DNA of 53,782 nt from Nitrospirota bacterium. Lineage in GTDB: Bacteria > Nitrospirota > Thermodesulfovibrionia > Thermodesulfovibrionales > Magnetobacteriaceae. Below are positions 1-53,782 of this stretch, one piece after another. The stretch is taken from assembly GCA_015233895.1 (NCBI GenBank), contig JADFXG010000019.1:1-53782 (forward strand). Reading direction: 5' to 3'. Position numbers and translations under genes: made by a program. Every line of letters starts with the position of its first letter. Positions within the stretch are counted from its first letter, which is position 1. Under the pieces are notes generated by a model, which had not been told where the DNA came from, did not search any database, and was given only the letters and a program-made list of their open reading frames with translations.

Positions 1-95
1 AAAAATGGAGCCAGCCTTTAAGAAACTGGAGCCAAACTATTTCTCAACTTGCTTTATTTTTCGAGGGCAGGCTAATATTGGATATCACTGTGTGA
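1..95 (+). CDS. IS256-family (mutator) transposase, C-terminal end only
   Basis: The window opens inside this gene. Reading from base 3 the frame gives KWSQPLRNW and then SQLALFFEGRL before a TGA at 93-95. This is the usual C-terminus of IS256-family transposases (K-W-x-x-P-x-R-N-W ... L-A-x-F-F-E-G-R). A DDE transposase of this family moves the element by cut-and-paste or copy-out. The catalytic part lies outside the window. A diverged second copy of the same end lies inverted at 52920-53052, which supports a repeated element. Confidence 0.8.
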   Translation, partial: KWSQPLRNWSQTISQLALFFEGRLILDITV

Positions 96-134
96 CGGAG
101 TTTCAGACTTGACACAGTTTAATGAATATATCCT
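1..134 (+). repeat. IS256 3' end and terminal repeat, left copy
   Basis: Bases 1-134 are similar, with scattered substitutions, to the reverse complement of about 52920-53052. Both copies contain the end of the transposase gene followed by a terminal segment ending ACTTGACACAGTTTA then (A/T)TGAATATATCCT. Similarity stops after about base 134, which marks the likely outer end of the element. The two copies are in opposite orientation with their 3' ends pointing into the window. Confidence 0.75.
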
Positions 135-257
135 GTTTATCTGTGGTTTATTCGTTTTTTGTTAATCTACTTTTTTGACAGCTAATTGGTATAAGTGAAT
201 TCCATGATTTATAATGACGTGCCGTTAGCCTAATATGATTGTATCTTAATAACCTCA

Positions 258-893
258 TCAATCTAATTTTCTCAAAATTGCTCTTACTGGGGAGCCGTCG
301 CTGTTAGCTATTTTTAGCGGAAGGCATACGAGGTCGTAGTTGCCCTCTGAGGCTTCTGATAAATCAAGGCTTTCGATTATCCATATATTTGCGCTAAGCA
401 GCGTCTTGTGTACAATCTCGGATTTACCAAACTGTGCGATTGAATAATAATCAATTCCGACTAAAGTGATTTTGCGTGAAACGAGATAATCGGCTCCTTC
501 TTCTGTCAGATAAACATAGTTTTCATAAAATTGCGGTCTCTTTAAATGTTCTGTCGAGTTAATCGTTTTAAACAGGATCCTTTGTCCCTCTTTTATATCT
601 TGTTTTTTAAGCTCATCTGCCTTTATAGATTCTCTGTCCTTTATGCAGATTACTCTTGAGGGGCCTACTGTGGTTGTTATCGGCACCAGGTCTATTGACA
701 GGCCGTCTTTGATGAAATGCAGCGGGCTGTCCATATGAGTGCCAACATGGACGCTCATGGTAACTTCTGAAAGATTCATATTGTCTTTTTCCATACTCAT
801 TTTTTTTCTAATGTAAAAAGGCGGATCCCCCCTCCACACCACCATATCAGTACTAAGGGTTAATGTTACATCAATCCATTGGTTTATCGGCAC
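258..893 (-). CDS. Cyclase-family / kynurenine formamidase-like metal hydrolase
   Basis: A 211-residue protein of the cyclase family (Pfam Cyclase; includes kynurenine formamidase KynB and isatin hydrolase). The family motif H-x-G-T-H-x-D is present as HVGTHMDSPLHF near residue 50, supplying the His/Asp metal ligands. Length is typical. The start is GTG at 893, because GGGAGG lies six bases upstream. No tryptophan-degradation genes are nearby, so the substrate cannot be named. It is likely cytoplasmic, since no signal peptide is visible. It stands alone, with a 280-bp gene-free gap before the next gene. Confidence 0.8.
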   Translation of the reverse strand: MPINQWIDVTLTLSTDMVVWRGDPPFYIRKKMSMEKDNMNLSEVTMSVHVGTHMDSPLHFIKDGLSIDLVPITTTVGPSRVICIKDRESIKADELKKQDIKEGQRILFKTINSTEHLKRPQFYENYVYLTEEGADYLVSRKITLVGIDYYSIAQFGKSEIVHKTLLSANIWIIESLDLSEASEGNYDLVCLPLKIANSDGSPVRAILRKLD

Positions 894-1179
894 AGGTTAC
901 CTCCCTATTCTTTAAAACATTATTAAAATTAGGCAAAGACATCTAATGGCTTTTATATACGTCTCAACCATTTTCCAACTGCTACAAACTGGCTTTTTCC
1001 TCTTCATATATGCATCTTCTATTACATAGATAACAAAAAGCCATTTTATCACTAAAAATGTAAAACAGTAAATACATCCTTTTTATATAGTTTTTTGATG
1101 AGGTATTTCGATTTCTTGATTTATTTTCTGGTTCATGTTAGCATAACTAAACTATTATCAAAATTATTAAATACACATT

Positions 1180-1932
1180 TTGAATGTTAGGAGGATAATT
1201 ATTATACAGCTGCAATCAGCAGACATATACAAATGTCCGATAACAGAGATGGAGTTTGTGCTTGTAAAAGGTGGGTGTTATAAGATGGGAGATACATCCG
1301 GCGATAAATATGAGGATGAAACACCAGTACACGAGGTTTGTGTTGATGATTTTTATATAGGGAAATATGAAGTAACTCAAGGGCAATGGACTAAAATAAT
1401 GGAGTGCAATCCATCATACTTTAAAAGTGGAGATAACTATCCTATAGAGACTGTGAGTTGGACTGATGTAAAGGAATTTATTAATAAACTAAACGAAAGA
1501 ACAGGTAAGAAATATCGTTTACCAACCGAGGCTAAGTGGGAGTATGCAGCCAGGAGTGGCGGCAAAAAAGAGAAATGGGCAGGGACTAATGATGATACTA
1601 AGTTATGTAATTATGCCTGGTATAATGGAAATTCAAACGGTGAAACACATCCTGTAGGGCAGAAATTGCCTAATGCGTTAGGGCTTTTTGATATGAGTGG
1701 CAATGTATGGGAGTGGTTGGAGGATGTATATGATGAAGATGCGTACACCAAACATTCTCTTGATAACCCTATATATACGGGAGGTAGCAGTAACCGTGTG
1801 ATACGAGGCGGTAGTTGGAACCGCAACCCGCAATACGCACGTTGTTACAGCCGTCGTTTCAACAGCACCGACTACAGGAGCTATAACATAGGGTTCCGAC
1901 TTGAGTATGTATGGCAAACTGAAATTAAGTAA
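1180..1932 (+). CDS. FGE-sulfatase (SUMF1-type, C-type-lectin fold) domain protein, possible DGR target
   Basis: The protein is a single formylglycine-generating-enzyme/sulfatase-modifying-factor domain. It opens MEFVLVKGGCYKMGD, carries V-S-W-x-D and RLPTEAKWEYAAR in the middle, and ends N-V-W-E-W ... RGGSWN ... NIGFRL. No signal peptide is seen. The start is uncertain. TTG at 1180 has no ribosome site, ATG at 1249 has none either, and a strong AGGAGG at 1189-1194 sits six bases before an in-frame ATT at 1201. The last about 35 residues are encoded by DNA that is visibly more GC-rich than the body. That stretch is rich in NNC codons, as in the variable tail of diversity-generating-retroelement targets. 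No sulfatase gene is near. Confidence 0.82.
   Translation: MNVRRIIIIQLQSADIYKCPITEMEFVLVKGGCYKMGDTSGDKYEDETPVHEVCVDDFYIGKYEVTQGQWTKIMECNPSYFKSGDNYPIETVSWTDVKEFINKLNERTGKKYRLPTEAKWEYAARSGGKKEKWAGTNDDTKLCNYAWYNGNSNGETHPVGQKLPNALGLFDMSGNVWEWLEDVYDEDAYTKHSLDNPIYTGGSSNRVIRGGSWNRNPQYARCYSRRFNSTDYRSYNIGFRLEYVWQTEIK
1795..1902 (+). other. Putative DGR variable region (VR) at the 3' end of the FGE gene
   Basis: This stretch encodes the end of the FGE fold from about R-V-I-R-G-G-S-W to I-G-F-R-L. Codons at the exposed positions are mostly of the form NNC or NNT (aac, cgc, tac, agc, ttc, acc, gac, tat). That is the pattern left when AAC/AAT codons of a template repeat are mutated at adenines. The invariant frame residues (GGSW, the conserved Arg, IGFRL) match known VR layouts. 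No template repeat or reverse transcriptase gene was seen in the window, so the call rests on composition and position only. Confidence 0.4.
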
Positions 1933-1963
1933 ACATTCAAAGGAGTGTCAGATATTTAACACA

Positions 1964-2932
1964 TTAATGTAGTATAAGTGGATTGTTAATAAGTGCGTTA
2001 CTTTTGGCAGACCTAACCGTGTTTTCAAGAAGTGTGGCGATGGTTACCGGGCCCACACCACCAGGAACAGGCGTTATCAAAGAGGCTTTTTTTGCAACAG
2101 AGTTAAAATCTATGTCTCCAATTATTTTTCCATTCTGCTGTACATTTATCCCGATGTCCACTACAATTGCGCCCTCTTTTATCATATCACCCGTAATTAG
2201 GCCTGGCATTCCGGTAGCAGAGCACACAATGTCAGCGTTTATTAAGTAATCTTTTAAATTTGCCGTACTTTTATGGCACACCGATACGGTTGCTTCTTTT
2301 GCTAAAAGCATCATAGAAAGTGGCTTTCCCACTGCTAAACTCTTCCCTATTACTACAGCGTTTTTACCGACAAGGTCAACTCCGTAGTACTCCAGCAGCC
2401 TGATTACTCCAAAAGGTGTGCAAGGCAAAAAACTCTGAGACGTACATATGCTAAAATCGGCAGTCTTTTGTACTATATGCTGGCTGCCAGAGAATTCCTT
2501 GCCAAAAAGCTGAAACATGGACTCCTCAGCACTTAAACGCCCTACAGAAACTGAACCTAAACCGTCCACATCCTTATCTGGCACTATTGCGTTGACCACC
2601 CTTCTGGGGTTTATTCTTTTAGGAAGTGGAAATAACACAAGAAGCCCGTTTATACGCTCATCTGCATTTATACTACTAACAATGTTTAAGATTTCATTCA
2701 GAGATACATTGGTTGGCAGCTTATACTCAAAAACATTTATGCCCACACTTTTAGATATCTTCACTGTAGCATTGAAATAAGAACAGGAGGCGCTATTATC
2801 TCCTGCAAGTAAAAGTGCTAGTCCTACCTCTATGCCTGTTTTAGCAAGATTTTGGACGTCACGGCGTACGTTTTCCCTGATTTCTACTGCAAGCTTTGTG
2901 CCGTCCATTAATTTAACCATCTTTTGTATCAT
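1964..2932 (-). CDS. folD: FolD-like methylenetetrahydrofolate dehydrogenase/cyclohydrolase, aberrant
   Basis: FolD interconverts 5,10-methylene-, 5,10-methenyl- and 10-formyl-tetrahydrofolate in one-carbon metabolism. The fold is clear: K-D-V-D-G near 120, P-C-T-P-F-G, the VVIGKS-x2-VGKP nucleotide loop and the TPVPGGVGPVT end. By alignment to the well-studied human enzyme, Tyr52 and the Asp of DVDG (Asp123 here) are kept. The catalytic Lys56 is Thr56 (codon aca) and Gln100 is Leu100 (codon tta). A stretch of 36 residues separates VGRL from PCTP where Escherichia coli has eight. This makes the protein 322 residues instead of about 285-300. It may be a paralogue with altered or lost cyclohydrolase activity. 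The start could also be the ATG five residues in. Confidence 0.88.
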   Translation of the reverse strand: MIQKMVKLMDGTKLAVEIRENVRRDVQNLAKTGIEVGLALLLAGDNSASCSYFNATVKISKSVGINVFEYKLPTNVSLNEILNIVSSINADERINGLLVLFPLPKRINPRRVVNAIVPDKDVDGLGSVSVGRLSAEESMFQLFGKEFSGSQHIVQKTADFSICTSQSFLPCTPFGVIRLLEYYGVDLVGKNAVVIGKSLAVGKPLSMMLLAKEATVSVCHKSTANLKDYLINADIVCSATGMPGLITGDMIKEGAIVVDIGINVQQNGKIIGDIDFNSVAKKASLITPVPGGVGPVTIATLLENTVRSAKSNALINNPLILH

Positions 2933-3029
2933 ACCTTTTTAATACTAACAAATGTGAATGGTATTAGAAAATAGGTTACCATCTATGGCCTTTATCCGTA
3001 AAAATATTTATTTTATCGTTACATGATAC

Positions 3030-3057
3030 ATACTTTAGCCTAAATGTGCTAAAGTAT
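3030..3057. promoter_or_regulatory. Ten-base inverted repeat between divergent genes (operator candidate)
   Basis: ATACTTTAGC at 3030-3039 and GCTAAAGTAT at 3048-3057 form a perfect ten-base inverted repeat with an eight-base spacer. It lies between folD-like (leftward) and the secreted DUF302-like gene (rightward), about 100 bases from each start. No T-run follows, so a regulator-binding site is more plausible than a terminator. Confidence 0.4.
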
Positions 3058-3140
3058 TATTAATAGTGTTTTACTGTTGCCACTTAGATGTCAGATATCG
3101 CTGTTATTAAAAAACCAGTATAAAAAATAAGGAGGAGATT

Positions 3141-4145
3141 ATGAAAGTCAGACTTTACAGATTAATATTATTGCTTTTGCTTGCTATAGCGCTTATCCCT
3201 GCGGAAACGTTTGGAGAAAGCAAAGAGGATGCGTCCGGATTTTCGGATAATAAGAAAATCTACATCAAACTTGTCGAAAAAATTAACGGCAGCGTTGACA
3301 CTGTTTCGTCTAAAGTATCTGAAGCATTGGCCCAAAATGGCTGGAAAGTGGTAGCGGCATTTTATCCGGCACTCCCTGACAACTGTAAATATAAAAGCAA
3401 AGTGCTGGTAATACATAACGAAAAGTACTGGAAAACAATATTCGCAGCCTCTCCCAATGCCAAGTTTGTTTATCCTTTAAGAGTAAATATATATAGTGAC
3501 GAAAAAGGTACAAACATATCGTTGGTCAATCCGGTTGCTTTAAACCGTCTTATTTCACAGGAGCTTGATAATATGTCTTTAGAGGCACTAAAGTCCCTGA
3601 CTACGGCTGTGCAGGGCGCAGGGGGCGGCCAAAACGTTTCGAAAGAAGAGGGAACCCTGCTTGATGGCAACAGAACTCACGGAATAGGCGGTGGTCTTTT
3701 AGAAGACAATATTGTAAAAATTCACACGGTAAGAAATAAAACTGAAAATGTAATAAACTCTATAATAAAAGACTTACAGTCCACTATAAAACGAAATAAA
3801 AACGGTTACTATCTTGTTTACTCAATCGATATGAGAGAAAATGGAATAATGCTGTTTGGTATTTCAAAAAAGGAGGTTGAAAAGGCCGCATTTACCATAA
3901 CCGGTGAAAAAAGGGTAACAAAACTCAATGCCTGTCCAGGTATCGACCATGCCCCTGCATTCCCGTTGGAGATAACGGTTGACTCTACCGGCAAGAGTAT
4001 AAAAGTGGAGACTCTCAGAGAGATGTACAGAATGAATGCTTATTTCGGGGATACCGGCGAAATGGCTTTCATGAAACATTATTTTATGCCGGGAAAAATA
4101 GAGGATGAGATAATCACCTCGACATATATGGAAGTGTTGCAATAA
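3141..4145 (+). CDS. Secreted protein with DUF302-like domain, function unknown
   Basis: The 334-residue protein begins with a signal peptide (MKVRLYR then a Leu-rich core, likely cut after ETFG at about residue 25). Residues about 50-135 resemble DUF302: an amphipathic helix ending in N-G-W-K-V, then K-V-L-V-I-H-N-E-K-Y-W and a strand pattern around YPLRVNIY and S-L-V-N-P-V. The second half is a separate alpha/beta region I do not recognise. AAGGAGGAG sits just before the ATG. The next gene downstream also encodes a secreted protein, so both may act in the envelope. The DUF302 call is by pattern and is moderate at best. Confidence 0.6.
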   Translation: MKVRLYRLILLLLLAIALIPAETFGESKEDASGFSDNKKIYIKLVEKINGSVDTVSSKVSEALAQNGWKVVAAFYPALPDNCKYKSKVLVIHNEKYWKTIFAASPNAKFVYPLRVNIYSDEKGTNISLVNPVALNRLISQELDNMSLEALKSLTTAVQGAGGGQNVSKEEGTLLDGNRTHGIGGGLLEDNIVKIHTVRNKTENVINSIIKDLQSTIKRNKNGYYLVYSIDMRENGIMLFGISKKEVEKAAFTITGEKRVTKLNACPGIDHAPAFPLEITVDSTGKSIKVETLREMYRMNAYFGDTGEMAFMKHYFMPGKIEDEIITSTYMEVLQ

Positions 4146-4324
4146 TGACGTAAAACAGAGTAATACACAAGAGACTGAAATCAGCGCCAGAGGTTTAGAG
4201 GGAGTGTAGCGGATGAGGTGAGAACAATAATTCCTAATAATTTTCTGTAAACCCACTAAACCTTTAGCACATTCTTAGTGTCTAACCTGTTAACTAATGG
4301 TAAATAAAAACAGGAGTATGTTTG

Positions 4325-5200
4325 ATGAAAAAAATGCAATTAATTAAATTGAAAATGAGCGGGCTTAATGTCGGTGTTATTTTGTTTCTGATGTTATTTT
4401 TCCCATTGTCCGGTTTTTCTGAGACAACACGTGAACTATCGCAATCTAATCAGGCAACCTCCTCAATTTCACAACCATTAATACGTGAGGGAAATCTTGC
4501 GGTTAAAATTGTACAGGAATTTTCTTTAAGTACAACCGCTAATGAAATCGAATCCGAAACAATCCTGGGGGAAATTGGGATTACTCCAAGAAACGGATGG
4601 GTTGCAGACTATCCGATAACGCCGGACATAGTTGGTGAGATACAAAAAACTATAATAAATTCCGTTGATATGAGAAAACTTAAAATGAGCAAAGACGAGG
4701 CAATAACCAAATACCAAAAAGTTATCTCTAACCTTGGCATGTATATTCAGGCATCTACAGAGCAGGACAAATACAAAGCTTCATCCACCTCAGCATTGTC
4801 GTCAGACAATAAGACCGTGATAAACAATTATTATATAAAAGAAGGACCTCCGGTAATCACCTATTATGCGCCACCCCCTGCATACACCTATATGTATGCC
4901 TGGGTGGATTATCCCTTCTGGTACTATGGTGGATGGTTTCCAGGCTACTATATTTTATATGATTTCCATAAAGTTGTAATTATTGGCGGGACAAGTGTGT
5001 TTATAACCAACCATTTCAGAGATACAGTTAGCCATCGGGTGCTGCGTATAGACCCTGTCGATAGATTCAGAGGACGAACTTTCGCGGGGATTGGTGCTCC
5101 CCATAACAGGATTGGTTTTCTTCAAAGTGGACATCCTGGAGGTGGAAGGAGAATTTTTAACAGACCTCATGAAGGCCACAACGAGAGGGGTCCGAGATAG
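4325..5200 (+). CDS. Secreted aromatic/proline-rich protein, function unknown
   Basis: An N-terminal signal peptide (hydrophobic core VGVILFLMLFF, then SGFSE) leads to a Ser/Thr-rich mature region. A remarkable Tyr/Trp/Pro-rich stretch covers residues about 178-215 (PPVITYYAPPPAYTY, FWYYGGWFPGYY). The end is basic and rich in His and Arg. The start is the ATG at 4325, with AGGAG eight bases upstream; an in-frame TTG one codon earlier has no better site. The aromatic stretch resembles envelope proteins of delta-proteobacterial and Nitrospirae genomes, but no named family is certain. It follows the previous secreted gene after 180 bases and may be co-expressed. Confidence 0.6.
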   Translation: MKKMQLIKLKMSGLNVGVILFLMLFFPLSGFSETTRELSQSNQATSSISQPLIREGNLAVKIVQEFSLSTTANEIESETILGEIGITPRNGWVADYPITPDIVGEIQKTIINSVDMRKLKMSKDEAITKYQKVISNLGMYIQASTEQDKYKASSTSALSSDNKTVINNYYIKEGPPVITYYAPPPAYTYMYAWVDYPFWYYGGWFPGYYILYDFHKVVIIGGTSVFITNHFRDTVSHRVLRIDPVDRFRGRTFAGIGAPHNRIGFLQSGHPGGGRRIFNRPHEGHNERGPR

Positions 5201-5289
5201 TACATGTAAATGGTGTAAACTATTCGGTCACTTCTATTAGAACTCACCTCACTCATGTTATTTTTACAACTGTCTCAACCTGGTATTAG

Positions 5290-6024
5290 CTAATATCCGC
5301 CGCAAGTAACACAGGTATGGTCTTTGTGAGTCTTAAATGTCCTGAACTCGCAAGCACCTCCATCCCACACCAGTAGTTTTCCCTTTAGCAGTTTTCCCAC
5401 TCCTGTCAGATATTTGACAGCTTCAAGTGCCTGAAGCGAACCGATAACTCCCGGCGTTGTGCCTAAAACAGGAAATGTCTCTTGTGGCGGAGGGTCAGGA
5501 AATAGACACATCAGACACGGTGTCTCAGGATAGTGTATAAAGGAAAGTCTGCCGTCCATGCCCCATATGCTGCCATAGACCAGTGGAATTTGTTTTCTTA
5601 TCGCGCACTCATTTAGTATGTACCTCGTATCAAAATTATCCATACAGTCAACAATTATCGCTGAGTTTCCAACGAGTTCATCAACGTTATTATCGCTTAT
5701 TCTGTCAGTAAAGGCAGTTACCTCTATGTCAGGATTTAGTTTATTAAGGGTAATTTTGGCCGACTCGGCTTTGTTTATGCCAATTCTTGTGTGGTCATGA
5801 AGAATCTGTCTGTTTAGGTTAGACCAATCGGGGGAGTCAAAGTCACAGATTCTGATGTGGCCAATCCCTGCCACAGCAAGATATATGGCAACCGGAGAGC
5901 CAAGCCCTCCCGCTCCTGCTACAAACACTACGGAGTTTTTAAGCTTTTCCTGAGTCTTTTCACCCCAGCCATCCATCATCATCTGTCTTTTATAACGGGC
6001 TAACTCTTGCTCTGAAAATCCCAT
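5290..6024 (-). CDS. ThiF/MoeB/HesA-family E1-like adenylyltransferase
   Basis: These enzymes adenylate the C-terminal Gly-Gly of small sulphur-carrier proteins (ThiS, MoaD) for thiamine, molybdopterin or cysteine-related sulphur transfer. The ATP loop GAGGLGSP, the D-x-D-x-x-x-x-S-N-L-N-R-Q motif, the D-C-x-D-N-x-x-T/D-R segment and two zinc cysteine pairs (PCLMC and CVTC) are all present. Length (244 residues) fits MoeB/ThiF. GGGGAG seven bases before the ATG at 6024 fixes this start; a GTG at 6039 lies inside that ribosome site. No ThiS, MoaD or other pathway gene is adjacent, so I do not choose between ThiF and MoeB. Confidence 0.88.
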   Translation of the reverse strand: MGFSEQELARYKRQMMMDGWGEKTQEKLKNSVVFVAGAGGLGSPVAIYLAVAGIGHIRICDFDSPDWSNLNRQILHDHTRIGINKAESAKITLNKLNPDIEVTAFTDRISDNNVDELVGNSAIIVDCMDNFDTRYILNECAIRKQIPLVYGSIWGMDGRLSFIHYPETPCLMCLFPDPPPQETFPVLGTTPGVIGSLQALEAVKYLTGVGKLLKGKLLVWDGGACEFRTFKTHKDHTCVTCGGY

Positions 6025-6170
6025 TTTTAAACTCCCCACTTTTTAGTTGATATTATATAACTCAATTTGCAATTAAATCTACTTTTGAGTAATGCCTCAC
6101 ACTCAGTAATAATACTTAAACATGTTATAATTAAGTTAAGAAGAAATGTAATAAATTAAGAGGAGATAAA

Positions 6171-6419
6171 ATGATACCTACATCTGTCACCTTACCTGAG
6201 AACCTGATAAACGAGTCAAAACAATATTCAGATAATTTTAGTCAATTTGTATCAAATGCCTTAGTTGAATATTTAAAAAAACAGAAAATAGAAAAAGCAC
6301 TGGAGTCATTTGGGAAATGGCAAGACAGAGGTGTTGATAGCAGCGATATTGTAAACGAACTTAGAAAAGACAGGGATTTAAGACATTATCCGGATGGTAA
6401 TGTCATTGTACCCTTTTAG
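6171..6419 (+). CDS. Orphan ribbon-helix-helix (CcdA-like) antitoxin
   Basis: An 82-residue protein with the beta-strand SVTLPENLI followed by helix-turn-helix (S-Q-F-V-S-N-A-L-V-E-Y-L), as in ribbon-helix-helix antitoxins. A charged C-terminal tail probably serves to bind a toxin. AGAGGAG lies a few bases before the ATG. No toxin gene follows: the next 70 bases are non-coding and the next gene is on the other strand. It is therefore an orphan antitoxin or a regulator of a distant toxin. Confidence 0.6.
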   Translation: MIPTSVTLPENLINESKQYSDNFSQFVSNALVEYLKKQKIEKALESFGKWQDRGVDSSDIVNELRKDRDLRHYPDGNVIVPF

Positions 6420-6489
6420 GATGACTTTAGAACTATTGTAGTAATAATGGTGTTTTTTCACATTTTGAGGTTCTATCACTATAGGCTGT

Positions 6490-6747
6490 TTATTTAGCGA
6501 TGCCTAAGAGCTTAGAAATAAGGTCTAATGCCCGTGGGTTAGACAGAATTATAAGCAAGGCAAGAATGACAATATAGAGCTTCATTTCAGACTTTGTTAC
6601 CATATCTGTCCGGATGGCTTTGAGGTCGTCTTTATAATCAACTTTAGACTCTTTGGCAACATCCTCCATAGTCTCAACAAGGAATTTTGCCTCAGCATCA
6701 CCAAGTTTATCTTTAAGCATCGTATATAGTTCAATTGTCTTTGCCAT
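6490..6747 (-). CDS. Small coiled-coil, C-terminally anchored membrane protein (DUF1640-like)
   Basis: From the ATG at 6747 the protein is 85 residues: M-A-K-T-I-E-L-Y, a charged helical stretch, then a C-terminal hydrophobic helix (YIVILALLIILS). The order matches short DUF1640/CCDC90-like bacterial proteins, which have an amphipathic coiled coil and a terminal membrane anchor. The longer frame starting at 6786 adds 13 residues that look like untranslated leader. Function is unknown. Confidence 0.55.
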   Translation of the reverse strand: MAKTIELYTMLKDKLGDAEAKFLVETMEDVAKESKVDYKDDLKAIRTDMVTKSEMKLYIVILALLIILSNPRALDLISKLLGIAK

Positions 6748-6869
6748 ATATCTATCATACCACAAATATGAGTGAAAAATCAACATTGCGAACAGCCACG
6801 AAATCTAATAACAAAAATCGTGGTACCCAATAAGAGAGGTTATGTCTTTCTTTCAATAGATAAACCACT

Positions 6870-7271
6870 TTATTTTTTCACGTTAAAATCATCAACGACA
6901 AACTGATTAAAATATTTTTCTTGTGTTTCAGATATTTTTCCTAAAGAAATCCAATGTTTAATAGTGTCCATATTAAAACGTGGTTCTGATAGTTGAATCT
7001 GTCTAATCGTTTCTTTGATTAAATTCTGAGCAAAAGTATCATTTCTTGCAATGTACTCAATTATCTCAATATTCATAGAAGCACTGTGAACTTCCTTATA
7101 TTTTTTTAAAATAAATTGAATTCCACCTGTAAGATTATTTACATTCTCATATATAATCCATGCCTCAGATCTATTGTAACTCTTTAGCTTTTTATATTCT
7201 CGTCCTTGATAAATTGCGTATATCAAACCCGCCAAACCTATTGTGTAACCAACTATGCTCTGTACGTCCAT
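6870..7271 (-). CDS. Small membrane-anchored protein of unknown function
   Basis: A 133-residue protein with one N-terminal hydrophobic helix (VGYTIGLAGLIYAIY), then a basic turn (REYKKLK) and a helical cytoplasmic part. A very strong AGGAGGAGG precedes the ATG. I do not recognise the family; the topology resembles small phage- or defence-associated membrane proteins, but nothing more can be said. A roughly 38-base sequence just upstream (7313-7350) recurs upstream of the ROCO/TIR gene. Confidence 0.55.
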   Translation of the reverse strand: MDVQSIVGYTIGLAGLIYAIYQGREYKKLKSYNRSEAWIIYENVNNLTGGIQFILKKYKEVHSASMNIEIIEYIARNDTFAQNLIKETIRQIQLSEPRFNMDTIKHWISLGKISETQEKYFNQFVVDDFNVKK

Positions 7272-7656
7272 AAGTTCCTCCTCCTATACCTATGACACAC
7301 TGTATACACTTTACAGTCTGCCATGTAATGGGAATCATTTTCCACAGGTTTTATATTACTGATTTTCTAATTATTTTGGAAGATTTTTTTAGTTGGGAAT
7401 AATACCAGATTATGCGTAAAGCTATAATATTTATAAATCTCTTAATCTGCTCGTCTGTTCTGAGGGCGGAGCTCTCATTGAGACTTTTTAAGCGGCGGAA
7501 CGCCGGTTAAAAAATTCTTTAATCTGGGCAGCCACAGGGGGCAGCCCCTACACATAATGAAAAATCGCTATCAAAAAACCGGGGGTCAAGGGGAATCATT
7601 CCCCTTGCGGATAGGGTCTAAGGGAAAGGCAGCGCCTTTCCCTTATTTATTCTCCC
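7272..7656. other. Intergenic region rich in GC-rich palindromes
   Basis: This 385-base gap has no credible gene. It contains a 38-base segment (7313-7350) shared with 24623-24660, and a series of short palindromes: AAGGGGAA/TTCCCCTT near 7588-7608, GGGGGCAGCCCC near 7537-7548, and the long stem at 7620-7644. Such stems look like a REP-type family used several times in this genome. Confidence 0.5.
7620..7644. repeat. REP-like palindrome downstream of asd, possible terminator
   Basis: AAGGGAAAGGC, a three-base loop, and GCCTTTCCCTT make a perfect eleven-base stem 13 bases after the asd stop. A near-identical stem occurs at 43269-43295, also directly after a stop codon and also followed by ACCC-type sequence. 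No T-run follows on either strand, so a REP-like or RNA-end-protecting element is as likely as a classical terminator. Confidence 0.55.
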
Positions 7657-8676
7657 TTATACGGTATTAATCAGAACTTCGGCTATTTGAACGGCGTTTA
7701 GGGCGGCACCTTTTCTGAGGTTATCGGAGACTACCCACATGTTTATGCCGTTTTGAATGGACTCATCTTCTCGCACTCTGCCCACATACACGGCATCTTT
7801 TCCGACGCAGTCTATGGCCAGAGGATAAACGTTTTTAGACGGTGCGTCAAAGAGAATCACTCCCGGGGCATCAGATAGCAGTGCCCGTGCTTCATTAGCA
7901 GAGAGTTTCCGTTCCGTCTCTATGTTTATGCTTTCTGAGTGCCCTCTAAAAACCGGAACTCTAACCGTTGTTGCCGTTACTGCTATGGTGTCATCACCCA
8001 TAATTTTTTTGGTTTCAAGTACCATCTTCATCTCTTCTTTTGTGTAACCATTGTCCAGAAATACGTCTATATGAGGAAGACAGTTAAACGCTATCTGGTG
8101 CGGATAGACGGAGATTTTTACATCCTTAAATTTAAGTAGATCGCTGGTTTGCTCAAGGAGCTCATCCATAGCCTTTTTGCCGGTGCCAGAGACTGCCTGA
8201 TAGGTTGAGACCACGATTCTTTTAATTCTTACGGCATCGTGAATGGGTTTCAGTGCTACTACCATCTGAATGGTGGAGCAGTTGGGATTAGCGATGATTC
8301 CCTTGTGTTTTTTTAAATCATGGGGGTTTACCTCCGGTACTACAAGGGGCACCTCAGGGTCCATCCGCCATTGACTTGAATTATCAACGACAACACAGCC
8401 GGCAGCAGCCGCATCCGGAGCAAACTCCTTACTCCTTTCCGCTCCTGCCGAAAACAAGGCTATGTCTATTCCTTTAAAAACACCTGCCTTAAGACGTTCC
8501 ACTGTTATGTCTTTGTCTTTAAACTTAAGTGTTCCGCCCTCAGAGCGTTCCGAGGCAAAGAGCCTTAGCGTGTCCACCGGAAAATTTCTCATCTGAAGCG
8601 TTTCTATCATTTCATTCCCAACAGCGCCTGTTGCACCTACTACTGCCACTACGTATTTGTCTTTTTTCCTGAGCAT
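7657..8676 (-). CDS. asd: Aspartate-semialdehyde dehydrogenase
   Basis: Asd reduces aspartyl phosphate to aspartate semialdehyde with NADPH, at the branch to lysine/diaminopimelate, threonine and methionine. The N-terminal VVGATGAVG nucleotide motif and the catalytic-cysteine loop NPNCST are present. So are the later G-H-S-E-S-I-N-I-E segment and VYPLAIDCVGKDAVYVGRVRED. Length (about 339 residues) is typical. The ATG at 8676 is preferred, since AGAGGTGG lies just upstream and overlaps a GTG at 8688. The gene stands after the macrodomain gene on the same strand and may be read with it; it ends at a palindrome. Confidence 0.95.
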   Translation of the reverse strand: MLRKKDKYVVAVVGATGAVGNEMIETLQMRNFPVDTLRLFASERSEGGTLKFKDKDITVERLKAGVFKGIDIALFSAGAERSKEFAPDAAAAGCVVVDNSSQWRMDPEVPLVVPEVNPHDLKKHKGIIANPNCSTIQMVVALKPIHDAVRIKRIVVSTYQAVSGTGKKAMDELLEQTSDLLKFKDVKISVYPHQIAFNCLPHIDVFLDNGYTKEEMKMVLETKKIMGDDTIAVTATTVRVPVFRGHSESINIETERKLSANEARALLSDAPGVILFDAPSKNVYPLAIDCVGKDAVYVGRVREDESIQNGINMWVVSDNLRKGAALNAVQIAEVLINTV

Positions 8677-8721
8677 TTTTAAATCCACCTCTTATGTGAT
8701 CATTTTATGATAAATCATATG

Positions 8722-9273
8722 TTAAATACGGTCAAATTCGCTTACAAAACATTGTAGAGTTTCAGCGTCATATATACAAAACTCCACAGAGTTAACACTG
8801 CCCCCTGCGTTATCATTAAGAAAGTTAAGACTCTCCGTTACAAGGATTTTTGCACACCGGTCTTTTGGAAAACCAAAAATGCCTGAGCTTATTGCAGGCA
8901 TTGATACGCTGTGAAACCCTTTTTGAGAGGCCAGTTTTAAAGAGTTAAGGACGGCATTTTTGAGTTTATTGTCCTCATCACCCTCTCCCATTCTGGGCCC
9001 TACGGCATGAATAACGGCTTTACAGGGCAGCGCTCCGCCTGAAGTCATAGCTGCCCCTCCAACCGGCACATATCCAATAGCGTCACTTTCTGCTTGAATC
9101 ACAACCCCGCCTTTTCGCACAATGGCCGCCGCCACCCCGCCTCCGTGTTGAAGATAGGAGTTAGCAGCGTTTACTATAGCGTCGGTGTCCCTTTGAGTTA
9201 TATCACCCTTAATTAGCCTGAGCGTTCCGCCGGTTACAGCTTTTTCTATGATAATCTCTATTGGCTTAAACAC
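8722..9273 (-). CDS. Macrodomain (ADP-ribose binding/hydrolase) protein
   Basis: The chain begins L-R-L-I-K-G-D-I-T and continues DAIVNAANS, the GGGVAAAI loop, H-A-V-G-P and ISSGIFGFP. These are the ADP-ribose-binding motifs of MacroD/YmdB-type macrodomains, which remove or bind ADP-ribose or O-acetyl-ADP-ribose. The likely start is GTG at 9273, with AGGGG five bases upstream; it overlaps the stop of the MazG-like gene by a few bases, so the two are translationally coupled. The longer frame to 9327 would lie inside the upstream gene. Cytoplasmic, 183 residues, full domain. Confidence 0.85.
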   Translation of the reverse strand: MFKPIEIIIEKAVTGGTLRLIKGDITQRDTDAIVNAANSYLQHGGGVAAAIVRKGGVVIQAESDAIGYVPVGGAAMTSGGALPCKAVIHAVGPRMGEGDEDNKLKNAVLNSLKLASQKGFHSVSMPAISSGIFGFPKDRCAKILVTESLNFLNDNAGGSVNSVEFCIYDAETLQCFVSEFDRI

Positions 9274-9637
9274 CCTCACCCCTAAAAGTGTCGTACTCGG
9301 TATATTTATCGGCTTTGCCTTTGACAATATGTGCCGGATATTTTCTGCGGTTAAGTTGCAGTTTATCCTCTGCCTCTTTGATTAAATCAATTGAAAACTT
9401 ATCAGAGAGGTTAATCAGATAAATAAACACATCGGCTATTTCCTGCCGCAGGTTGTTAAGTTTGCTATCAGAGAGTCTCCGGCTTTCATCCTCCGTAAGC
9501 CACTGAAAAATCTCAACAATCTCCGCCGCCTCGGCACTAAGTGCCATGCTTAGGTTTTTTGGGCTGTGAAACTTCTCCCAATCCCTCTCACGGACAAATT
9601 CCCGTAACGATTCCTTAAGATTTTCGAGTCTTTCCAC
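9266..9637 (-). CDS. MazG-like nucleotide pyrophosphohydrolase
   Basis: A 123-residue all-alpha NTP pyrophosphatase of the MazG-like/RS21-C6 group, which hydrolyses (d)NTPs to monophosphates. The metal-binding pattern E-A-A-E-I-V-E-I-F-Q-W followed by E-I-A-D-V-F-I-Y is complete. The start F-V-R-E-R-D-W-x-x-F-H-x-P-K-N-L is the hallmark of the dCTP-pyrophosphatase-like branch. It is transcribed with the macrodomain gene and divergently from recD2 across about 60 bases. Confidence 0.88.
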   Translation of the reverse strand: MERLENLKESLREFVRERDWEKFHSPKNLSMALSAEAAEIVEIFQWLTEDESRRLSDSKLNNLRQEIADVFIYLINLSDKFSIDLIKEAEDKLQLNRRKYPAHIVKGKADKYTEYDTFRGEGV

Positions 9638-9699
9638 TCTTAACTATCATTGCTCCCTCACACGTATTATGCCGTTTATGGTACTATATGGGAGCGGAT

Positions 9700-11943
9700 A
9701 TGTCAACAGAGGCAAAGACAAAAGACTCCGGGCAGCTTCAGGGTCAGGTGGAGCGGCTGACGTTTTACAGTGATGACAACGCCTATGCCATATTAAAGCT
9801 CAAGGTGTTAGGAGTACGGGAGTTGATAACAGTTTGCGGCACGATGCCGGGGGTTCTCCCAGGTGAGAGTATTCACGTAAACGGCTCATGGCAAACCCAC
9901 CCAAAGTACGGACGGCAATTTAACGCAGCTTCATTTAAATCAATAATGCCTGCCACCGTGGATGGTATTGAAAAATATCTGGGCTCGGGCATGATTAAGG
10001 GTATTGGTCCCTCGTATGCCAAACGTTTGGTTGAAGCATTTGGTAAACATACGCTGGATATAATAGAAAACGATATAGAGAGTCTGCGGCGTATTGAAGG
10101 GATAGGGGATAAGCGGCTTGAGCAGATAAAAACCGCGTGGGATGAACAACGTGAAATACGGAGCGTGATGTTGTTCCTTCAAAGCTACGGAGTAAGCACA
10201 GCGTATGCCGCTAAAATTTACAAGCGCTACGGAAACGACTCTGTTCAGATTGTGTCTGAAAACCCATACCGTCTTGCAATGGAGATATGGGGTATAGGGT
10301 TTGTAATAGCTGACAAAATTGCCGCTAAACTGGGCGTGGAGAAAAACTCTCCAATACGGGCAGAAGCTGGAGTTTTGTTTGTTTTAAAGGAGTTGACTGA
10401 TGCAGGCAATGTCTGCTTTCCTTTTGACTCCTTTATAGATGAATGTGTCAAGGTGCTTGAAATACCAAAAGAAAACGTGGCTCTTGCAGTGTCGGTTCAG
10501 GCAGACACCGATAGTCTGGTTGTAGAGGATTCCATTGAGGGTAAAACCGGGGTTAACTCATCTGTGGTGTATCTTAACAAATATTACACGGCTGAGCTTG
10601 GCATAACAAAAATGATAGCAAAACTAAAATCTGCTCCTGTGACACTGAATGATTTTGATGGAGTTGAGGCAATAGACTGGGTACAAAAGGAGCTTCACAT
10701 AAAGCTGGCAAAGGCACAACAAGAGGCGGTTAAAAGCTCATTTGCCGAAAAGGTGTTGATAATAACCGGAGGCCCCGGCACCGGTAAAACCACAATAATC
10801 AATTCAATACTACGGGTGTATAAACGTCTTGGGCTTAAGATATCACTGTGTGCACCAACCGGACGCGCATCAAAACGGATGTCTGAGGTGACACGCTCAG
10901 AGGCTAAGACAATTCACAGAATGCTTGACTTTAGCCCTAAGGAGGGCGCTTTTAAGAGAAACGAGAAGAACCCGCTTATTGCCGATTTACTTGTTGTTGA
11001 TGAGGCCTCTATGGTGGACACAATGCTGATGTATCAGCTTTTGCGGGCATTACCTGTGGGGATAACGCTCATTCTTGTAGGGGATGTGGATCAGTTGCCA
11101 TCGGTAGGGGCAGGCACAGTGCTAAAGGATATTATAGAGTCCAAAATTGTACACACAGTGATGCTTAACGAAATATTCCGGCAGTCTCAGACAAGCCTCA
11201 TAGTGACAAACGCCCATAAGATAAACAAAGGTGAGGGACCAATTCTGGTCAGAGACCTCGACAAAGCTGGCGGTTTCTATTTCCTTGAGGAAAAGGATCC
11301 GGAAAAAATACTTGCAATCATACTGCACCTGAATAAGACGATTTTACCAGAGCGTTTTGATCTCGATACTCACAATGATATACAGATACTGACGGCAATG
11401 AACAAAGGACTTCTGGGAACCACAAACCTTAATGCCGAACTTCAAAACGCACTAAATCCTGAGGCCGCTGAACTACAGCGCATGGGCAAGACCCTTAGAG
11501 TGGGTGATAAGGTGATGCAAATAGTGAATAACTACGACAAAGAGGTATTTAACGGAGACATTGGCAGAATTAACGATATAAACGAAGAGCTTCAGGAGTT
11601 GAAAATCAATTTCTATGGCCGCCTCGTTACGTATGACTATAAGGAACTGGATGAGGTGTATTTAGCTTATGCTATTTCAATTCATAAATCACAAGGGAGC
11701 GAGTATCCTGCAGTTATAATTCCCATACACACGCAGCATTACATAATGCTTCAGCGAAATCTGATATACACGGCAGTAACCAGAGGCAAGCGCGTGGTGG
11801 TTTTAGTGGGTACAAAACAGGCTCTTTATATGGCAGTAAATAACGACAAAGAAAGAAAGCGATATAGCCGCCTTAAACAACGCCTTGTACAAGTCTCATC
11901 GTTGGATATTCCGGAGGCGATGTTTTCATATAAGAAGCAGTAA
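9700..11943 (+). CDS. recD2: RecD2-type ATP-dependent DNA helicase
   Basis: RecD2 is a 5'-3' SF1B helicase found where RecBC is absent. The protein has the N-terminal OB-like region, then helix-hairpin-helix repeats around residues 90-200 (G-I-G-P-x-Y-A, I-E-G-I-G-D-K-R, G-I-G-F-V-I-A-D). Walker A GGPGTGKTT follows near residue 357, with D-E-A-S-M-V-D (motif II), G-D-x-D-Q-L-P-S-V-G (motif III) and the C-terminal UvrD-like motif I-H-K-S-Q-G-S-E. About 747 residues, as in the family. ATG 9700 is chosen because GGGAGCGG precedes it and overlaps the alternative ATG at 9688. Confidence 0.95.
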   Translation: MSTEAKTKDSGQLQGQVERLTFYSDDNAYAILKLKVLGVRELITVCGTMPGVLPGESIHVNGSWQTHPKYGRQFNAASFKSIMPATVDGIEKYLGSGMIKGIGPSYAKRLVEAFGKHTLDIIENDIESLRRIEGIGDKRLEQIKTAWDEQREIRSVMLFLQSYGVSTAYAAKIYKRYGNDSVQIVSENPYRLAMEIWGIGFVIADKIAAKLGVEKNSPIRAEAGVLFVLKELTDAGNVCFPFDSFIDECVKVLEIPKENVALAVSVQADTDSLVVEDSIEGKTGVNSSVVYLNKYYTAELGITKMIAKLKSAPVTLNDFDGVEAIDWVQKELHIKLAKAQQEAVKSSFAEKVLIITGGPGTGKTTIINSILRVYKRLGLKISLCAPTGRASKRMSEVTRSEAKTIHRMLDFSPKEGAFKRNEKNPLIADLLVVDEASMVDTMLMYQLLRALPVGITLILVGDVDQLPSVGAGTVLKDIIESKIVHTVMLNEIFRQSQTSLIVTNAHKINKGEGPILVRDLDKAGGFYFLEEKDPEKILAIILHLNKTILPERFDLDTHNDIQILTAMNKGLLGTTNLNAELQNALNPEAAELQRMGKTLRVGDKVMQIVNNYDKEVFNGDIGRINDINEELQELKINFYGRLVTYDYKELDEVYLAYAISIHKSQGSEYPAVIIPIHTQHYIMLQRNLIYTAVTRGKRVVVLVGTKQALYMAVNNDKERKRYSRLKQRLVQVSSLDIPEAMFSYKKQ

Positions 11944-12078
11944 GAGCCAAGCAAAAAGTTACAATGATTATTGCAAAAGTAAACAAAATATTGTTAGCAT
12001 AATTAGTGTAGTGGCAGAATAACCGTTTAAGGTTATTTAAAAACATTTATTTACAGGGTAAGCATTTAGGAGGTAGAT

Positions 12079-12564
12079 GTGATTGATGCAAGGGATGGAG
12101 AACTTAGCCTAAAAGAGGCTGGAATGTATGTAAACAGTGGTTATGCTTATGCAAGAAGATTCCAACATGATAAAGCACTCACAGAGTTTGCCAAAGCTCT
12201 GGAAATAGACCCTGAAAACATTGATGCACATTACAACACAGGAACCTCGCTCTCTGCAAAGGGAAATTATGATAAGGCACTCGCATATCTTAATAAAACC
12301 TTAGAGATGAACCCTGAGGATGCCGATGCGTACTTTAACCGTGGAGTTACGTATGGTAAAAAGGGAGATTATTTCCATGCTGCCGCAGATTTTACAAAAG
12401 CTATTGAGATAGACCCTAATGACGCCGATGCGTATTATGTGCGCGGATATTGCCACTTCAACATGGGAGACCGTCAAGGGGCTAAGGCAGACCAGGTAAA
12501 GGCAGCACAGCTTGGACTTAAACTTGCTCAGGATTATTTAAAAAGTATTGGAATGAAGTGGTAA
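12079..12564 (+). CDS. Tetratricopeptide-repeat protein
   Basis: A 161-residue cytoplasmic protein made almost only of four TPR units, with clear A-x-x-x-F-x-x-A-L-x-I-D-P consensus ends (EIDPENIDA, EMNPEDADA, EIDPNDADA). TPR arrays are protein-interaction scaffolds; no catalytic part is present. The start is GTG at 12079, with AGGAGG five bases upstream; the nearby ATG at 12077 runs straight into a stop. The OsmC-like gene follows after 30 bases with its own ribosome site, so the two likely share a transcript. Confidence 0.85.
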   Translation: MIDARDGELSLKEAGMYVNSGYAYARRFQHDKALTEFAKALEIDPENIDAHYNTGTSLSAKGNYDKALAYLNKTLEMNPEDADAYFNRGVTYGKKGDYFHAAADFTKAIEIDPNDADAYYVRGYCHFNMGDRQGAKADQVKAAQLGLKLAQDYLKSIGMKW

Positions 12565-12594
12565 AAACAGTACAGAGGAGGGATACAAAGACAG

Positions 12595-13071
12595 ATGTCT
12601 GAGGAACAGGATATTCAAAACGTTGAGAGAGAGGTCGACAGCTATAAGTCTAATGTGTCAACAGTGTTTAAGGCCACGCTTAACTGGGACAGAGATTTCA
12701 TATTTGTAGGACGCACTCAGCGCGGCTACGAAATAGAGTTTGATGCTAACGTTCAGTGGGGCGCTCAGCCATCTGAGCCGTTTATGATGAGCCTTGGAGC
12801 GTGTACTGCCACTGATTGCGTGATGTTTCTGCAGAAAATGAAGGTTGAAATTGTAGCATTTAAAGTTGACATAACAGGCGTTAAGGCTGAAACCCCGCCT
12901 CAGTATTTTAAAGGATTTGATATTATGTTAAACATTACGGCTAAAAACATATCTGAAAAGAAGGTGCAGCGAGCCATTAACCTCTCTGTTGATAAGTACT
13001 GTGGAATATATCATTCCCTTAGAAAAGATGTTAAGCTTGATATAAAGTATCAGATTAATAACGTGGAATAA
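12595..13071 (+). CDS. OsmC-family peroxiredoxin-like protein
   Basis: OsmC/Ohr proteins reduce organic hydroperoxides with a pair of cysteines. Both are in place: S-L-G-A-C-T-A-T-D near residue 75 and KYCGIYHS near residue 140. The protein has 158 residues, slightly longer than YhfA-type members. AGGAGGG is upstream of the ATG with a long spacer. The stop codon lies within a 15-base tandem duplication (13067-13096). Which subgroup (OsmC, Ohr or YhfA) it belongs to is not certain; there is no Ohr-type regulator nearby. Confidence 0.88.
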   Translation: MSEEQDIQNVEREVDSYKSNVSTVFKATLNWDRDFIFVGRTQRGYEIEFDANVQWGAQPSEPFMMSLGACTATDCVMFLQKMKVEIVAFKVDITGVKAETPPQYFKGFDIMLNITAKNISEKKVQRAINLSVDKYCGIYHSLRKDVKLDIKYQINNVE

Positions 13072-13096
13072 GCTTCTTTTCAATAAGCTTCTTTTC
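13067..13096. repeat. Perfect 15-base tandem duplication at the OsmC-gene stop codon
   Basis: The unit AATAAGCTTCTTTTC occurs twice in direct succession (13067-13081, 13082-13096). The first copy carries the OsmC stop codon TAA. It probably arose by slippage and has no clear function. Confidence 0.8.
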
Positions 13097-13129
13097 AAGT
13101 CAGCTAATTTTATATGGGAGGGTGCTGCA

Positions 13130-13843
13130 ATATTTAGACATATATACGAAAAAAACAAACAAAAACCAGCCGGATTTCTACGAAAGAAGCCCCGGCGTAT
13201 TGATGTAAACCTTCCTCTGGGAATACGAATAAATGGTATGGTTCGATTCGATGAGTCAAAATTTGTAATAAACTCTGACGTTTTAAAAGCACAATCCCCC
13301 GGCGGTGGAATTCACACTGTGGCCGCAGGAGAGAAGTTTATGATTGGCAGTCTGAAAATATACCGTTTCTATCTTGAGGAAAATGAAACTAAACAGCAGT
13401 CTGTCTTGCAAATCCCCGTATCAAATGATGAGATGGAGGGAATGGTGCTCTTTAGAATCATAGAGGAAATATACCCGCAGGATGAGGAGGAATGGGATTT
13501 CTGGCTAAATGAGGAAACAGGTTGCATTGGCAACAAGGATTTTAGAATCAGGGAGGAGGATGGCTCTGACACGTTGTACTATAGAATATGGGGAGATGAC
13601 GAGAGATACGTTAAACCGATATTTTTCAGAAGTGTTATATCAACCGATTCGTATGGGCTAACCGGTATGAAAACAGAAAACATTGGGATGATCTATGGCA
13701 GAGAAATAACTGAAACACTGCAGGAATATCTGTTTATAGTTTATGAAAAACTGCTCGATGATGACGGACACACCGAGGAGGCAAAAATCATTCTCATGGC
13801 AGGCATTGACATAGGGCTTGCTGAAATAGACGTGTTGGTATAA
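13130..13843 (+). CDS. DUF2491-family protein, apparently with an AUA start
   Basis: The family is of unknown function (YjfK-like). The first ATG in frame is at 13238, but family members begin before that point with L-P-L-G-x-R-I-x-G, and exactly this (LPLGIRINGMVRFD) is encoded upstream. The frame is open back to GGGAGGG at 13116-13122, followed after seven bases by ATA at 13130 (M-F-R-H-I-Y-E-K). No ATG, GTG or TTG lies between. The protein would have 237 residues. Either an AUA start is used, or a base is wrong near here. It is the last gene of the TPR-OsmC group and converges with the PhoR-like gene. Confidence 0.7.
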   Translation: MFRHIYEKNKQKPAGFLRKKPRRIDVNLPLGIRINGMVRFDESKFVINSDVLKAQSPGGGIHTVAAGEKFMIGSLKIYRFYLEENETKQQSVLQIPVSNDEMEGMVLFRIIEEIYPQDEEEWDFWLNEETGCIGNKDFRIREEDGSDTLYYRIWGDDERYVKPIFFRSVISTDSYGLTGMKTENIGMIYGREITETLQEYLFIVYEKLLDDDGHTEEAKIILMAGIDIGLAEIDVLV

Positions 13844-13886
13844 TAATCGCTACATTCACACACTGTATTACGTAAAAATTGCGGTG

Positions 13887-15311
13887 TTATGGGTTAACAT
13901 CTATACGGATTTCAGACTTTGGAATGAGTATTTTAACTGTAGTACCCGCTCCCTCCGCACTTTCAAACTTTAATTCCCAGTCGTGTGCACGGACAATGTG
14001 TTTGACTATGGCAAGGCCAAGCCCGGTTCCCCCAAGCTCTCTTGACCGTGAAGGATCAACGCGGTAAAACCTTTCCCCAATACGGGTAAGACTCTTTTTA
14101 GGGATTCCCACCCCAGTGTCTTTAACGTAAAGGCAAAACCTGAAGGTATCCTCGTTAACGCCTATTTCTATAGTGCCGCTTTGAGTAAACTTTATAGCGT
14201 TGTCTATGAGATTAATCAGAACCTGCACCACTTTGTCTCTGTCTGCCACAAGCGATATGTTGCTGCTGGTAAATGCTGTTTTTATATTCAGGGATTTCTC
14301 TAACCCCTTCGCCCTGAGAGTTTCCACCACGGTGTCAACAACCTCTATAAGGTTTATGGCTTGCTTGTTTATTCGTATAACGCCTAACTCTATACTTGAG
14401 ATGGTAAGCAGGTCCTCAACCAGCCTGTTTAGGCGTTCACTGTGAAAAACAATCGAGTTTAAAAACCTGACGGCATTCTTTTTATCCGTTAATGCGCCCT
14501 CGATAAGTGTTTCGGCAAATCCCTTTATGGCAGTAACAGGAGTCCTTATCTCGTGGGATACGTTTGCCACAAAGTCTTTTCTCATTGTCTCAAGTTTCTT
14601 TAGCTCAGTAATATCATGGAAAAGAACAACCACACCGGAGAGATCATTTTTTTTGTAGAATGGCGACATCCTGACCATAAGGTATTTTTCCCCGGGATGC
14701 TCAAGGAATATTTCCCCTGATTCACTTTTGTCAAACCTCTTAACATTCTCAAGCATGACATTTAAGTTAAAACTTCTTATTATCTCTATAAGTGTGCGGG
14801 AAACCGGAGTGCTCTTGTAGTCAAACATCTCTCGTGCCCTGTCATTTAAATAAACTACACCGTCACGATTGTCTATAATCAACAGAGCATCCGGAATGCT
14901 TTCCAGGATAGCATCCAGTTGGGAGCGCTCCTCCTCGGTCTGTTCTGATTTTCTCTTCAGGTTTTTTGTTATATTGTTTATAAACTGATACACCTCCGCC
15001 AGATCAGGGTAGTCCTCAAAATAGACTCTGTCCTCAAAACTCCCATGATAGACAATTTCAGAAAATAACTTGATCTCTTCAAGAAAACGTTTCTTTTTCC
15101 GGTAGTCCCTGTAAATAAAAATTACCGTTATACATGCCCCTATAAGCGTAAAAGCTATAAATGCGTAAGTTAGAATATACACTTTGAAATTGCTGTCATA
15201 AAGAGGGTTTTTTATGACAAACGTGGCAATCAGGTCAAACAGGCCTGAGGATACAGCCATAATGGTACAGATGGTTAAAATGCGCAGAGAAAGCCTTTTA
15301 CCGGCTGTCAT
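13887..15311 (-). CDS. PhoR-like sensor histidine kinase (2 TM, PAS, HisKA, HATPase)
   Basis: Two membrane helices (about residues 8-32 and 45-68) flank a very short external loop, as in PhoR of the phosphate regulon. A PAS domain follows (LLIIDNRDGVVYLND), then the HisKA box FVANVSHEIRTP with the phosphorylated His near residue 250. The ATP lid motifs are NLIDNAIKF, D-T-G-V-G-I-P and GGTGLGLAIVKH. The 474-residue protein is intact. GGAGAG precedes the ATG. No response regulator (PhoB) is adjacent; instead a 31-codon frame ends one base inside this start. The stimulus is therefore not known. Confidence 0.85.
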   Translation of the reverse strand: MTAGKRLSLRILTICTIMAVSSGLFDLIATFVIKNPLYDSNFKVYILTYAFIAFTLIGACITVIFIYRDYRKKKRFLEEIKLFSEIVYHGSFEDRVYFEDYPDLAEVYQFINNITKNLKRKSEQTEEERSQLDAILESIPDALLIIDNRDGVVYLNDRAREMFDYKSTPVSRTLIEIIRSFNLNVMLENVKRFDKSESGEIFLEHPGEKYLMVRMSPFYKKNDLSGVVVLFHDITELKKLETMRKDFVANVSHEIRTPVTAIKGFAETLIEGALTDKKNAVRFLNSIVFHSERLNRLVEDLLTISSIELGVIRINKQAINLIEVVDTVVETLRAKGLEKSLNIKTAFTSSNISLVADRDKVVQVLINLIDNAIKFTQSGTIEIGVNEDTFRFCLYVKDTGVGIPKKSLTRIGERFYRVDPSRSRELGGTGLGLAIVKHIVRAHDWELKFESAEGAGTTVKILIPKSEIRIDVNP

Positions 15312-15406
15312 TATACGCTCTCCTTCAAATAAGAGCTAACACCTGTGCGGGTTTTTACACCGGAAAAGTTGCTGGTGTTGTCCATTACGGCTATCATTCT
15401 TTTCAA
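15311..15406 (-). CDS. Small open reading frame coupled to the PhoR-like kinase
   Basis: A 31-codon frame starts with TTG at 15406 (a run of G about seven bases upstream), or with ATG at 15397. It ends with TAA overlapping the kinase ATG as TAATG. The product reads M-K-R-M-I-A-V-M-D-N-T, then a polar stretch, ending Y-L-K-E-S-V. It could be a leader peptide for translational coupling, or the last piece of a lost upstream partner gene. It has no recognisable family. Confidence 0.4.
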   Translation of the reverse strand: MKRMIAVMDNTSNFSGVKTRTGVSSYLKESV

Positions 15407-15485
15407 CGCATATCCCCCCCTCTTTGCTCTATTAATGTAACATATTTAATGTGACATTTGTGTTATTTTTTCATTTCAATACTCC

Positions 15486-15515
15486 TTGACTTTTTTGCCA
15501 TATTCTTTCTATACT
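15486..15515 (+). promoter_or_regulatory. Sigma-70-type promoter for tpiA-secG
   Basis: TTGACT at 15486 and TATACT at 15510 are separated by 18 bases, about 80 bases before the tpiA start. This is a near-consensus housekeeping promoter on the coding strand of tpiA. Confidence 0.55.
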
Positions 15516-15592
15516 TTGTCACAGCTTAAGAAAAATAAAAGCACAGGAACTATAGAGAAAGATAAAAATCAAATACTAAGGAGAACTGGAAA

Positions 15593-16333
15593 ATGAGGAG
15601 ACCTTTTATATCGGCCAACTGGAAGATGTATAAGACATCGGATGAGACGAGGGATTTTATAAGTGCATTTTTACCTGCTGTTAAATCGGTATCGGATGTT
15701 GACATAGTGCTGGCGCCGGCTTTTACCTCGCTGGCTGCTGCCGGTGAGCTTCTTAAGGGCACAAACGTGGACCTTTCGGCCCAGAATATGTATTTTGAGG
15801 CAGAGGGCGCTTATACGGGAGAAATTTCTGCTAAGATGATTCTCGATCTCGGCTGTAAGTATGTAATCCTTGGCCATTCGGAAAGACGCCAGTATTTTGG
15901 CGAAACAGATGAGTTCTTAAATAAGAAAGTTAAGGCAGCAAGGGCGGCAGGGCTCAGCGTTATATTTTGTATCGGTGAGACACTTGATGAAAGAAATGGC
16001 GGTAAGATGTTTGACGTTATAAAACGGCAGGTTGTGGATGGTCTTAAAGACGTTAATACAGACGGCCTTGTTATAGCGTACGAGCCGATATGGGCAATTG
16101 GCACAGGGGTAACAGCCACTCCGGATCAGGCTCAGGAGGCTCACAAGTTTGTGCGTGACCAGTTGAGGAATGTTTATGGCGGAAAGGCTGATGAGCTTAG
16201 AATACTCTATGGCGGCAGCGTTAAACCTGATAACGTAAAGGAGCTTATGGCAAAGCCCGACGTTGACGGCGCACTTGTGGGAGGCGCCAGCCTTAAGCCG
16301 GATAGCTTTGAAAAAATAGTGAAGTTCAGGTAA
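15593..16333 (+). CDS. tpiA: Triosephosphate isomerase
   Basis: TpiA interconverts dihydroxyacetone phosphate and glyceraldehyde-3-phosphate. All active-site residues are visible: Asn9 and Lys11 in SANWKMYK, His95 in ILGHSERR, Glu164 in AYEPIWAIGTG, and the phosphate-binding L-Y-G-G-S-V and G-A-L-V-G-G-A loops. Length 246 is normal. AAGGAGAA precedes the ATG. secG follows after seven bases, a tpiA-secG order common in many bacteria. Confidence 0.97.
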   Translation: MRRPFISANWKMYKTSDETRDFISAFLPAVKSVSDVDIVLAPAFTSLAAAGELLKGTNVDLSAQNMYFEAEGAYTGEISAKMILDLGCKYVILGHSERRQYFGETDEFLNKKVKAARAAGLSVIFCIGETLDERNGGKMFDVIKRQVVDGLKDVNTDGLVIAYEPIWAIGTGVTATPDQAQEAHKFVRDQLRNVYGGKADELRILYGGSVKPDNVKELMAKPDVDGALVGGASLKPDSFEKIVKFR

Positions 16334-16340
16334 CATACAG

Positions 16341-16727
16341 ATGCATATACTCTTATTGATAGTTCATGTACTGGTTTGTGTGTTTTTGATTTTCGTTGTG
16401 CTGGTTCAGAGCTCAAAGGGTTCCCAGATGGGTGCGGCCTTTGGCGGCTCAAGCCAGACTATTTTTGGAGCAAGGGGTGCTGCCACTTTTCTTGCTAAGG
16501 CTACAACGACTACTGCCGTAATCTTTATGGTAACTGCGCTGTTGCTTGCAGTGTATGAAACAAGGAAAACATCCATTGTCACCGTGCCGCAGGCTGCCAC
16601 AAAAAGTGCTCCGGCAAACTCCAATTTGCCGTTAAGCGGCGCTGGGGTTGCACCTAAGGATGAGCAAAATAAAAACCAGAGTAAGCCACCTCAGGCAGCA
16701 CCATCAGGCAATACCTCTAAGCCTTAA
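16341..16727 (+). CDS. secG: Preprotein translocase subunit SecG
   Basis: SecG stabilises the SecYEG channel in the inner membrane. The short protein has two hydrophobic helices (LLLIVHVLVCVFLIFVVLVQ and the AVIFMVTALLLAVY segment). Between them lies the conserved motif Q-S-S-K-G-S-Q-M-G-A-A-F-G-G-S. The C-terminal tail is Pro/Ala/Asn-rich and unordered, longer than in E. coli. Seven bases separate it from tpiA, so it is on the same transcript, which ends at the hairpin 16758-16779. Confidence 0.93.
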   Translation: MHILLLIVHVLVCVFLIFVVLVQSSKGSQMGAAFGGSSQTIFGARGAATFLAKATTTTAVIFMVTALLLAVYETRKTSIVTVPQAATKSAPANSNLPLSGAGVAPKDEQNKNQSKPPQAAPSGNTSKP

Positions 16728-16757
16728 CTCACTGCTGCTTTGTCTAAATGCTAACAC

Positions 16758-16779
16758 AGGAGGGCTTCAAAGCCCTCCT
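16758..16779 (+). terminator. Hairpin after secG
   Basis: AGGAGGGCTT and AAGCCCTCCT form a ten-base perfect stem with a two-base gap (realistically nine pairs and a four-base loop), 30 bases after the secG stop. Only a TT follows, so it is an imperfect intrinsic terminator. It sits before the next gene, which has its own weak start region. Confidence 0.6.
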
Positions 16780-16800
16780 TATAAATAGGTAATCTCAATT

Positions 16801-18282
16801 GTGGTCTTACTTGTTGACAAAGATAACGAACGGCTTGCAGCCACAAACATCACGCTTTCCAGCGCAGGATATACCGTTGTAACCGCATCTGATGTTGTTT
16901 CCGCTCTGAGCCGGGTTCAACAAGCATATCCTTCTGTGATTTTATTTGATGAGGCGCTCTTAGATTCCGGAGGGTTAGAGTTTATCGGTATCTTAAAGAA
17001 GCACTACGGAGGCCATGTGGCTTTTATAGTTTTAACCTCTGGCACTAATGATGCCGGTTTGAGTAAACTATCTGATTTTGGTATAAACTCTTTTCTTACT
17101 AAACCTATCTCATCACTTCAGTTACTTGGCCTTGTGAGGCTTAACTTAGACCTGATACAAAAAGACCGCCTCATACTTGCACTTGAGTCATCTGACACGG
17201 TACAAATCAAAGAGACGAAAGACTCGTTAAATGTTATACAAAAGGCTATAGATATAATTCAGGTGGGTGTTATGATTATAGATACCGACATGAGAATAAA
17301 GTATGTAAACCATACGCAATCCGCCATGTTGAGCACCAGCCCTGAGATGATGAAAGGCAAGTATTTGTATGATTTTATGCCTCTGCAGTACTGCGCATAC
17401 ACAGACGAAAAAGTACACAGAAGCGAACAGATAATCTTCAATAATGAGGGCGGCTTCATTCACATTCAACTTGTGTCAGATATGGTTTTGGATGACAGAG
17501 ATAAACCTATCGCCTATGTCTATTGCTGTATGGATATTACTGAAATCAAGGAATTGGAAAAAGAACTGTTTGATTATAGCGAACAGCTACAAATTATGGT
17601 AAATGAGCGAACAGCAGAACTTCTGGCATCAAACAAAGCACTTAAGGCATCATTAGAGGAAAAAGAGATCCTCTTAAAAGAAGTTCATCACAGAGTCAGA
17701 AATAACCTTCAAATCATATCAAGCATGATAAATCTAAGCGTATCAAATGTAACCGACCCTCAATCCCTCTCTGTACTAAAGAGCAGCTACTCAAGAGTCA
17801 AGGCAATGACCCTTTTGCACGACAGACTCTCCGAGTCAGCAGACATGGCCTCAGTAGATGTTGCAAGCTACATCGATTCCCTAAGCGGTGAGCTTATTTC
17901 AACCTACGGAGTTTCTCAACCTGATTTGATAGTAAACACAGACATCGGCTCACTCAACATTAACATCATGATGCAGTGCGCACTGATTCTAAATGAGCTT
18001 ATCTCTAACTCACTACGGCATGCTTTTTCTAAAGGCGACCGCGGCGAGATTGTAATTACCTTTAACAAACAAGAGGATGACAGTTATATCCTAATCGTAA
18101 GCGATAACGGCTGTGGTTTTAAAGCCACTCCATCAGAGAGTGATTCCTACTCAGGCCTTCAACTTGTTGGTGACATTGTAAAGATGAAACTAAAGGGTTT
18201 GATTACTGCTAACACATCACTGGGAACTAATTTTACAATAACGTTTAGAGATGTCGGGGGACGGTACCACAATAAGGTGTAA
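16801..18282 (+). CDS. Response-regulator / PAS / HisKA_2 histidine kinase
   Basis: Residues 1-115 are a receiver domain: acidic pair in V-D-K-D, phosphorylatable Asp in I-L-F-D-E, Lys in F-L-T-K-P. A PAS domain follows (I-D-T-D-M-R-I-K-Y-V-N), then a coiled linker. The HisKA_2 dimerisation box is KEVHHRVRNNLQIISS, and the HATPase domain contains L-N-E-L-I-S-N-S-L-R-H-A and D-N-G-C-G-F. Such proteins take a phosphate on the receiver and autophosphorylate on the H-H-R-V-R-N-N histidine. The protein is soluble. The start is GTG 16801 with only a weak GGT upstream. It has no adjacent output regulator. Confidence 0.85.
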   Translation: MVLLVDKDNERLAATNITLSSAGYTVVTASDVVSALSRVQQAYPSVILFDEALLDSGGLEFIGILKKHYGGHVAFIVLTSGTNDAGLSKLSDFGINSFLTKPISSLQLLGLVRLNLDLIQKDRLILALESSDTVQIKETKDSLNVIQKAIDIIQVGVMIIDTDMRIKYVNHTQSAMLSTSPEMMKGKYLYDFMPLQYCAYTDEKVHRSEQIIFNNEGGFIHIQLVSDMVLDDRDKPIAYVYCCMDITEIKELEKELFDYSEQLQIMVNERTAELLASNKALKASLEEKEILLKEVHHRVRNNLQIISSMINLSVSNVTDPQSLSVLKSSYSRVKAMTLLHDRLSESADMASVDVASYIDSLSGELISTYGVSQPDLIVNTDIGSLNINIMMQCALILNELISNSLRHAFSKGDRGEIVITFNKQEDDSYILIVSDNGCGFKATPSESDSYSGLQLVGDIVKMKLKGLITANTSLGTNFTITFRDVGGRYHNKV

Positions 18283-18291
18283 TTAATAATT

Positions 18292-20109
18292 TTATTCAAC
18301 GGTTACACTTTTTGCAAGGTTTCTCGGCTGATCCACATCGCAGCCCCTGATTACCGCTATATGATATGCAAGGAGCTGTAAGGGAGCTGTCATAAGCACC
18401 GGGTTTAAGTAGATGTTTGAAAACGGCACAGATATGAAATGATTAGCCATAGCTTTAACATAAACGTCATCGTGGTTAGAGACAACAATTGTTGTTCCGC
18501 CCCGGGATTTAACCTCCTCGATATTGCTTAGGACTTTTTCATATAGCACATCCTTTGACAAAAGGATAACCACAGGCAATCCGTCATCAATAAGAGCAAT
18601 CGGCCCGTGTTTCATCTCACCTGCCGGGTAGCCCTCGGCATGAATGTAGGAAATCTCTTTGAGTTTTAGTGCGCCCTCAAGAGCAATTGGATACAGAATG
18701 CCCCGTCCAAGGAAAAGAAAGTCATTTGCCTTATGAAGTGTGCGGGCAAGTTTCTCTATTTCGCTATCCATCAGAAGAATGTGTTCAAACAGAGCGGGAA
18801 GGTGCAGCAAATCCTTTATAAGGTTTGGTGTTTCGCTGTGCTCTGAGGCAAGAGCAAGAGCAAAAAGGTACAATGAAACCAACTGCGTTACAAAAGCCTT
18901 AGTTGAGGCAACCCCAATTTCAGGGCCCGAATGAGTATAAAACACGTGAGCAGACTCACGGGATGCTGTACTGCCAACCACGTTACAAATAGTTAGAGTA
19001 GCTGCCCCGCACTTTTTAGCCTCTCTGAGAGCAGCAAGCGTATCTGCTGTTTCTCCAGACTGAGTTATGGAAATAAACAAATCCCCCTTACCTATTATCG
19101 GCTTTCGATACCTGAACTCCGAGGATATATCAACCTCTACAGGAACTCTGGCAAGGGATTCAATCATATACTTGCCGCAAAGGCCGGCATGCCACGATGT
19201 GCCGCAAGCGCTTATAAACACCTTCTTTATGTGTTTCAACTCCGAGGCAGTAAGCCCAAACTCGTACAGATTAACCTCGGCGCGTTCTGAGTTAACTCTG
19301 CCTGTGATGGTATCGGCTATGGCACGGGGCTGCTCAAATATCTCCTTAAGCATAAAATGTTTGTAGCCGCCTTTTTCAGCCATTGCCGAGCTCCATGTGA
19401 TTTTTATCGGATCTCTGTGGATGGGGATGCCGTCAAAGCTTAAGATCTCAGCTCCGTCTTTGGTTAAAATAGCCAACTCGCCGTCCTCCATAAATACGAC
19501 ATCGCGAGTACTGGTTAAAAAAGCCGGCACATCAGAAGCTGAAAAGTACTCACCCTCACCCAGCCCTATAACAAGTGGGCTGTCTTTGCGGGCACAGACA
19601 ATTTTTCCCGGCTCTCGTTCACTGAGCACATTTAGCGCATATGAGCCGTTTAACCGTTTCACGGACTGTCTTACGGCATCCTCAAGTGGCACACCCTCTT
19701 TGTAGTAATCGTTTATTATGTGGCAGATCACCTCTGTATCGGTGTCGGATTTAAACTCTTTCCCCTTTGAAAGGAGTTCCTGCTTAAGCTCTATGAAGTT
19801 TTCTATGATTCCGTTATGCACTATTGCAATAGGGCCAACTCTGTGGGGATGAGCATTGTGCTCGGTAGGGGAGCCATGTGTTGCCCATCTGGTATGCCCA
19901 ATACCCGTAAAACTTTTAGGTTTTGACTGATTTACCTTATTAAGAAGCTCGTTTATTTTCCCCTTACACCGCACTATGTCCATCTTGTTATCGTTATTTA
20001 TAAAGGCAATTCCGGCTGAGTCATATCCCCTGTATTCTAGCTTTTTAAGGCCATCCAGAATCAAACTGACAGCGTTATTTTTTCCAACATATCCTATTAT
20101 TCCACACAT
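18292..20109 (-). CDS. glmS: Glucosamine-6-phosphate synthase (isomerising)
   Basis: GlmS makes glucosamine-6-phosphate from fructose-6-phosphate and glutamine, the first step to UDP-GlcNAc. The glutaminase domain starts at the catalytic Cys2 (M-C-G-I-I-G-Y) and includes GHTRWATHG. Two SIS domains follow with C-G-T-S-W-H-A, I-T-Q-S-G-E-T-A-D-T and the C-terminal DQPRNLAKSVTVE. Length 605 is standard. It begins six bases after glmU, so the two UDP-GlcNAc genes form one operon. No room for a glmS ribozyme exists between them. Confidence 0.97.
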   Translation of the reverse strand: MCGIIGYVGKNNAVSLILDGLKKLEYRGYDSAGIAFINNDNKMDIVRCKGKINELLNKVNQSKPKSFTGIGHTRWATHGSPTEHNAHPHRVGPIAIVHNGIIENFIELKQELLSKGKEFKSDTDTEVICHIINDYYKEGVPLEDAVRQSVKRLNGSYALNVLSEREPGKIVCARKDSPLVIGLGEGEYFSASDVPAFLTSTRDVVFMEDGELAILTKDGAEILSFDGIPIHRDPIKITWSSAMAEKGGYKHFMLKEIFEQPRAIADTITGRVNSERAEVNLYEFGLTASELKHIKKVFISACGTSWHAGLCGKYMIESLARVPVEVDISSEFRYRKPIIGKGDLFISITQSGETADTLAALREAKKCGAATLTICNVVGSTASRESAHVFYTHSGPEIGVASTKAFVTQLVSLYLFALALASEHSETPNLIKDLLHLPALFEHILLMDSEIEKLARTLHKANDFLFLGRGILYPIALEGALKLKEISYIHAEGYPAGEMKHGPIALIDDGLPVVILLSKDVLYEKVLSNIEEVKSRGGTTIVVSNHDDVYVKAMANHFISVPFSNIYLNPVLMTAPLQLLAYHIAVIRGCDVDQPRNLAKSVTVE

Positions 20110-20115
20110 TAGGTG

Positions 20116-21504
20116 TTACTCCTTTTTAGCCGGTTGTTTTCTTAAAGTCCAGTTGTCAATGTGTTGTTGTTTAGCACGAGCTACGGCAAGTGCATCCTCA
20201 GGGACATCCTTTGTAATAGTGGATCCAGCGGCAATAACGGCGTTTTTGTTTATTGTCACGGGGGCTACAAGCTGAGTGCCGCTCCCTACAAAAACCCCGT
20301 CTTTTATCACTGTCTTGTGCTTTTTTATGCCGTCGTAGTTGCAAGTTATCGTGCCTGCCCCTACGTTTATATCTTTGCCAAGCTCGGAATCCCCTATGTA
20401 TGTCAGATGAGATGCTTTGGAGTTATAGCCAATAGTGGAGTTTTTAACCTCTACAAAATTTCCGATTTTACCCTTTGGGCCTATCGTTGAGCCAGGCCTT
20501 ATATGGGCAAACGGCCCTATTGCAGAACCAGTCAGAATTTTTGAGTCTTCAATTAAAGTTGAATCTTTAATCACAACATCGTCTTCTAACACAACATCTA
20601 TTAGTCTTGTACCGGGATAAATCGTGCAATTTGACCCTATATTGGTATTTCCCTCAAGCACCACGTTTGGGTAGATAAACGTGTCTTTACCTATGGTAAC
20701 ATCAGGCGATATAAACACAGAATCTGGATCCATAATGGTAACACCGTTGTTTAGCAAATACTCGGCAATATCTTTCTGAAGCACCCTCTGAGCGGCTAAA
20801 AGTTCCTGCCGTGAGTTGATTCCCCAAAATTCCTTTTCGTCTGCGGCCTTAAGGGCTTCTGTCTTAAACCCCTCCTTTATGGATAGCTCCACTATGTCAG
20901 TTAAATAGAATTCGCCGTTTTTTTCATTTCTCCTGATGTTTTCAATAAGCGGCAACACACTGGCACTTATCACGTAAAAACCGCTGTTTACCTCAGTGAT
21001 TTTCTTAACCTCATTGGATGTATCGCTTAGCTCAACAATCCGGCTGATTTCATTATTAATCCGTAGTATTCGGCCATAAGCGCCCGGAACAGACGCATTA
21101 AATGTAACAACGGTAAGAGCGTTTTCGTTTTGTAAATGGAAATCAACAACATTTTCCAAAGTTTTACTTTTAATAAGAGGCGTATCTCCGGTAACTACTA
21201 AGATGAGATCATATGAGTCTTTTATCACGCTGAGAGCCGATTTCAGAGCATCTGCCGTACCAAGTGGTTTTTCCTGATAAGCGAACTCCACAGAATCTTT
21301 TTTTATAAAATCTTTCACTGTTTCTGTGAGGCGAGAAATGACAATCACTGTTTTTTCAATATCAGATATTTCAGAAAGACAATCCGCCGTATAACAAATC
21401 ATGGGTTTACCCAAAATTCTGTGAAGAACTTTTGGCAGTGAGGAATGCATCCTCTTTCCAAGGCCAGCAGCCAAAATTACGCTGCATATTTTCTTATTTT
21501 CCAT
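20116..21504 (-). CDS. glmU: Bifunctional GlcNAc-1-P uridyltransferase / GlcN-1-P acetyltransferase
   Basis: GlmU acetylates glucosamine-1-phosphate and couples it to UTP to give UDP-GlcNAc for peptidoglycan and LPS. The N-terminal pyrophosphorylase has LAAGLGKRM, then Q-x-P-L-G-T-A-D-A and V-T-G-D-T-P-L-I. The C-terminal part is a left-handed beta-helix of hexapeptide repeats with R-P-G-S, N-F-V-E-V-K-N-S and G-A-G-T-I-T-C-N-Y-D-G. Length is 462. It is the first gene of the glmU-glmS operon. Confidence 0.97.
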   Translation of the reverse strand: MENKKICSVILAAGLGKRMHSSLPKVLHRILGKPMICYTADCLSEISDIEKTVIVISRLTETVKDFIKKDSVEFAYQEKPLGTADALKSALSVIKDSYDLILVVTGDTPLIKSKTLENVVDFHLQNENALTVVTFNASVPGAYGRILRINNEISRIVELSDTSNEVKKITEVNSGFYVISASVLPLIENIRRNEKNGEFYLTDIVELSIKEGFKTEALKAADEKEFWGINSRQELLAAQRVLQKDIAEYLLNNGVTIMDPDSVFISPDVTIGKDTFIYPNVVLEGNTNIGSNCTIYPGTRLIDVVLEDDVVIKDSTLIEDSKILTGSAIGPFAHIRPGSTIGPKGKIGNFVEVKNSTIGYNSKASHLTYIGDSELGKDINVGAGTITCNYDGIKKHKTVIKDGVFVGSGTQLVAPVTINKNAVIAAGSTITKDVPEDALAVARAKQQHIDNWTLRKQPAKKE

Positions 21505-21553
21505 TACTTTCCTTAAAAGTGTATGTTTATTGTCTTGTTCTTGTCAGATTTCA

Positions 21554-21711
21554 TTACGTTTTGCTTGACTCAGAATTATTTAGCGTAAGTTCAGATGATT
21601 TCAACTGCCGGAAAGCCTCGCTTGCATACTCCGTCTGCTGTGGGGAAATGCCTCGGCATCAAGTTCGGCCTTTGCCCACTGAGCGACGTCTGGTGTTAAT
21701 TCAACTTTCAC
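21554..21711 (-). pseudogene. Frameshifted ribbon-helix-helix antitoxin remnant
   Basis: From GTG 21711 (AAGGATG upstream) the frame reads M-K-V-E-L-T-P-D-V-A-Q-W-A-K-A-E-L and then F-P before ending at 21601. Adding one C in the CCCC run just after Phe restores a frame that reads E-Y-A-S-E-A-F-R-Q-L-K and ends at 21554. Together this matches small antitoxins with an 'F-P-x-x-x-E-Y-A' pattern. No toxin gene is next to it; glmU follows. It is either a broken gene or contains a sequencing error in the C run. Confidence 0.5.
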
Positions 21712-21759
21712 AACGACACATCCTTTCAAATGAGAATATACTATTTTATCATAAATAGT

Positions 21760-21775
21760 ATAGCGAAACCAACAC
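21760..21775. repeat. Short direct repeat, left of the ROCO/TIR gene
   Basis: ATAGCGAAACCAACAC here recurs with one mismatch at 24609-24624, in the same orientation, bracketing the ROCO/TIR gene. It could mark the ends of an inserted segment. Confidence 0.4.
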
Positions 21776-21955
21776 GTCGAATTGCCTCAATGCTTTTGGT
21801 ATAAACCCTGCAGTTTCCAACGCCATTGTATTACTGTTTTAAGTTAAGACAGTAAAGTGTTTAAGCTCATTAATCACGTTCATCTGTGGTTTAATCCCTC
21901 TTATGGTGGAATATTTTTACCATCAACATCCAAAGTATTCACTTAACCACCACGG

Positions 21956-24556
21956 CTACTGCTTTGAAAGAATGTCCAACAATTCCTCAAAAGATTTCTT
22001 GTCTGAATAGTTCGCCCTTTTTATATCATATAGCAATTCAGGAATATCCTTCTCATCGCAATCCTCCAGCATTAAGATGAAAACTTTTTTGCCTGTTGGA
22101 TTTTTAATATTTTTGCGTAGAGTTGCCCCATATTCTGCCTGAACCCAATTTGACTTTACAGAACTTTTACTCATACAAACCAGCATGTGTTTACTATTGC
22201 GCAAGCCATACTCTATATTATTTATTGTACGTTCACCATATATTATTTGCTCATGGTCAATCCAATAGGATATTCCTCTTTTTTTGAGATGATGCAGTAA
22301 CTTCTTGCTAATAGAACTCTTATCTACTGATGAGTAACTTATAAAAACGTCATAACTAATATCTCTTATTTGTTCAAAAAGATTTTTTATTAGTACAGTT
22401 GTGACTGATTTTCTACATTCAACTATAGTTTTACCTTTATTCTCTGCCTTAATAAGGTAACTATAATCATAGGTCTCGGTACAGTTTTTCTCACAGTTAC
22501 ACGGTATTATTAATTTAGGATTTATCCCCTTTGTCTTTTCATGGATGCGATCAAAATGTTCCCTGATGACGCCGATAAGCTCGCGCTTGTTATCGCCGCT
22601 GACTGTTATTTCTACTTTTTGTGCAACTGGGTCGGCTTTTATATAAGCATTTGTTTTAAGGCCGTCAGAAATTTTCTCTAATATAGTTCCGTTACGCCAG
22701 CACAAATAATTGTTTTCATTATCTCGTTTAATTAATTTGTGTGCTCTTACAATGAACCTTGGGATGACGCTTTTTGGCAAAAACTCGTATTCATAAATAA
22801 TTTTCGTGCCAATACTTAAATCATAGTCGGCATCAACGCTTTCCTTTGTTAAAGCGCTTGCTATTACATGATTTTTAGTATCATCCATCTGAAATGACAG
22901 TTCAAAATTTTTCATTAAACTAAGAAGCGTTGCATATTTTGACTGAGGATAAACATTTAAATCTTTCCATATTTCAGGCAAATCTTTTTCTTGTAAAATA
23001 CCTTTTCGTTCCAGCACTGCTCTTGACGAGACAATCTTATACACCGCATTAGTTCCCCATGAAGGTTTAATAATTATCGTATTACGCAACGTTAAATCAT
23101 CCTTGAAATGTAAAAATACGCCTAAATCATGAAGATATTCATCAAGCACCTTTTCGCCTCTTTCTTCAATCCCGTTATTTTTACAAACCGTTTGAAATTC
23201 CAAATAATCTATTTGTTTTCTTGAATCATTTTCAAATTGCTTTCTGATTTTTATCCAGGGCTCTGGCCACGGCGTACCCATGTGTGATAAATCGGCGGCT
23301 ATTTCAGCTATATTGGCTTTTAGTTTATCGAAGCTATCGTAGCCCTTATCAGGCTCCTTACAACTTACACGATAAAATCCCTGAATTATATCAGGGAATT
23401 TATCTTTTAAATCTTTTAAATTAATATCACCTGCGTATTCATCGTATTTATTAAGAACCAAAATAACCGGACTACCCTCACCAAATACCTTAATGGTATT
23501 AAGCCAGTGTTCAATCCTGCCGAATTCGTCTTCTTGCCTTGCATCCCACACAAGCATATAAACAGAGCGCTTTGTCAGGAAAAACTGATGGGTTGCGTGA
23601 TATATCTCCTGCCCGCCGAAATCCCATACGTTTAGCTTTATAACTATGTTATTTTGAGTTTTCAGAGTTAAAGGTTTTATTTCTATTCCTTCTGTGGATT
23701 CCTGGGTTTCCGAAAAAGTATCGTCAATTAATCGTTTTAAAATACTTGTCTTTCCAACGCCACCTTGACCGACAATTAATAGCTTTGCCTCGTATAGTTC
23801 TGTTATTTCTGGTTTTTGTTCTTTTGATTTTGTTTTTTTTGTTTCTTGTTCTTTTAATAAAGCAAAATACTCCTTTATCGCATCAATGCCCTTTGTTGCT
23901 ATTTCTATAGGCGGGATTAGAAGGGGGTTTTTTTGGACATCAAAATATGTTACCTTTGTAAGGTTTGCTATTTCAGGCGGAAGGTGCGTTAGTTGGTTGT
24001 CACTAATAGCAAGTTCTTTCAACTTAGTGAGTTTTCCAATCTCAGATGGAAGCTGATTTAGTTGGTTGTTATGAATATGAAGTTTTTGTAAGTTAGTGAG
24101 TTTTTTTATCTCAGGTGGAAGGTGCGTTAGTTGGTTTATACGAATAAAAAGTGTTTGCAGTTTAGTAAGTTTTCCAATCTCAGGCGGGAGCTGAATTAGT
24201 TGGTTATTATGTATAAAAAGTGTTTGCAGTTTGGTAAGGTTTCCAATCTCAGGCGGGAGCAGCGTTAGTTGGTTATTATTTATAGCAAGCGATTGTAAGT
24301 TAGTGAGTTTTCCAATCTCAGGCGGGAGACTTTCAAGTCGGTTTCTACTAATAGCAAGTTCTTTCAACCCGGTGAGTTTTCCAATCTCAGATGGAAGGTG
24401 CGTTAGTTGGTTGTTAGAAATATCAAGTTTTTGTAAGTTAGTTAGTTTTCCAATCTCAGGCGGGAGGGTTGTGATTTCTTTGTATGGTAAGAGTAACGAG
24501 CTTAAATTGCATTGATGCGCTTTATTGATTTCTTTTAATAATTCTTCTTCATCCAT
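21956..24556 (-). CDS. LRR-Roc-COR-TIR protein (bacterial ROCO with TIR effector)
   Basis: The 866-residue chain has four parts. Residues about 20-215 are eight 23-residue leucine-rich repeats (L-P-P-E-I-G-K-L-T-x-L). About 255-420 is a Roc GTPase with Walker A GQGGVGKTS, D-F-G-G-Q-E and N-K-Y-D. About 430-660 is a COR-like region. From about 735 to the end is a TIR domain (YDVFISYSS ... YWIDHEQI ... S-S-V-K-S-N-W-V-Q-A-E-Y-G) with the expected catalytic Glu near 808. TIR domains of this kind often cleave NAD+ and act in immunity; that role is inferred here. The start is ATG 24556, with GAGGAG upstream. The gene is solitary between glmU and htrA, flanked by short direct repeats. Confidence 0.9.
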   Translation of the reverse strand: MDEEELLKEINKAHQCNLSSLLLPYKEITTLPPEIGKLTNLQKLDISNNQLTHLPSEIGKLTGLKELAISRNRLESLPPEIGKLTNLQSLAINNNQLTLLPPEIGNLTKLQTLFIHNNQLIQLPPEIGKLTKLQTLFIRINQLTHLPPEIKKLTNLQKLHIHNNQLNQLPSEIGKLTKLKELAISDNQLTHLPPEIANLTKVTYFDVQKNPLLIPPIEIATKGIDAIKEYFALLKEQETKKTKSKEQKPEITELYEAKLLIVGQGGVGKTSILKRLIDDTFSETQESTEGIEIKPLTLKTQNNIVIKLNVWDFGGQEIYHATHQFFLTKRSVYMLVWDARQEDEFGRIEHWLNTIKVFGEGSPVILVLNKYDEYAGDINLKDLKDKFPDIIQGFYRVSCKEPDKGYDSFDKLKANIAEIAADLSHMGTPWPEPWIKIRKQFENDSRKQIDYLEFQTVCKNNGIEERGEKVLDEYLHDLGVFLHFKDDLTLRNTIIIKPSWGTNAVYKIVSSRAVLERKGILQEKDLPEIWKDLNVYPQSKYATLLSLMKNFELSFQMDDTKNHVIASALTKESVDADYDLSIGTKIIYEYEFLPKSVIPRFIVRAHKLIKRDNENNYLCWRNGTILEKISDGLKTNAYIKADPVAQKVEITVSGDNKRELIGVIREHFDRIHEKTKGINPKLIIPCNCEKNCTETYDYSYLIKAENKGKTIVECRKSVTTVLIKNLFEQIRDISYDVFISYSSVDKSSISKKLLHHLKKRGISYWIDHEQIIYGERTINNIEYGLRNSKHMLVCMSKSSVKSNWVQAEYGATLRKNIKNPTGKKVFILMLEDCDEKDIPELLYDIKRANYSDKKSFEELLDILSKQ

Positions 24557-24608
24557 TTTAAGCAAGCTCCTCGTGTATTGTTCTAATTAGTCCTGTTAAT
24601 GTGCAGTC

Positions 24609-24624
24609 ATAGCAAAACCAACAC
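24609..24624. repeat. Short direct repeat, right of the ROCO/TIR gene
   Basis: ATAGCAAAACCAACAC, matching 21760-21775 with one mismatch. Directly adjacent (24623-24660) is a 38-base segment resembling 7313-7350, beginning with the perfect 13-mer ACAGTCTGCCATG. Confidence 0.4.
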
Positions 24625-24731
24625 AGTCTGCCATGCTATGATTAATGTTTTCCACTGGTTTATTGTACAAAATATATGATTTTTTTACAATGATTCAAAT
24701 TGAGAACAAATGCTTCTCCAACGGGAAGAAC

Positions 24732-25790
24732 CTATTGTCTTAACTCGACACGCATCTTCACCTCTATGATTTTGTTGTCTCTGAGGAGCTTTATAGAAAC
24801 GTAGTCGTTAGTTTTTTTCGCAGAAAGTATTTTCATTACGTCTTGCATGTAGGCTACCTTTACGCCATTAACCTCAAGTATGACATCGCCTCCAAGATAA
24901 ATATCAGTACCGCTTACGCTTACAGGATTATTGCCGCCTCTGATACCAGCTTTAAACGCAGGGCTTCCGGTAACAACCTCAGAAACCAGTATTCCCCTGT
25001 TTACAGGTAATCCTATGGCTTTGGCAAGGTTTTCCCAAAGCGGCAGCCCAACTATACCCATCCACGGCTTTCGTGTCCTGCCGTACTTTATAAGGTCTGG
25101 GATAACGCTCTTGGCCGTGTTAATAGGGATTGCAAACCCTATGCCAATATTTCCCCCTGAGGGAGTAAATATAGCCGAGTTTATACCTATCATTTTCCCC
25201 TCTGTATCAAGAAGAGGGCCGCCGGAGTTTCCGGGATTTATTGGAGCATCTGTTTGAATAACATCCTCGATAACTCTGCCATGCTCTGTGGTCAGCGGCC
25301 TGCCTGTTGCGCTTATAATGCCTGCAGTCAGAGTGGAATTTAACCCAAATGGATTCCCTATAGCAAAGACCTTTTGTCCCACCTGAAGTCCTTCTGAGTT
25401 TCCAAATTCAAGAGCCTTAAAGGAACCGTGTTTTTCAGCTATAATTTTTATTATGGCAATGTCACTGTCTGGGTCAGCGCCGATAAACTTAGCCCTGAAC
25501 TTCTTGCCGTCATTCATTACTATAGTTATTTCCGATGTATCCTCAACAACGTGGAAATTGGTAACTACGTAACCGTCCTGAGTTATTATTGAACCGGAAC
25601 CGGAGCCCTTTTGTGGATAAACTGAAAAGAAATCCCTCATCAGTGTGGTTGTGGTTATGTTTACAACAGAGGGACTGGCATTTTTAAAGACAGAGATATT
25701 TATCTCCTCTTCAGGGGTCAGCTTTGCCCCTAAGGCAGCAGCAGAGGATAAAAGAACTAAAATAATAATCGGAATAATAAGCCTTTTCAT
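24732..25790 (-). CDS. HtrA/Deg-family periplasmic serine protease
   Basis: A signal peptide (RLIIPIIILVLLSSAAALG) leads to a trypsin-like domain with the catalytic triad His80 (V-T-N-F-H-V-V), Asp110 (D-P-D-S-D-I-A) and Ser189 (N-P-G-N-S-G-G-P). One C-terminal PDZ domain follows (residues about 255-350). One PDZ domain and 352 residues fit DegS/HtrA-type proteases, which degrade misfolded envelope proteins or start stress signalling. yebC lies upstream on the same strand, 31 bases away, and may share its transcript. Confidence 0.93.
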   Translation of the reverse strand: MKRLIIPIIILVLLSSAAALGAKLTPEEEINISVFKNASPSVVNITTTTLMRDFFSVYPQKGSGSGSIITQDGYVVTNFHVVEDTSEITIVMNDGKKFRAKFIGADPDSDIAIIKIIAEKHGSFKALEFGNSEGLQVGQKVFAIGNPFGLNSTLTAGIISATGRPLTTEHGRVIEDVIQTDAPINPGNSGGPLLDTEGKMIGINSAIFTPSGGNIGIGFAIPINTAKSVIPDLIKYGRTRKPWMGIVGLPLWENLAKAIGLPVNRGILVSEVVTGSPAFKAGIRGGNNPVSVSGTDIYLGGDVILEVNGVKVAYMQDVMKILSAKKTNDYVSIKLLRDNKIIEVKMRVELRQ

Positions 25791-25821
25791 TATTGAGCGT
25801 TAGTTACAGAGTTGCCTCATT

Positions 25822-26577
25822 TCAGGACGCATCCGTAAGAACAAAATCCTCCGGCACGTCAAAATTAGCGTAAACATTTTGTACGTCCTCAAGCTCATCG
25901 AGAGCATCCATTAGATTTAGCAGTTTCCCGGCTGTTGCGTTATCCACAGAAATATTGTTATCCGGAATCATGGTAATTTCAGACGATGAGACGGCAATAC
26001 CGGAATTTATGAGAGCTGTTCTCACTGTCTCTAAGACGTCAGGGGCAGTTATTATTTCATAGTGTTCATCCTCGGGGTCATTTTTCAAATCCTCAGCCCC
26101 GGCATCAAGCACCACGGCCATGAGCTGATCCTCGGAGGCTGCCTTTTTATCAACCACTATGGTACCTTTTTTTGAAAACATCCAGGCCACACACCCTGAC
26201 TCTCCCAGATTGCCGCCGCTTTTCGTAAGAAGTCTTCTGATTTCGGCTACCGTTCTGTTTCTGTTATCTGTCATAACCTCAATTAGGATAGCAACACCAG
26301 CAATTCCATATCCCTCATACATAATCTCCTCGTACATGGCTCCAGGCAGCTCTCCGGTTCCTTTTTGTATTGCTCTTTTTACGTTTTCGTAAGGCATATT
26401 GTATTCTTTTGCCTTTTCAATAGCAGTGCGCAGTCGGGCATTACCTTCAAGGTCGCCGCCTGCAGTCCTTGCCGCTACGGTTATCTCCTTTACGACTTTA
26501 GAAAAAACCTTTCCTCTTTTAGAATCAGTTGTTGCCTTTTTTCTTTTTATCTGAGACCATTTTGAATGACCTGACAT
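25822..26577 (-). CDS. YebC/PmpR/TACO1-family translation or transcription factor
   Basis: The family start [14 protein letters not shown] is exact. The middle contains [22 protein letters not shown], and the acidic C-terminal domain carries [13 protein letters not shown]-x-N-F. Members act in translation of hard-to-read peptide motifs or as DNA-binding regulators. Length 251 is typical. GGGGGT precedes the ATG. A 22-base stretch of its upstream region is repeated at 27422-27443. Confidence 0.94.
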
Positions 26578-26588
26578 GATACCCCCGA

Positions 26589-26610
26589 TTTTAAAATATC
26601 AACGCATACA
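26589..26610. repeat. 22-base direct repeat upstream of yebC (left copy)
   Basis: TTTTAAAATATCAACGCA followed by TACA lies just upstream of yebC. The same 22 bases with one change (C for T) occur at 27422-27443, with the HepT/MntA pair between them. Confidence 0.65.
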
Positions 26611-26660
26611 ATATAATTATAATATATATTAAACGAATAATTCATTAATTTTTTATTGCG

Positions 26661-27020
26661 TTATAGTAATTCAGAACTTTTAAGCAGAAATTCAAGCAAG
26701 TGTTTAATGTCATTCTTAATTTCTGGTAATTCCTCTTTAACAGCAAGCCAGACCATATCCAGTTTGACGCCGAAGTACAGATGAACAACCTTATCCCTCA
26801 TACCTGACATGTCCTTCCATGGGATAGTTCTAAATTTATTTCTTATCGGTTTTGGAATATGTTTTGCTGCCTCGCCAATAATTTCAATGCACTTTATAAC
26901 AGCATAAATTGTGCGGTCATCCTCAACGAAACTCTCATAACTCATACTGCGAACAAACTCTTCGGCTTTCTCTATAGACTCCAGTATATCCTTTGCAAAC
27001 AAAGATATATCACGATTCAA
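26661..27020 (-). CDS. HepT-like HEPN ribonuclease toxin (DUF86)
   Basis: A 119-residue all-helical HEPN protein with the catalytic R-x4-H-x-Y motif (R-D-K-V-V-H-L-Y) characteristic of HepT, an RNA-cutting toxin or the target of AMPylation by its MNT partner. It starts with TTG at 27020, whose last bases overlap the TGA of the nucleotidyltransferase gene (TTGA), so translation is coupled. The antitoxin-first order is standard for HepT/MntA type VII systems. The pair lies between 22-base direct repeats upstream of yebC. Confidence 0.88.
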   Translation of the reverse strand: MNRDISLFAKDILESIEKAEEFVRSMSYESFVEDDRTIYAVIKCIEIIGEAAKHIPKPIRNKFRTIPWKDMSGMRDKVVHLYFGVKLDMVWLAVKEELPEIKNDIKHLLEFLLKSSELL

Positions 27021-27313
27021 ATATAAACTACCTCATTTATTATTCTTTCTTTAAGCTCAGCTCTGATACCTTCTTTCGATACAAGGTCAACTTTTACCTG
27101 TAAGAGGTCAGACAGCAGGTTTTCTATGTGTACAAATCTCAAGAGCCCCATTGGCTCCCCTATTTCAACAAGAATGTCCACATCGCTTCTTATCTTTTGC
27201 TCTCCTCGAACATAAGAGCCAAATATGCCTATCTTTGTTATTTTGTATTTTCCCCGTAACTCTTCTCTGTGACTGTTAAGAATTTCTTTTATTTCATCAA
27301 GCGATTTGTTCAA
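27017..27313 (-). CDS. MntA-like nucleotidyltransferase antitoxin
   Basis: A minimal nucleotidyltransferase with the motif G-S-Y-V-R-G-E followed by S-D-V-D-I-L-V (the two metal-binding Asp residues). The 98-residue protein silences HepT toxins by transferring AMP to a tyrosine in the known MntA/HepT pairs. The start is TTG at 27313, with GAGGG about ten bases upstream. It overlaps the HEPN gene by four bases. The leader of about 110 bases upstream contains no other gene. Confidence 0.87.
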   Translation of the reverse strand: MNKSLDEIKEILNSHREELRGKYKITKIGIFGSYVRGEQKIRSDVDILVEIGEPMGLLRFVHIENLLSDLLQVKVDLVSKEGIRAELKERIINEVVYI

Positions 27314-27421
27314 CGTTTGAAGTCCCTCTTCAAGAACATATCATGGTTTGTTTGTATTCAGCAATACACACGGAATAAACATTTTCCTTATTAAAAGTTC
27401 GCCTTCAATTCTTGCTGCTAC

Positions 27422-27443
27422 TTTTAAAATATCAACGCACACA
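27422..27443. repeat. 22-base direct repeat upstream of HepT/MntA (right copy)
   Basis: This differs by one base from the copy at 26589-26610. Together they bracket 833 bp containing the toxin-antitoxin pair and its leader, suggesting the pair was inserted at, or copied with, the yebC leader. Confidence 0.65.
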
Positions 27444-27532
27444 CGTAAATAAAGGAACAGGGGTGAAGCTCCCCAAGCGTAACGGAGCGCCCCTAACCCC
27501 CTAAGACATTCCCTTACTGTCTTATCACAAGC

Positions 27533-27784
27533 CTATTTAAGACCTAACTCAGCAGCCGCAGCCTTTAAGTCAGCTTCATTTGCCTTAGCAGCATTCATCA
27601 TAGGACTTTTGGAATCCTTAGCAGCCTTAACAAAAGCATCAGCAGTTTTCAATTTCTCCACCAATTTTGCCTTATCAGGGGCTACTTTGCCATTGTGACA
27701 GCCCTGGCACTTCTCAAAACCTGCCATTGCAACTGTTGAAAATGCAAACACCAATACTACTACAAATACCACAACTTTCTTCAT
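27533..27784 (-). CDS. Small periplasmic monohaem c-type cytochrome
   Basis: From ATG 27784 the 83-residue protein has a signal peptide (K-K-V-V-V-F-V-V-V-L-V-F-A-F-S, cut near A-M-A). The single haem-binding motif C-Q-G-C-H follows, close to the mature N-terminus. The remainder is a short Lys/Ala-rich helical tail, with M-M in S-P-M-M-N-A as candidate sixth haem ligand. GGAGG eight bases upstream decides this start; a GTG at 27799 lies within that site. It is probably an electron shuttle; its partner is not evident from the neighbours. Confidence 0.85.
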   Translation of the reverse strand: MKKVVVFVVVLVFAFSTVAMAGFEKCQGCHNGKVAPDKAKLVEKLKTADAFVKAAKDSKSPMMNAAKANEADLKAAAAELGLK

Positions 27785-27875
27785 CAAACTATCCTCCACT
27801 TAAGTTTTTTAAAAACAATTCCTGCTCACTACATAGCTAAGCAAGAAAATCAAGCAACAATTCTGCCAAGCCTCT

Positions 27876-28118
27876 CTATGGCTCTATCACATACGTATAA
27901 TTTTCAATAACGGTGTTAACCAACAGCCGTTCACACATATCCTTAACCTGTTCATGAGCGGCCTCAACTGAGGCACAATCCAAAGCAATCTCAACATACT
28001 TGCCGACACGAACATCGGTCAATCCTTTGAATCCCAGATTATTAAGACCCTGAAGCACGGCCTTACCCTGTGGGTCGAGAATCTCCTGTCTATGCTTTAT
28101 GTAAACTTTTGCTTTCAT
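27876..28118 (-). CDS. purS: Phosphoribosylformylglycinamidine synthase subunit PurS
   Basis: PurS holds together PurL and PurQ in the fourth step of purine synthesis. The 80-residue protein has the family pattern K-V-Y-I-K-x-R-x-x-I-L-D-P-Q-G-K-A-V, a central G-F and R-V-G-K-Y, and a C-terminal C-E-R-L-L-V-N-T-V-I-E-N-Y. purQ and purL are not next to it. Its start lies inside the end of zapA (29-base overlap), so it is read from the zapB-zapA transcript. Confidence 0.88.
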   Translation of the reverse strand: MKAKVYIKHRQEILDPQGKAVLQGLNNLGFKGLTDVRVGKYVEIALDCASVEAAHEQVKDMCERLLVNTVIENYTYVIEP

Positions 28119-28419
28119 CTGTTGCTTTTACCTTTTCCTTGTGGCGTTTCACCGGAGAAGTGTCATTTTCGAGCAATTTGTCTATTTCATCGGTTTCAAT
28201 TTCAATTTTACTAAACAACGACCTTAACTTATAAAGCTCATCTGTTATACTTATTGATGCAAGGATTGATGCTTTAAGTGACTGAGTGCCGGGAGCCGCT
28301 GCCATTACCTCGCTAATTTTGGTATCAACGTAGGTGGCCAGACTTTTCATATACTCCTCAGACTCCTCACCCTTCAGTATATAGTTTTGGCCAAGTATCG
28401 TTACCTCTGCGCTGCCCAT
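28090..28419 (-). CDS. zapA: Cell-division protein ZapA
   Basis: ZapA cross-links FtsZ filaments at the Z-ring. The N-terminal domain V-T-I-L-G-Q-N-Y-I-L-K-G and the following Y-M-K-S-L-A-T-Y-V-D segment are typical. A helical dimerisation part follows (A-S-I-L-A-S-I-S-I-T-D-E-L-Y-K-L). The tail of about 30 charged residues overlaps purS. It starts four bases after the zapB-like gene stops, so the genes form one operon. Confidence 0.85.
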   Translation of the reverse strand: MGSAEVTILGQNYILKGEESEEYMKSLATYVDTKISEVMAAAPGTQSLKASILASISITDELYKLRSLFSKIEIETDEIDKLLENDTSPVKRHKEKVKATDESKSLHKA

Positions 28420-28423
28420 TCCC

Positions 28424-28705
28424 TTATATCTCTAAGTGGTCTAACTCACCAAGGATTGCCTCTATCTGTTCTGCAACAGAGGACTGTTCATTTGACATTT
28501 TCTCTACCTCGCCGCTCTTTGCTGCAAGCTGCGCCCTGAGTTTATCAGCCTCATCGTGTGTCTCTTTAAGCTCGGTCTCAAGAGTGCCGCATTTTGCTAA
28601 CAGATTCTCTTTTTCTCTTAGCAGAGTATCATTTTCTGCCTTTAGTCCCTTAGCCTTTTCTATTACCGCCGATATCTTATCTTCCAGATTTTTAAGTTTA
28701 TCCAA
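28424..28705 (-). CDS. ZapB-like coiled-coil cell-division protein
   Basis: The likely start is TTG at 28705, because a run of G (GGGGGGG) sits seven bases upstream. The longer frame to 28810 would overlap the preceding gene and has no site. The 93-residue product (L-D-K-L-K-N-L-E-D-K-I) is almost one continuous coiled coil with heptad Leu/Ile spacing. ZapB proteins have this form and act with ZapA at the Z-ring, and the next gene is zapA. The call rests on that position and the coiled-coil composition. Confidence 0.7.
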   Translation of the reverse strand: MDKLKNLEDKISAVIEKAKGLKAENDTLLREKENLLAKCGTLETELKETHDEADKLRAQLAAKSGEVEKMSNEQSSVAEQIEAILGELDHLEI

Positions 28706-28794
28706 AACAAAACCCCCCCATACTTTATGTATTAAATGTCCGTACACATTGCCAGATAAATACGAACCCTCAATAGGATAACAAATACACTTAA

Positions 28795-30726
28795 CTAATG
28801 TAAACTGCAATCAGCAACAAATTTTAAAGACTCCGCTGTTGGCTCTAACCGTCTTGCATACTGATAGTAAGTCTTGAGGACGCGCTTTACATAATTTCTT
28901 GTTTCATTATACGGGATATCCTCGATAAACTCATCAATTGATTTATAATCTCCGCTTGCAAGCCACCTCTTAACCACATCCTCACCTGCATTATAGGAGG
29001 CCAGCACAACAGGTACACAAGATGCCTCCCTGTATAGTGAACCAATATAGCAAGCGCCTATGGTTATATTCTTCTTTATATTAAAAATATCTTTTTCGTT
29101 GTCAATCTCCTCCTCTGCCAGCTTACCGTACCGGGAGGCAGTCTGAGGCATTAGCTGCATGAGCCCTATTGCCCCTGCCGGAGAGAAAGCATCATCCTGA
29201 AAACGGCTTTCCTCTCTCATTACAGAAAGAACCAGCAGCGGATTCGCTGTAAACCTTCCGGCAGCGCCAGCCACTATGTCCTGATAAGCATAAGGATATA
29301 AGAGACTGTGAAGATGGCTACTGTCTTTGAGTTTGCCTGCAATGTTTAGCGAGTGGTAGTAGGCTTGTGCCGCATTAAGCATCAGAGCGGCTCTTAGAGC
29401 GGCATCCCCTGTGAATTTCTTTGTGTTTTTTATTATGTAGAGGCTTTCCATTCTTATTGCATCGTCTATTTTAAGTTCAAGCAATATAGAGAGTCGCTTA
29501 AGCTGGGTGTCGCCGCCAAAGTCAGCGCTTTCCTCTGAGTGTTCATAATCGCTTGCTGAGCTTACTGAAAGAGGAGCTCTGCCCAGTCTGTAGAGGGCAA
29601 GAAGTGAATAGAAATCCCCAAGAGAGGTCAATCTGGCGTATAGCGCACGAGCAGGTTTTCCCATGTTTTCAGCAGAGCGTGCCATCCAGTAAAGGTACTG
29701 GCGGTTGCCAAAGGATTTGTGGAGTGATTCAAAGGTATCATATGCCCTTTGATAGTTGCCGATTAGGTAGTAAGTCCAGCCGATATGCCATCTGGCCTCC
29801 TCCTTATTAAAACGGTTTTCCTTAAGAGTGTTAAAAATAGAAAGTGCTTTCTCAATGTTTCCGGCTCTTCTGAAATAGAGCCCGCTGATAAGTATAAGCT
29901 CGGCGGCACGTTCACTTTTATCGGCATTCATGTGCTGCACTTTTTCGTGAAATTCGTCAAACTTACCGGCTCTGTAAAGTGCCCTTGCGCTGGTATAAAT
30001 GTCTCCGGTACGTTCCAAATAGATGGCAGCCTCGTCGTATTTTTTTTGTCTGAAAAGAGCAGTGGCAAGGTTTGATGTAATAGTGCCATAAAGCGAGGGT
30101 GGGGCTTTTTCCCGGGCTTCTCTTAGCTCAGTTTCCGCCTCCTCATACTTATGCCGCTTCATCAGATTCCTTGCACGCTCCACTTTGGTTTCACTGCTTA
30201 GTTTATGAATGTCTATAAAAGCAGCAGCCTCTTTTGATACACTGCCGCCGTTTATGTATATTTTTGTAAATTCCTTGTACGCGTCCCATTCATAGGCTTG
30301 CGCTTTGAGAAGTTTAGCGTAAGATATTCTCATTGCATCATCCCCCGGGTAGCTGTTTAAGTATTTTGAGTAAAGAACAAGAGCCGTGCCGGGGTGCTCC
30401 TTTTCCTCGATTTTGATTTCAAGCAAGAGAGCGGCTTTAAGCACAGGTGAGTTTCTGTAATCAATCTTTATAGCACTGATGTCTTTAAGTGCCCTTTCAT
30501 TTTCACCGAGAGCCGTTAATGCCCTTGCCCTCCACAGATAGCCGTAGTCGGAAAGCTGATTTGGGATATCCAAAAATTGGTCAAGGTTTTTTACACTTTT
30601 TTCATACTCTTTGTTATCCAAAGCAATGCGTCCGCTTTTGAGGTATTCATACACACTATCATACGCTGATACATCAGTGCTTGATAAAAATAAAAACACA
30701 GTTAGAAAAACAAAAAATTTCCTCAT
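28795..30726 (-). CDS. slt: Lytic murein transglycosylase (Slt70-like) with TPR superhelix
   Basis: The 643-residue protein has a signal peptide (K-F-F-V-F-L-T-V-F-L-F-L-S-S) and about 450 residues of helical TPR-like superhelix. The C-terminal SLT domain has catalytic Glu in S-V-M-R-E-E-S-R-F, then G-A-I-G-L-M-Q-L-M-P and A-S-Y-N-A-G. It cleaves the MurNAc-GlcNAc bond of peptidoglycan. The gene starts one base after mqnD stops, an unusually tight junction in the hinT-mqnD-slt-zapB-zapA-purS operon. Confidence 0.92.
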   Translation of the reverse strand: MRKFFVFLTVFLFLSSTDVSAYDSVYEYLKSGRIALDNKEYEKSVKNLDQFLDIPNQLSDYGYLWRARALTALGENERALKDISAIKIDYRNSPVLKAALLLEIKIEEKEHPGTALVLYSKYLNSYPGDDAMRISYAKLLKAQAYEWDAYKEFTKIYINGGSVSKEAAAFIDIHKLSSETKVERARNLMKRHKYEEAETELREAREKAPPSLYGTITSNLATALFRQKKYDEAAIYLERTGDIYTSARALYRAGKFDEFHEKVQHMNADKSERAAELILISGLYFRRAGNIEKALSIFNTLKENRFNKEEARWHIGWTYYLIGNYQRAYDTFESLHKSFGNRQYLYWMARSAENMGKPARALYARLTSLGDFYSLLALYRLGRAPLSVSSASDYEHSEESADFGGDTQLKRLSILLELKIDDAIRMESLYIIKNTKKFTGDAALRAALMLNAAQAYYHSLNIAGKLKDSSHLHSLLYPYAYQDIVAGAAGRFTANPLLVLSVMREESRFQDDAFSPAGAIGLMQLMPQTASRYGKLAEEEIDNEKDIFNIKKNITIGACYIGSLYREASCVPVVLASYNAGEDVVKRWLASGDYKSIDEFIEDIPYNETRNYVKRVLKTYYQYARRLEPTAESLKFVADCSLH

Positions 30727-31539
30727 CTAAAGCAGCCCCCTGTTTTTAGCAAAATCTATAACTTTATCAAAGGCAGCCGCTCCATCAGCGCCTGTGTTTT
30801 CTGTGTAATTATTAACATAAAGTGCAATGTGGCCAGAAATAACCTTGTCATCCATCTCGGCGGCATGGGACCTAATGTAATTAAGGGTCTCAACAGGATG
30901 GGCTTTGGCATACAGAACTGACTGCAGTATAAACTGCTCAATCTTAGAGATTGTGCGCTCTCCGAGTGACTTCTTTGCAATGATACAGCCCAGAGGGACA
31001 GGCAGTGCGGTCTCTTTTTCCCACCACATACCCAGGTCAATAACCTCCGTAAGGCCATACGTGTGATACGTAAACCTGCACTCATGTATTATAACGCCGG
31101 CATCGGCTGTGCCATCTCTTACGGCTGCCATGATGTCATTAAAGGGCAGCACTATAATCTGGTCATCGCTTATTTCTGGTTCAAAGAGGCGGGTCAAAAG
31201 ATACGCAGTGGTCAGCTTTCCCGGGACAGCGATTTTTTTTCCTTTAAGTTCATGGGGTGCAATGCTTTTTTTTGAAACAATTAAGGGGCCACAGGAGCGG
31301 CCCATTGCTCCTCCGGTTTTTAATAACGCATAGTGTTCTCTTACCTTTAAATAGGCATAGAAGGAGACCTTTGTAACGTCCAGAGATTCACTAAGTGCCA
31401 TGGCGTTAAGTGTTTCGACATCATATATTTGTGCCTGAGCGAAGGAAATATCTCCAGTTTCAATAAGGCCGTGGGTAAGGGCGTAGAAAATGTACGTATC
31501 GTTTGGGCACGGTGAAAATCCTAATGAAAATTTAAGCAT
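30727..31539 (-). CDS. mqnD: 1,4-dihydroxy-6-naphthoate synthase MqnD (futalosine pathway)
   Basis: MqnD turns cyclic dehypoxanthine futalosine into 1,4-dihydroxy-6-naphthoate on the alternative menaquinone route. Family motifs are clear: the start L-G-F-S-P-C-P-N-D-T-Y-I-F, D-V-x-x-L-N near 40, G-G-A-M-G-R-S-C-G-P-L and the late L-P-V-P-L-G-C-I. The fold is a periplasmic-binding-protein type; no signal peptide, so cytoplasmic. 270 residues. The other mqn genes are not in the window. Confidence 0.93.
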   Translation of the reverse strand: MLKFSLGFSPCPNDTYIFYALTHGLIETGDISFAQAQIYDVETLNAMALSESLDVTKVSFYAYLKVREHYALLKTGGAMGRSCGPLIVSKKSIAPHELKGKKIAVPGKLTTAYLLTRLFEPEISDDQIIVLPFNDIMAAVRDGTADAGVIIHECRFTYHTYGLTEVIDLGMWWEKETALPVPLGCIIAKKSLGERTISKIEQFILQSVLYAKAHPVETLNYIRSHAAEMDDKVISGHIALYVNNYTENTGADGAAAFDKVIDFAKNRGLL

Positions 31540-31557
31540 CTACTTTTGAAACAATCC

Positions 31558-31899
31558 TCATCCCGGAGGCCAGTGCATAGGACGGCCACCAAGCAGGTGC
31601 AGATGAATGTGAAAGACACTCTGTCCGGCATCTCTGTTACAGTTTATAACCATACGAAAGCCGTTTTGCGCTATTTTTTTGTCCTGGGCGATTTTATTAG
31701 CAACTGCAATCATGTGTCCGGTAAGGGCAGCGTCATCTGCCGTAAGTTCAAGAGTAGTAGCGATGTGTTTGTGAGGGATTATAAGAATGTGGACAGGAGC
31801 CTGCGGGTTTACGTCTTCAAAAGCTACGACCTGTTTGTCTTCATAGACGATTTTTGCCTGTATTTCTTTCCTTGCTATCTTACAAAACAAACAATCCAT
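31558..31899 (-). CDS. HIT-family (HinT-like) purine nucleoside phosphoramidase
   Basis: The chain begins M-D-C-L-F-C-K-I with its zinc Cys pair. It ends with the histidine triad H-I-H-L-H-L-L-G-G-R as in HinT, which cleaves AMP-lysine and related phosphoramidates. 113 residues. GGAGG seven bases before ATG 31899 decides the start over a TTG two codons earlier. It is the first gene of the operon and is transcribed divergently from the polysaccharide cluster. Confidence 0.92.
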   Translation of the reverse strand: MDCLFCKIARKEIQAKIVYEDKQVVAFEDVNPQAPVHILIIPHKHIATTLELTADDAALTGHMIAVANKIAQDKKIAQNGFRMVINCNRDAGQSVFHIHLHLLGGRPMHWPPG

Positions 31900-32062
31900 A
31901 CACAATCCTCCTTCTTCTGAAAATATAACACAACCGGTTGGAGATTTGAAACAGAATTTTTATTCTAATTCACAGATGGTGTTGATTTATCGTTATGTAC
32001 TGGCCCCCTAGTTCCACTATTTAATTTATTTAATTATCCTGAATTATTATTGGCATTAGTGG

Positions 32063-32068
32063 TATAAT
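32063..32068 (+). promoter_or_regulatory. Extended -10 element before the polysaccharide cluster
   Basis: TGG followed by TATAAT gives a perfect -10 box, about 60 bases before the first gene of the four-gene cluster. The -35 region is poor (TGAATT 17 bases upstream). The site lies in the 228-base divergent gap with hinT. Confidence 0.4.
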
Positions 32069-32127
32069 AAGAACCGGTTAGTTGCTGCAGCCTTAAGTAA
32101 GGAGTGAAAAAAAGGAGAAACATAACA

Positions 32128-33312
32128 ATGTTGAGGGATATTTTTATTAGCATACTTCGTGTTGGTGCAGTTGTACTGATAGTTTTTCTTTTTTTTGACG
32201 GATATGAGAAATACCGTAACATTTCACTCTATATATCTCTGATATCATGGTTTTTGCTGTCGCTGGCTACTTTCACTTTAGGTTTTAAGTGGAAAAACAT
32301 AGCATTTGTTTCTCTGATTTTACTGATGTTTTCTGCAATAATCTCATCCTCTTTATCAGGAAACACTCCAGCAGCTAAGTTGTTACTGCCTCTTTACACC
32401 ATGTACCTGATGCCTGTTATTCTCTATGCAATAGTGGCCGCTGCCTTTAATGGAATGGATAAGGCGAAATTGCTTTGCACATTTTTAGCACTTCTTGGCG
32501 TAGTGCGCATGTTTTATACAGTGTTTGTCTCCGGCTCTGCAATTGGCGTCTCTACACCAATTGATAATGAAACTGCAAAAAACCTGTCCATTACTGCCAC
32601 GTTTCTTATCCCGTTTATGTTTGCCCAGTATGCCGAGGGGAAGGGGATAAGAGGGGTTCTGTGGTTTATTATTGCTATCTTGTCCTTTGCCGGGTTACTG
32701 TTTGTTGGGGTAAGAGCGTCGTGGGTTGCTGTTTTTTTTGTAGGTTTTATATGGACAGTTTTTTTGAGAGAAAAGCGGTTTTTCTCTGTCAAACTAATCA
32801 TTATATCTGCTATCGTTGTTCTTATTATGTTTAGGTTTTACCCTGCGCAATTTAATCACGTAAGAGAACATATTGTTGAAAAAACCACTATCTCCATGAG
32901 ACTCTCTGCGTGGAAAACCACCGTGGATATTTCCAGAGACAGTCTGATTACAGGGCATGGACTTGACACTGCTCTGATGCGCGATAAATTTGTGAAGTTT
33001 GCCACAGCCACTGGTGTTTCACCACTTCTGCCAAAGCAGTGGCCTGATAATGTGTTTCTGTCAATTTTATATATGCAAGGTGCTGTCGGGCTATTCTTTT
33101 TTGCTGTTGCACTGTTTTATACGATAATTCACCTCCTTACAATTAAATCCGATGTTATCGGCACTCCAAACTTTACTGCCATTGCCATTCTGTCAGCTAT
33201 TGTTGCCGAAATTGTAATGCGTGTTTTCTTTTTTGATGGAAACATCATAAATTTAAGCATACTTCTTGCCATGGCAGGCTCTGTCAGTAATAAAGCTTCA
33301 ATATCGGAATGA
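32128..33312 (+). CDS. O-antigen ligase/polymerase-like membrane protein
   Basis: Ten or more hydrophobic helices and a central periplasmic-loop segment with T-T-I-S-M-R-L-S-A-W-K-T and G-H-G-L match the Wzy_C (WaaL-type) family. This family joins polymerised O-antigen to lipid A-core. AGGAG lies eight bases before ATG 32128; the GTG at 32104 overlaps an earlier AGGAG. The gene overlaps the next by four bases (ATGA). Which of ligase or polymerase it is cannot be told from sequence alone. Confidence 0.8.
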   Translation: MLRDIFISILRVGAVVLIVFLFFDGYEKYRNISLYISLISWFLLSLATFTLGFKWKNIAFVSLILLMFSAIISSSLSGNTPAAKLLLPLYTMYLMPVILYAIVAAAFNGMDKAKLLCTFLALLGVVRMFYTVFVSGSAIGVSTPIDNETAKNLSITATFLIPFMFAQYAEGKGIRGVLWFIIAILSFAGLLFVGVRASWVAVFFVGFIWTVFLREKRFFSVKLIIISAIVVLIMFRFYPAQFNHVREHIVEKTTISMRLSAWKTTVDISRDSLITGHGLDTALMRDKFVKFATATGVSPLLPKQWPDNVFLSILYMQGAVGLFFFAVALFYTIIHLLTIKSDVIGTPNFTAIAILSAIVAEIVMRVFFFDGNIINLSILLAMAGSVSNKASISE

Positions 33313-34481
33313 CAATTTTTTATCCTGTACCTGAAAGGCTAAACGGGACACAGGCAAGGTTCATACAAATTGTAAACACAGCTTATGCACTCTCAAAAAA
33401 GGGTGTTAATGTTAAACTTATAAGCGGTAAAATTCCCGGCCTCAACCAAGCCGATGTGTTAAGCAGCTTTGGTATAACCCCAACCGGCAGCTTAGAGCTT
33501 GTGTTTCTCCCAATTATAAGAAAATCGTGGTTTTTATCTATCTCCATATCGGCGCTATTTTATTTAACCCTGGCCTGCTACCTGTTAAGGCGTAAAGGGA
33601 GCAACCGGGTTATCGTAGTAAGACACCCAAAGTTAGCCGGGTTTTTATTGACTTTTAAGGGACTGTTTAAAATGCCTGTCGTTTTTGAAGCTCATGAGAT
33701 TTTTCATCTGAGTACAGAAAAATTGTCCGCAAAAGCTGCTCTGAAACGTCTTGAGGCGAAAATATACAGTAAATCAGATGCGATCATTACAATATCAGAC
33801 AAACTGAGGGATGATATTAACTCGATTTTTGACTTTACCGGCAACCCCTGCCACACTGTGCCCGATGCGGTAAGGGACGATTTCTTTTTGTCTGAAACGG
33901 ATGCTGTGAGGCGTTCATTTCTTTTTTATTCCGGTTCTTTGTATAAATGGAAGGGGGTTGATCTGTTAATAGAGGCGTTGATGCACCTGCCTGATGAAAC
34001 ACTGGTTATAGCAGGAGGGGGCGGGCGTCTCGATGAGCTTAAGCGGTTTGTGAAACTTCTTGGATTGTCAGAGCGGGTGACTTTTACCGGCCATATACCG
34101 CATGTTAAAATCACAAAGCTTTTAAAGGATGCCAAACTGTCCTTTATTCCCAATGTTCAGAGTGAAATTTCAAAATACACCTCGCCTCTTAAGATGTTTG
34201 AGTACATGGCAGGAGGAGTACCTATAGTGGCTGCAGATCTGCCCGGGATAAGTGAGCTGCTGCGTCACAGACACAGTGCTATGCTGTTTACTCCAGGAGA
34301 TTTACATGACCTTGTAAAAAAAACTCAAACCTTGTTAAATGATGAGGCACTTGCCTCTTTGCTTGCAGAAAATGCCAGAGAACTTGCCCGCAGCCATACG
34401 TATGAAAAAAGAGCAGGCAGAATTATTGATTTTATCACCCGTATATTTTATAATCATGATTCAATAGCGCATGATGAGTGA
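33309..34481 (+). CDS. Glycosyltransferase family 4 (GT-B fold)
   Basis: The 390-residue protein has the two-lobed GT-B pattern. The N-terminal Rossmann start is T-I-F-Y-P-V-P-E-R-L-N-G-T-Q-A-R-F-I-Q. Later come Y-K-W-K-G-V-D-L-L-I-E-A, V-I-A-G-G-G-G-R and the sugar-nucleotide-binding E-Y-M-A-G-G-V-P-I-V-A-A-D-L-P-G-I-S-E. Retaining GT4 enzymes transfer sugars during LPS, capsule or glycolipid assembly. ATGA overlap ties it to the membrane protein upstream. Acceptor and donor are unknown. Confidence 0.9.
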   Translation: MTIFYPVPERLNGTQARFIQIVNTAYALSKKGVNVKLISGKIPGLNQADVLSSFGITPTGSLELVFLPIIRKSWFLSISISALFYLTLACYLLRRKGSNRVIVVRHPKLAGFLLTFKGLFKMPVVFEAHEIFHLSTEKLSAKAALKRLEAKIYSKSDAIITISDKLRDDINSIFDFTGNPCHTVPDAVRDDFFLSETDAVRRSFLFYSGSLYKWKGVDLLIEALMHLPDETLVIAGGGGRLDELKRFVKLLGLSERVTFTGHIPHVKITKLLKDAKLSFIPNVQSEISKYTSPLKMFEYMAGGVPIVAADLPGISELLRHRHSAMLFTPGDLHDLVKKTQTLLNDEALASLLAENARELARSHTYEKRAGRIIDFITRIFYNHDSIAHDE

Positions 34482-34487
34482 TTCTTT

Positions 34488-35300
34488 TTGAAAAATGTAT
34501 CTGTTACCATAATTACCAACAATGAGGAGCGAAATATTGAAGGGGCGCTGAGAAGTGCAGCGTGTGCCGGGGAAATCATAGTTATTGACAGCGGAAGCAC
34601 AGACAGAACTCTTGAAATCTGCGGCACCTATAATGCCAGAGTTTATACTCACCAATGGCAAGGCTATGCCAGACAGAAACAAACTGCAATTGGATATGCT
34701 ACACTGCCATGGGTGTTTGTTCTGGATTCAGATGAGAGGCTCACTGAGGAGCTGGTTTCAGAGATTGAGCTGGTAACACAAGGTAACAGCACAGTTAACG
34801 GCTACTACGTGTCAAGGAAAAATTTCTTTCTGGGCAAGTGGATTCGTCATGGCGGCTGGCACCCGGATAATGTATTAAGACTGTTTAGAAATGGGACGGG
34901 ACAGTTTCAGGAGCGGGAGGTTCACGAAAAAATCATAGTTGACGGCACGCTGGGGTATTTGAAAAATCCGATAGAACATTACACGTATGAAACGGTTGGT
35001 GATTTTATAAAGAAGATGGATAACTACTCAACCCTTTCAGCCAGAGAGATTGTGAAATCAGGCAGATACACAGGTTTTTTCGCTTTAGCGCTAAAACCTC
35101 CGGCAACGTTTATAAAGATGTATATTTTTGCACTTGGATTTCTTGACGGCCTGCACGGGTTTATTTTGTCTTTGCTGTATGCAGTGAATACTTTTTTAAA
35201 ATATCTGAAAGCATGGGAACACAGAGGAGTAAAGTTAACAGATGAGTACTATGAATCAAAAAACTGCCAAAACACTAAGCGTAGTCATCCCCTGTTATAA
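34488..35300 (+). CDS. Glycosyltransferase family 2, WaaE/KdtX-like
   Basis: An inverting GT-A enzyme with V-S-V-T-I-I-T-N-N-E-E-R-N-I, the D-S-G-S-T-D motif and the metal-binding D-S-D-E-R. It also has W-I-R-H-G-G-W-H-P and R-L-F-R, the pattern of the LPS-core GT2 group (WaaE/KdtX). Starts with TTG at 34488, with only a weak site, after six bases from the previous stop. C-terminal helices near L-D-G-L-H-G-F may associate with the membrane. The next gene begins within its 3' end (59-base overlap). Confidence 0.88.
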   Translation: MKNVSVTIITNNEERNIEGALRSAACAGEIIVIDSGSTDRTLEICGTYNARVYTHQWQGYARQKQTAIGYATLPWVFVLDSDERLTEELVSEIELVTQGNSTVNGYYVSRKNFFLGKWIRHGGWHPDNVLRLFRNGTGQFQEREVHEKIIVDGTLGYLKNPIEHYTYETVGDFIKKMDNYSTLSAREIVKSGRYTGFFALALKPPATFIKMYIFALGFLDGLHGFILSLLYAVNTFLKYLKAWEHRGVKLTDEYYESKNCQNTKRSHPLL

Positions 35301-36213
35301 CGAGGAGCTGGTGATATGGGAGGTTTACGGCAGGCTGACCTCTCTCCTTGACTCTTTTATGCAAAAGGAGCTGATAAAAGACTACGAAATAATATACGTT
35401 GACGACGGTTCATCGGATGCAACCCTGAGAGAGCTTAAACTTATAAGTGAAAAGGACCGCAAGGCGAAGGTAATTTCATTAAGCGGCAATTTTGGCCATC
35501 AACCTGCATTGACAGCAGGTCTTACGGCAGCAACCGGAGAGATGACAGTCTCACTTGATGCCGATCTTCAGGATCCCCCGGAGGCTATCGAGGAGATGAT
35601 TTTAAAACATTACGAGGGATTTGATATTGTATATGGAGTTAGAAAAAGCAGAGAAGAGGATACATTTTTTAAACGATTTACGGCCAGATTTTTTTATATG
35701 TTTATGCGCCTTATGGGTGTTAACCTTATATACGATCATGCCGATTACCGGCTGATTTCACGGCTTGCTCTCAATGAATTTAAGCGCTACAAGGAGGTAA
35801 ACCGCTTTTTGCGCGGCATTTTCCCCAACATGAGGTTTACTCCCGGAATTGTGCACTATAAGAGAGAAAAGCGTTTTGCCGGAGAGACCAAATATCCGTT
35901 GCGAAAGATGTTGTCTTTTGCTGTAGAGGGGATAACGTCATTTTCCAACTTTCCGCTTCGACTGGCTTTCATTTTAGGGTTTTTTAATTTTGTAGCCGCT
36001 CTTGGGCTTGTGTTTTGGACAATTTTTACAAAAATACAGGGTAACGCCATTCCCGGCTGGGCATCTATCGTGCTGCCTCTTTACATGTTTGGAGGTATTC
36101 AGCTTATGTTCATAGGCATACTCAGCGAGTACGTAGGTAAGATATATCTTGAGGTTAAAAGCCGCCCGGTGTATATTATCAAAGAGTCGTTTAATTTTGA
36201 TAAACCTCTGTGA
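35242..36213 (+). CDS. Polyprenyl-phosphate glycosyltransferase (GtrB/ArnC-like GT2)
   Basis: The GT2 domain has V-V-I-P-C-Y-N-E-E, V-D-D-G-S-S-D, the N-F-G-H-Q-P-A loop and the metal motif D-A-D-L-Q-D-P-P. Two C-terminal membrane helices follow (around residues 235-300), typical of GtrB, DPM1 and ArnC proteins that charge undecaprenyl phosphate with a sugar. GAGGAG lies upstream of ATG 35242 with a long spacer. It overlaps the preceding gene by 59 bases, an extended overlap worth noting. A sequence-only call cannot give the sugar. Confidence 0.9.
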   Translation: MSTMNQKTAKTLSVVIPCYNEELVIWEVYGRLTSLLDSFMQKELIKDYEIIYVDDGSSDATLRELKLISEKDRKAKVISLSGNFGHQPALTAGLTAATGEMTVSLDADLQDPPEAIEEMILKHYEGFDIVYGVRKSREEDTFFKRFTARFFYMFMRLMGVNLIYDHADYRLISRLALNEFKRYKEVNRFLRGIFPNMRFTPGIVHYKREKRFAGETKYPLRKMLSFAVEGITSFSNFPLRLAFILGFFNFVAALGLVFWTIFTKIQGNAIPGWASIVLPLYMFGGIQLMFIGILSEYVGKIYLEVKSRPVYIIKESFNFDKPL

Positions 36214-36298
36214 ACATAAATAAAGAAAATTATCCCATCAATAATTCAGTATTAAATTTTGCTATATTTGCGATGGTTTATGTTAAAATAGCCGTGAT

Positions 36299-36487
36299 AT
36301 GATGGTGATGGTGGATGAAGAGACTTGTATAGGTTGCGGCAGGTGTGAGGAGTTATGTCCGGCGGTTTTTCATGTTCCCGATGAGACTGGCAAATCAGAG
36401 GTGATTGACCCTGATGGGTGTGATTATGCCAGCTGTTGCGAGTCTGCCGAGGAAAACTGTCCTGTGCACGCTATACACATTAAGTGA
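36299..36487 (+). CDS. Small [4Fe-4S] ferredoxin
   Basis: A 62-residue single-cluster ferredoxin: C-I-G-C-G-R-C followed by E-L-C-P and, near the end, E-N-C-P-V-H-A-I. The C-x2-C-x2-C-x3-C-P order is complete; a distinctive C-C pair in A-S-C-C-E-S lies between. Start could be any of three closely spaced ATG codons (36299, 36302, 36308). It probably donates electrons to an unlinked enzyme. gltX follows after 15 bases. Confidence 0.88.
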   Translation: MMVMVDEETCIGCGRCEELCPAVFHVPDETGKSEVIDPDGCDYASCCESAEENCPVHAIHIK

Positions 36488-36502
36488 CCGTGGGGGTGTG
36501 GT

Positions 36503-37930
36503 TTGTCTAAAGAAGTAAGGGTGAGATTTGCGCCAAGTCCTACAGGATACCTTCACATAGGGGGCGCAAGGACGGCTTTGTTTAACTATCTGTATGCGCG
36601 CAAACACAAAGGAACTTTTATTTTGCGCATAGAAGACACTGACAGGAGCCGCTCAACTGATGAGTTTATAGATGCAATAATTGACGGGATGAAATGGCTT
36701 AACTTAAGCCACGACGAGGGACCGTTTAGGCAAACCGACCGCACCGATATTTATAACAAGTACGCTATGGATATGCTTGAAGAGGGTAAGGCTTACTACT
36801 GCTACTGTGAACCGGATGAGCTTGAAATGCGCAGAAAGGAGGCCATTAAGCACGGTAAACCCCCTAAGTATGACGGCAGATGCAGAGATATTAAAACTCC
36901 ACCTATCGGAATTAAACCCACAATTCGGTTTAAAATGCCAGAGCATGGGCAAACCGTAGTGGACGATCTTATAAAGGGCAGTGTTGATTTTGACAATTCT
37001 GTTCTCGATGATTTCATAATAATGCGCTCTGACGGCTCTCCCACTTATAACTTTGTTGTCGTTTGCGATGATATTGATATGAGGATAACGCACATCATAA
37101 GGGGTGATGACCACCTTAACAACACCCCTAAGCAGATGCAGATTTACAAGGCTTTTGGTAAGGCTGCTCCGGCATTTGCACATTTACCGATGATTTTAGG
37201 CTCTGATAAGACACGATTAAGTAAACGCCACGGAGCGACCTCTGTGTTAGCGTATAAGGATATGGGATATTTGCCGGATGCGCTGCTTAACTACCTTGTG
37301 CGGCTTGGCTGGTCTTTTGGTGACCAGGAGGTGTTTAGTATTGAAGAGTTAACAGAGAAATTCTCACTTGAATCGGTGGGAAAATCTTCAGCCGTGTTTA
37401 ATCCTGAAAAACTTCTCTGGCTTAACAGCGAGTACATTAAAAACTCTGACCCTACAAGGCTTGTGTCTTATGTAAAACCGTTTCTGTTATCAATGAACAT
37501 TGTTGATGAAACGTATGTGTTTGACGAGGGTTGGTTAACTCAGGCTATTGCTACTTTGCAGGAACGTTCAAGGACCCTTATTGAGCTCTCTAATTCCCTC
37601 AGATACTATATTGCTGACACTGTGGAAATTGATGAAAAGGCAGGTAAAAAGTTTATAAATCAGGAAACAAAACCATTTCTCACTGCCGTTGCCGATAAAC
37701 TGAGCTGTTTAGAAAGCTTTTGTGTAAAGGAAATAGAAGGCGTGTTTCTGTCTCTTATGTCAGAGCATAACGTAGCGCTTGGAAAAATTGCCCAGCCAGT
37801 AAGGGTTGCCATAACAGGAAACACGGTAAGCCCTGGAATCTTTGAGGTTCTTGACATTGTCGGGAAAGAAAAGTCGCTGAAACGTCTAAAGAGAGCTATA
37901 GAATCAATTAGCAACACCCCTCAACCGTAA
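36503..37930 (+). CDS. gltX: Glutamyl-tRNA synthetase
   Basis: Class I synthetase attaching glutamate to tRNA-Glu. The HIGH-like motif is F-A-P-S-P-T-G-Y-L-H-I-G-G-A-R and the KMSKS-like loop is K-T-R-L-S-K-R-H-G. Length 475 is usual. Start codon is TTG at 36503, behind a GGGGGTG site. The 3' end is complete and lies 19 bases from the convergent stop of the propeller/pseudokinase gene. Discriminating or not (Gln mischarging) is unresolved from motifs alone. Confidence 0.96.
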   Translation: MSKEVRVRFAPSPTGYLHIGGARTALFNYLYARKHKGTFILRIEDTDRSRSTDEFIDAIIDGMKWLNLSHDEGPFRQTDRTDIYNKYAMDMLEEGKAYYCYCEPDELEMRRKEAIKHGKPPKYDGRCRDIKTPPIGIKPTIRFKMPEHGQTVVDDLIKGSVDFDNSVLDDFIIMRSDGSPTYNFVVVCDDIDMRITHIIRGDDHLNNTPKQMQIYKAFGKAAPAFAHLPMILGSDKTRLSKRHGATSVLAYKDMGYLPDALLNYLVRLGWSFGDQEVFSIEELTEKFSLESVGKSSAVFNPEKLLWLNSEYIKNSDPTRLVSYVKPFLLSMNIVDETYVFDEGWLTQAIATLQERSRTLIELSNSLRYYIADTVEIDEKAGKKFINQETKPFLTAVADKLSCLESFCVKEIEGVFLSLMSEHNVALGKIAQPVRVAITGNTVSPGIFEVLDIVGKEKSLKRLKRAIESISNTPQP

Positions 37931-37948
37931 TCCGTGTTTATCCGTGGC

Positions 37949-40900
37949 TTATTCCCACACGGTTTCCCGCGCGAGTTTACAGAACTCTTCAAGAGATATT
38001 CTCTCGCCTGAGGGGCTTACTGCAGAGTTTATCAGTTTTTCGGCACTTTTGCATTTTGTCAACTGTATTATGTGCTCTCCGCTGACAAAATTATCCTGTA
38101 GCAGTTGTTGTCCCTCTATAAGGTAATACCCGATAAGGCCAAGGAGAGCTACCGTGTTTTTTTCTATTGCCTGTTTAGAGCTTAAAACTTTTTCTGCTGC
38201 AGGAGTTTTTATAAAGTCAGGGTCTATAAAGGAGGGCTCTCCTTTGATTTTCTTTTTAAAAGCCCTCAGATAAATCCTGTCCATGTTGACTTTGGATATG
38301 CCGGTTGCCGCAAAATATACGTTACTGTCGCTTCTGAATATAAAAGACGGGTGGAGATTTGGCACAAACCAGCCCGGTTTGTTATTTAAGAGATACTCGG
38401 CAAGTAAAACCAATATTTCTCCGGCCTCTTTTACCGTAATACCCTCTGCCACAGCCTTCTTTAAAGACTTATACGGTAAAAACTGCTCCACTAAAACAGT
38501 CCATTGTTTATTGGCATGAACATTTATTACCCGTGCAAAAGCGCCGGGAAGAGCCTTAATTTCCGCGTCCAGACCTATGCTCAGTGCTTGGTACTTATTA
38601 GAAATACAACGCAAAACCACCTCAGTTCTTTTTAACCGGTTAAATGCCCTTATGGTTAAAAAAGCACCATGAACACGAGGCACATCTACTGGGGTGTAGT
38701 TTGACACAATTACCCGTGGCAGCGCTCCTCTGAGTAAAGACTCCTCACACATGGAATTAATTAGCAGAATAGTCTTGTTATTTAAGTTTTTTAAGCGGTA
38801 AAAAGACAACACTTTTAACTGGCCGGTAAGCCCCTTTACTCTGCTAAAAAAGTGCCTTCGGTAGTTTATAAGATAATTTTCAAGTTTTTTCTCCGGTATG
38901 AACTCAAGAAATCTTAACACATCGTTTACGGCCTCCGGCGTTTTCAAAATGGAGCTGTAATTAAGTATAAGTTTATGAAAATAATTGAAGGCTGGTTTAT
39001 ACTCGTTCATATTCATAAAGACTCTGGCAAGCTCATACTTAAGAATTGATATTTCAGTATCTCCTTTGTCCGGATAGTCGTAAAAATCCCGCCTGAGTGC
39101 ATGTCTTATCTGAAAGATAAGCCAAAGAAAAGGCGAGCCTTTGTGAATTTTCTTATAAAAAAGCCTTTTATACAAATACGACAAGTAGCGGTAAAATGTC
39201 CATCTGTCCTGGTCCTTCAGGCTCCCTGAGGCAAGGACAGCCATTTCATAAGCCGTAAGAACCTCAAGCCAGAGGCAGTCCTTTTCCTTTAACAAAAGAG
39301 CAAGGAAAATCCTGAATCTGAAATCTGTCTTTTGGCTGGGAGGCCATTTGAAAAAATCCTCGGCTTCAAGATATTCATTTAATTCCTTAACACCATCCCG
39401 TTCTTTTATCAGCTTTTTGAAGAGCAGGGTTGTGCCCATACGGTCAAAAAGGTTTAAGTAGATTTTTATGAAAAATGAGTAGTTAAATATGACTAAAACA
39501 ACAGTTGTAAGTATCAAAATGCCGATGGCTATCGGGAAAAAAGCCTTTAAAAAAGACTTAACATGTCCAAGGTCTTTGTAAAATCCGGCTATTCGTTCCT
39601 CTTCAAGAAACTCAGGGTCATGCTTTATAACGTAGTTAAGGTCAGTCTCTATGTTGTTGGTAAGCAGCCATTGCACAAGGACAAAATAATCATACTTTGA
39701 AGCACGTTTTCTTAACTTGTCTTTCATCTGCCCAAGTTTTGCGTATTTGACAGCCTCAGTCTTTATCCTTACTTTCAGAGCCTCCACTTTTTTATGAAAA
39801 TCCTGATTGCCAGGATATAGTTGTGCCATTAACTTAAGCACTTCCTTCAGATGGCTTTCATTTCTTATGTCTATGAAATTATCTGTATCTTCAAACAGTG
39901 CGCCTGTTTCTTTTAAAGGATACACTCCCTGATTTAAATACCCCTGTTCGTTTGGTTCAAAAAGATTGGCTTTAAATGCGTTGCCGCTGTCACACCATAT
40001 TGTGCCGTCCTCGTCAGTTCCTATAAGAGCAAACTCTCCGTCTTTGTCTTTGGACAGAGGAAACAGATAAATTTCATCAAGCTTAGGGATTTCTCCTGAT
40101 ACCGGAGCAAGTTTTATTTTTTTTCCGTTTTCATAAGCGTTAAGAGCTGCTCCTTCAATAAAAATTAAATTAGAGGACAGTGATTGTTCATTGTCACTTC
40201 TGAAATAGACAGGGATGTTGTTGTATTGAGGAATTATATCAGAGCTGTTGTCACTTTTGCCGCTTACAGGGTCAAGGAGGGTAAGGGTGGAGTTGTCAGC
40301 AGGTCTGACCATAAGGCGGCACTCTTTCCCTGTTTCACAAATAAGTGGAGTTTGATTTTTAGAATCAGTTTTAACTCCTGAGGAAACACGTTTGTTAAAT
40401 TTGAGAGAGAGTTTTTCCGCTTCATGGCTCCATGACAGAGTGTAGGTGGAAATTGAACTGTCAGGGTGAGGGGCAATCAGAAGCCATGTCACTATGGCAT
40501 CGTCTGAGGTTTTAATTATAGTTGGGGGAACTTTCATCTCACCATCAACCTGAAACGTAACTTTTTCATACCCGAATCCCTTACCGGTTGAGAGAAAAAC
40601 GTCTATGAAATTATGGTTCTTACTCGAATACGGAATGAGGAAATCACTAATTCCGTCATCGTTAAAATCATCAACCACAGGGGATGTATAGCTGACTCCG
40701 GACATTGAATAGCTATGTATTTGAGGGCTTGCCATATTGGCCAGATATGCGCCGTCTATTAGATAAAGCCCGTGTCCGGAAACCAGGAAATCCACATTAC
40801 CATCGTTATCAAAATCAGCCACTGCGGGCTTTGAAACCACACTTCCTTCTATTTTAATTTCAAGTTTCTTAGTGAAAGTTTTTCCGTCCACTATAACCAT

Positions 40901-41269
40901 GAGGCTCTCTTTGGCGGGCTTATTGTATTCAGAAAGCCTTGAAAACACAACAATATCTGGATAAGTGTCTCTTTCTAAATTCAAAAGCAATGGCTGCACC
41001 TTTATAGAATCGCCCACTTTCAAAGACTTTGCTTTTTTCCCGTTTTGTTCAAGAGCAAACAGATAGCCTTTTTTAGTACCGAATATGATTTCATTTTTCC
41101 CGTCGCCTTTAATATCGCCAAACGTAAGCGGCGTGGATATGTCTCCGTAGAGAGATTCGTAATTAGACAAGTTCTCAGGAAAACGCCAAAAAGTACCGCC
41201 TGCCTCCGCATTTCCGTTTAGCAGTAACAACAGCAGTAACAGTATAGCTAAAATTCGTAATTTATTCAA
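37949..41269 (-). CDS. Predicted receptor: beta-propeller (FG-GAP-like), one TM helix, cytoplasmic pseudokinase
   Basis: Signal peptide (L-R-I-L-A-I-L-L-L-L-L) then about 530 residues with FG-GAP/VCBS-type Ca loops: GDIKGDGKNEIIFGT (near 50), ADFDNDGNVDFLVSG (near 150), DDFNDDGISDFLIPY (near 205). A helix near 575-597 is followed by a helical region. The C-terminal about 240 residues follow a Ser/Thr kinase order: E-V-V-L-R-C, the alpha-C D-A-E-I-K-A-L, T-V-L-V-E-Q-F-L-P-Y-K-S-L. But the catalytic loop reads V-P-N-L-H-P-S-F (no HRD Asp) and the DFG position reads A-T-G. It would be catalytically dead. Starts with TTG at 41269, overlapping the HEPN stop by four bases. The kinase relation is inferred by alignment. 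Confidence 0.6.
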   Translation of the reverse strand: MNKLRILAILLLLLLLLNGNAEAGGTFWRFPENLSNYESLYGDISTPLTFGDIKGDGKNEIIFGTKKGYLFALEQNGKKAKSLKVGDSIKVQPLLLNLERDTYPDIVVFSRLSEYNKPAKESLMVIVDGKTFTKKLEIKIEGSVVSKPAVADFDNDGNVDFLVSGHGLYLIDGAYLANMASPQIHSYSMSGVSYTSPVVDDFNDDGISDFLIPYSSKNHNFIDVFLSTGKGFGYEKVTFQVDGEMKVPPTIIKTSDDAIVTWLLIAPHPDSSISTYTLSWSHEAEKLSLKFNKRVSSGVKTDSKNQTPLICETGKECRLMVRPADNSTLTLLDPVSGKSDNSSDIIPQYNNIPVYFRSDNEQSLSSNLIFIEGAALNAYENGKKIKLAPVSGEIPKLDEIYLFPLSKDKDGEFALIGTDEDGTIWCDSGNAFKANLFEPNEQGYLNQGVYPLKETGALFEDTDNFIDIRNESHLKEVLKLMAQLYPGNQDFHKKVEALKVRIKTEAVKYAKLGQMKDKLRKRASKYDYFVLVQWLLTNNIETDLNYVIKHDPEFLEEERIAGFYKDLGHVKSFLKAFFPIAIGILILTTVVLVIFNYSFFIKIYLNLFDRMGTTLLFKKLIKERDGVKELNEYLEAEDFFKWPPSQKTDFRFRIFLALLLKEKDCLWLEVLTAYEMAVLASGSLKDQDRWTFYRYLSYLYKRLFYKKIHKGSPFLWLIFQIRHALRRDFYDYPDKGDTEISILKYELARVFMNMNEYKPAFNYFHKLILNYSSILKTPEAVNDVLRFLEFIPEKKLENYLINYRRHFFSRVKGLTGQLKVLSFYRLKNLNNKTILLINSMCEESLLRGALPRVIVSNYTPVDVPRVHGAFLTIRAFNRLKRTEVVLRCISNKYQALSIGLDAEIKALPGAFARVINVHANKQWTVLVEQFLPYKSLKKAVAEGITVKEAGEILVLLAEYLLNNKPGWFVPNLHPSFIFRSDSNVYFAATGISKVNMDRIYLRAFKKKIKGEPSFIDPDFIKTPAAEKVLSSKQAIEKNTVALLGLIGYYLIEGQQLLQDNFVSGEHIIQLTKCKSAEKLINSAVSPSGERISLEEFCKLARETVWE

Positions 41270-41667
41270 TGTTTCGCCACAAGCATTTTTTCAACCCATT
41301 TGACAACGCTATCTGCTATTCTTAAGGCTTCCTCATACATTTTCTCATCAATAGGCACATAATCACCAGGATATTGTGTTTCAACAGCATAATCTGTCAA
41401 GATAACAGAATCCTTAATTTCCTCCGGTATTTGAGTACCAGTACCCTCGATAATCTCCAATAATCTTGAGATTGAATGTGTCTTTGGGAAATCAATTTCC
41501 CGGCAAATCAGTAATGCTTTTAAAGATTTTTCGGCTGCCTGATGACAATCGAAACACAAATCTTCAAACATAATCCCACTACTGACTTTACCAGCTTTAG
41601 CTTTCTCAAGATTACTCTTTGCCCTTATAAGCCAATTATGGACTAAATTAGCTCCGTTCATATACAA
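41266..41667 (-). CDS. HEPN-domain protein (toxin partner of MNT)
   Basis: A helical HEPN protein of the PF05168 type, with W-L-I-R-A-K-S-N-L near the start, the C-x-D-C-H-Q-A-A-E-K-S-L-K-A helix and T-H-S-I-S-R-L-L-E-I-I. A T-Q-Y-P-G-D-Y segment is typical of this branch, in which the catalytic R-x4-H is often absent; I do not see it. Its start overlaps the nucleotidyltransferase stop by 20 bases and its stop overlaps the downstream receptor gene start, so all three may be one transcript. The start could be 41661 (ATG) instead. Confidence 0.8.
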   Translation of the reverse strand: MYMNGANLVHNWLIRAKSNLEKAKAGKVSSGIMFEDLCFDCHQAAEKSLKALLICREIDFPKTHSISRLLEIIEGTGTQIPEEIKDSVILTDYAVETQYPGDYVPIDEKMYEEALRIADSVVKWVEKMLVAKH

Positions 41668-41968
41668 CTTTTCCGGTTGTTGCTATTTCTTTATAAACCA
41701 TGTACGGATTGTCCTTTAGTTCATCAAACTTTGCAGGTGATTCAACAATTAAATCCACTCCGGCTCCTATTCCATATAGCGATCTGTATAAGGTCTGAGT
41801 AAGCTCTCTTTTATTTGTTATTTCTTTTTTTAGAACAAAAATATCATAATCACTCTCATCTGTAAAAACCTCTCTTGCTCGTGACCCAAAGAGGATTATT
41901 TTATCAGGATTTGCTACCCGAATAATTACCTGAATTGTTTTCTCTAATTGCTCATCCATCATATTCAC
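41648..41968 (-). CDS. Nucleotidyltransferase (MNT) antitoxin of a HEPN pair
   Basis: The active-site pattern is I-L-F-G-S-R-A-R-E-V followed by E-S-D-Y-D-I-F-V, the metal-binding Asp pair of the minimal nucleotidyltransferase superfamily. At 106 residues it is a typical stand-alone partner of a HEPN protein. It begins with ATG at 41968 and is the first gene of the HEPN/receptor group. The function is inferred from that arrangement. Confidence 0.83.
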   Translation of the reverse strand: MNMMDEQLEKTIQVIIRVANPDKIILFGSRAREVFTDESDYDIFVLKKEITNKRELTQTLYRSLYGIGAGVDLIVESPAKFDELKDNPYMVYKEIATTGKVVYERS

Positions 41969-42144
41969 CTTTATTACTCATTAGTTACCTACCATCCCCT
42001 GACAAGTTAGGGAGGCTGCCGGACAGTTGTTTCTCCTTACAGACCCACCATGCTATACTATCACACCAACCATTCGTTATTCAACAAGAAATGAATGGCC
42101 GTCAGGGTAACGTGAGCCGGTAGTAAGCAAAAAAAAGCCGCCTA

Positions 42145-42174
42145 TTGTTAATTAGAATTATTTTTTGCTAAAAT
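42145..42174 (+). promoter_or_regulatory. Putative sigma-70 promoter for the Tim44-like gene
   Basis: TTGTTA at 42145 and TAAAAT at 42169 are 18 bases apart, about 85 bases before the start of the Tim44-like gene. Confidence 0.35.
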
Positions 42175-42258
42175 AGCGTTGTGGTGGGATGTTGGAGGTA
42201 AGGTTGCCTCTGCAAGTGGAACTCTGTAATAAAGTGAAAAAAAGGGGGATAAAAGTTT

Positions 42259-43254
42259 ATGAAGAAACACTTTACAGTACTATTGATAGCACTGTTTTTA
42301 ACCGCATTGGTAGTTGAGGAGGCTTGTGCCCGTGCCGGAGGCGGTGGCAGAAGCAGTGGTGGCAGCCGCAGTTCAGCATCGTCATCCTCAGGCAGTCGCG
42401 GCTCAAGGACATATAGCGCACCCAGGACATCACAACAAAATACTCAAGCGGTGCAAGCTCAGAGACCGGCGGCAGCCGCTCCTCAGTACGCAACACCTCA
42501 GCGCAGCGGTTTTTTTAGCTCCTCGTTTGGGCGGTCATTGGCAGGGGGCTTTATTGGCGGCGCTCTGGGCAGTATGCTGTTTCGTTCCCCGGGTTATGGC
42601 GGAGGCTACGGAGGTGGATATGGCGGAGGGTACGGTGGTGGCGGAGGGATCGGTCTTTTTGATATTATTTTCTTGCTGATTATTGGTTATATAATTTACA
42701 GAGTGATAAAGTCACGCCGCGGAAATGCTGATAACTACGAGACAACCTATATGACCGGTAACTACGAAAGCAACTACGAGGAGCCGCGCAATCAAATAGA
42801 GGCTATGGATTCAGTAACAGGGCTTCGCGACATAAAGCAATTTGACCCGAGGTTTGATGAGTACCAATTTATAGAAGCTGTGTCAAACTTCTTTTTTAAA
42901 CTTCAGGACGCATGGTCAAAGCGTAACCTTGAACCCGTAAAAATCATGATGATGCCGGAGATTTATGTAACTTTTAACTCAGATGTACAGAAGATGAAAG
43001 CTGATGGCGAAATCAACAAAATTGAAAACATATCCCTTAAACAGGTTGTAATTACTGAGGCATGGCAGGAAAAAGGAAAGGATTTCGTAACTGTAGAGAT
43101 ATCTGCAAACTTGATTGATTACACAACGGATGAATCCGGCAAATTAATTGACGGCGACAATGTAAACCCTACCAGATTCACCGAGTACTGGACATTTGTC
43201 AGAGACACCAATACAAACGACTGGAAATTCACGGCTATTCAACAACAGCAGTAG
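42259..43254 (+). CDS. Tim44-like domain protein with Gly/Ser-rich linker and membrane helix
   Basis: A signal peptide (K-K-H-F-T-V-L-L-I-A-L-F-L-T, to about residue 24) is followed by an unusual Gly/Ser/Arg-rich low-complexity stretch with G-G-G-Y repeats. A membrane helix (I-I-F-L-L-I-I-G-Y-I-I-Y) sits near residue 140. The C-terminal Tim44-like domain (residues about 195-330) begins F-D-E-Y-Q-F-I-E-A-V-S-N-F-F. Bacterial proteins of this type are envelope proteins of unknown role. The gene is followed by a twelve-base stem at 43269-43295. Confidence 0.85.
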   Translation: MKKHFTVLLIALFLTALVVEEACARAGGGGRSSGGSRSSASSSSGSRGSRTYSAPRTSQQNTQAVQAQRPAAAAPQYATPQRSGFFSSSFGRSLAGGFIGGALGSMLFRSPGYGGGYGGGYGGGYGGGGGIGLFDIIFLLIIGYIIYRVIKSRRGNADNYETTYMTGNYESNYEEPRNQIEAMDSVTGLRDIKQFDPRFDEYQFIEAVSNFFFKLQDAWSKRNLEPVKIMMMPEIYVTFNSDVQKMKADGEINKIENISLKQVVITEAWQEKGKDFVTVEISANLIDYTTDESGKLIDGDNVNPTRFTEYWTFVRDTNTNDWKFTAIQQQQ

Positions 43255-43268
43255 TAAGATAGAATAAT

Positions 43269-43295
43269 AAGGGAAAGGGCTTTGCCCTTTCCCTT
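43269..43295. repeat. REP-like palindrome / possible terminator after the Tim44-like gene
   Basis: AAGGGAAAGGGC, loop TTT, and GCCCTTTCCCTT form a perfect twelve-base stem 14 bases after the stop codon. The element at 7620-7644 is nearly the same sequence and is also placed directly after a stop, indicating a repeated family. Confidence 0.6.
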
Positions 43296-43327
43296 AAACC
43301 CTCGGATTTTGGCAATGATAGTTGGGG

Positions 43328-43431
43328 TCACTTCAGAAATTCCATCAGATTTTCAAACGATTTACTGTAGTAAAATTCTGCCCTTCTGATGCTAGAGATT
43401 AAAATAGGAACTGAGGTATGATAGGAAAAAA
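43328..43431 (-). pseudogene. C-terminal remnant of a TIR-domain gene, truncated by IS3
   Basis: Reading leftward from the IS3 edge the frame gives S-V-P-I-L-I-S-S-I-R-R-A-E-F-Y-Y-S-K-S-F-E-N-L-M-E-F-L-K and stop. The end of the ROCO protein's TIR domain reads Y-D-I-K-R-A-N-Y-S-D-K-K-S-F-E-E-L-L-D-I-L-S-K, and TIR_2-type proteins end in the same way (x-I-R-R-A-x-F ... L-x-x-L). The remnant starts exactly at the inner edge of the IS3 inverted repeat, so the insertion removed the rest of the gene. Confidence 0.6.
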
Positions 43432-44031
43432 GGACACCAAAGTCATGTAAAATAAGAAGACGGAGGTGTCAAAATGGAAGGAATACCCAAGTTAATCAGC
43501 AATTTGAGGCAACTGCCCCGAATCAGGTCTGGTTAAGCGATATTACTTACATCCCCACAGAAGAAGGCTGGCTGTATCTTGCAGGTCACAAGGATTTATT
43601 TAACGGCGAAATAGTAGGCTATGCGATGGGACCCTGGATAACAAGGACGCTGATAAGCCAGTCTCTATTCCATGCGGTTTCAGCAAAGCCCCAGGTAAAG
43701 GGGATAATCCATCACTCCGACCGTGGCAGTCAGTATTGTTCTCATGATTACAGGAAGCTTCTCTGATCAGTTCGGGATGAAAGCGTCCATGAGCAGGAAA
43801 GGAAACTGTTTTGACAATGCGCCAATGGAAAGTTTCTGGGGTACACTCAACAAGAGCTTGTGCATCATCGTAATTACAAAAGCAGACAAGAGGCTATTCA
43901 GGATATTACCGAATATATAGAGATATTTTACAACCTGCAACGCCGACAGAAAAAACTCGGCTTTCTTTCTCCTGTGGCCTATACAAAAAATTCTATGCCG
44001 AACAACTAACTGCATGAAATATTTGGTGTCC
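43432..44031 (+). mobile_element. Internally deleted IS3-family element
   Basis: Ten-base inverted repeats GGACACCAAA (43432-43441) and TTTGGTGTCC (44022-44031) mark a 600-base remnant. The first transposase frame is nearly gone: ATG 43474 with a few codons is joined directly to the integrase part of the second frame. The flanking bases do not show an obvious target duplication, consistent with an old and rearranged insertion. Confidence 0.75.
43494..44009 (+). pseudogene. IS3 OrfB (DDE integrase) fragment with frameshifts
   Basis: The integrase core is recognisable: N-Q-V-W-L-S-D-I-T-Y-I-P-T-E-E-G-W-L-Y-L (first Asp), H-H-S-D-R-G-S-Q-Y (second Asp) and N-C-F-D-N-A-P-M-E-S-F-W-G-T-L (Glu). 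The end is L-G-F-L-S-P-V-A-Y. The frame changes near 43770 and again near 43855, and the N-terminal part is missing, so it is not functional. Confidence 0.85.
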
Positions 44032-44099
44032 ACTATTGACATCCTACTTCACGTATGGTGACTACTGATAAGAAAGACGCTTAAGCAAGTATTACGGGA

Positions 44100-44759
44100 T
44101 TAAAAATAAATAAACTCGTAATCACCGCTATAGCCAAACTCGTTAAAGAGCCATATCCATTCGGACTCATCAAAGAACGACTCACACGTCAGTGCCCAAC
44201 ACTCTAAATTAAACAGCTCCTCTTCATTGCGGTAACTCTCCACAAGGATGTATTTATTTTTGCCGACACGTTCAATTTCCTGAAGGGCGCTCTTTAGTTC
44301 AAACACTTTGAGATTGTGAAGCGTGGTCAGAGATATTACAAGGTCAAACTCGTTAGCGGAAAATGGGTACGGCTCCTGTGCCTTATGGATAAATAGATTT
44401 TCCCTGATTTCAGGTTTAGCGTCATTAATCCCGTGAGCCGATATATCAAAACCGGTAACTGTGGCCCCGGGCAGCAGCTTTTTCAACTCGTATAACAGAA
44501 ACGCCTTGCCGCAACCGACATCCAAAATGCGGGCATCTTGTTTGAGATCGTATGTCTCAATCAGAGCTTTAGCGACAACAGCCCACCTTCCGTCATATTT
44601 ATAACCGCCGTAACCGTATTTCCTGTCGCCGTCCCAATAGTCGGCATCATAACGCTTTGCAACCAGCATGCAGTGGACTTTTTCGTTACACATCCGCCCG
44701 ATGTAGTCCCGTTTGGTAGCCTTATGAAGCGGCGTCACTATGTTTAGCAATTTTCCCAT
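44100..44759 (-). CDS. SAM-dependent methyltransferase (class I)
   Basis: The 219-residue protein has the SAM-binding motif I-L-D-V-G-C-G-K-A-F-L-L near residue 80, D-I-S for the ribose-binding acid, and the S-L-T-T-L-H-N-L core. An S-x-D-Y-W-D-G-D-type start (D-A-D-Y-W-D-G-D-R) precedes it. It lies 24 bases downstream of the transketolase C-terminal gene on the same strand. Transketolase pairs and methyltransferases together suggest synthesis of a modified sugar, perhaps for a surface polysaccharide; that link is inferred. Confidence 0.82.
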   Translation of the reverse strand: MGKLLNIVTPLHKATKRDYIGRMCNEKVHCMLVAKRYDADYWDGDRKYGYGGYKYDGRWAVVAKALIETYDLKQDARILDVGCGKAFLLYELKKLLPGATVTGFDISAHGINDAKPEIRENLFIHKAQEPYPFSANEFDLVISLTTLHNLKVFELKSALQEIERVGKNKYILVESYRNEEELFNLECWALTCESFFDESEWIWLFNEFGYSGDYEFIYF

Positions 44760-44783
44760 TATTTTTCCTCAGGTGAATCCCCT

Positions 44784-45764
44784 TTAGAGGATGGGTTTTT
44801 TCCCAAATATCTTCGTCTTTGGAGGATTAATGATTTCGCTGTTATCCCATACTATCAGTTTCATCGCTTCTGTGAAAATACTGTCTTTATCGAGGCGGTT
44901 AAGCTTTCTCATCTCATCGTATGTGCCGTAGCCCACAGAGAAGGAGTCATCCAGTCCCATGCGTTTGAATTTAACATTATAGCCGGACTCTGCGATTATC
45001 TCGGCAATGGTACTGCCCAGGCCGCCGGTTATGGAGTGTTCCTCCACGGAAAGCAAAGCACCGGTTTCAATCATAGCTTTCAGAATAATTTCCGTGTCAA
45101 ATGGTTTTATGGTGTGAATATTGATAAGCCTTACGCTCATGCCAAATTTTTTAAGTTTATCTACGGCTTTCAGAGTTTCATAGACGATAGAGCCTGTGGC
45201 AATTATAGTAATGTCGCTGCCCTCTGTAAGTGTAACACCGCACCCTGGGATAAACTCATACGGGGCGTCATAAACTTTAGGGGTGCCACCGGTTGTGATT
45301 CTCATATAGACTGGGCCCTCAATTTTAGCAGCCGCCATGGTTGCATTATATGTCTCAAGGGGGTCGGATGGGGAAAATATTGTAAGCCCCGGAAGCACCC
45401 TCATCACAGTGATATCCTCGGTGTTGTGGTGGGTGGGCCCAAGGTTACTGTAGGCAAACCCGACGCCGATACCAATGAGTTTGACATTCATGTTTTGCAG
45501 ACAGACGTCGTTTCGCACCTGTTCGTATGCCCGGAATGTGATAAAATTTGAGATTGTATAGGCAAACGGAATGAGCCCGGTTGAAGCCATCCCTGCGGCC
45601 ATTCCAATCATGTTAGCCTCGGCAATGCCCGCGTTAATCAGCCGCTCAGGGAATGCCTCCCGGTACTTGTCAAAGACAATGGCCCCGTTATCGGCAATCA
45701 GTGAGATTATCCGGCTGTCACTTTCCGATAGCTCATAGAGCGCTTTTATGTATGCGTTTCTCAT
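44784..45764 (-). CDS. Transketolase C-terminal (pyrimidine-binding) subunit
   Basis: In split transketolases this half carries the pyrimidine and C-terminal domains. The start M-R-N-A-Y-I-K-A-L-Y-E-L at 45764 is preferred (GAGAG just upstream), not the longer frame to 45839, which would run through the end of the preceding gene. Motifs include I-N-A-G-I-A-E-A-N-M-I-G-M-A-A-G, A-Y-E-Q-V-R-N-D and V-E-E-H-S-I-T-G-G-L-G-S. 326 residues. The matching N-terminal half is at 49931-50755; the two are separated by about 4.2 kb of accessory genes. Confidence 0.88.
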   Translation of the reverse strand: MRNAYIKALYELSESDSRIISLIADNGAIVFDKYREAFPERLINAGIAEANMIGMAAGMASTGLIPFAYTISNFITFRAYEQVRNDVCLQNMNVKLIGIGVGFAYSNLGPTHHNTEDITVMRVLPGLTIFSPSDPLETYNATMAAAKIEGPVYMRITTGGTPKVYDAPYEFIPGCGVTLTEGSDITIIATGSIVYETLKAVDKLKKFGMSVRLINIHTIKPFDTEIILKAMIETGALLSVEEHSITGGLGSTIAEIIAESGYNVKFKRMGLDDSFSVGYGTYDEMRKLNRLDKDSIFTEAMKLIVWDNSEIINPPKTKIFGKKPIL

Positions 45765-45774
45765 AGTGTAACTC

Positions 45775-46386
45775 TCAATGGAATATCCAAACAGCACCAC
45801 CGCAAAGTATCGTAGCAACAATACTGGCAGCAACACCAAATAGAAATTCTTTAGTTTTTACTATTGCTGTCCAACTATTTATCTTTGCAACTTTCAAAAC
45901 ATCTACTTTTTCAAATAATTCTACTCCTATCCTGGTAGCTCTCTGATAGTATTCAACGCATGATATAGGGTTATTGCCAATATTTTGCATTTCAAATTTT
46001 CGTGCTTCCCTTCCCCTATCGAAAAATTGTTTAAACCCATTTAAAACATCCTCCTCGGGAAGATTAAAGGATAAACGCTTTGTTGGTTGTGCAATGATAA
46101 GTTGATCAAGCTTCGATCTTAAAGATGCCCAGACAAGTTTGTTTAAATCTATGACAGCACGAATTAAATGGTTTTCCGACTTTATTAGATTGTCATTTCG
46201 GGTATCCTCATCAAGAGTATCATTATAGAATTGACATAAGTGGGATAGAAAATTAGACTCCTCTATTAAAATCTGCATTGGCTTTACACCTTGAAGAGCT
46301 ATAAGATCTGCATATATTGGAAGGAACTGTTCTCTGTATAGAATGAATACTTTTTCGACAGATTTTCCTGAGTTATCTAAGGGCAT
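45775..46386 (-). CDS. Unknown protein with C-terminal membrane helix
   Basis: A 203-residue mostly helical protein that ends with a single hydrophobic helix (F-G-V-A-A-S-I-V-A-T-I-L-C-G-G-A-V-W-I-F), so it is a tail-anchored membrane protein. I do not recognise the family. Its start overlaps the end of the 68-residue upstream gene by 14 bases, so the two are translationally coupled. It lies within the block inserted between the transketolase genes. Confidence 0.6.
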   Translation of the reverse strand: MPLDNSGKSVEKVFILYREQFLPIYADLIALQGVKPMQILIEESNFLSHLCQFYNDTLDEDTRNDNLIKSENHLIRAVIDLNKLVWASLRSKLDQLIIAQPTKRLSFNLPEEDVLNGFKQFFDRGREARKFEMQNIGNNPISCVEYYQRATRIGVELFEKVDVLKVAKINSWTAIVKTKEFLFGVAASIVATILCGGAVWIFH

Positions 46387-46579
46387 TGTCTATTATTTTA
46401 TTGACATCCATCTCTTTTACAGGAAATACGCTTCCTCTTACCGAAACGATATCAGGATATAGAAATTCTACCTTTAACTTAAGGCCTTTCTTCTTTTCAA
46501 TAAAAGAATCAATCTCTTCAACAGTATTAAATTTCTTCGGATCCTCGCCAAAAAGCTGCTGAAAATAACTTATAAACAT
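46373..46579 (-). CDS. Small unknown protein coupled to the tail-anchored protein
   Basis: 68 residues with GGAG upstream of the ATG. The start M-F-I-S-Y-F-Q-Q-L-F-G-E is followed by a charged helix and a beta-rich C-terminal half (L-K-V-E-F-L-Y-P-D-I-V-S-V-R-G). No family recognised. Overlap with the next gene by 14 bases suggests the pair act together. Confidence 0.6.
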   Translation of the reverse strand: MFISYFQQLFGEDPKKFNTVEEIDSFIEKKKGLKLKVEFLYPDIVSVRGSVFPVKEMDVNKIIDNALR

Positions 46580-46665
46580 CGCATTCTCCTTTATAAGACT
46601 CTGTACTTGCGCTCTCTATGATAAATTATAACGAATACTTTCTGGAAAGTCAACAAAACACCTGT

Positions 46666-47139
46666 TCAGGCCAACTCTGTAAAAGTCCCTTTTGCATAGC
46701 GAAATTTACCGTTGAGTTCGCCCATTTTATCCCTAATATCTTTACGGGCTATAGCATCAACATCAGGAACATTTGCTCCTAACTCTGACACCACAATATA
46801 AGAGTTTACCACATTGGCTTCTTTAAAAAATCGTTTGTTTTCATATAAGTAAATGAGTGTAAGAATTTGCTGTATTCCACGTCTAAAATTTGTGCCTTTA
46901 AGTTCAATAATATAGAGAATTTTATCATCGTTATTTATAATGAGAAAATCCGGTTTTTTATTATGGTCAGCAATTACACATTTGTCTATTTTTACTTTAC
47001 AAATATCTTTTCCCGATACGTTTTTAATTATAAAGCTGGACTTTTTCTCTGAAGCGATAAACTCTGGGTCTGTTCCGCTCTGTTCTACGCACTTATATTC
47101 AACCTCGCATTCCTGTACAAACATCTCACAAATATTCAT
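46666..47139 (-). CDS. Putative PD-(D/E)xK nuclease, partner of the ATPase
   Basis: The core reads K-K-P-D-F-L-I-I-N-N-D-D-K-I-L-Y-I-I-E-L-K-G, which fits the PD-(D/E)xK active site (Pro-Asp, then Glu-x-Lys after about 15 residues). A downstream Gln in R-R-G-I-Q-Q-I matches the RecB/Holliday-type subgroup. 157 residues. It starts seven bases after the ATPase gene ends. Gene pairs of an SMC/ABC-like ATPase and a small nuclease are usual in defence systems. The nuclease call is by motif only. Confidence 0.6.
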   Translation of the reverse strand: MNICEMFVQECEVEYKCVEQSGTDPEFIASEKKSSFIIKNVSGKDICKVKIDKCVIADHNKKPDFLIINNDDKILYIIELKGTNFRRGIQQILTLIYLYENKRFFKEANVVNSYIVVSELGANVPDVDAIARKDIRDKMGELNGKFRYAKGTFTELA

Positions 47140-47146
47140 ATTTTAA

Positions 47147-48445
47147 TCAATCATCCAGGTCATAAAGCTTATCAAATCTTTCATTTAGCATATCGGACAC
47201 TTTATCAATTTCAGCGGCATCTATGATATTATGTTTTTCGCTGATTATGTCCCGGGTTTTACCCTCGTCAATAAAATGGACTCCCGTTTTATTAATATCA
47301 ACCCATAACGTTTTGTCTATTATTTCTGAAACTTTTGCAGCCTTATTTTTATCTTTACCGATATTTCCGGCATATATCAGGTTATTAAACGCAGTCAGAA
47401 TGTAGGGGCTGTGTGTTGTGATAAGCACCTGGCTGCCGGTGTGGTTCATAACAAACGCTATTAGTTCCACAAGGTCTTTTTGTGCCACAGGATAAAGGTG
47501 TGCCTCCGGCTCCTCTATTACCAAAAAAACTTTTTGTTTTTTTAATACTATCAGAAAGAGAATATTTAATATCCACAAAGTCTCCTGCTGCCCTGATGAT
47601 GCGTACTGAAGCGGTATATATTTTCTTCCCTCTTCAAAGTATATCCGCTCCCCGGAATTTGTATATCTATACTCACCCTTTAAGATTTTATACATTTGCT
47701 TTATGACATAATCAATTTCTGCTCTGTATGCTTTTTCACCAGTAAGAGATTCTTGAAATGTTACTACTTTATCAGGGGAGTTTGTAAATAAACTTTTATT
47801 AACGGTTATTCTGCCAATGTGTTCACTCATAAGATAATCAAGTGCATCAAGTGATATTTTTAGTATTTGCTCCGCAGCTACCGTCACAAAGCTTCTGCCT
47901 GCAGGAATATAAATCGGGATAGTATGGTCGTCAAATAACTCCTCAACCTCTTTCTCTAATTGGTTTAAGTACTGCTGTCTTTCCTCTCTTAAACTGCTGA
48001 TTTCAACTGAGGATAATTCAGTCTTTAACCTACCATCTATTTCCGCAAAATCTTTGCCTATGGCTTCCCTTTTTCTTATTATTTCATTAAGACTGTAAAC
48101 CATGTTTTTACTGAAACCTGCTGCACCATGCACAAAGTCTATAAACATATCAGACTTATAAGTGTACCTCGCTAAATAATCTTCAGCATCAAGAATTATT
48201 GGTCCAAATGATTTGATTACACTGGATACAAACCTCCTTGCCATATTGCTCCGGGTTTCCTCCACTGAAACAACATCTTTTCTAAGCTGCTTAGCGACAA
48301 TATCCTTGAAAGATTTAAAAAGATAAATCCACTTACTAATCGTGCTTTTGCCGCTTGCCTGCGGGCCGATAAAGAGCATCAGGTCTTTTACCGGCAGTGT
48401 TACGTCTTTAAGCGGCCCGAACTCTTTTATTTCTATCTCGTGCAC
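47147..48445 (-). CDS. AAA/ABC-type (AAA_21-like, OLD-like) ATPase
   Basis: The 432-residue protein starts with GTG 48445 (M-H-E-I-E-I-K-E-F-G-P-L) with no strong ribosome site. It has Walker A I-G-P-Q-A-S-G-K-S-T (residues about 26-35), an ABC-signature-like S-S-G-Q-Q-E, Walker B F-L-V-I-E-E-P-E-A-H-L-Y-P near 305 and the T-T-H-S-P-Y-I-L switch. This is the layout of stand-alone ATPases in defence systems (OLD, Septu and related). There is no TOPRIM domain; the nuclease may be the separate next gene. It is transcribed leftward and overlaps no other gene. Confidence 0.85.
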   Translation of the reverse strand: MHEIEIKEFGPLKDVTLPVKDLMLFIGPQASGKSTISKWIYLFKSFKDIVAKQLRKDVVSVEETRSNMARRFVSSVIKSFGPIILDAEDYLARYTYKSDMFIDFVHGAAGFSKNMVYSLNEIIRKREAIGKDFAEIDGRLKTELSSVEISSLREERQQYLNQLEKEVEELFDDHTIPIYIPAGRSFVTVAAEQILKISLDALDYLMSEHIGRITVNKSLFTNSPDKVVTFQESLTGEKAYRAEIDYVIKQMYKILKGEYRYTNSGERIYFEEGRKYIPLQYASSGQQETLWILNILFLIVLKKQKVFLVIEEPEAHLYPVAQKDLVELIAFVMNHTGSQVLITTHSPYILTAFNNLIYAGNIGKDKNKAAKVSEIIDKTLWVDINKTGVHFIDEGKTRDIISEKHNIIDAAEIDKVSDMLNERFDKLYDLDD

Positions 48446-48586
48446 GATGGCTCATCATATCATTTATGCGGGGTTGTTGTCTAACTTAAGCGGGGAGAGA
48501 AGTTATTATCTGCGTTCATGTCGTAAATAACACAAAAAATACATATTATTTGTGTATAAATTATTATTTAAAGCGTAATAAAAGCG

Positions 48587-48615
48587 TTGACAATGCTCTT
48601 AATCTATGTTAAAGT
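48587..48615 (+). promoter_or_regulatory. Strong sigma-70 promoter before the RHH gene
   Basis: TTGACA at 48587 and TAAAGT at 48610 with a 17-base spacer, about 50 bases before the AGGAGG and ATG of the ribbon-helix-helix gene. Confidence 0.5.
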
Positions 48616-48666
48616 TAAGTATGATTTGTAAATGCCTTTCAATGGAAAACACAACAGGAGGTTAAT

Positions 48667-48990
48667 ATGGGCAGAGGATTATTCATGAAAGCCGGTAGCC
48701 CGGCAATTAATACGGCAGGAAAGATGGTGGCAGCACAAAAAGACGTTTTGTTTGAAGCAGAGATTACTGATGACTCGGTACAAAGATGCAGTTTGGTTTT
48801 ACCAACCGGTTTATACAAACAAATAAGGGAAATAGCAAAGAAGAGAAACACAAGTTTTACGGAAATTGTGAGGCGTTTTATTGCAGTTGGTCTTATTGTT
48901 GACAGTGTACAGGACGATGAAAACAGTCAAATTATATTTCGTGAGGAGACCGACAAAGGAGTAAGAGAACGGGAGCTTATCCTTATTTGA
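48667..48990 (+). CDS. Ribbon-helix-helix DNA-binding protein
   Basis: A 107-residue protein with an N-terminal basic/Gly-rich tail. The MetJ/Arc-like stretch is R-C-S-L-V-L-P-T-G-L-Y-K-Q-I-R-E-I-A-K, then T-S-F-T-E-I-V-R-R-F-I-A-V-G. This is the ribbon-helix-helix fold of repressors and antitoxins. AGGAGG lies upstream of the ATG, and a good promoter precedes it. The gene after it encodes a membrane-anchored protein. It may control this small gene set. Confidence 0.65.
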   Translation: MGRGLFMKAGSPAINTAGKMVAAQKDVLFEAEITDDSVQRCSLVLPTGLYKQIREIAKKRNTSFTEIVRRFIAVGLIVDSVQDDENSQIIFREETDKGVRERELILI

Positions 48991-49053
48991 AAATCCTCAG
49001 CGAGCTCTTCTCTTTATACTTAATCGTTTGTATATTAAGTGAAAGGATATGTC

Positions 49054-49299
49054 GTGAAAGATGATTCAGATGTAAAGAACAGAGGTGTGGAAAAAATCGA
49101 TTCTTTGCAACTTGCTGAACAGAGGCGTGGTATAGCTGTACGCATAAATCTGGAAAGGATTGATGTAAAAGTCCCTGTTGTAGTCAGTGTAAAAATTGCC
49201 AAGGTACAAGTCGAAATAACCCAAAAGGCACTCTTTTGGATCGTCCTTCTTGTCCTGTCAGTTATTGCTATTTTTGTCTTTTCAAGGGCATACTTATAG
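49054..49299 (+). CDS. Small tail-anchored membrane protein of unknown function
   Basis: From GTG 49054, with AAAGGA six bases upstream, the product has 81 residues. It has a polar N-terminal half (V-K-D-D-S-D-V-K-N-R) and ends in one hydrophobic helix (L-F-W-I-V-L-L-V-L-S-V-I-A-I-F-V). The longer frame from 49039 overlaps the ribosome site. It follows the RHH gene after about 60 bases and may be regulated with it. No family is recognised. Confidence 0.55.
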   Translation: MKDDSDVKNRGVEKIDSLQLAEQRRGIAVRINLERIDVKVPVVVSVKIAKVQVEITQKALFWIVLLVLSVIAIFVFSRAYL

Positions 49300-49307
49300 T
49301 TTTAGGC

Positions 49308-49586
49308 CTATTTGGTATTCACCATGTTCTTTAACATGTTATAAATCTCGTTGTCATTGCATTTTCCGATAAGAGATATTTTTAAGGTGTCTGCTTCTGT
49401 CCGGTAGATGATTCGATACTCCCCGACATCCACTCTCTTAAATGGATAACCTTTTAATGCTGCGGAATCGGTTTGCTCCGGATTTTCCATCAGTGACAGC
49501 ACTTTTCTTGTTACCTGTCTGAATTGCTTTGGGTCAAGATCATATAAAAAGTCACTTGCTTGCCTTGTAATCTGAAGTTTTAACAT
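49308..49586 (-). CDS. RelE/ParE-family toxin
   Basis: A 92-residue protein with the fold order of RelE/ParE toxins: I-T-R-Q-A-S-D-F-L-Y-D-L, K-V-L-S-L-M-E-N-P, A-L-K-G-Y-P, then V-G-E-Y-R-I-I-Y-R-T and the C-terminal strand D-T-L-K-I-S-L-I-G-K. RelE-type members cut mRNA on the ribosome. It is preceded by its antitoxin with three bases between. Confidence 0.9.
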   Translation of the reverse strand: MLKLQITRQASDFLYDLDPKQFRQVTRKVLSLMENPEQTDSAALKGYPFKRVDVGEYRIIYRTEADTLKISLIGKCNDNEIYNMLKNMVNTK

Positions 49587-49589
49587 TAT

Positions 49590-49829
49590 TCATTTTTTAA
49601 GCACAACTGAAAGCGATTCCTGTGGGTCCAAAAACCCTGACTTCTCTGCTTCAAGTGCCCTCTGTGCCCAATAACTATCCTCTAAAGCCGATAACCGCTC
49701 ATAGTCTGCCATAGAAATCATAACTGCAACCGCTCTGCCTGTCTTTTCTATCACTACCGGCTCACTAAGCGATGTCTCCAGATACTGGCCAAAACGGTTC
49801 TTTACCTCAGTTGCGTTTACTGTTTTCAT
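49590..49829 (-). CDS. Phd/YefM-family antitoxin
   Basis: A 79-residue protein starting M-K-T-V-N-A-T-E-V-K-N-R-F-G-Q-Y-L, with P-V-V-I-E-K-T-G-R-A-V-A-V-M-I-S-M-A-D-Y-E-R-L. This is the YefM/Phd DNA-binding domain, with a flexible tail to hold the toxin. GGAGAG lies upstream of the ATG. It is the first gene of the pair and likely represses its own promoter. Confidence 0.9.
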   Translation of the reverse strand: MKTVNATEVKNRFGQYLETSLSEPVVIEKTGRAVAVMISMADYERLSALEDSYWAQRALEAEKSGFLDPQESLSVVLKK

Positions 49830-49930
49830 GCAAATTCTCTCCTTGTAGCCATTATAGCTAATTCAGGCGTTTTAGTCAAGACAACACTTTATGTAGAATT
49901 TATCGCAGAGCTCGCCTCCCCCTTATTTCA

Positions 49931-50755
49931 TTAAATAATCCCAAGCTCCATCTTAGCAGTTTTCATCTCCGTCTCGTTGGGCATTCTGAAGTGCCAAATC
50001 GGTACGTTTTCCATGAAAGAGACCCCTTTGCCTTTTGTCGTGTGGGCAATTATCACGGTGGGTTTGCCGGTAACTTTTGGCGTTGAATTAAAGATCTCAA
50101 TCAGCTTTTCCATATCGTGGCCATCAGCTTCTGTTACAGTCCAGTTAAACGCTTTCCACTTATCCACAAAAGGCTCAAGCGGTATGATGTTATCCAGAAA
50201 ATCCATAGCCTGCATTTTATTGTAATCAACTATAACAACAAGATTATCCAGTTTAAACTGAGGGGCACTCATTGCGGCCTCCCAGATGGAACCCTCCTGA
50301 CATTCGCCATCCCCAAGCAACACAAACACTTTGTAGCTGGCACGATTGAGTTTAGCGGCCATTGCCACCCCTATCCCAAATGGCAGGCCATGCCCAAGGG
50401 CGCCGGTTGAGGCCTCAATCCCGGGCACTTTGCACATATCCGGGTGTCCGCCCAAAATACTGCTGCATTTGCCAAATCTCTGTAGCTCCTCCGGGTCAAA
50501 AAAACCCTTCATAGCAAGTGCCGCATAGAGAGATACACAGGCATGTCCCTTGCTGAGAATAAACCGGTCACGGGCGGGGTCAGACGGATTCTTAGGGTCA
50601 ACATTTAGACAGCCGCCATAGTAGAGCGCCGTTAATATCTCAACAATTGACAGCGAGGCTGGAATGTGCCCCCCGCCACCGTTACAGATGGTTTCAAATG
50701 TTTGCTGCCGAATCCTGTGCGCTATGTCTTTTAAATTATCCACTGATCTCTCCAT
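49931..50755 (-). CDS. Transketolase N-terminal (TPP-binding) subunit
   Basis: This half binds the thiamine diphosphate pyrophosphate. The G-D-G-E ... N motif (G-D-G-E-C-Q-E-G-S-I-W-E-A, followed by V-D-Y-N-K-M-Q) and S-K-G-H-A-C-V-S-L-Y-A-A-L and G-H-P-D-M are typical of split transketolases. 274 residues. Just after its stop a strong AGGGGGAGG remains although no gene follows; this looks like the former ribosome site of the C-terminal subunit, now 4.2 kb away. The 5' end overlaps a decayed HepT fragment. Confidence 0.9.
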   Translation of the reverse strand: MERSVDNLKDIAHRIRQQTFETICNGGGGHIPASLSIVEILTALYYGGCLNVDPKNPSDPARDRFILSKGHACVSLYAALAMKGFFDPEELQRFGKCSSILGGHPDMCKVPGIEASTGALGHGLPFGIGVAMAAKLNRASYKVFVLLGDGECQEGSIWEAAMSAPQFKLDNLVVIVDYNKMQAMDFLDNIIPLEPFVDKWKAFNWTVTEADGHDMEKLIEIFNSTPKVTGKPTVIIAHTTKGKGVSFMENVPIWHFRMPNETEMKTAKMELGII

Positions 50756-50867
50756 AGTTTATCATGTTTTGTTTCCTTGCAATTTCTGCAGCCAGCTCAT
50801 GGCGGCAGACTGTTTCCAGAGCAGGCAGATATTCCCTCACCACGCTCCACAACACATCGTGAGCAAC
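50736..50867 (-). pseudogene. HepT (HEPN) C-terminal remnant
   Basis: The frame reads V-A-H-D-V-L-W-S-V-V-R-E-Y-L-P-A-L-E-T-V-C-R-H-E-L, which matches the C-terminal end of DUF86/HepT toxins (V-A-H-D, then L-P-A-L). It ends at 50736, inside the start of the transketolase gene. The N-terminal about 80 residues have been deleted. It continues the same frame as the end of the MNT pseudogene. Confidence 0.55.
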
Positions 50868-50870
50868 TCT

Positions 50871-51163
50871 TCAGAACACCAGAATCGCTGACGCTTCAAT
50901 TTCCTCACGCAGTGTTTTGTGGAGGCTGCGCCGCGTCATGATGTCTGTTTTACAGCCAAGGATTTGAGCTGCAAACTCCTTATATCCATCAAATCAAAAA
51001 GCCCTATGGAACCCTCCGGGTGATCAAAAAACAGATCCACATCGGAATTGTCATTAGCCTCATTGCGCGCAGTTGAACCAAACATGTAAAGATGCTCTAT
51101 GCCAAGCCGTTTGAGGTCGGCCTCATGCTGCATTAATCGGCTGATGGCCTCACTGCGTTCCAT
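50871..51163 (-). pseudogene. Frameshifted MNT-type nucleotidyltransferase antitoxin
   Basis: The start M-E-R-S-E-A-I-S-R-L-M and the active-site F-G-S-T-A-R-N-E with N-S-D-V-D-L-F are intact. The frame then stops at a TGA after L-A-V-K-Q-T-S (50936-50938). A missing A in an A-run restores K-T-D-I-M-T-R-R-S-L-H-K-T-L-R-E-E-I-E-A-S-A-I-L-V-F, the normal end of this family, at 50871. The HEPN partner follows as a fragment, so the pair is dead or contains a base-call error. Confidence 0.7.
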
Positions 51164-51181
51164 TATCACATTATACCACAA

Positions 51182-51505
51182 GAGCAGACATCAAACAATT
51201 ACCCCACGGGAAATATACTTTAGACGCCCTGCCCCGAAACCCTGCGCTCTTTAAGACACACATGTACGCCTATACGGCTAAAGCCGCACCCAGCTTATTT
51301 TATGGCTATCTGTGGGATTCTCAACTTAGAATCTACGTCTAAACCAGCCTCTTCTTTTTTAACAAACACCTCAAAGGGATATACATTATTAGTTTTATAC
51401 CAAGGTAGCTGCCAAAAAGGTAATATAATGGTGGAGAAAAAGGACTGGCTCCCACCTCCCCTCAAGCAACCGTGATGTCAAGTAAAATTTTTGAAATATT
51501 AAATA
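51182..51505. other. Gap with MazF remnant and the right flank of IS110
   Basis: This 324-base stretch carries the MazF/PemK C-terminal fragment (51295-51408), and no complete gene. Base composition and short G/C-rich strings near 51440-51480 suggest the edge of the IS110 element lies there; its exact end cannot be set. Confidence 0.45.
51295..51408 (-). pseudogene. MazF/PemK toxin C-terminal fragment
   Basis: On the minus strand the frame reads L-P-W-Y-K-T-N-N-V-Y-P-F-E-V-F-V-K, then E-A-G-L-D-V-D-S-K-L-R-I-P-Q-I-A-I-K and stop. The pattern Y-P-F-E-V-x-V ... G-L-x-x-x-S-K ... Q-I is the end of MazF-type toxins. The N-terminal half is missing on the IS110 side, so the IS probably truncated it. 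No antitoxin is present. Confidence 0.6.
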
Positions 51506-52429
51506 TTATGGACATGACCATAATTGTCTTTTTTTAACTATGCTATTCATTATAATAAGCAATTTATGCATACAGGCGACTATCGCTACTTTAGGTTGTT
51601 TACCGGCTTTACGGAGTCTGTCATAAAATTCTTTGATAACTGGATTATAACTGATTGCTGAAATTGTACACATATACAATATTTCTCTTACTTGTGCTCT
51701 GCCTCCCCAGATAAACCTGTTACCACGATGTTTACCACTATCCTTGTTAAGTGGCGCTACACCTACAAGAGCTGATATCTCTTTTTGATTTAATTTCCCG
51801 ATTTCTGTCAGCTCTGTTATTATTGTAAATGTCATAACAGGACCAACACCTGGAATCGAACTTATCAGTACACTGAGTTCATTCCATTCAGAGTTTTCTT
51901 TTATCTTTTCTGATAAAAGAGTCTCTATCTCCTTTTGTTTGTCAGTTAACCACTTGATATGCTCCGTTATATCTCTTTTCATTTCCGTTGAGGCTATTTG
52001 TAAACGATTTCTTTCGTCTCTGAGCATAGAGGCTATTTGTCTTCTGCGAGTAAGTAATTCATCGAGTTTTTTATTTCTGTTGTCCTGAAATAAACGTATT
52101 TCCATCTTTTCACCAAAAAGTGCTATCACTTGTGAATCAATTTTGTCTGTTTTTGCCAATATCCCACTTGCTCTTGCAAAGTCTCTTACTTTCTTTGGGC
52201 TTATAATCCCTACCTTTATCCCGTTATCTGCAAAGGTAAGAGCCAATTCTTTTTCATAACCCGATGTTGCCTCCATTACTACTGTTACTTCCCCTATCTT
52301 TTTTATCTGACTTACCAAATTAGTTAAACCCTCTTCATCATTTGAAACTATAAAGTGCTTACCATTAGAACCTACTGATACATCCAACTTAAGTTTACTA
52401 ATATCAATCCCTAAAATAGTTGCTTCCAT
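51506..52429 (-). CDS. IS110-family transposase (DEDD)
   Basis: The N-terminal RuvC-like part has the acidic residues in T-I-L-G-I-D-I-S-K, M-E-A-T-S-G-Y-E and K-T-D-K-I-D-S-Q. The C-terminal Transposase_20 part has S-I-P-G-V-G-P-V, A-L-V-G-V-A-P and K-H-R-G-N-R-F-I-W-G-G. The family start is M-E-A-T-I-L-G-I-D (ATG 52429); the frame extends to 52477 but that is probably leader. IS110 enzymes are guided by a bridge RNA from the non-coding end. The gene is intact. Confidence 0.92.
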   Translation of the reverse strand: MEATILGIDISKLKLDVSVGSNGKHFIVSNDEEGLTNLVSQIKKIGEVTVVMEATSGYEKELALTFADNGIKVGIISPKKVRDFARASGILAKTDKIDSQVIALFGEKMEIRLFQDNRNKKLDELLTRRRQIASMLRDERNRLQIASTEMKRDITEHIKWLTDKQKEIETLLSEKIKENSEWNELSVLISSIPGVGPVMTFTIITELTEIGKLNQKEISALVGVAPLNKDSGKHRGNRFIWGGRAQVREILYMCTISAISYNPVIKEFYDRLRKAGKQPKVAIVACMHKLLIIMNSIVKKRQLWSCP

Positions 52430-52610
52430 AATCTGACTACCCATCCTTGTAATATCCGGGTTAAGCGACCCTACCAACCGTTCGGGTTAATTTCAGATAG
52501 ATGTAACGACCCTTGCTTCAGGACGAGTTCATATACCCACGGGGACTCACGGCCTGTTGCACCCCTATGACATATTGCACATACGTGCATCATATCATCT
52601 CTATTAATAT
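52430..52610 (-). ncRNA. Candidate IS110 bridge RNA (upstream non-coding end)
   Basis: The transposase of this IS110 element is preceded by about 180 non-coding bases rich in pairing. They include a GCAC-gtat-GTGC hairpin, a stem bracketed by CAGG and CCTG with a long loop, and two copies each of AGGGTCG and TTAACCCG. In known IS110 elements the bridge RNA comes from the non-coding end next to the transposase start. Ends and loops are not resolved here, and the RNA is predicted from position and structure only. Confidence 0.4.
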
Positions 52611-52919
52611 TATACTTTTTTACTCTTTTTATACTTACTCACTCTCTATTGAAACATACAAGGGGATTCCCCTGCAAGTGCGGGATGACAAAGGAGGTGG
52701 GGTTCCTATCCTGTCATTCCTGCGGACAGACTGTGTCATAATAAGAAAGACAATGGAAAGCAACCTGTTTTTAACTTGTAAAACCCCTTGTCAAGACCAG
52801 GGGGAATAACAATTTAAATGCTATAATAGAGATAAAAAGTAGAAGTTATAATAATGATTATGATGTATTAAAAGAGGGGATAGTCGTAGTGGTACCAGGT
52901 CAGAGGCAAGCGCTACATG
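52611..52919. other. Gap between the IS110 and IS256 elements
   Basis: No gene is visible. A GC-rich palindrome AGGGGATTCCCCT near 52661-52673 resembles the REP-like stems of the window, and GGAGGTGGGGTTCC follows. The rest is AT-rich. No promoter could be assigned with confidence. Confidence 0.45.
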
Positions 52920-53052
52920 AGGATATATTCAATAAACTGTGTCAAGTGTAAAATCACCTTAAACGGTAATATCCAATTTAAACCTACCCTCAAAAAATAA
53001 AGCAAGTTGAGAAATAGTCTGCCTCCAGTTTCTTAAAGGCTGGTTCCATTTT
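52920..53052 (-). repeat. IS256 3' end and terminal repeat, right copy (inverted to the left copy)
   Basis: Reverse complement of bases 1-134 with scattered changes; see the left copy. The outer end lies near 52920 (AGGATATATTCA). Confidence 0.75.
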
Positions 53053-53260
53053 TCTGAGCAGGGGTATCCCCCCTGGGGAGGTTTTGAACTGCCATATAAA
53101 GCAGCTTTAAAAGGGCGGTTTCACATGAAAAAGCCCCTTTGGTTTTTGTAACCTTGCGTATCTGTCGGTGAAACCCCTCAATGGCGTTTGTCGTATAGAT
53201 AAGATTGCGGATTTCCTGAAGATACTTAAAATAGTTGGAGAGATTATTTGTACTGAACAA
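52959..53260 (-). pseudogene. IS256-family transposase, C-terminal fragment with frameshift
   Basis: The fragment contains I-R-N-L-I-Y-T-T-N-A-I-E-G-F-H-R-Q-I-R-K and T-K-G-A-F-S-C-E-T-A-L-L-K-L-L-Y-M-A, the C-terminal core of IS256 transposases. The reading frame leaves the family frame near 53055, where a GGGGTATCCCCCCTGGGG-like palindrome interrupts it. It would resume as K-W-N-Q-P-L-R-N-W to a TAA at 52959. The 5' end of the gene is missing at about 53260. Confidence 0.8.
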
Positions 53261-53432
53261 TCTTGCCTTTAATCAAAAAAATCATAGTTCAGATAATATT
53301 TGAACTCTGTTTGAGCAATCTGCAAGGTTGCTGCGCAAAACAAGATATAACGAGTAGTCTGTTATACCAGGTGGCAATCTAATAAGTATTATGCTATACT
53401 ATCACTAAAAATAAAACATGGGGGTAGTGATG

Positions 53433-53782
53433 ATGAAAAAGACGAAAGTGTTGGAACATCTGACAGAAGCAGAGATAAAAGAGAAGCTACGGGAGACCAC
53501 AGGCTTTTGGCGCGTACAGAAATGGTTAGTAATCCTGAATGCACTGATAGCACCGAGGTCAGCCAAAGAGATAGCTCTTCATATTGGACTGGCAGAACAG
53601 ACAGTACGCAATCTGACATCCCAATATAATCGTTTAGGGCCTAAAATACTTGATGGACCAGGGAAAGGAGGGAGGCGTAACAGCTGTTTGACAACAGATA
53701 GAGAAAAAGCACTTCTTGAGCCATTTATGGAGAGAGCTCTTACTGGTAAGATCGCTACTGCTAAAGAAATTAAGCAAGTTTT
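53433..53782 (+). CDS. IS630-like transposase, N-terminal part (runs off the window)
   Basis: Starting with ATG at 53433 (or 53430; GGGGG just upstream), the frame is open to the window end. The N-terminal region has the winged-helix-type pattern A-K-E-I-A-L-H-I-G-L-A-E-Q-T-V-R-N-L followed by N-R-L-G-P-K-I-L and G-K-G-G-R-R-N. This is the helix-turn-helix and linker typical of IS630/Tc1-like transposases and related winged-helix DDE proteins. The catalytic part is beyond the end. Confidence 0.75.
   Translation, partial: MKKTKVLEHLTEAEIKEKLRETTGFWRVQKWLVILNALIAPRSAKEIALHIGLAEQTVRNLTSQYNRLGPKILDGPGKGGRRNSCLTTDREKALLEPFMERALTGKIATAKEIKQV

Follow-up and report, generated by a model that had tools for sequence, protein, structure and literature searches.

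The catalytic residues of bifunctional FolD enzymes include Lys56 and Gln100 (human MTHFD1 numbering, which is used here for Tyr52, Lys56, Gln100 and Asp125). Two further residues bind the substrate: the pABA ring of folate packs against Tyr52, and the pterin is held by Asp125 (PMC3368264). Work with E. coli FolD has shown that the K54N mutation, which corresponds to Lys56, lowers the cyclohydrolase below detection and the dehydrogenase to about 19%, and that Q98H, which corresponds to Gln100, lowers them to about 1% and 8%, respectively. Both mutations were selected in E. coli as carolacton resistance (PMC5688156). Yeast MTD1 is a monofunctional NAD-dependent methylene-tetrahydrofolate (THF) dehydrogenase (Barlowe and Appling 1990, cited in PMC6443876), and its dehydrogenase has been characterized in work that PMC11064299 and PMC6443876 cite. 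Human MTHFD2 also uses NAD+, holding phosphate on Arg201 and Arg233 and Mg2+ on Asp168 and Asp225, and its arginines can take either free phosphate or the 2'-phosphate of NADP (PMC9173628).

Results

We analyzed a 53,782-nucleotide stretch of DNA from a Nitrospirota bacterium (contig JADFXG010000019.1 of assembly GCA_015233895.1), referred to as the window. Open reading frame and domain searches placed a gene at positions 1964..2932 on the minus strand, encoding a protein of 322 residues with its stop codon inside these coordinates; all features of the gene given below lie on the same strand. Residues 9-123 match PF00763 (104.6 bits, cut-off 32.8) and residues 165-311 match PF02882 (208.5 bits, cut-off 27), and because both scores exceed the curated cut-offs the protein belongs to the FolD/MTHFD family. 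Among the 25 best NCBIfam FolD models listed, the window protein falls under every cut-off (best score 321, cut-off 423). The genome's own canonical FolD clears both PRK10792 (373.4, cut-off 355) and PRK14186 (346.1, cut-off 333). We use the name FolD2 for the subfamily that shares the changes of the window protein, of which 67 sequences were read.

A first-pass annotation of this DNA had proposed that the protein keeps Tyr52 and the aspartate of the DVDG motif, and that unambiguous codons encode Thr in place of Lys56 and Leu in place of Gln100. Alignment and codons bear this out. Tyr52 is encoded by TAT (2777..2779), and Asp123 (2564..2566) is the pterin-binding Asp125 of MTHFD1. The position of the catalytic lysine carries Thr56 (ACA, 2765..2767), and Leu100-Phe101 (TTA and TTT, 2630..2635) stand at the Gln100-Leu101 positions, so that both catalytic residues of bifunctional FolD are missing. 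Every one of the 67 FolD2 sequences has Thr or Ile at position 56 and Leu, Phe or Ile at position 100, and all retain Tyr52 and Asp125. A sequencing error, which relatives with Lys and Gln would have exposed, was ruled out together with chance: none of the FolD2 homologues retains Lys56 or Gln100, and the changes recur in independent assemblies, even where identity with the window protein falls to about 55%. The same 67 homologues, with a dN/dS of about 0.1 (0.083 and 0.105 against the two nearest orthologues), rule out a pseudogene. In sequence, no nearby lysine stands in for the lost one: the Lys58 of the window protein is not conserved, and other FolD2 members have N, S, G, R, M or I at this position.

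The window protein has 36 residues between its VGRL and PCTP motifs (residues 134-169, 2426..2533) where canonical FolD has eight, just as originally reported. Across the subfamily this stretch is 21-39 residues long (n=67), compared to 8, 10 or 11 in canonical bacterial FolDs (n=86). Its first ten residues are conserved in FolD2 as A-A-[DE]-E-S-T-x-Q-[LI]-F (SAEESMFQLF in the window protein, residues 134-143, 2504..2533) and are predicted to extend a helix; the remainder is variable. AlphaFold2 models this helix with 17 residues in FolD2 (127-143) and with eight in the canonical FolD of the same genome (124-131). The variable part (residues 144-164, 2441..2503) has pLDDT values below 50 and is predicted to form a disordered loop. 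Glu136, a presumed metal ligand, sits in the extended helix. Most simply, this helix may contribute to a cofactor-metal site and the loop may be a flexible linker or docking segment.

The AlphaFold2 model as a whole (pLDDT 86, pTM 0.84) has the FolD fold, with C. jejuni FolD (3p2o) as its best structural match (Z 38.9, rmsd 1.7, 282 residues aligned). FolD2 shares both domains, the fold, Tyr52, Asp125 and the PGGVGP loop with this enzyme, with E. coli FolD (1b0a) and with the canonical FolD of its own genome, all of which differ from it in retaining Lys56 and Gln100. The model also aligns with yeast MTD1 (1edz; Z 31.4, rmsd 2.0, 276 aligned). The MTD1 query sequence agreed with PDB 1edz along its full length of 320 residues. 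Like FolD2, MTD1 (1edz, 1ee9) keeps the tyrosine and has Thr in the Lys56 column (Y-x-x-x-T), has lost Gln100 (Tyr in its place) and has Phe in column 101, so that V-Y-F-P replaces V-Q-L-P. FolD2 thus shows the MTD1-type pattern of a replaced Lys56, a lost Gln100 and a retained Tyr52. The MTD1 loop before PCTP is also lengthened, to 17 residues that lack the FolD2 motif, and its cyclohydrolase is supplied by another cellular enzyme. Unlike FolD2, MTD1 has Glu at the Asp125 position and lacks the FolD2 cofactor residues described below. Because MTD1 is fungal and 30% identical to FolD2, the resemblance would most simply be convergence; identity to canonical bacterial FolDs is 46-49%.

To map the cofactor site, an MTHFD2 fragment that matched PDB chains over all 127 residues was aligned to FolD2. 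At the phosphate-binding columns, Lys197 (2342..2344) corresponds to Arg201 of MTHFD2 and Lys221 (2270..2272) to Arg233, which is Ser197 in MTHFD1. The first is Lys in 67/67 FolD2 and Arg in 86/86 canonical sequences, and the second is Lys or Arg in 66/67 FolD2, with Ser or Thr in canonical FolD. At the Mg2+ columns, Glu136 (2525..2527) corresponds to Asp168 and Glu213 (2294..2296) to Asp225; an acidic residue is present in 67/67 and 65/67 FolD2, respectively, where canonical sequences have Gly or Asp and mostly Asn or His. FolD2 therefore carries an MTHFD2-type quartet of two basic and two acidic residues, with Lys in place of Arg201. Human MTHFD2 itself is bifunctional; in contrast with FolD2, it retains both catalytic residues (Lys88, Gln132) and lacks a long insert ahead of PATP. 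The quartet predicts that FolD2 may use NAD+ with phosphate and Mg2+, a suggestion drawn from four alignment columns. Three observations weigh against it: the Arg201 column holds Lys in FolD2, the Arg233 column holds Arg in E. coli FolD as well, which is NADP-linked, and NAD-specific yeast MTD1 does without the quartet.

The window belongs to a genome assembly of 65 contigs that is rated 100% complete. The first-pass annotation had recommended a search for a second, normal FolD or for Fhs plus FchA. The genome holds exactly one FolD besides FolD2, on contig 41, with the Tyr, Lys, Gln and Asp residues all in place and an eight-residue loop. This gene adjoins a MetV-like gene (methylene-THF reductase C-terminal domain) and the genes for GTP cyclohydrolase I (folE) and 5-formyl-THF cyclo-ligase, and MetF lies about 0.8 kb away on the same contig. 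The Fhs half of the alternative was also found, as one formyl-THF synthetase in this genome and in 56 of the 60 genomes searched (its own and relatives), but FchA was absent from all 60, which rules it out as the partner cyclohydrolase of FolD2. Because an intact canonical FolD is present and FchA is absent, the canonical enzyme must supply the cyclohydrolase and FolD2 is a paralog.

FolD2 is present in 54 of 245 Nitrospirota genomes, and its range takes in one family in a part of the phylum outside the class of the window genome. Within the set of 60 it occurs in 35 genomes, or in 30 of the 53 good ones. The 23 good genomes that lack it include a same-genus, single-contig genome that is 99% complete, and FolD2 is therefore dispensable. 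In a tree built after removal of the insert and trait columns, and with yeast MTD1 left out, the 63 FolD2 rows form a single clade (SH-aLRT 100) that needs one label change. Among the best 80 loci of a pattern scan across 84,980 species, a method that reaches close relatives only, none outside Nitrospirota was a FolD2. The cofactor motifs, the PGGVGP loop, Tyr52 and Asp125 are conserved in FolD2. FolD2 is an old, single-origin paralog that is spread across several Nitrospirota families and is under purifying selection. One genome (G024; L129, L130) has two FolD2 genes besides canonical FolD, one inside the CoM operon described below and the other solitary beside DnaJ/HspR/ClpB-like genes. Apparent FolD2 fusions in G072 and G133 (frames of 736 and 564 residues) were rejected as upstream open frames in GC-rich DNA.

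The FolD2 gene of the window is solitary; its two neighbors, an FGE-sulfatase-domain gene and a gene for a protein of no known family, are both on the opposite strand. It has no conserved neighbors, and the flanking genes differ even in the same-genus genome G002. In four other genera of the family to which the window genome belongs, FolD2 follows atpB-like, atpE-like and metallo-beta-lactamase-like genes (named by sequence). No RNA families were found in the window. Elsewhere it encodes, all on the minus strand, a Roco-type LRR-Roc-COR-TIR protein whose TIR domain is C-terminal (21956-24565), an IS110-family transposase (51506-52477) and, at 46666-48445, an AAA_15 ATPase with AriA as its best PADLOC match and a neighboring small open reading frame with weak PDC-M29B similarity. 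The latter two are flanked by apparent halves of a transketolase (44784-45839, 49931-50755).

In six genomes, FolD2 occupies the identical slot of a CoM-type operon, with the order MtrH, MtaA-type CoM methyltransferase, corrinoid protein, Fe-S protein, RACo, DUF6951, FolD2, HdrE-like membrane subunit, HdrD-like protein, cysteate synthase and sulfopyruvate decarboxylase. The operon shows FolD2 among C1 carriers. Other genomes have the same operon without FolD2, the slot being vacant or holding a sensor-like gene; it contains two adjacent, very similar sensor-like open reading frames (157 and 159 residues) at L214:7063-8043 and a related 516-residue chemoreceptor-like protein at L215. CoM operons were seen at L037:223-11339 and at L127, L129, L035, L039, L040, L205, L206, L208 and L211-L215. 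With its CoM biosynthesis genes, MtrH, RACo and HdrD/HdrE-like proteins, the operon likely represents a bacterial CoM methyl-transfer system; our literature search found no description of a CoM operon in Nitrospirota. Operon membership requires at least four changes on the FolD2 tree, which fits both ancestral residence followed by later moves and repeated entry.

A general link between FolD2 and the MtrH operon was rejected: the two show no association in the 53 good genomes (Fisher p 0.24), and MtrH is absent from the window genome. Cysteate synthase scores above its NCBIfam cut-off in 28 of the 245 Nitrospirota genomes. Phylum-wide, FolD2 is associated with this enzyme (15/28 compared to 39/217, p 1e-4), an association confounded by descent. 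A link to CODH/ACS was uninformative, with CdhC in 53/53 good genomes.

Discussion

The first-pass annotation left open whether the protein performs part of the FolD reaction or a new one. The partial reaction is the better supported reading, because the whole clade lacks Lys56 and Gln100 yet retains the residues that bind folate, Tyr52 and Asp125; the E. coli K54N mutant and the Thr of MTD1 also favor it, and a new reaction found no support. On these comparisons, we think it likely that FolD2 is a monofunctional 5,10-methylene-THF dehydrogenase, for which the cofactor columns suggest NAD(H) with phosphate and Mg2+. The enzyme would bind methylene-THF in the manner of FolD through Tyr52 and Asp123, hand the hydride to the nicotinamide cofactor and release 5,10-methenyl-THF, or run in the reverse direction. 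Without Lys56 and Gln100, it would leave methenyl-THF unhydrolyzed and form no 10-formyl-THF; hydrolysis would then depend on the bifunctional, canonical FolD that the genome also encodes, or proceed slowly and spontaneously. The pattern of charges at the adenosine ribose resembles that of human MTHFD2 and suggests that NAD(H) is used together with phosphate and Mg2+, which would give the cell an NAD-linked enzyme alongside canonical FolD. Against this, FolD2 is dispensable, both lost residues also aid the dehydrogenase step, as the residual activities of K54N and Q98H indicate, and MTHFD2 is bifunctional despite the same quartet.

The cofactor is where another reading comes closest. FolD2 could be a monofunctional dehydrogenase that uses NADP(H), with Lys197 and Lys/Arg221 gripping the 2'-phosphate directly, given that these columns are basic and that the same arginines of MTHFD2 accept either ligand. 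We regard this as possible but less likely: the acidic Mg2+ columns (Asp/Glu136 and Glu213), for which a plain NADP site has no known use, are conserved as well, and canonical Nitrospirota FolD has Arg197 with Ser/Thr221. With two catalytic residues gone, a new conserved helix motif, a disordered loop and only low residual activity in the corresponding E. coli mutants, FolD2 might instead be dead or nearly so, acting as a regulator or partner subunit that docks through the helix and loop. This seems unlikely to us, since strong purifying selection has conserved the cofactor motifs, the PGGVGP loop, Tyr52 and Asp125, and since MTD1, a characterized dehydrogenase, likewise has Thr in place of Lys56.

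The clade-specific active-site changes (Thr56, Leu100 and Phe101) and substitutions elsewhere could also signal a different reaction or another C1 carrier. The pterin- and pABA-binding residues are unaltered, however, and MTD1 pairs the same change with ordinary methylene-THF chemistry, which makes such a departure very improbable. Least probable of all is a spare isozyme tolerant of an inhibitor such as carolacton. The two E. coli resistance positions are indeed those altered in FolD2 (PMC5688156), but the subfamily is deeply conserved among Nitrospirota, which are anaerobic, nothing points to a resistance island, a presumably sensitive canonical FolD is retained, and the insert and the cofactor-site changes would be left unexplained. 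Set against these alternatives, FolD2 is probably monofunctional and perhaps NAD-linked; we infer its retained dehydrogenase, its lost cyclohydrolase, its NAD preference, the direction of flux and the role of the insert. As to its origin, FolD2 might have arisen as an NAD-linked C1-oxidizing enzyme of the CoM methyl-transfer operon, with the helix and loop docking a partner, and later have been kept alone in lineages like that of the window, a history that we consider quite unlikely.

FolD2 has shed its cyclohydrolase residues in the manner of yeast MTD1 and has acquired an MTHFD2-like cofactor pattern. The subfamily offers some 70 natural sequences for probing how separable the two FolD activities are. 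If FolD2 is NAD-linked, it would alter the electron draw in the folate branch of the Wood-Ljungdahl pathway in the Nitrospirota that carry it, and genome reconstructions would misstate its activity as well as its cofactor by scoring it as a bifunctional FolD.
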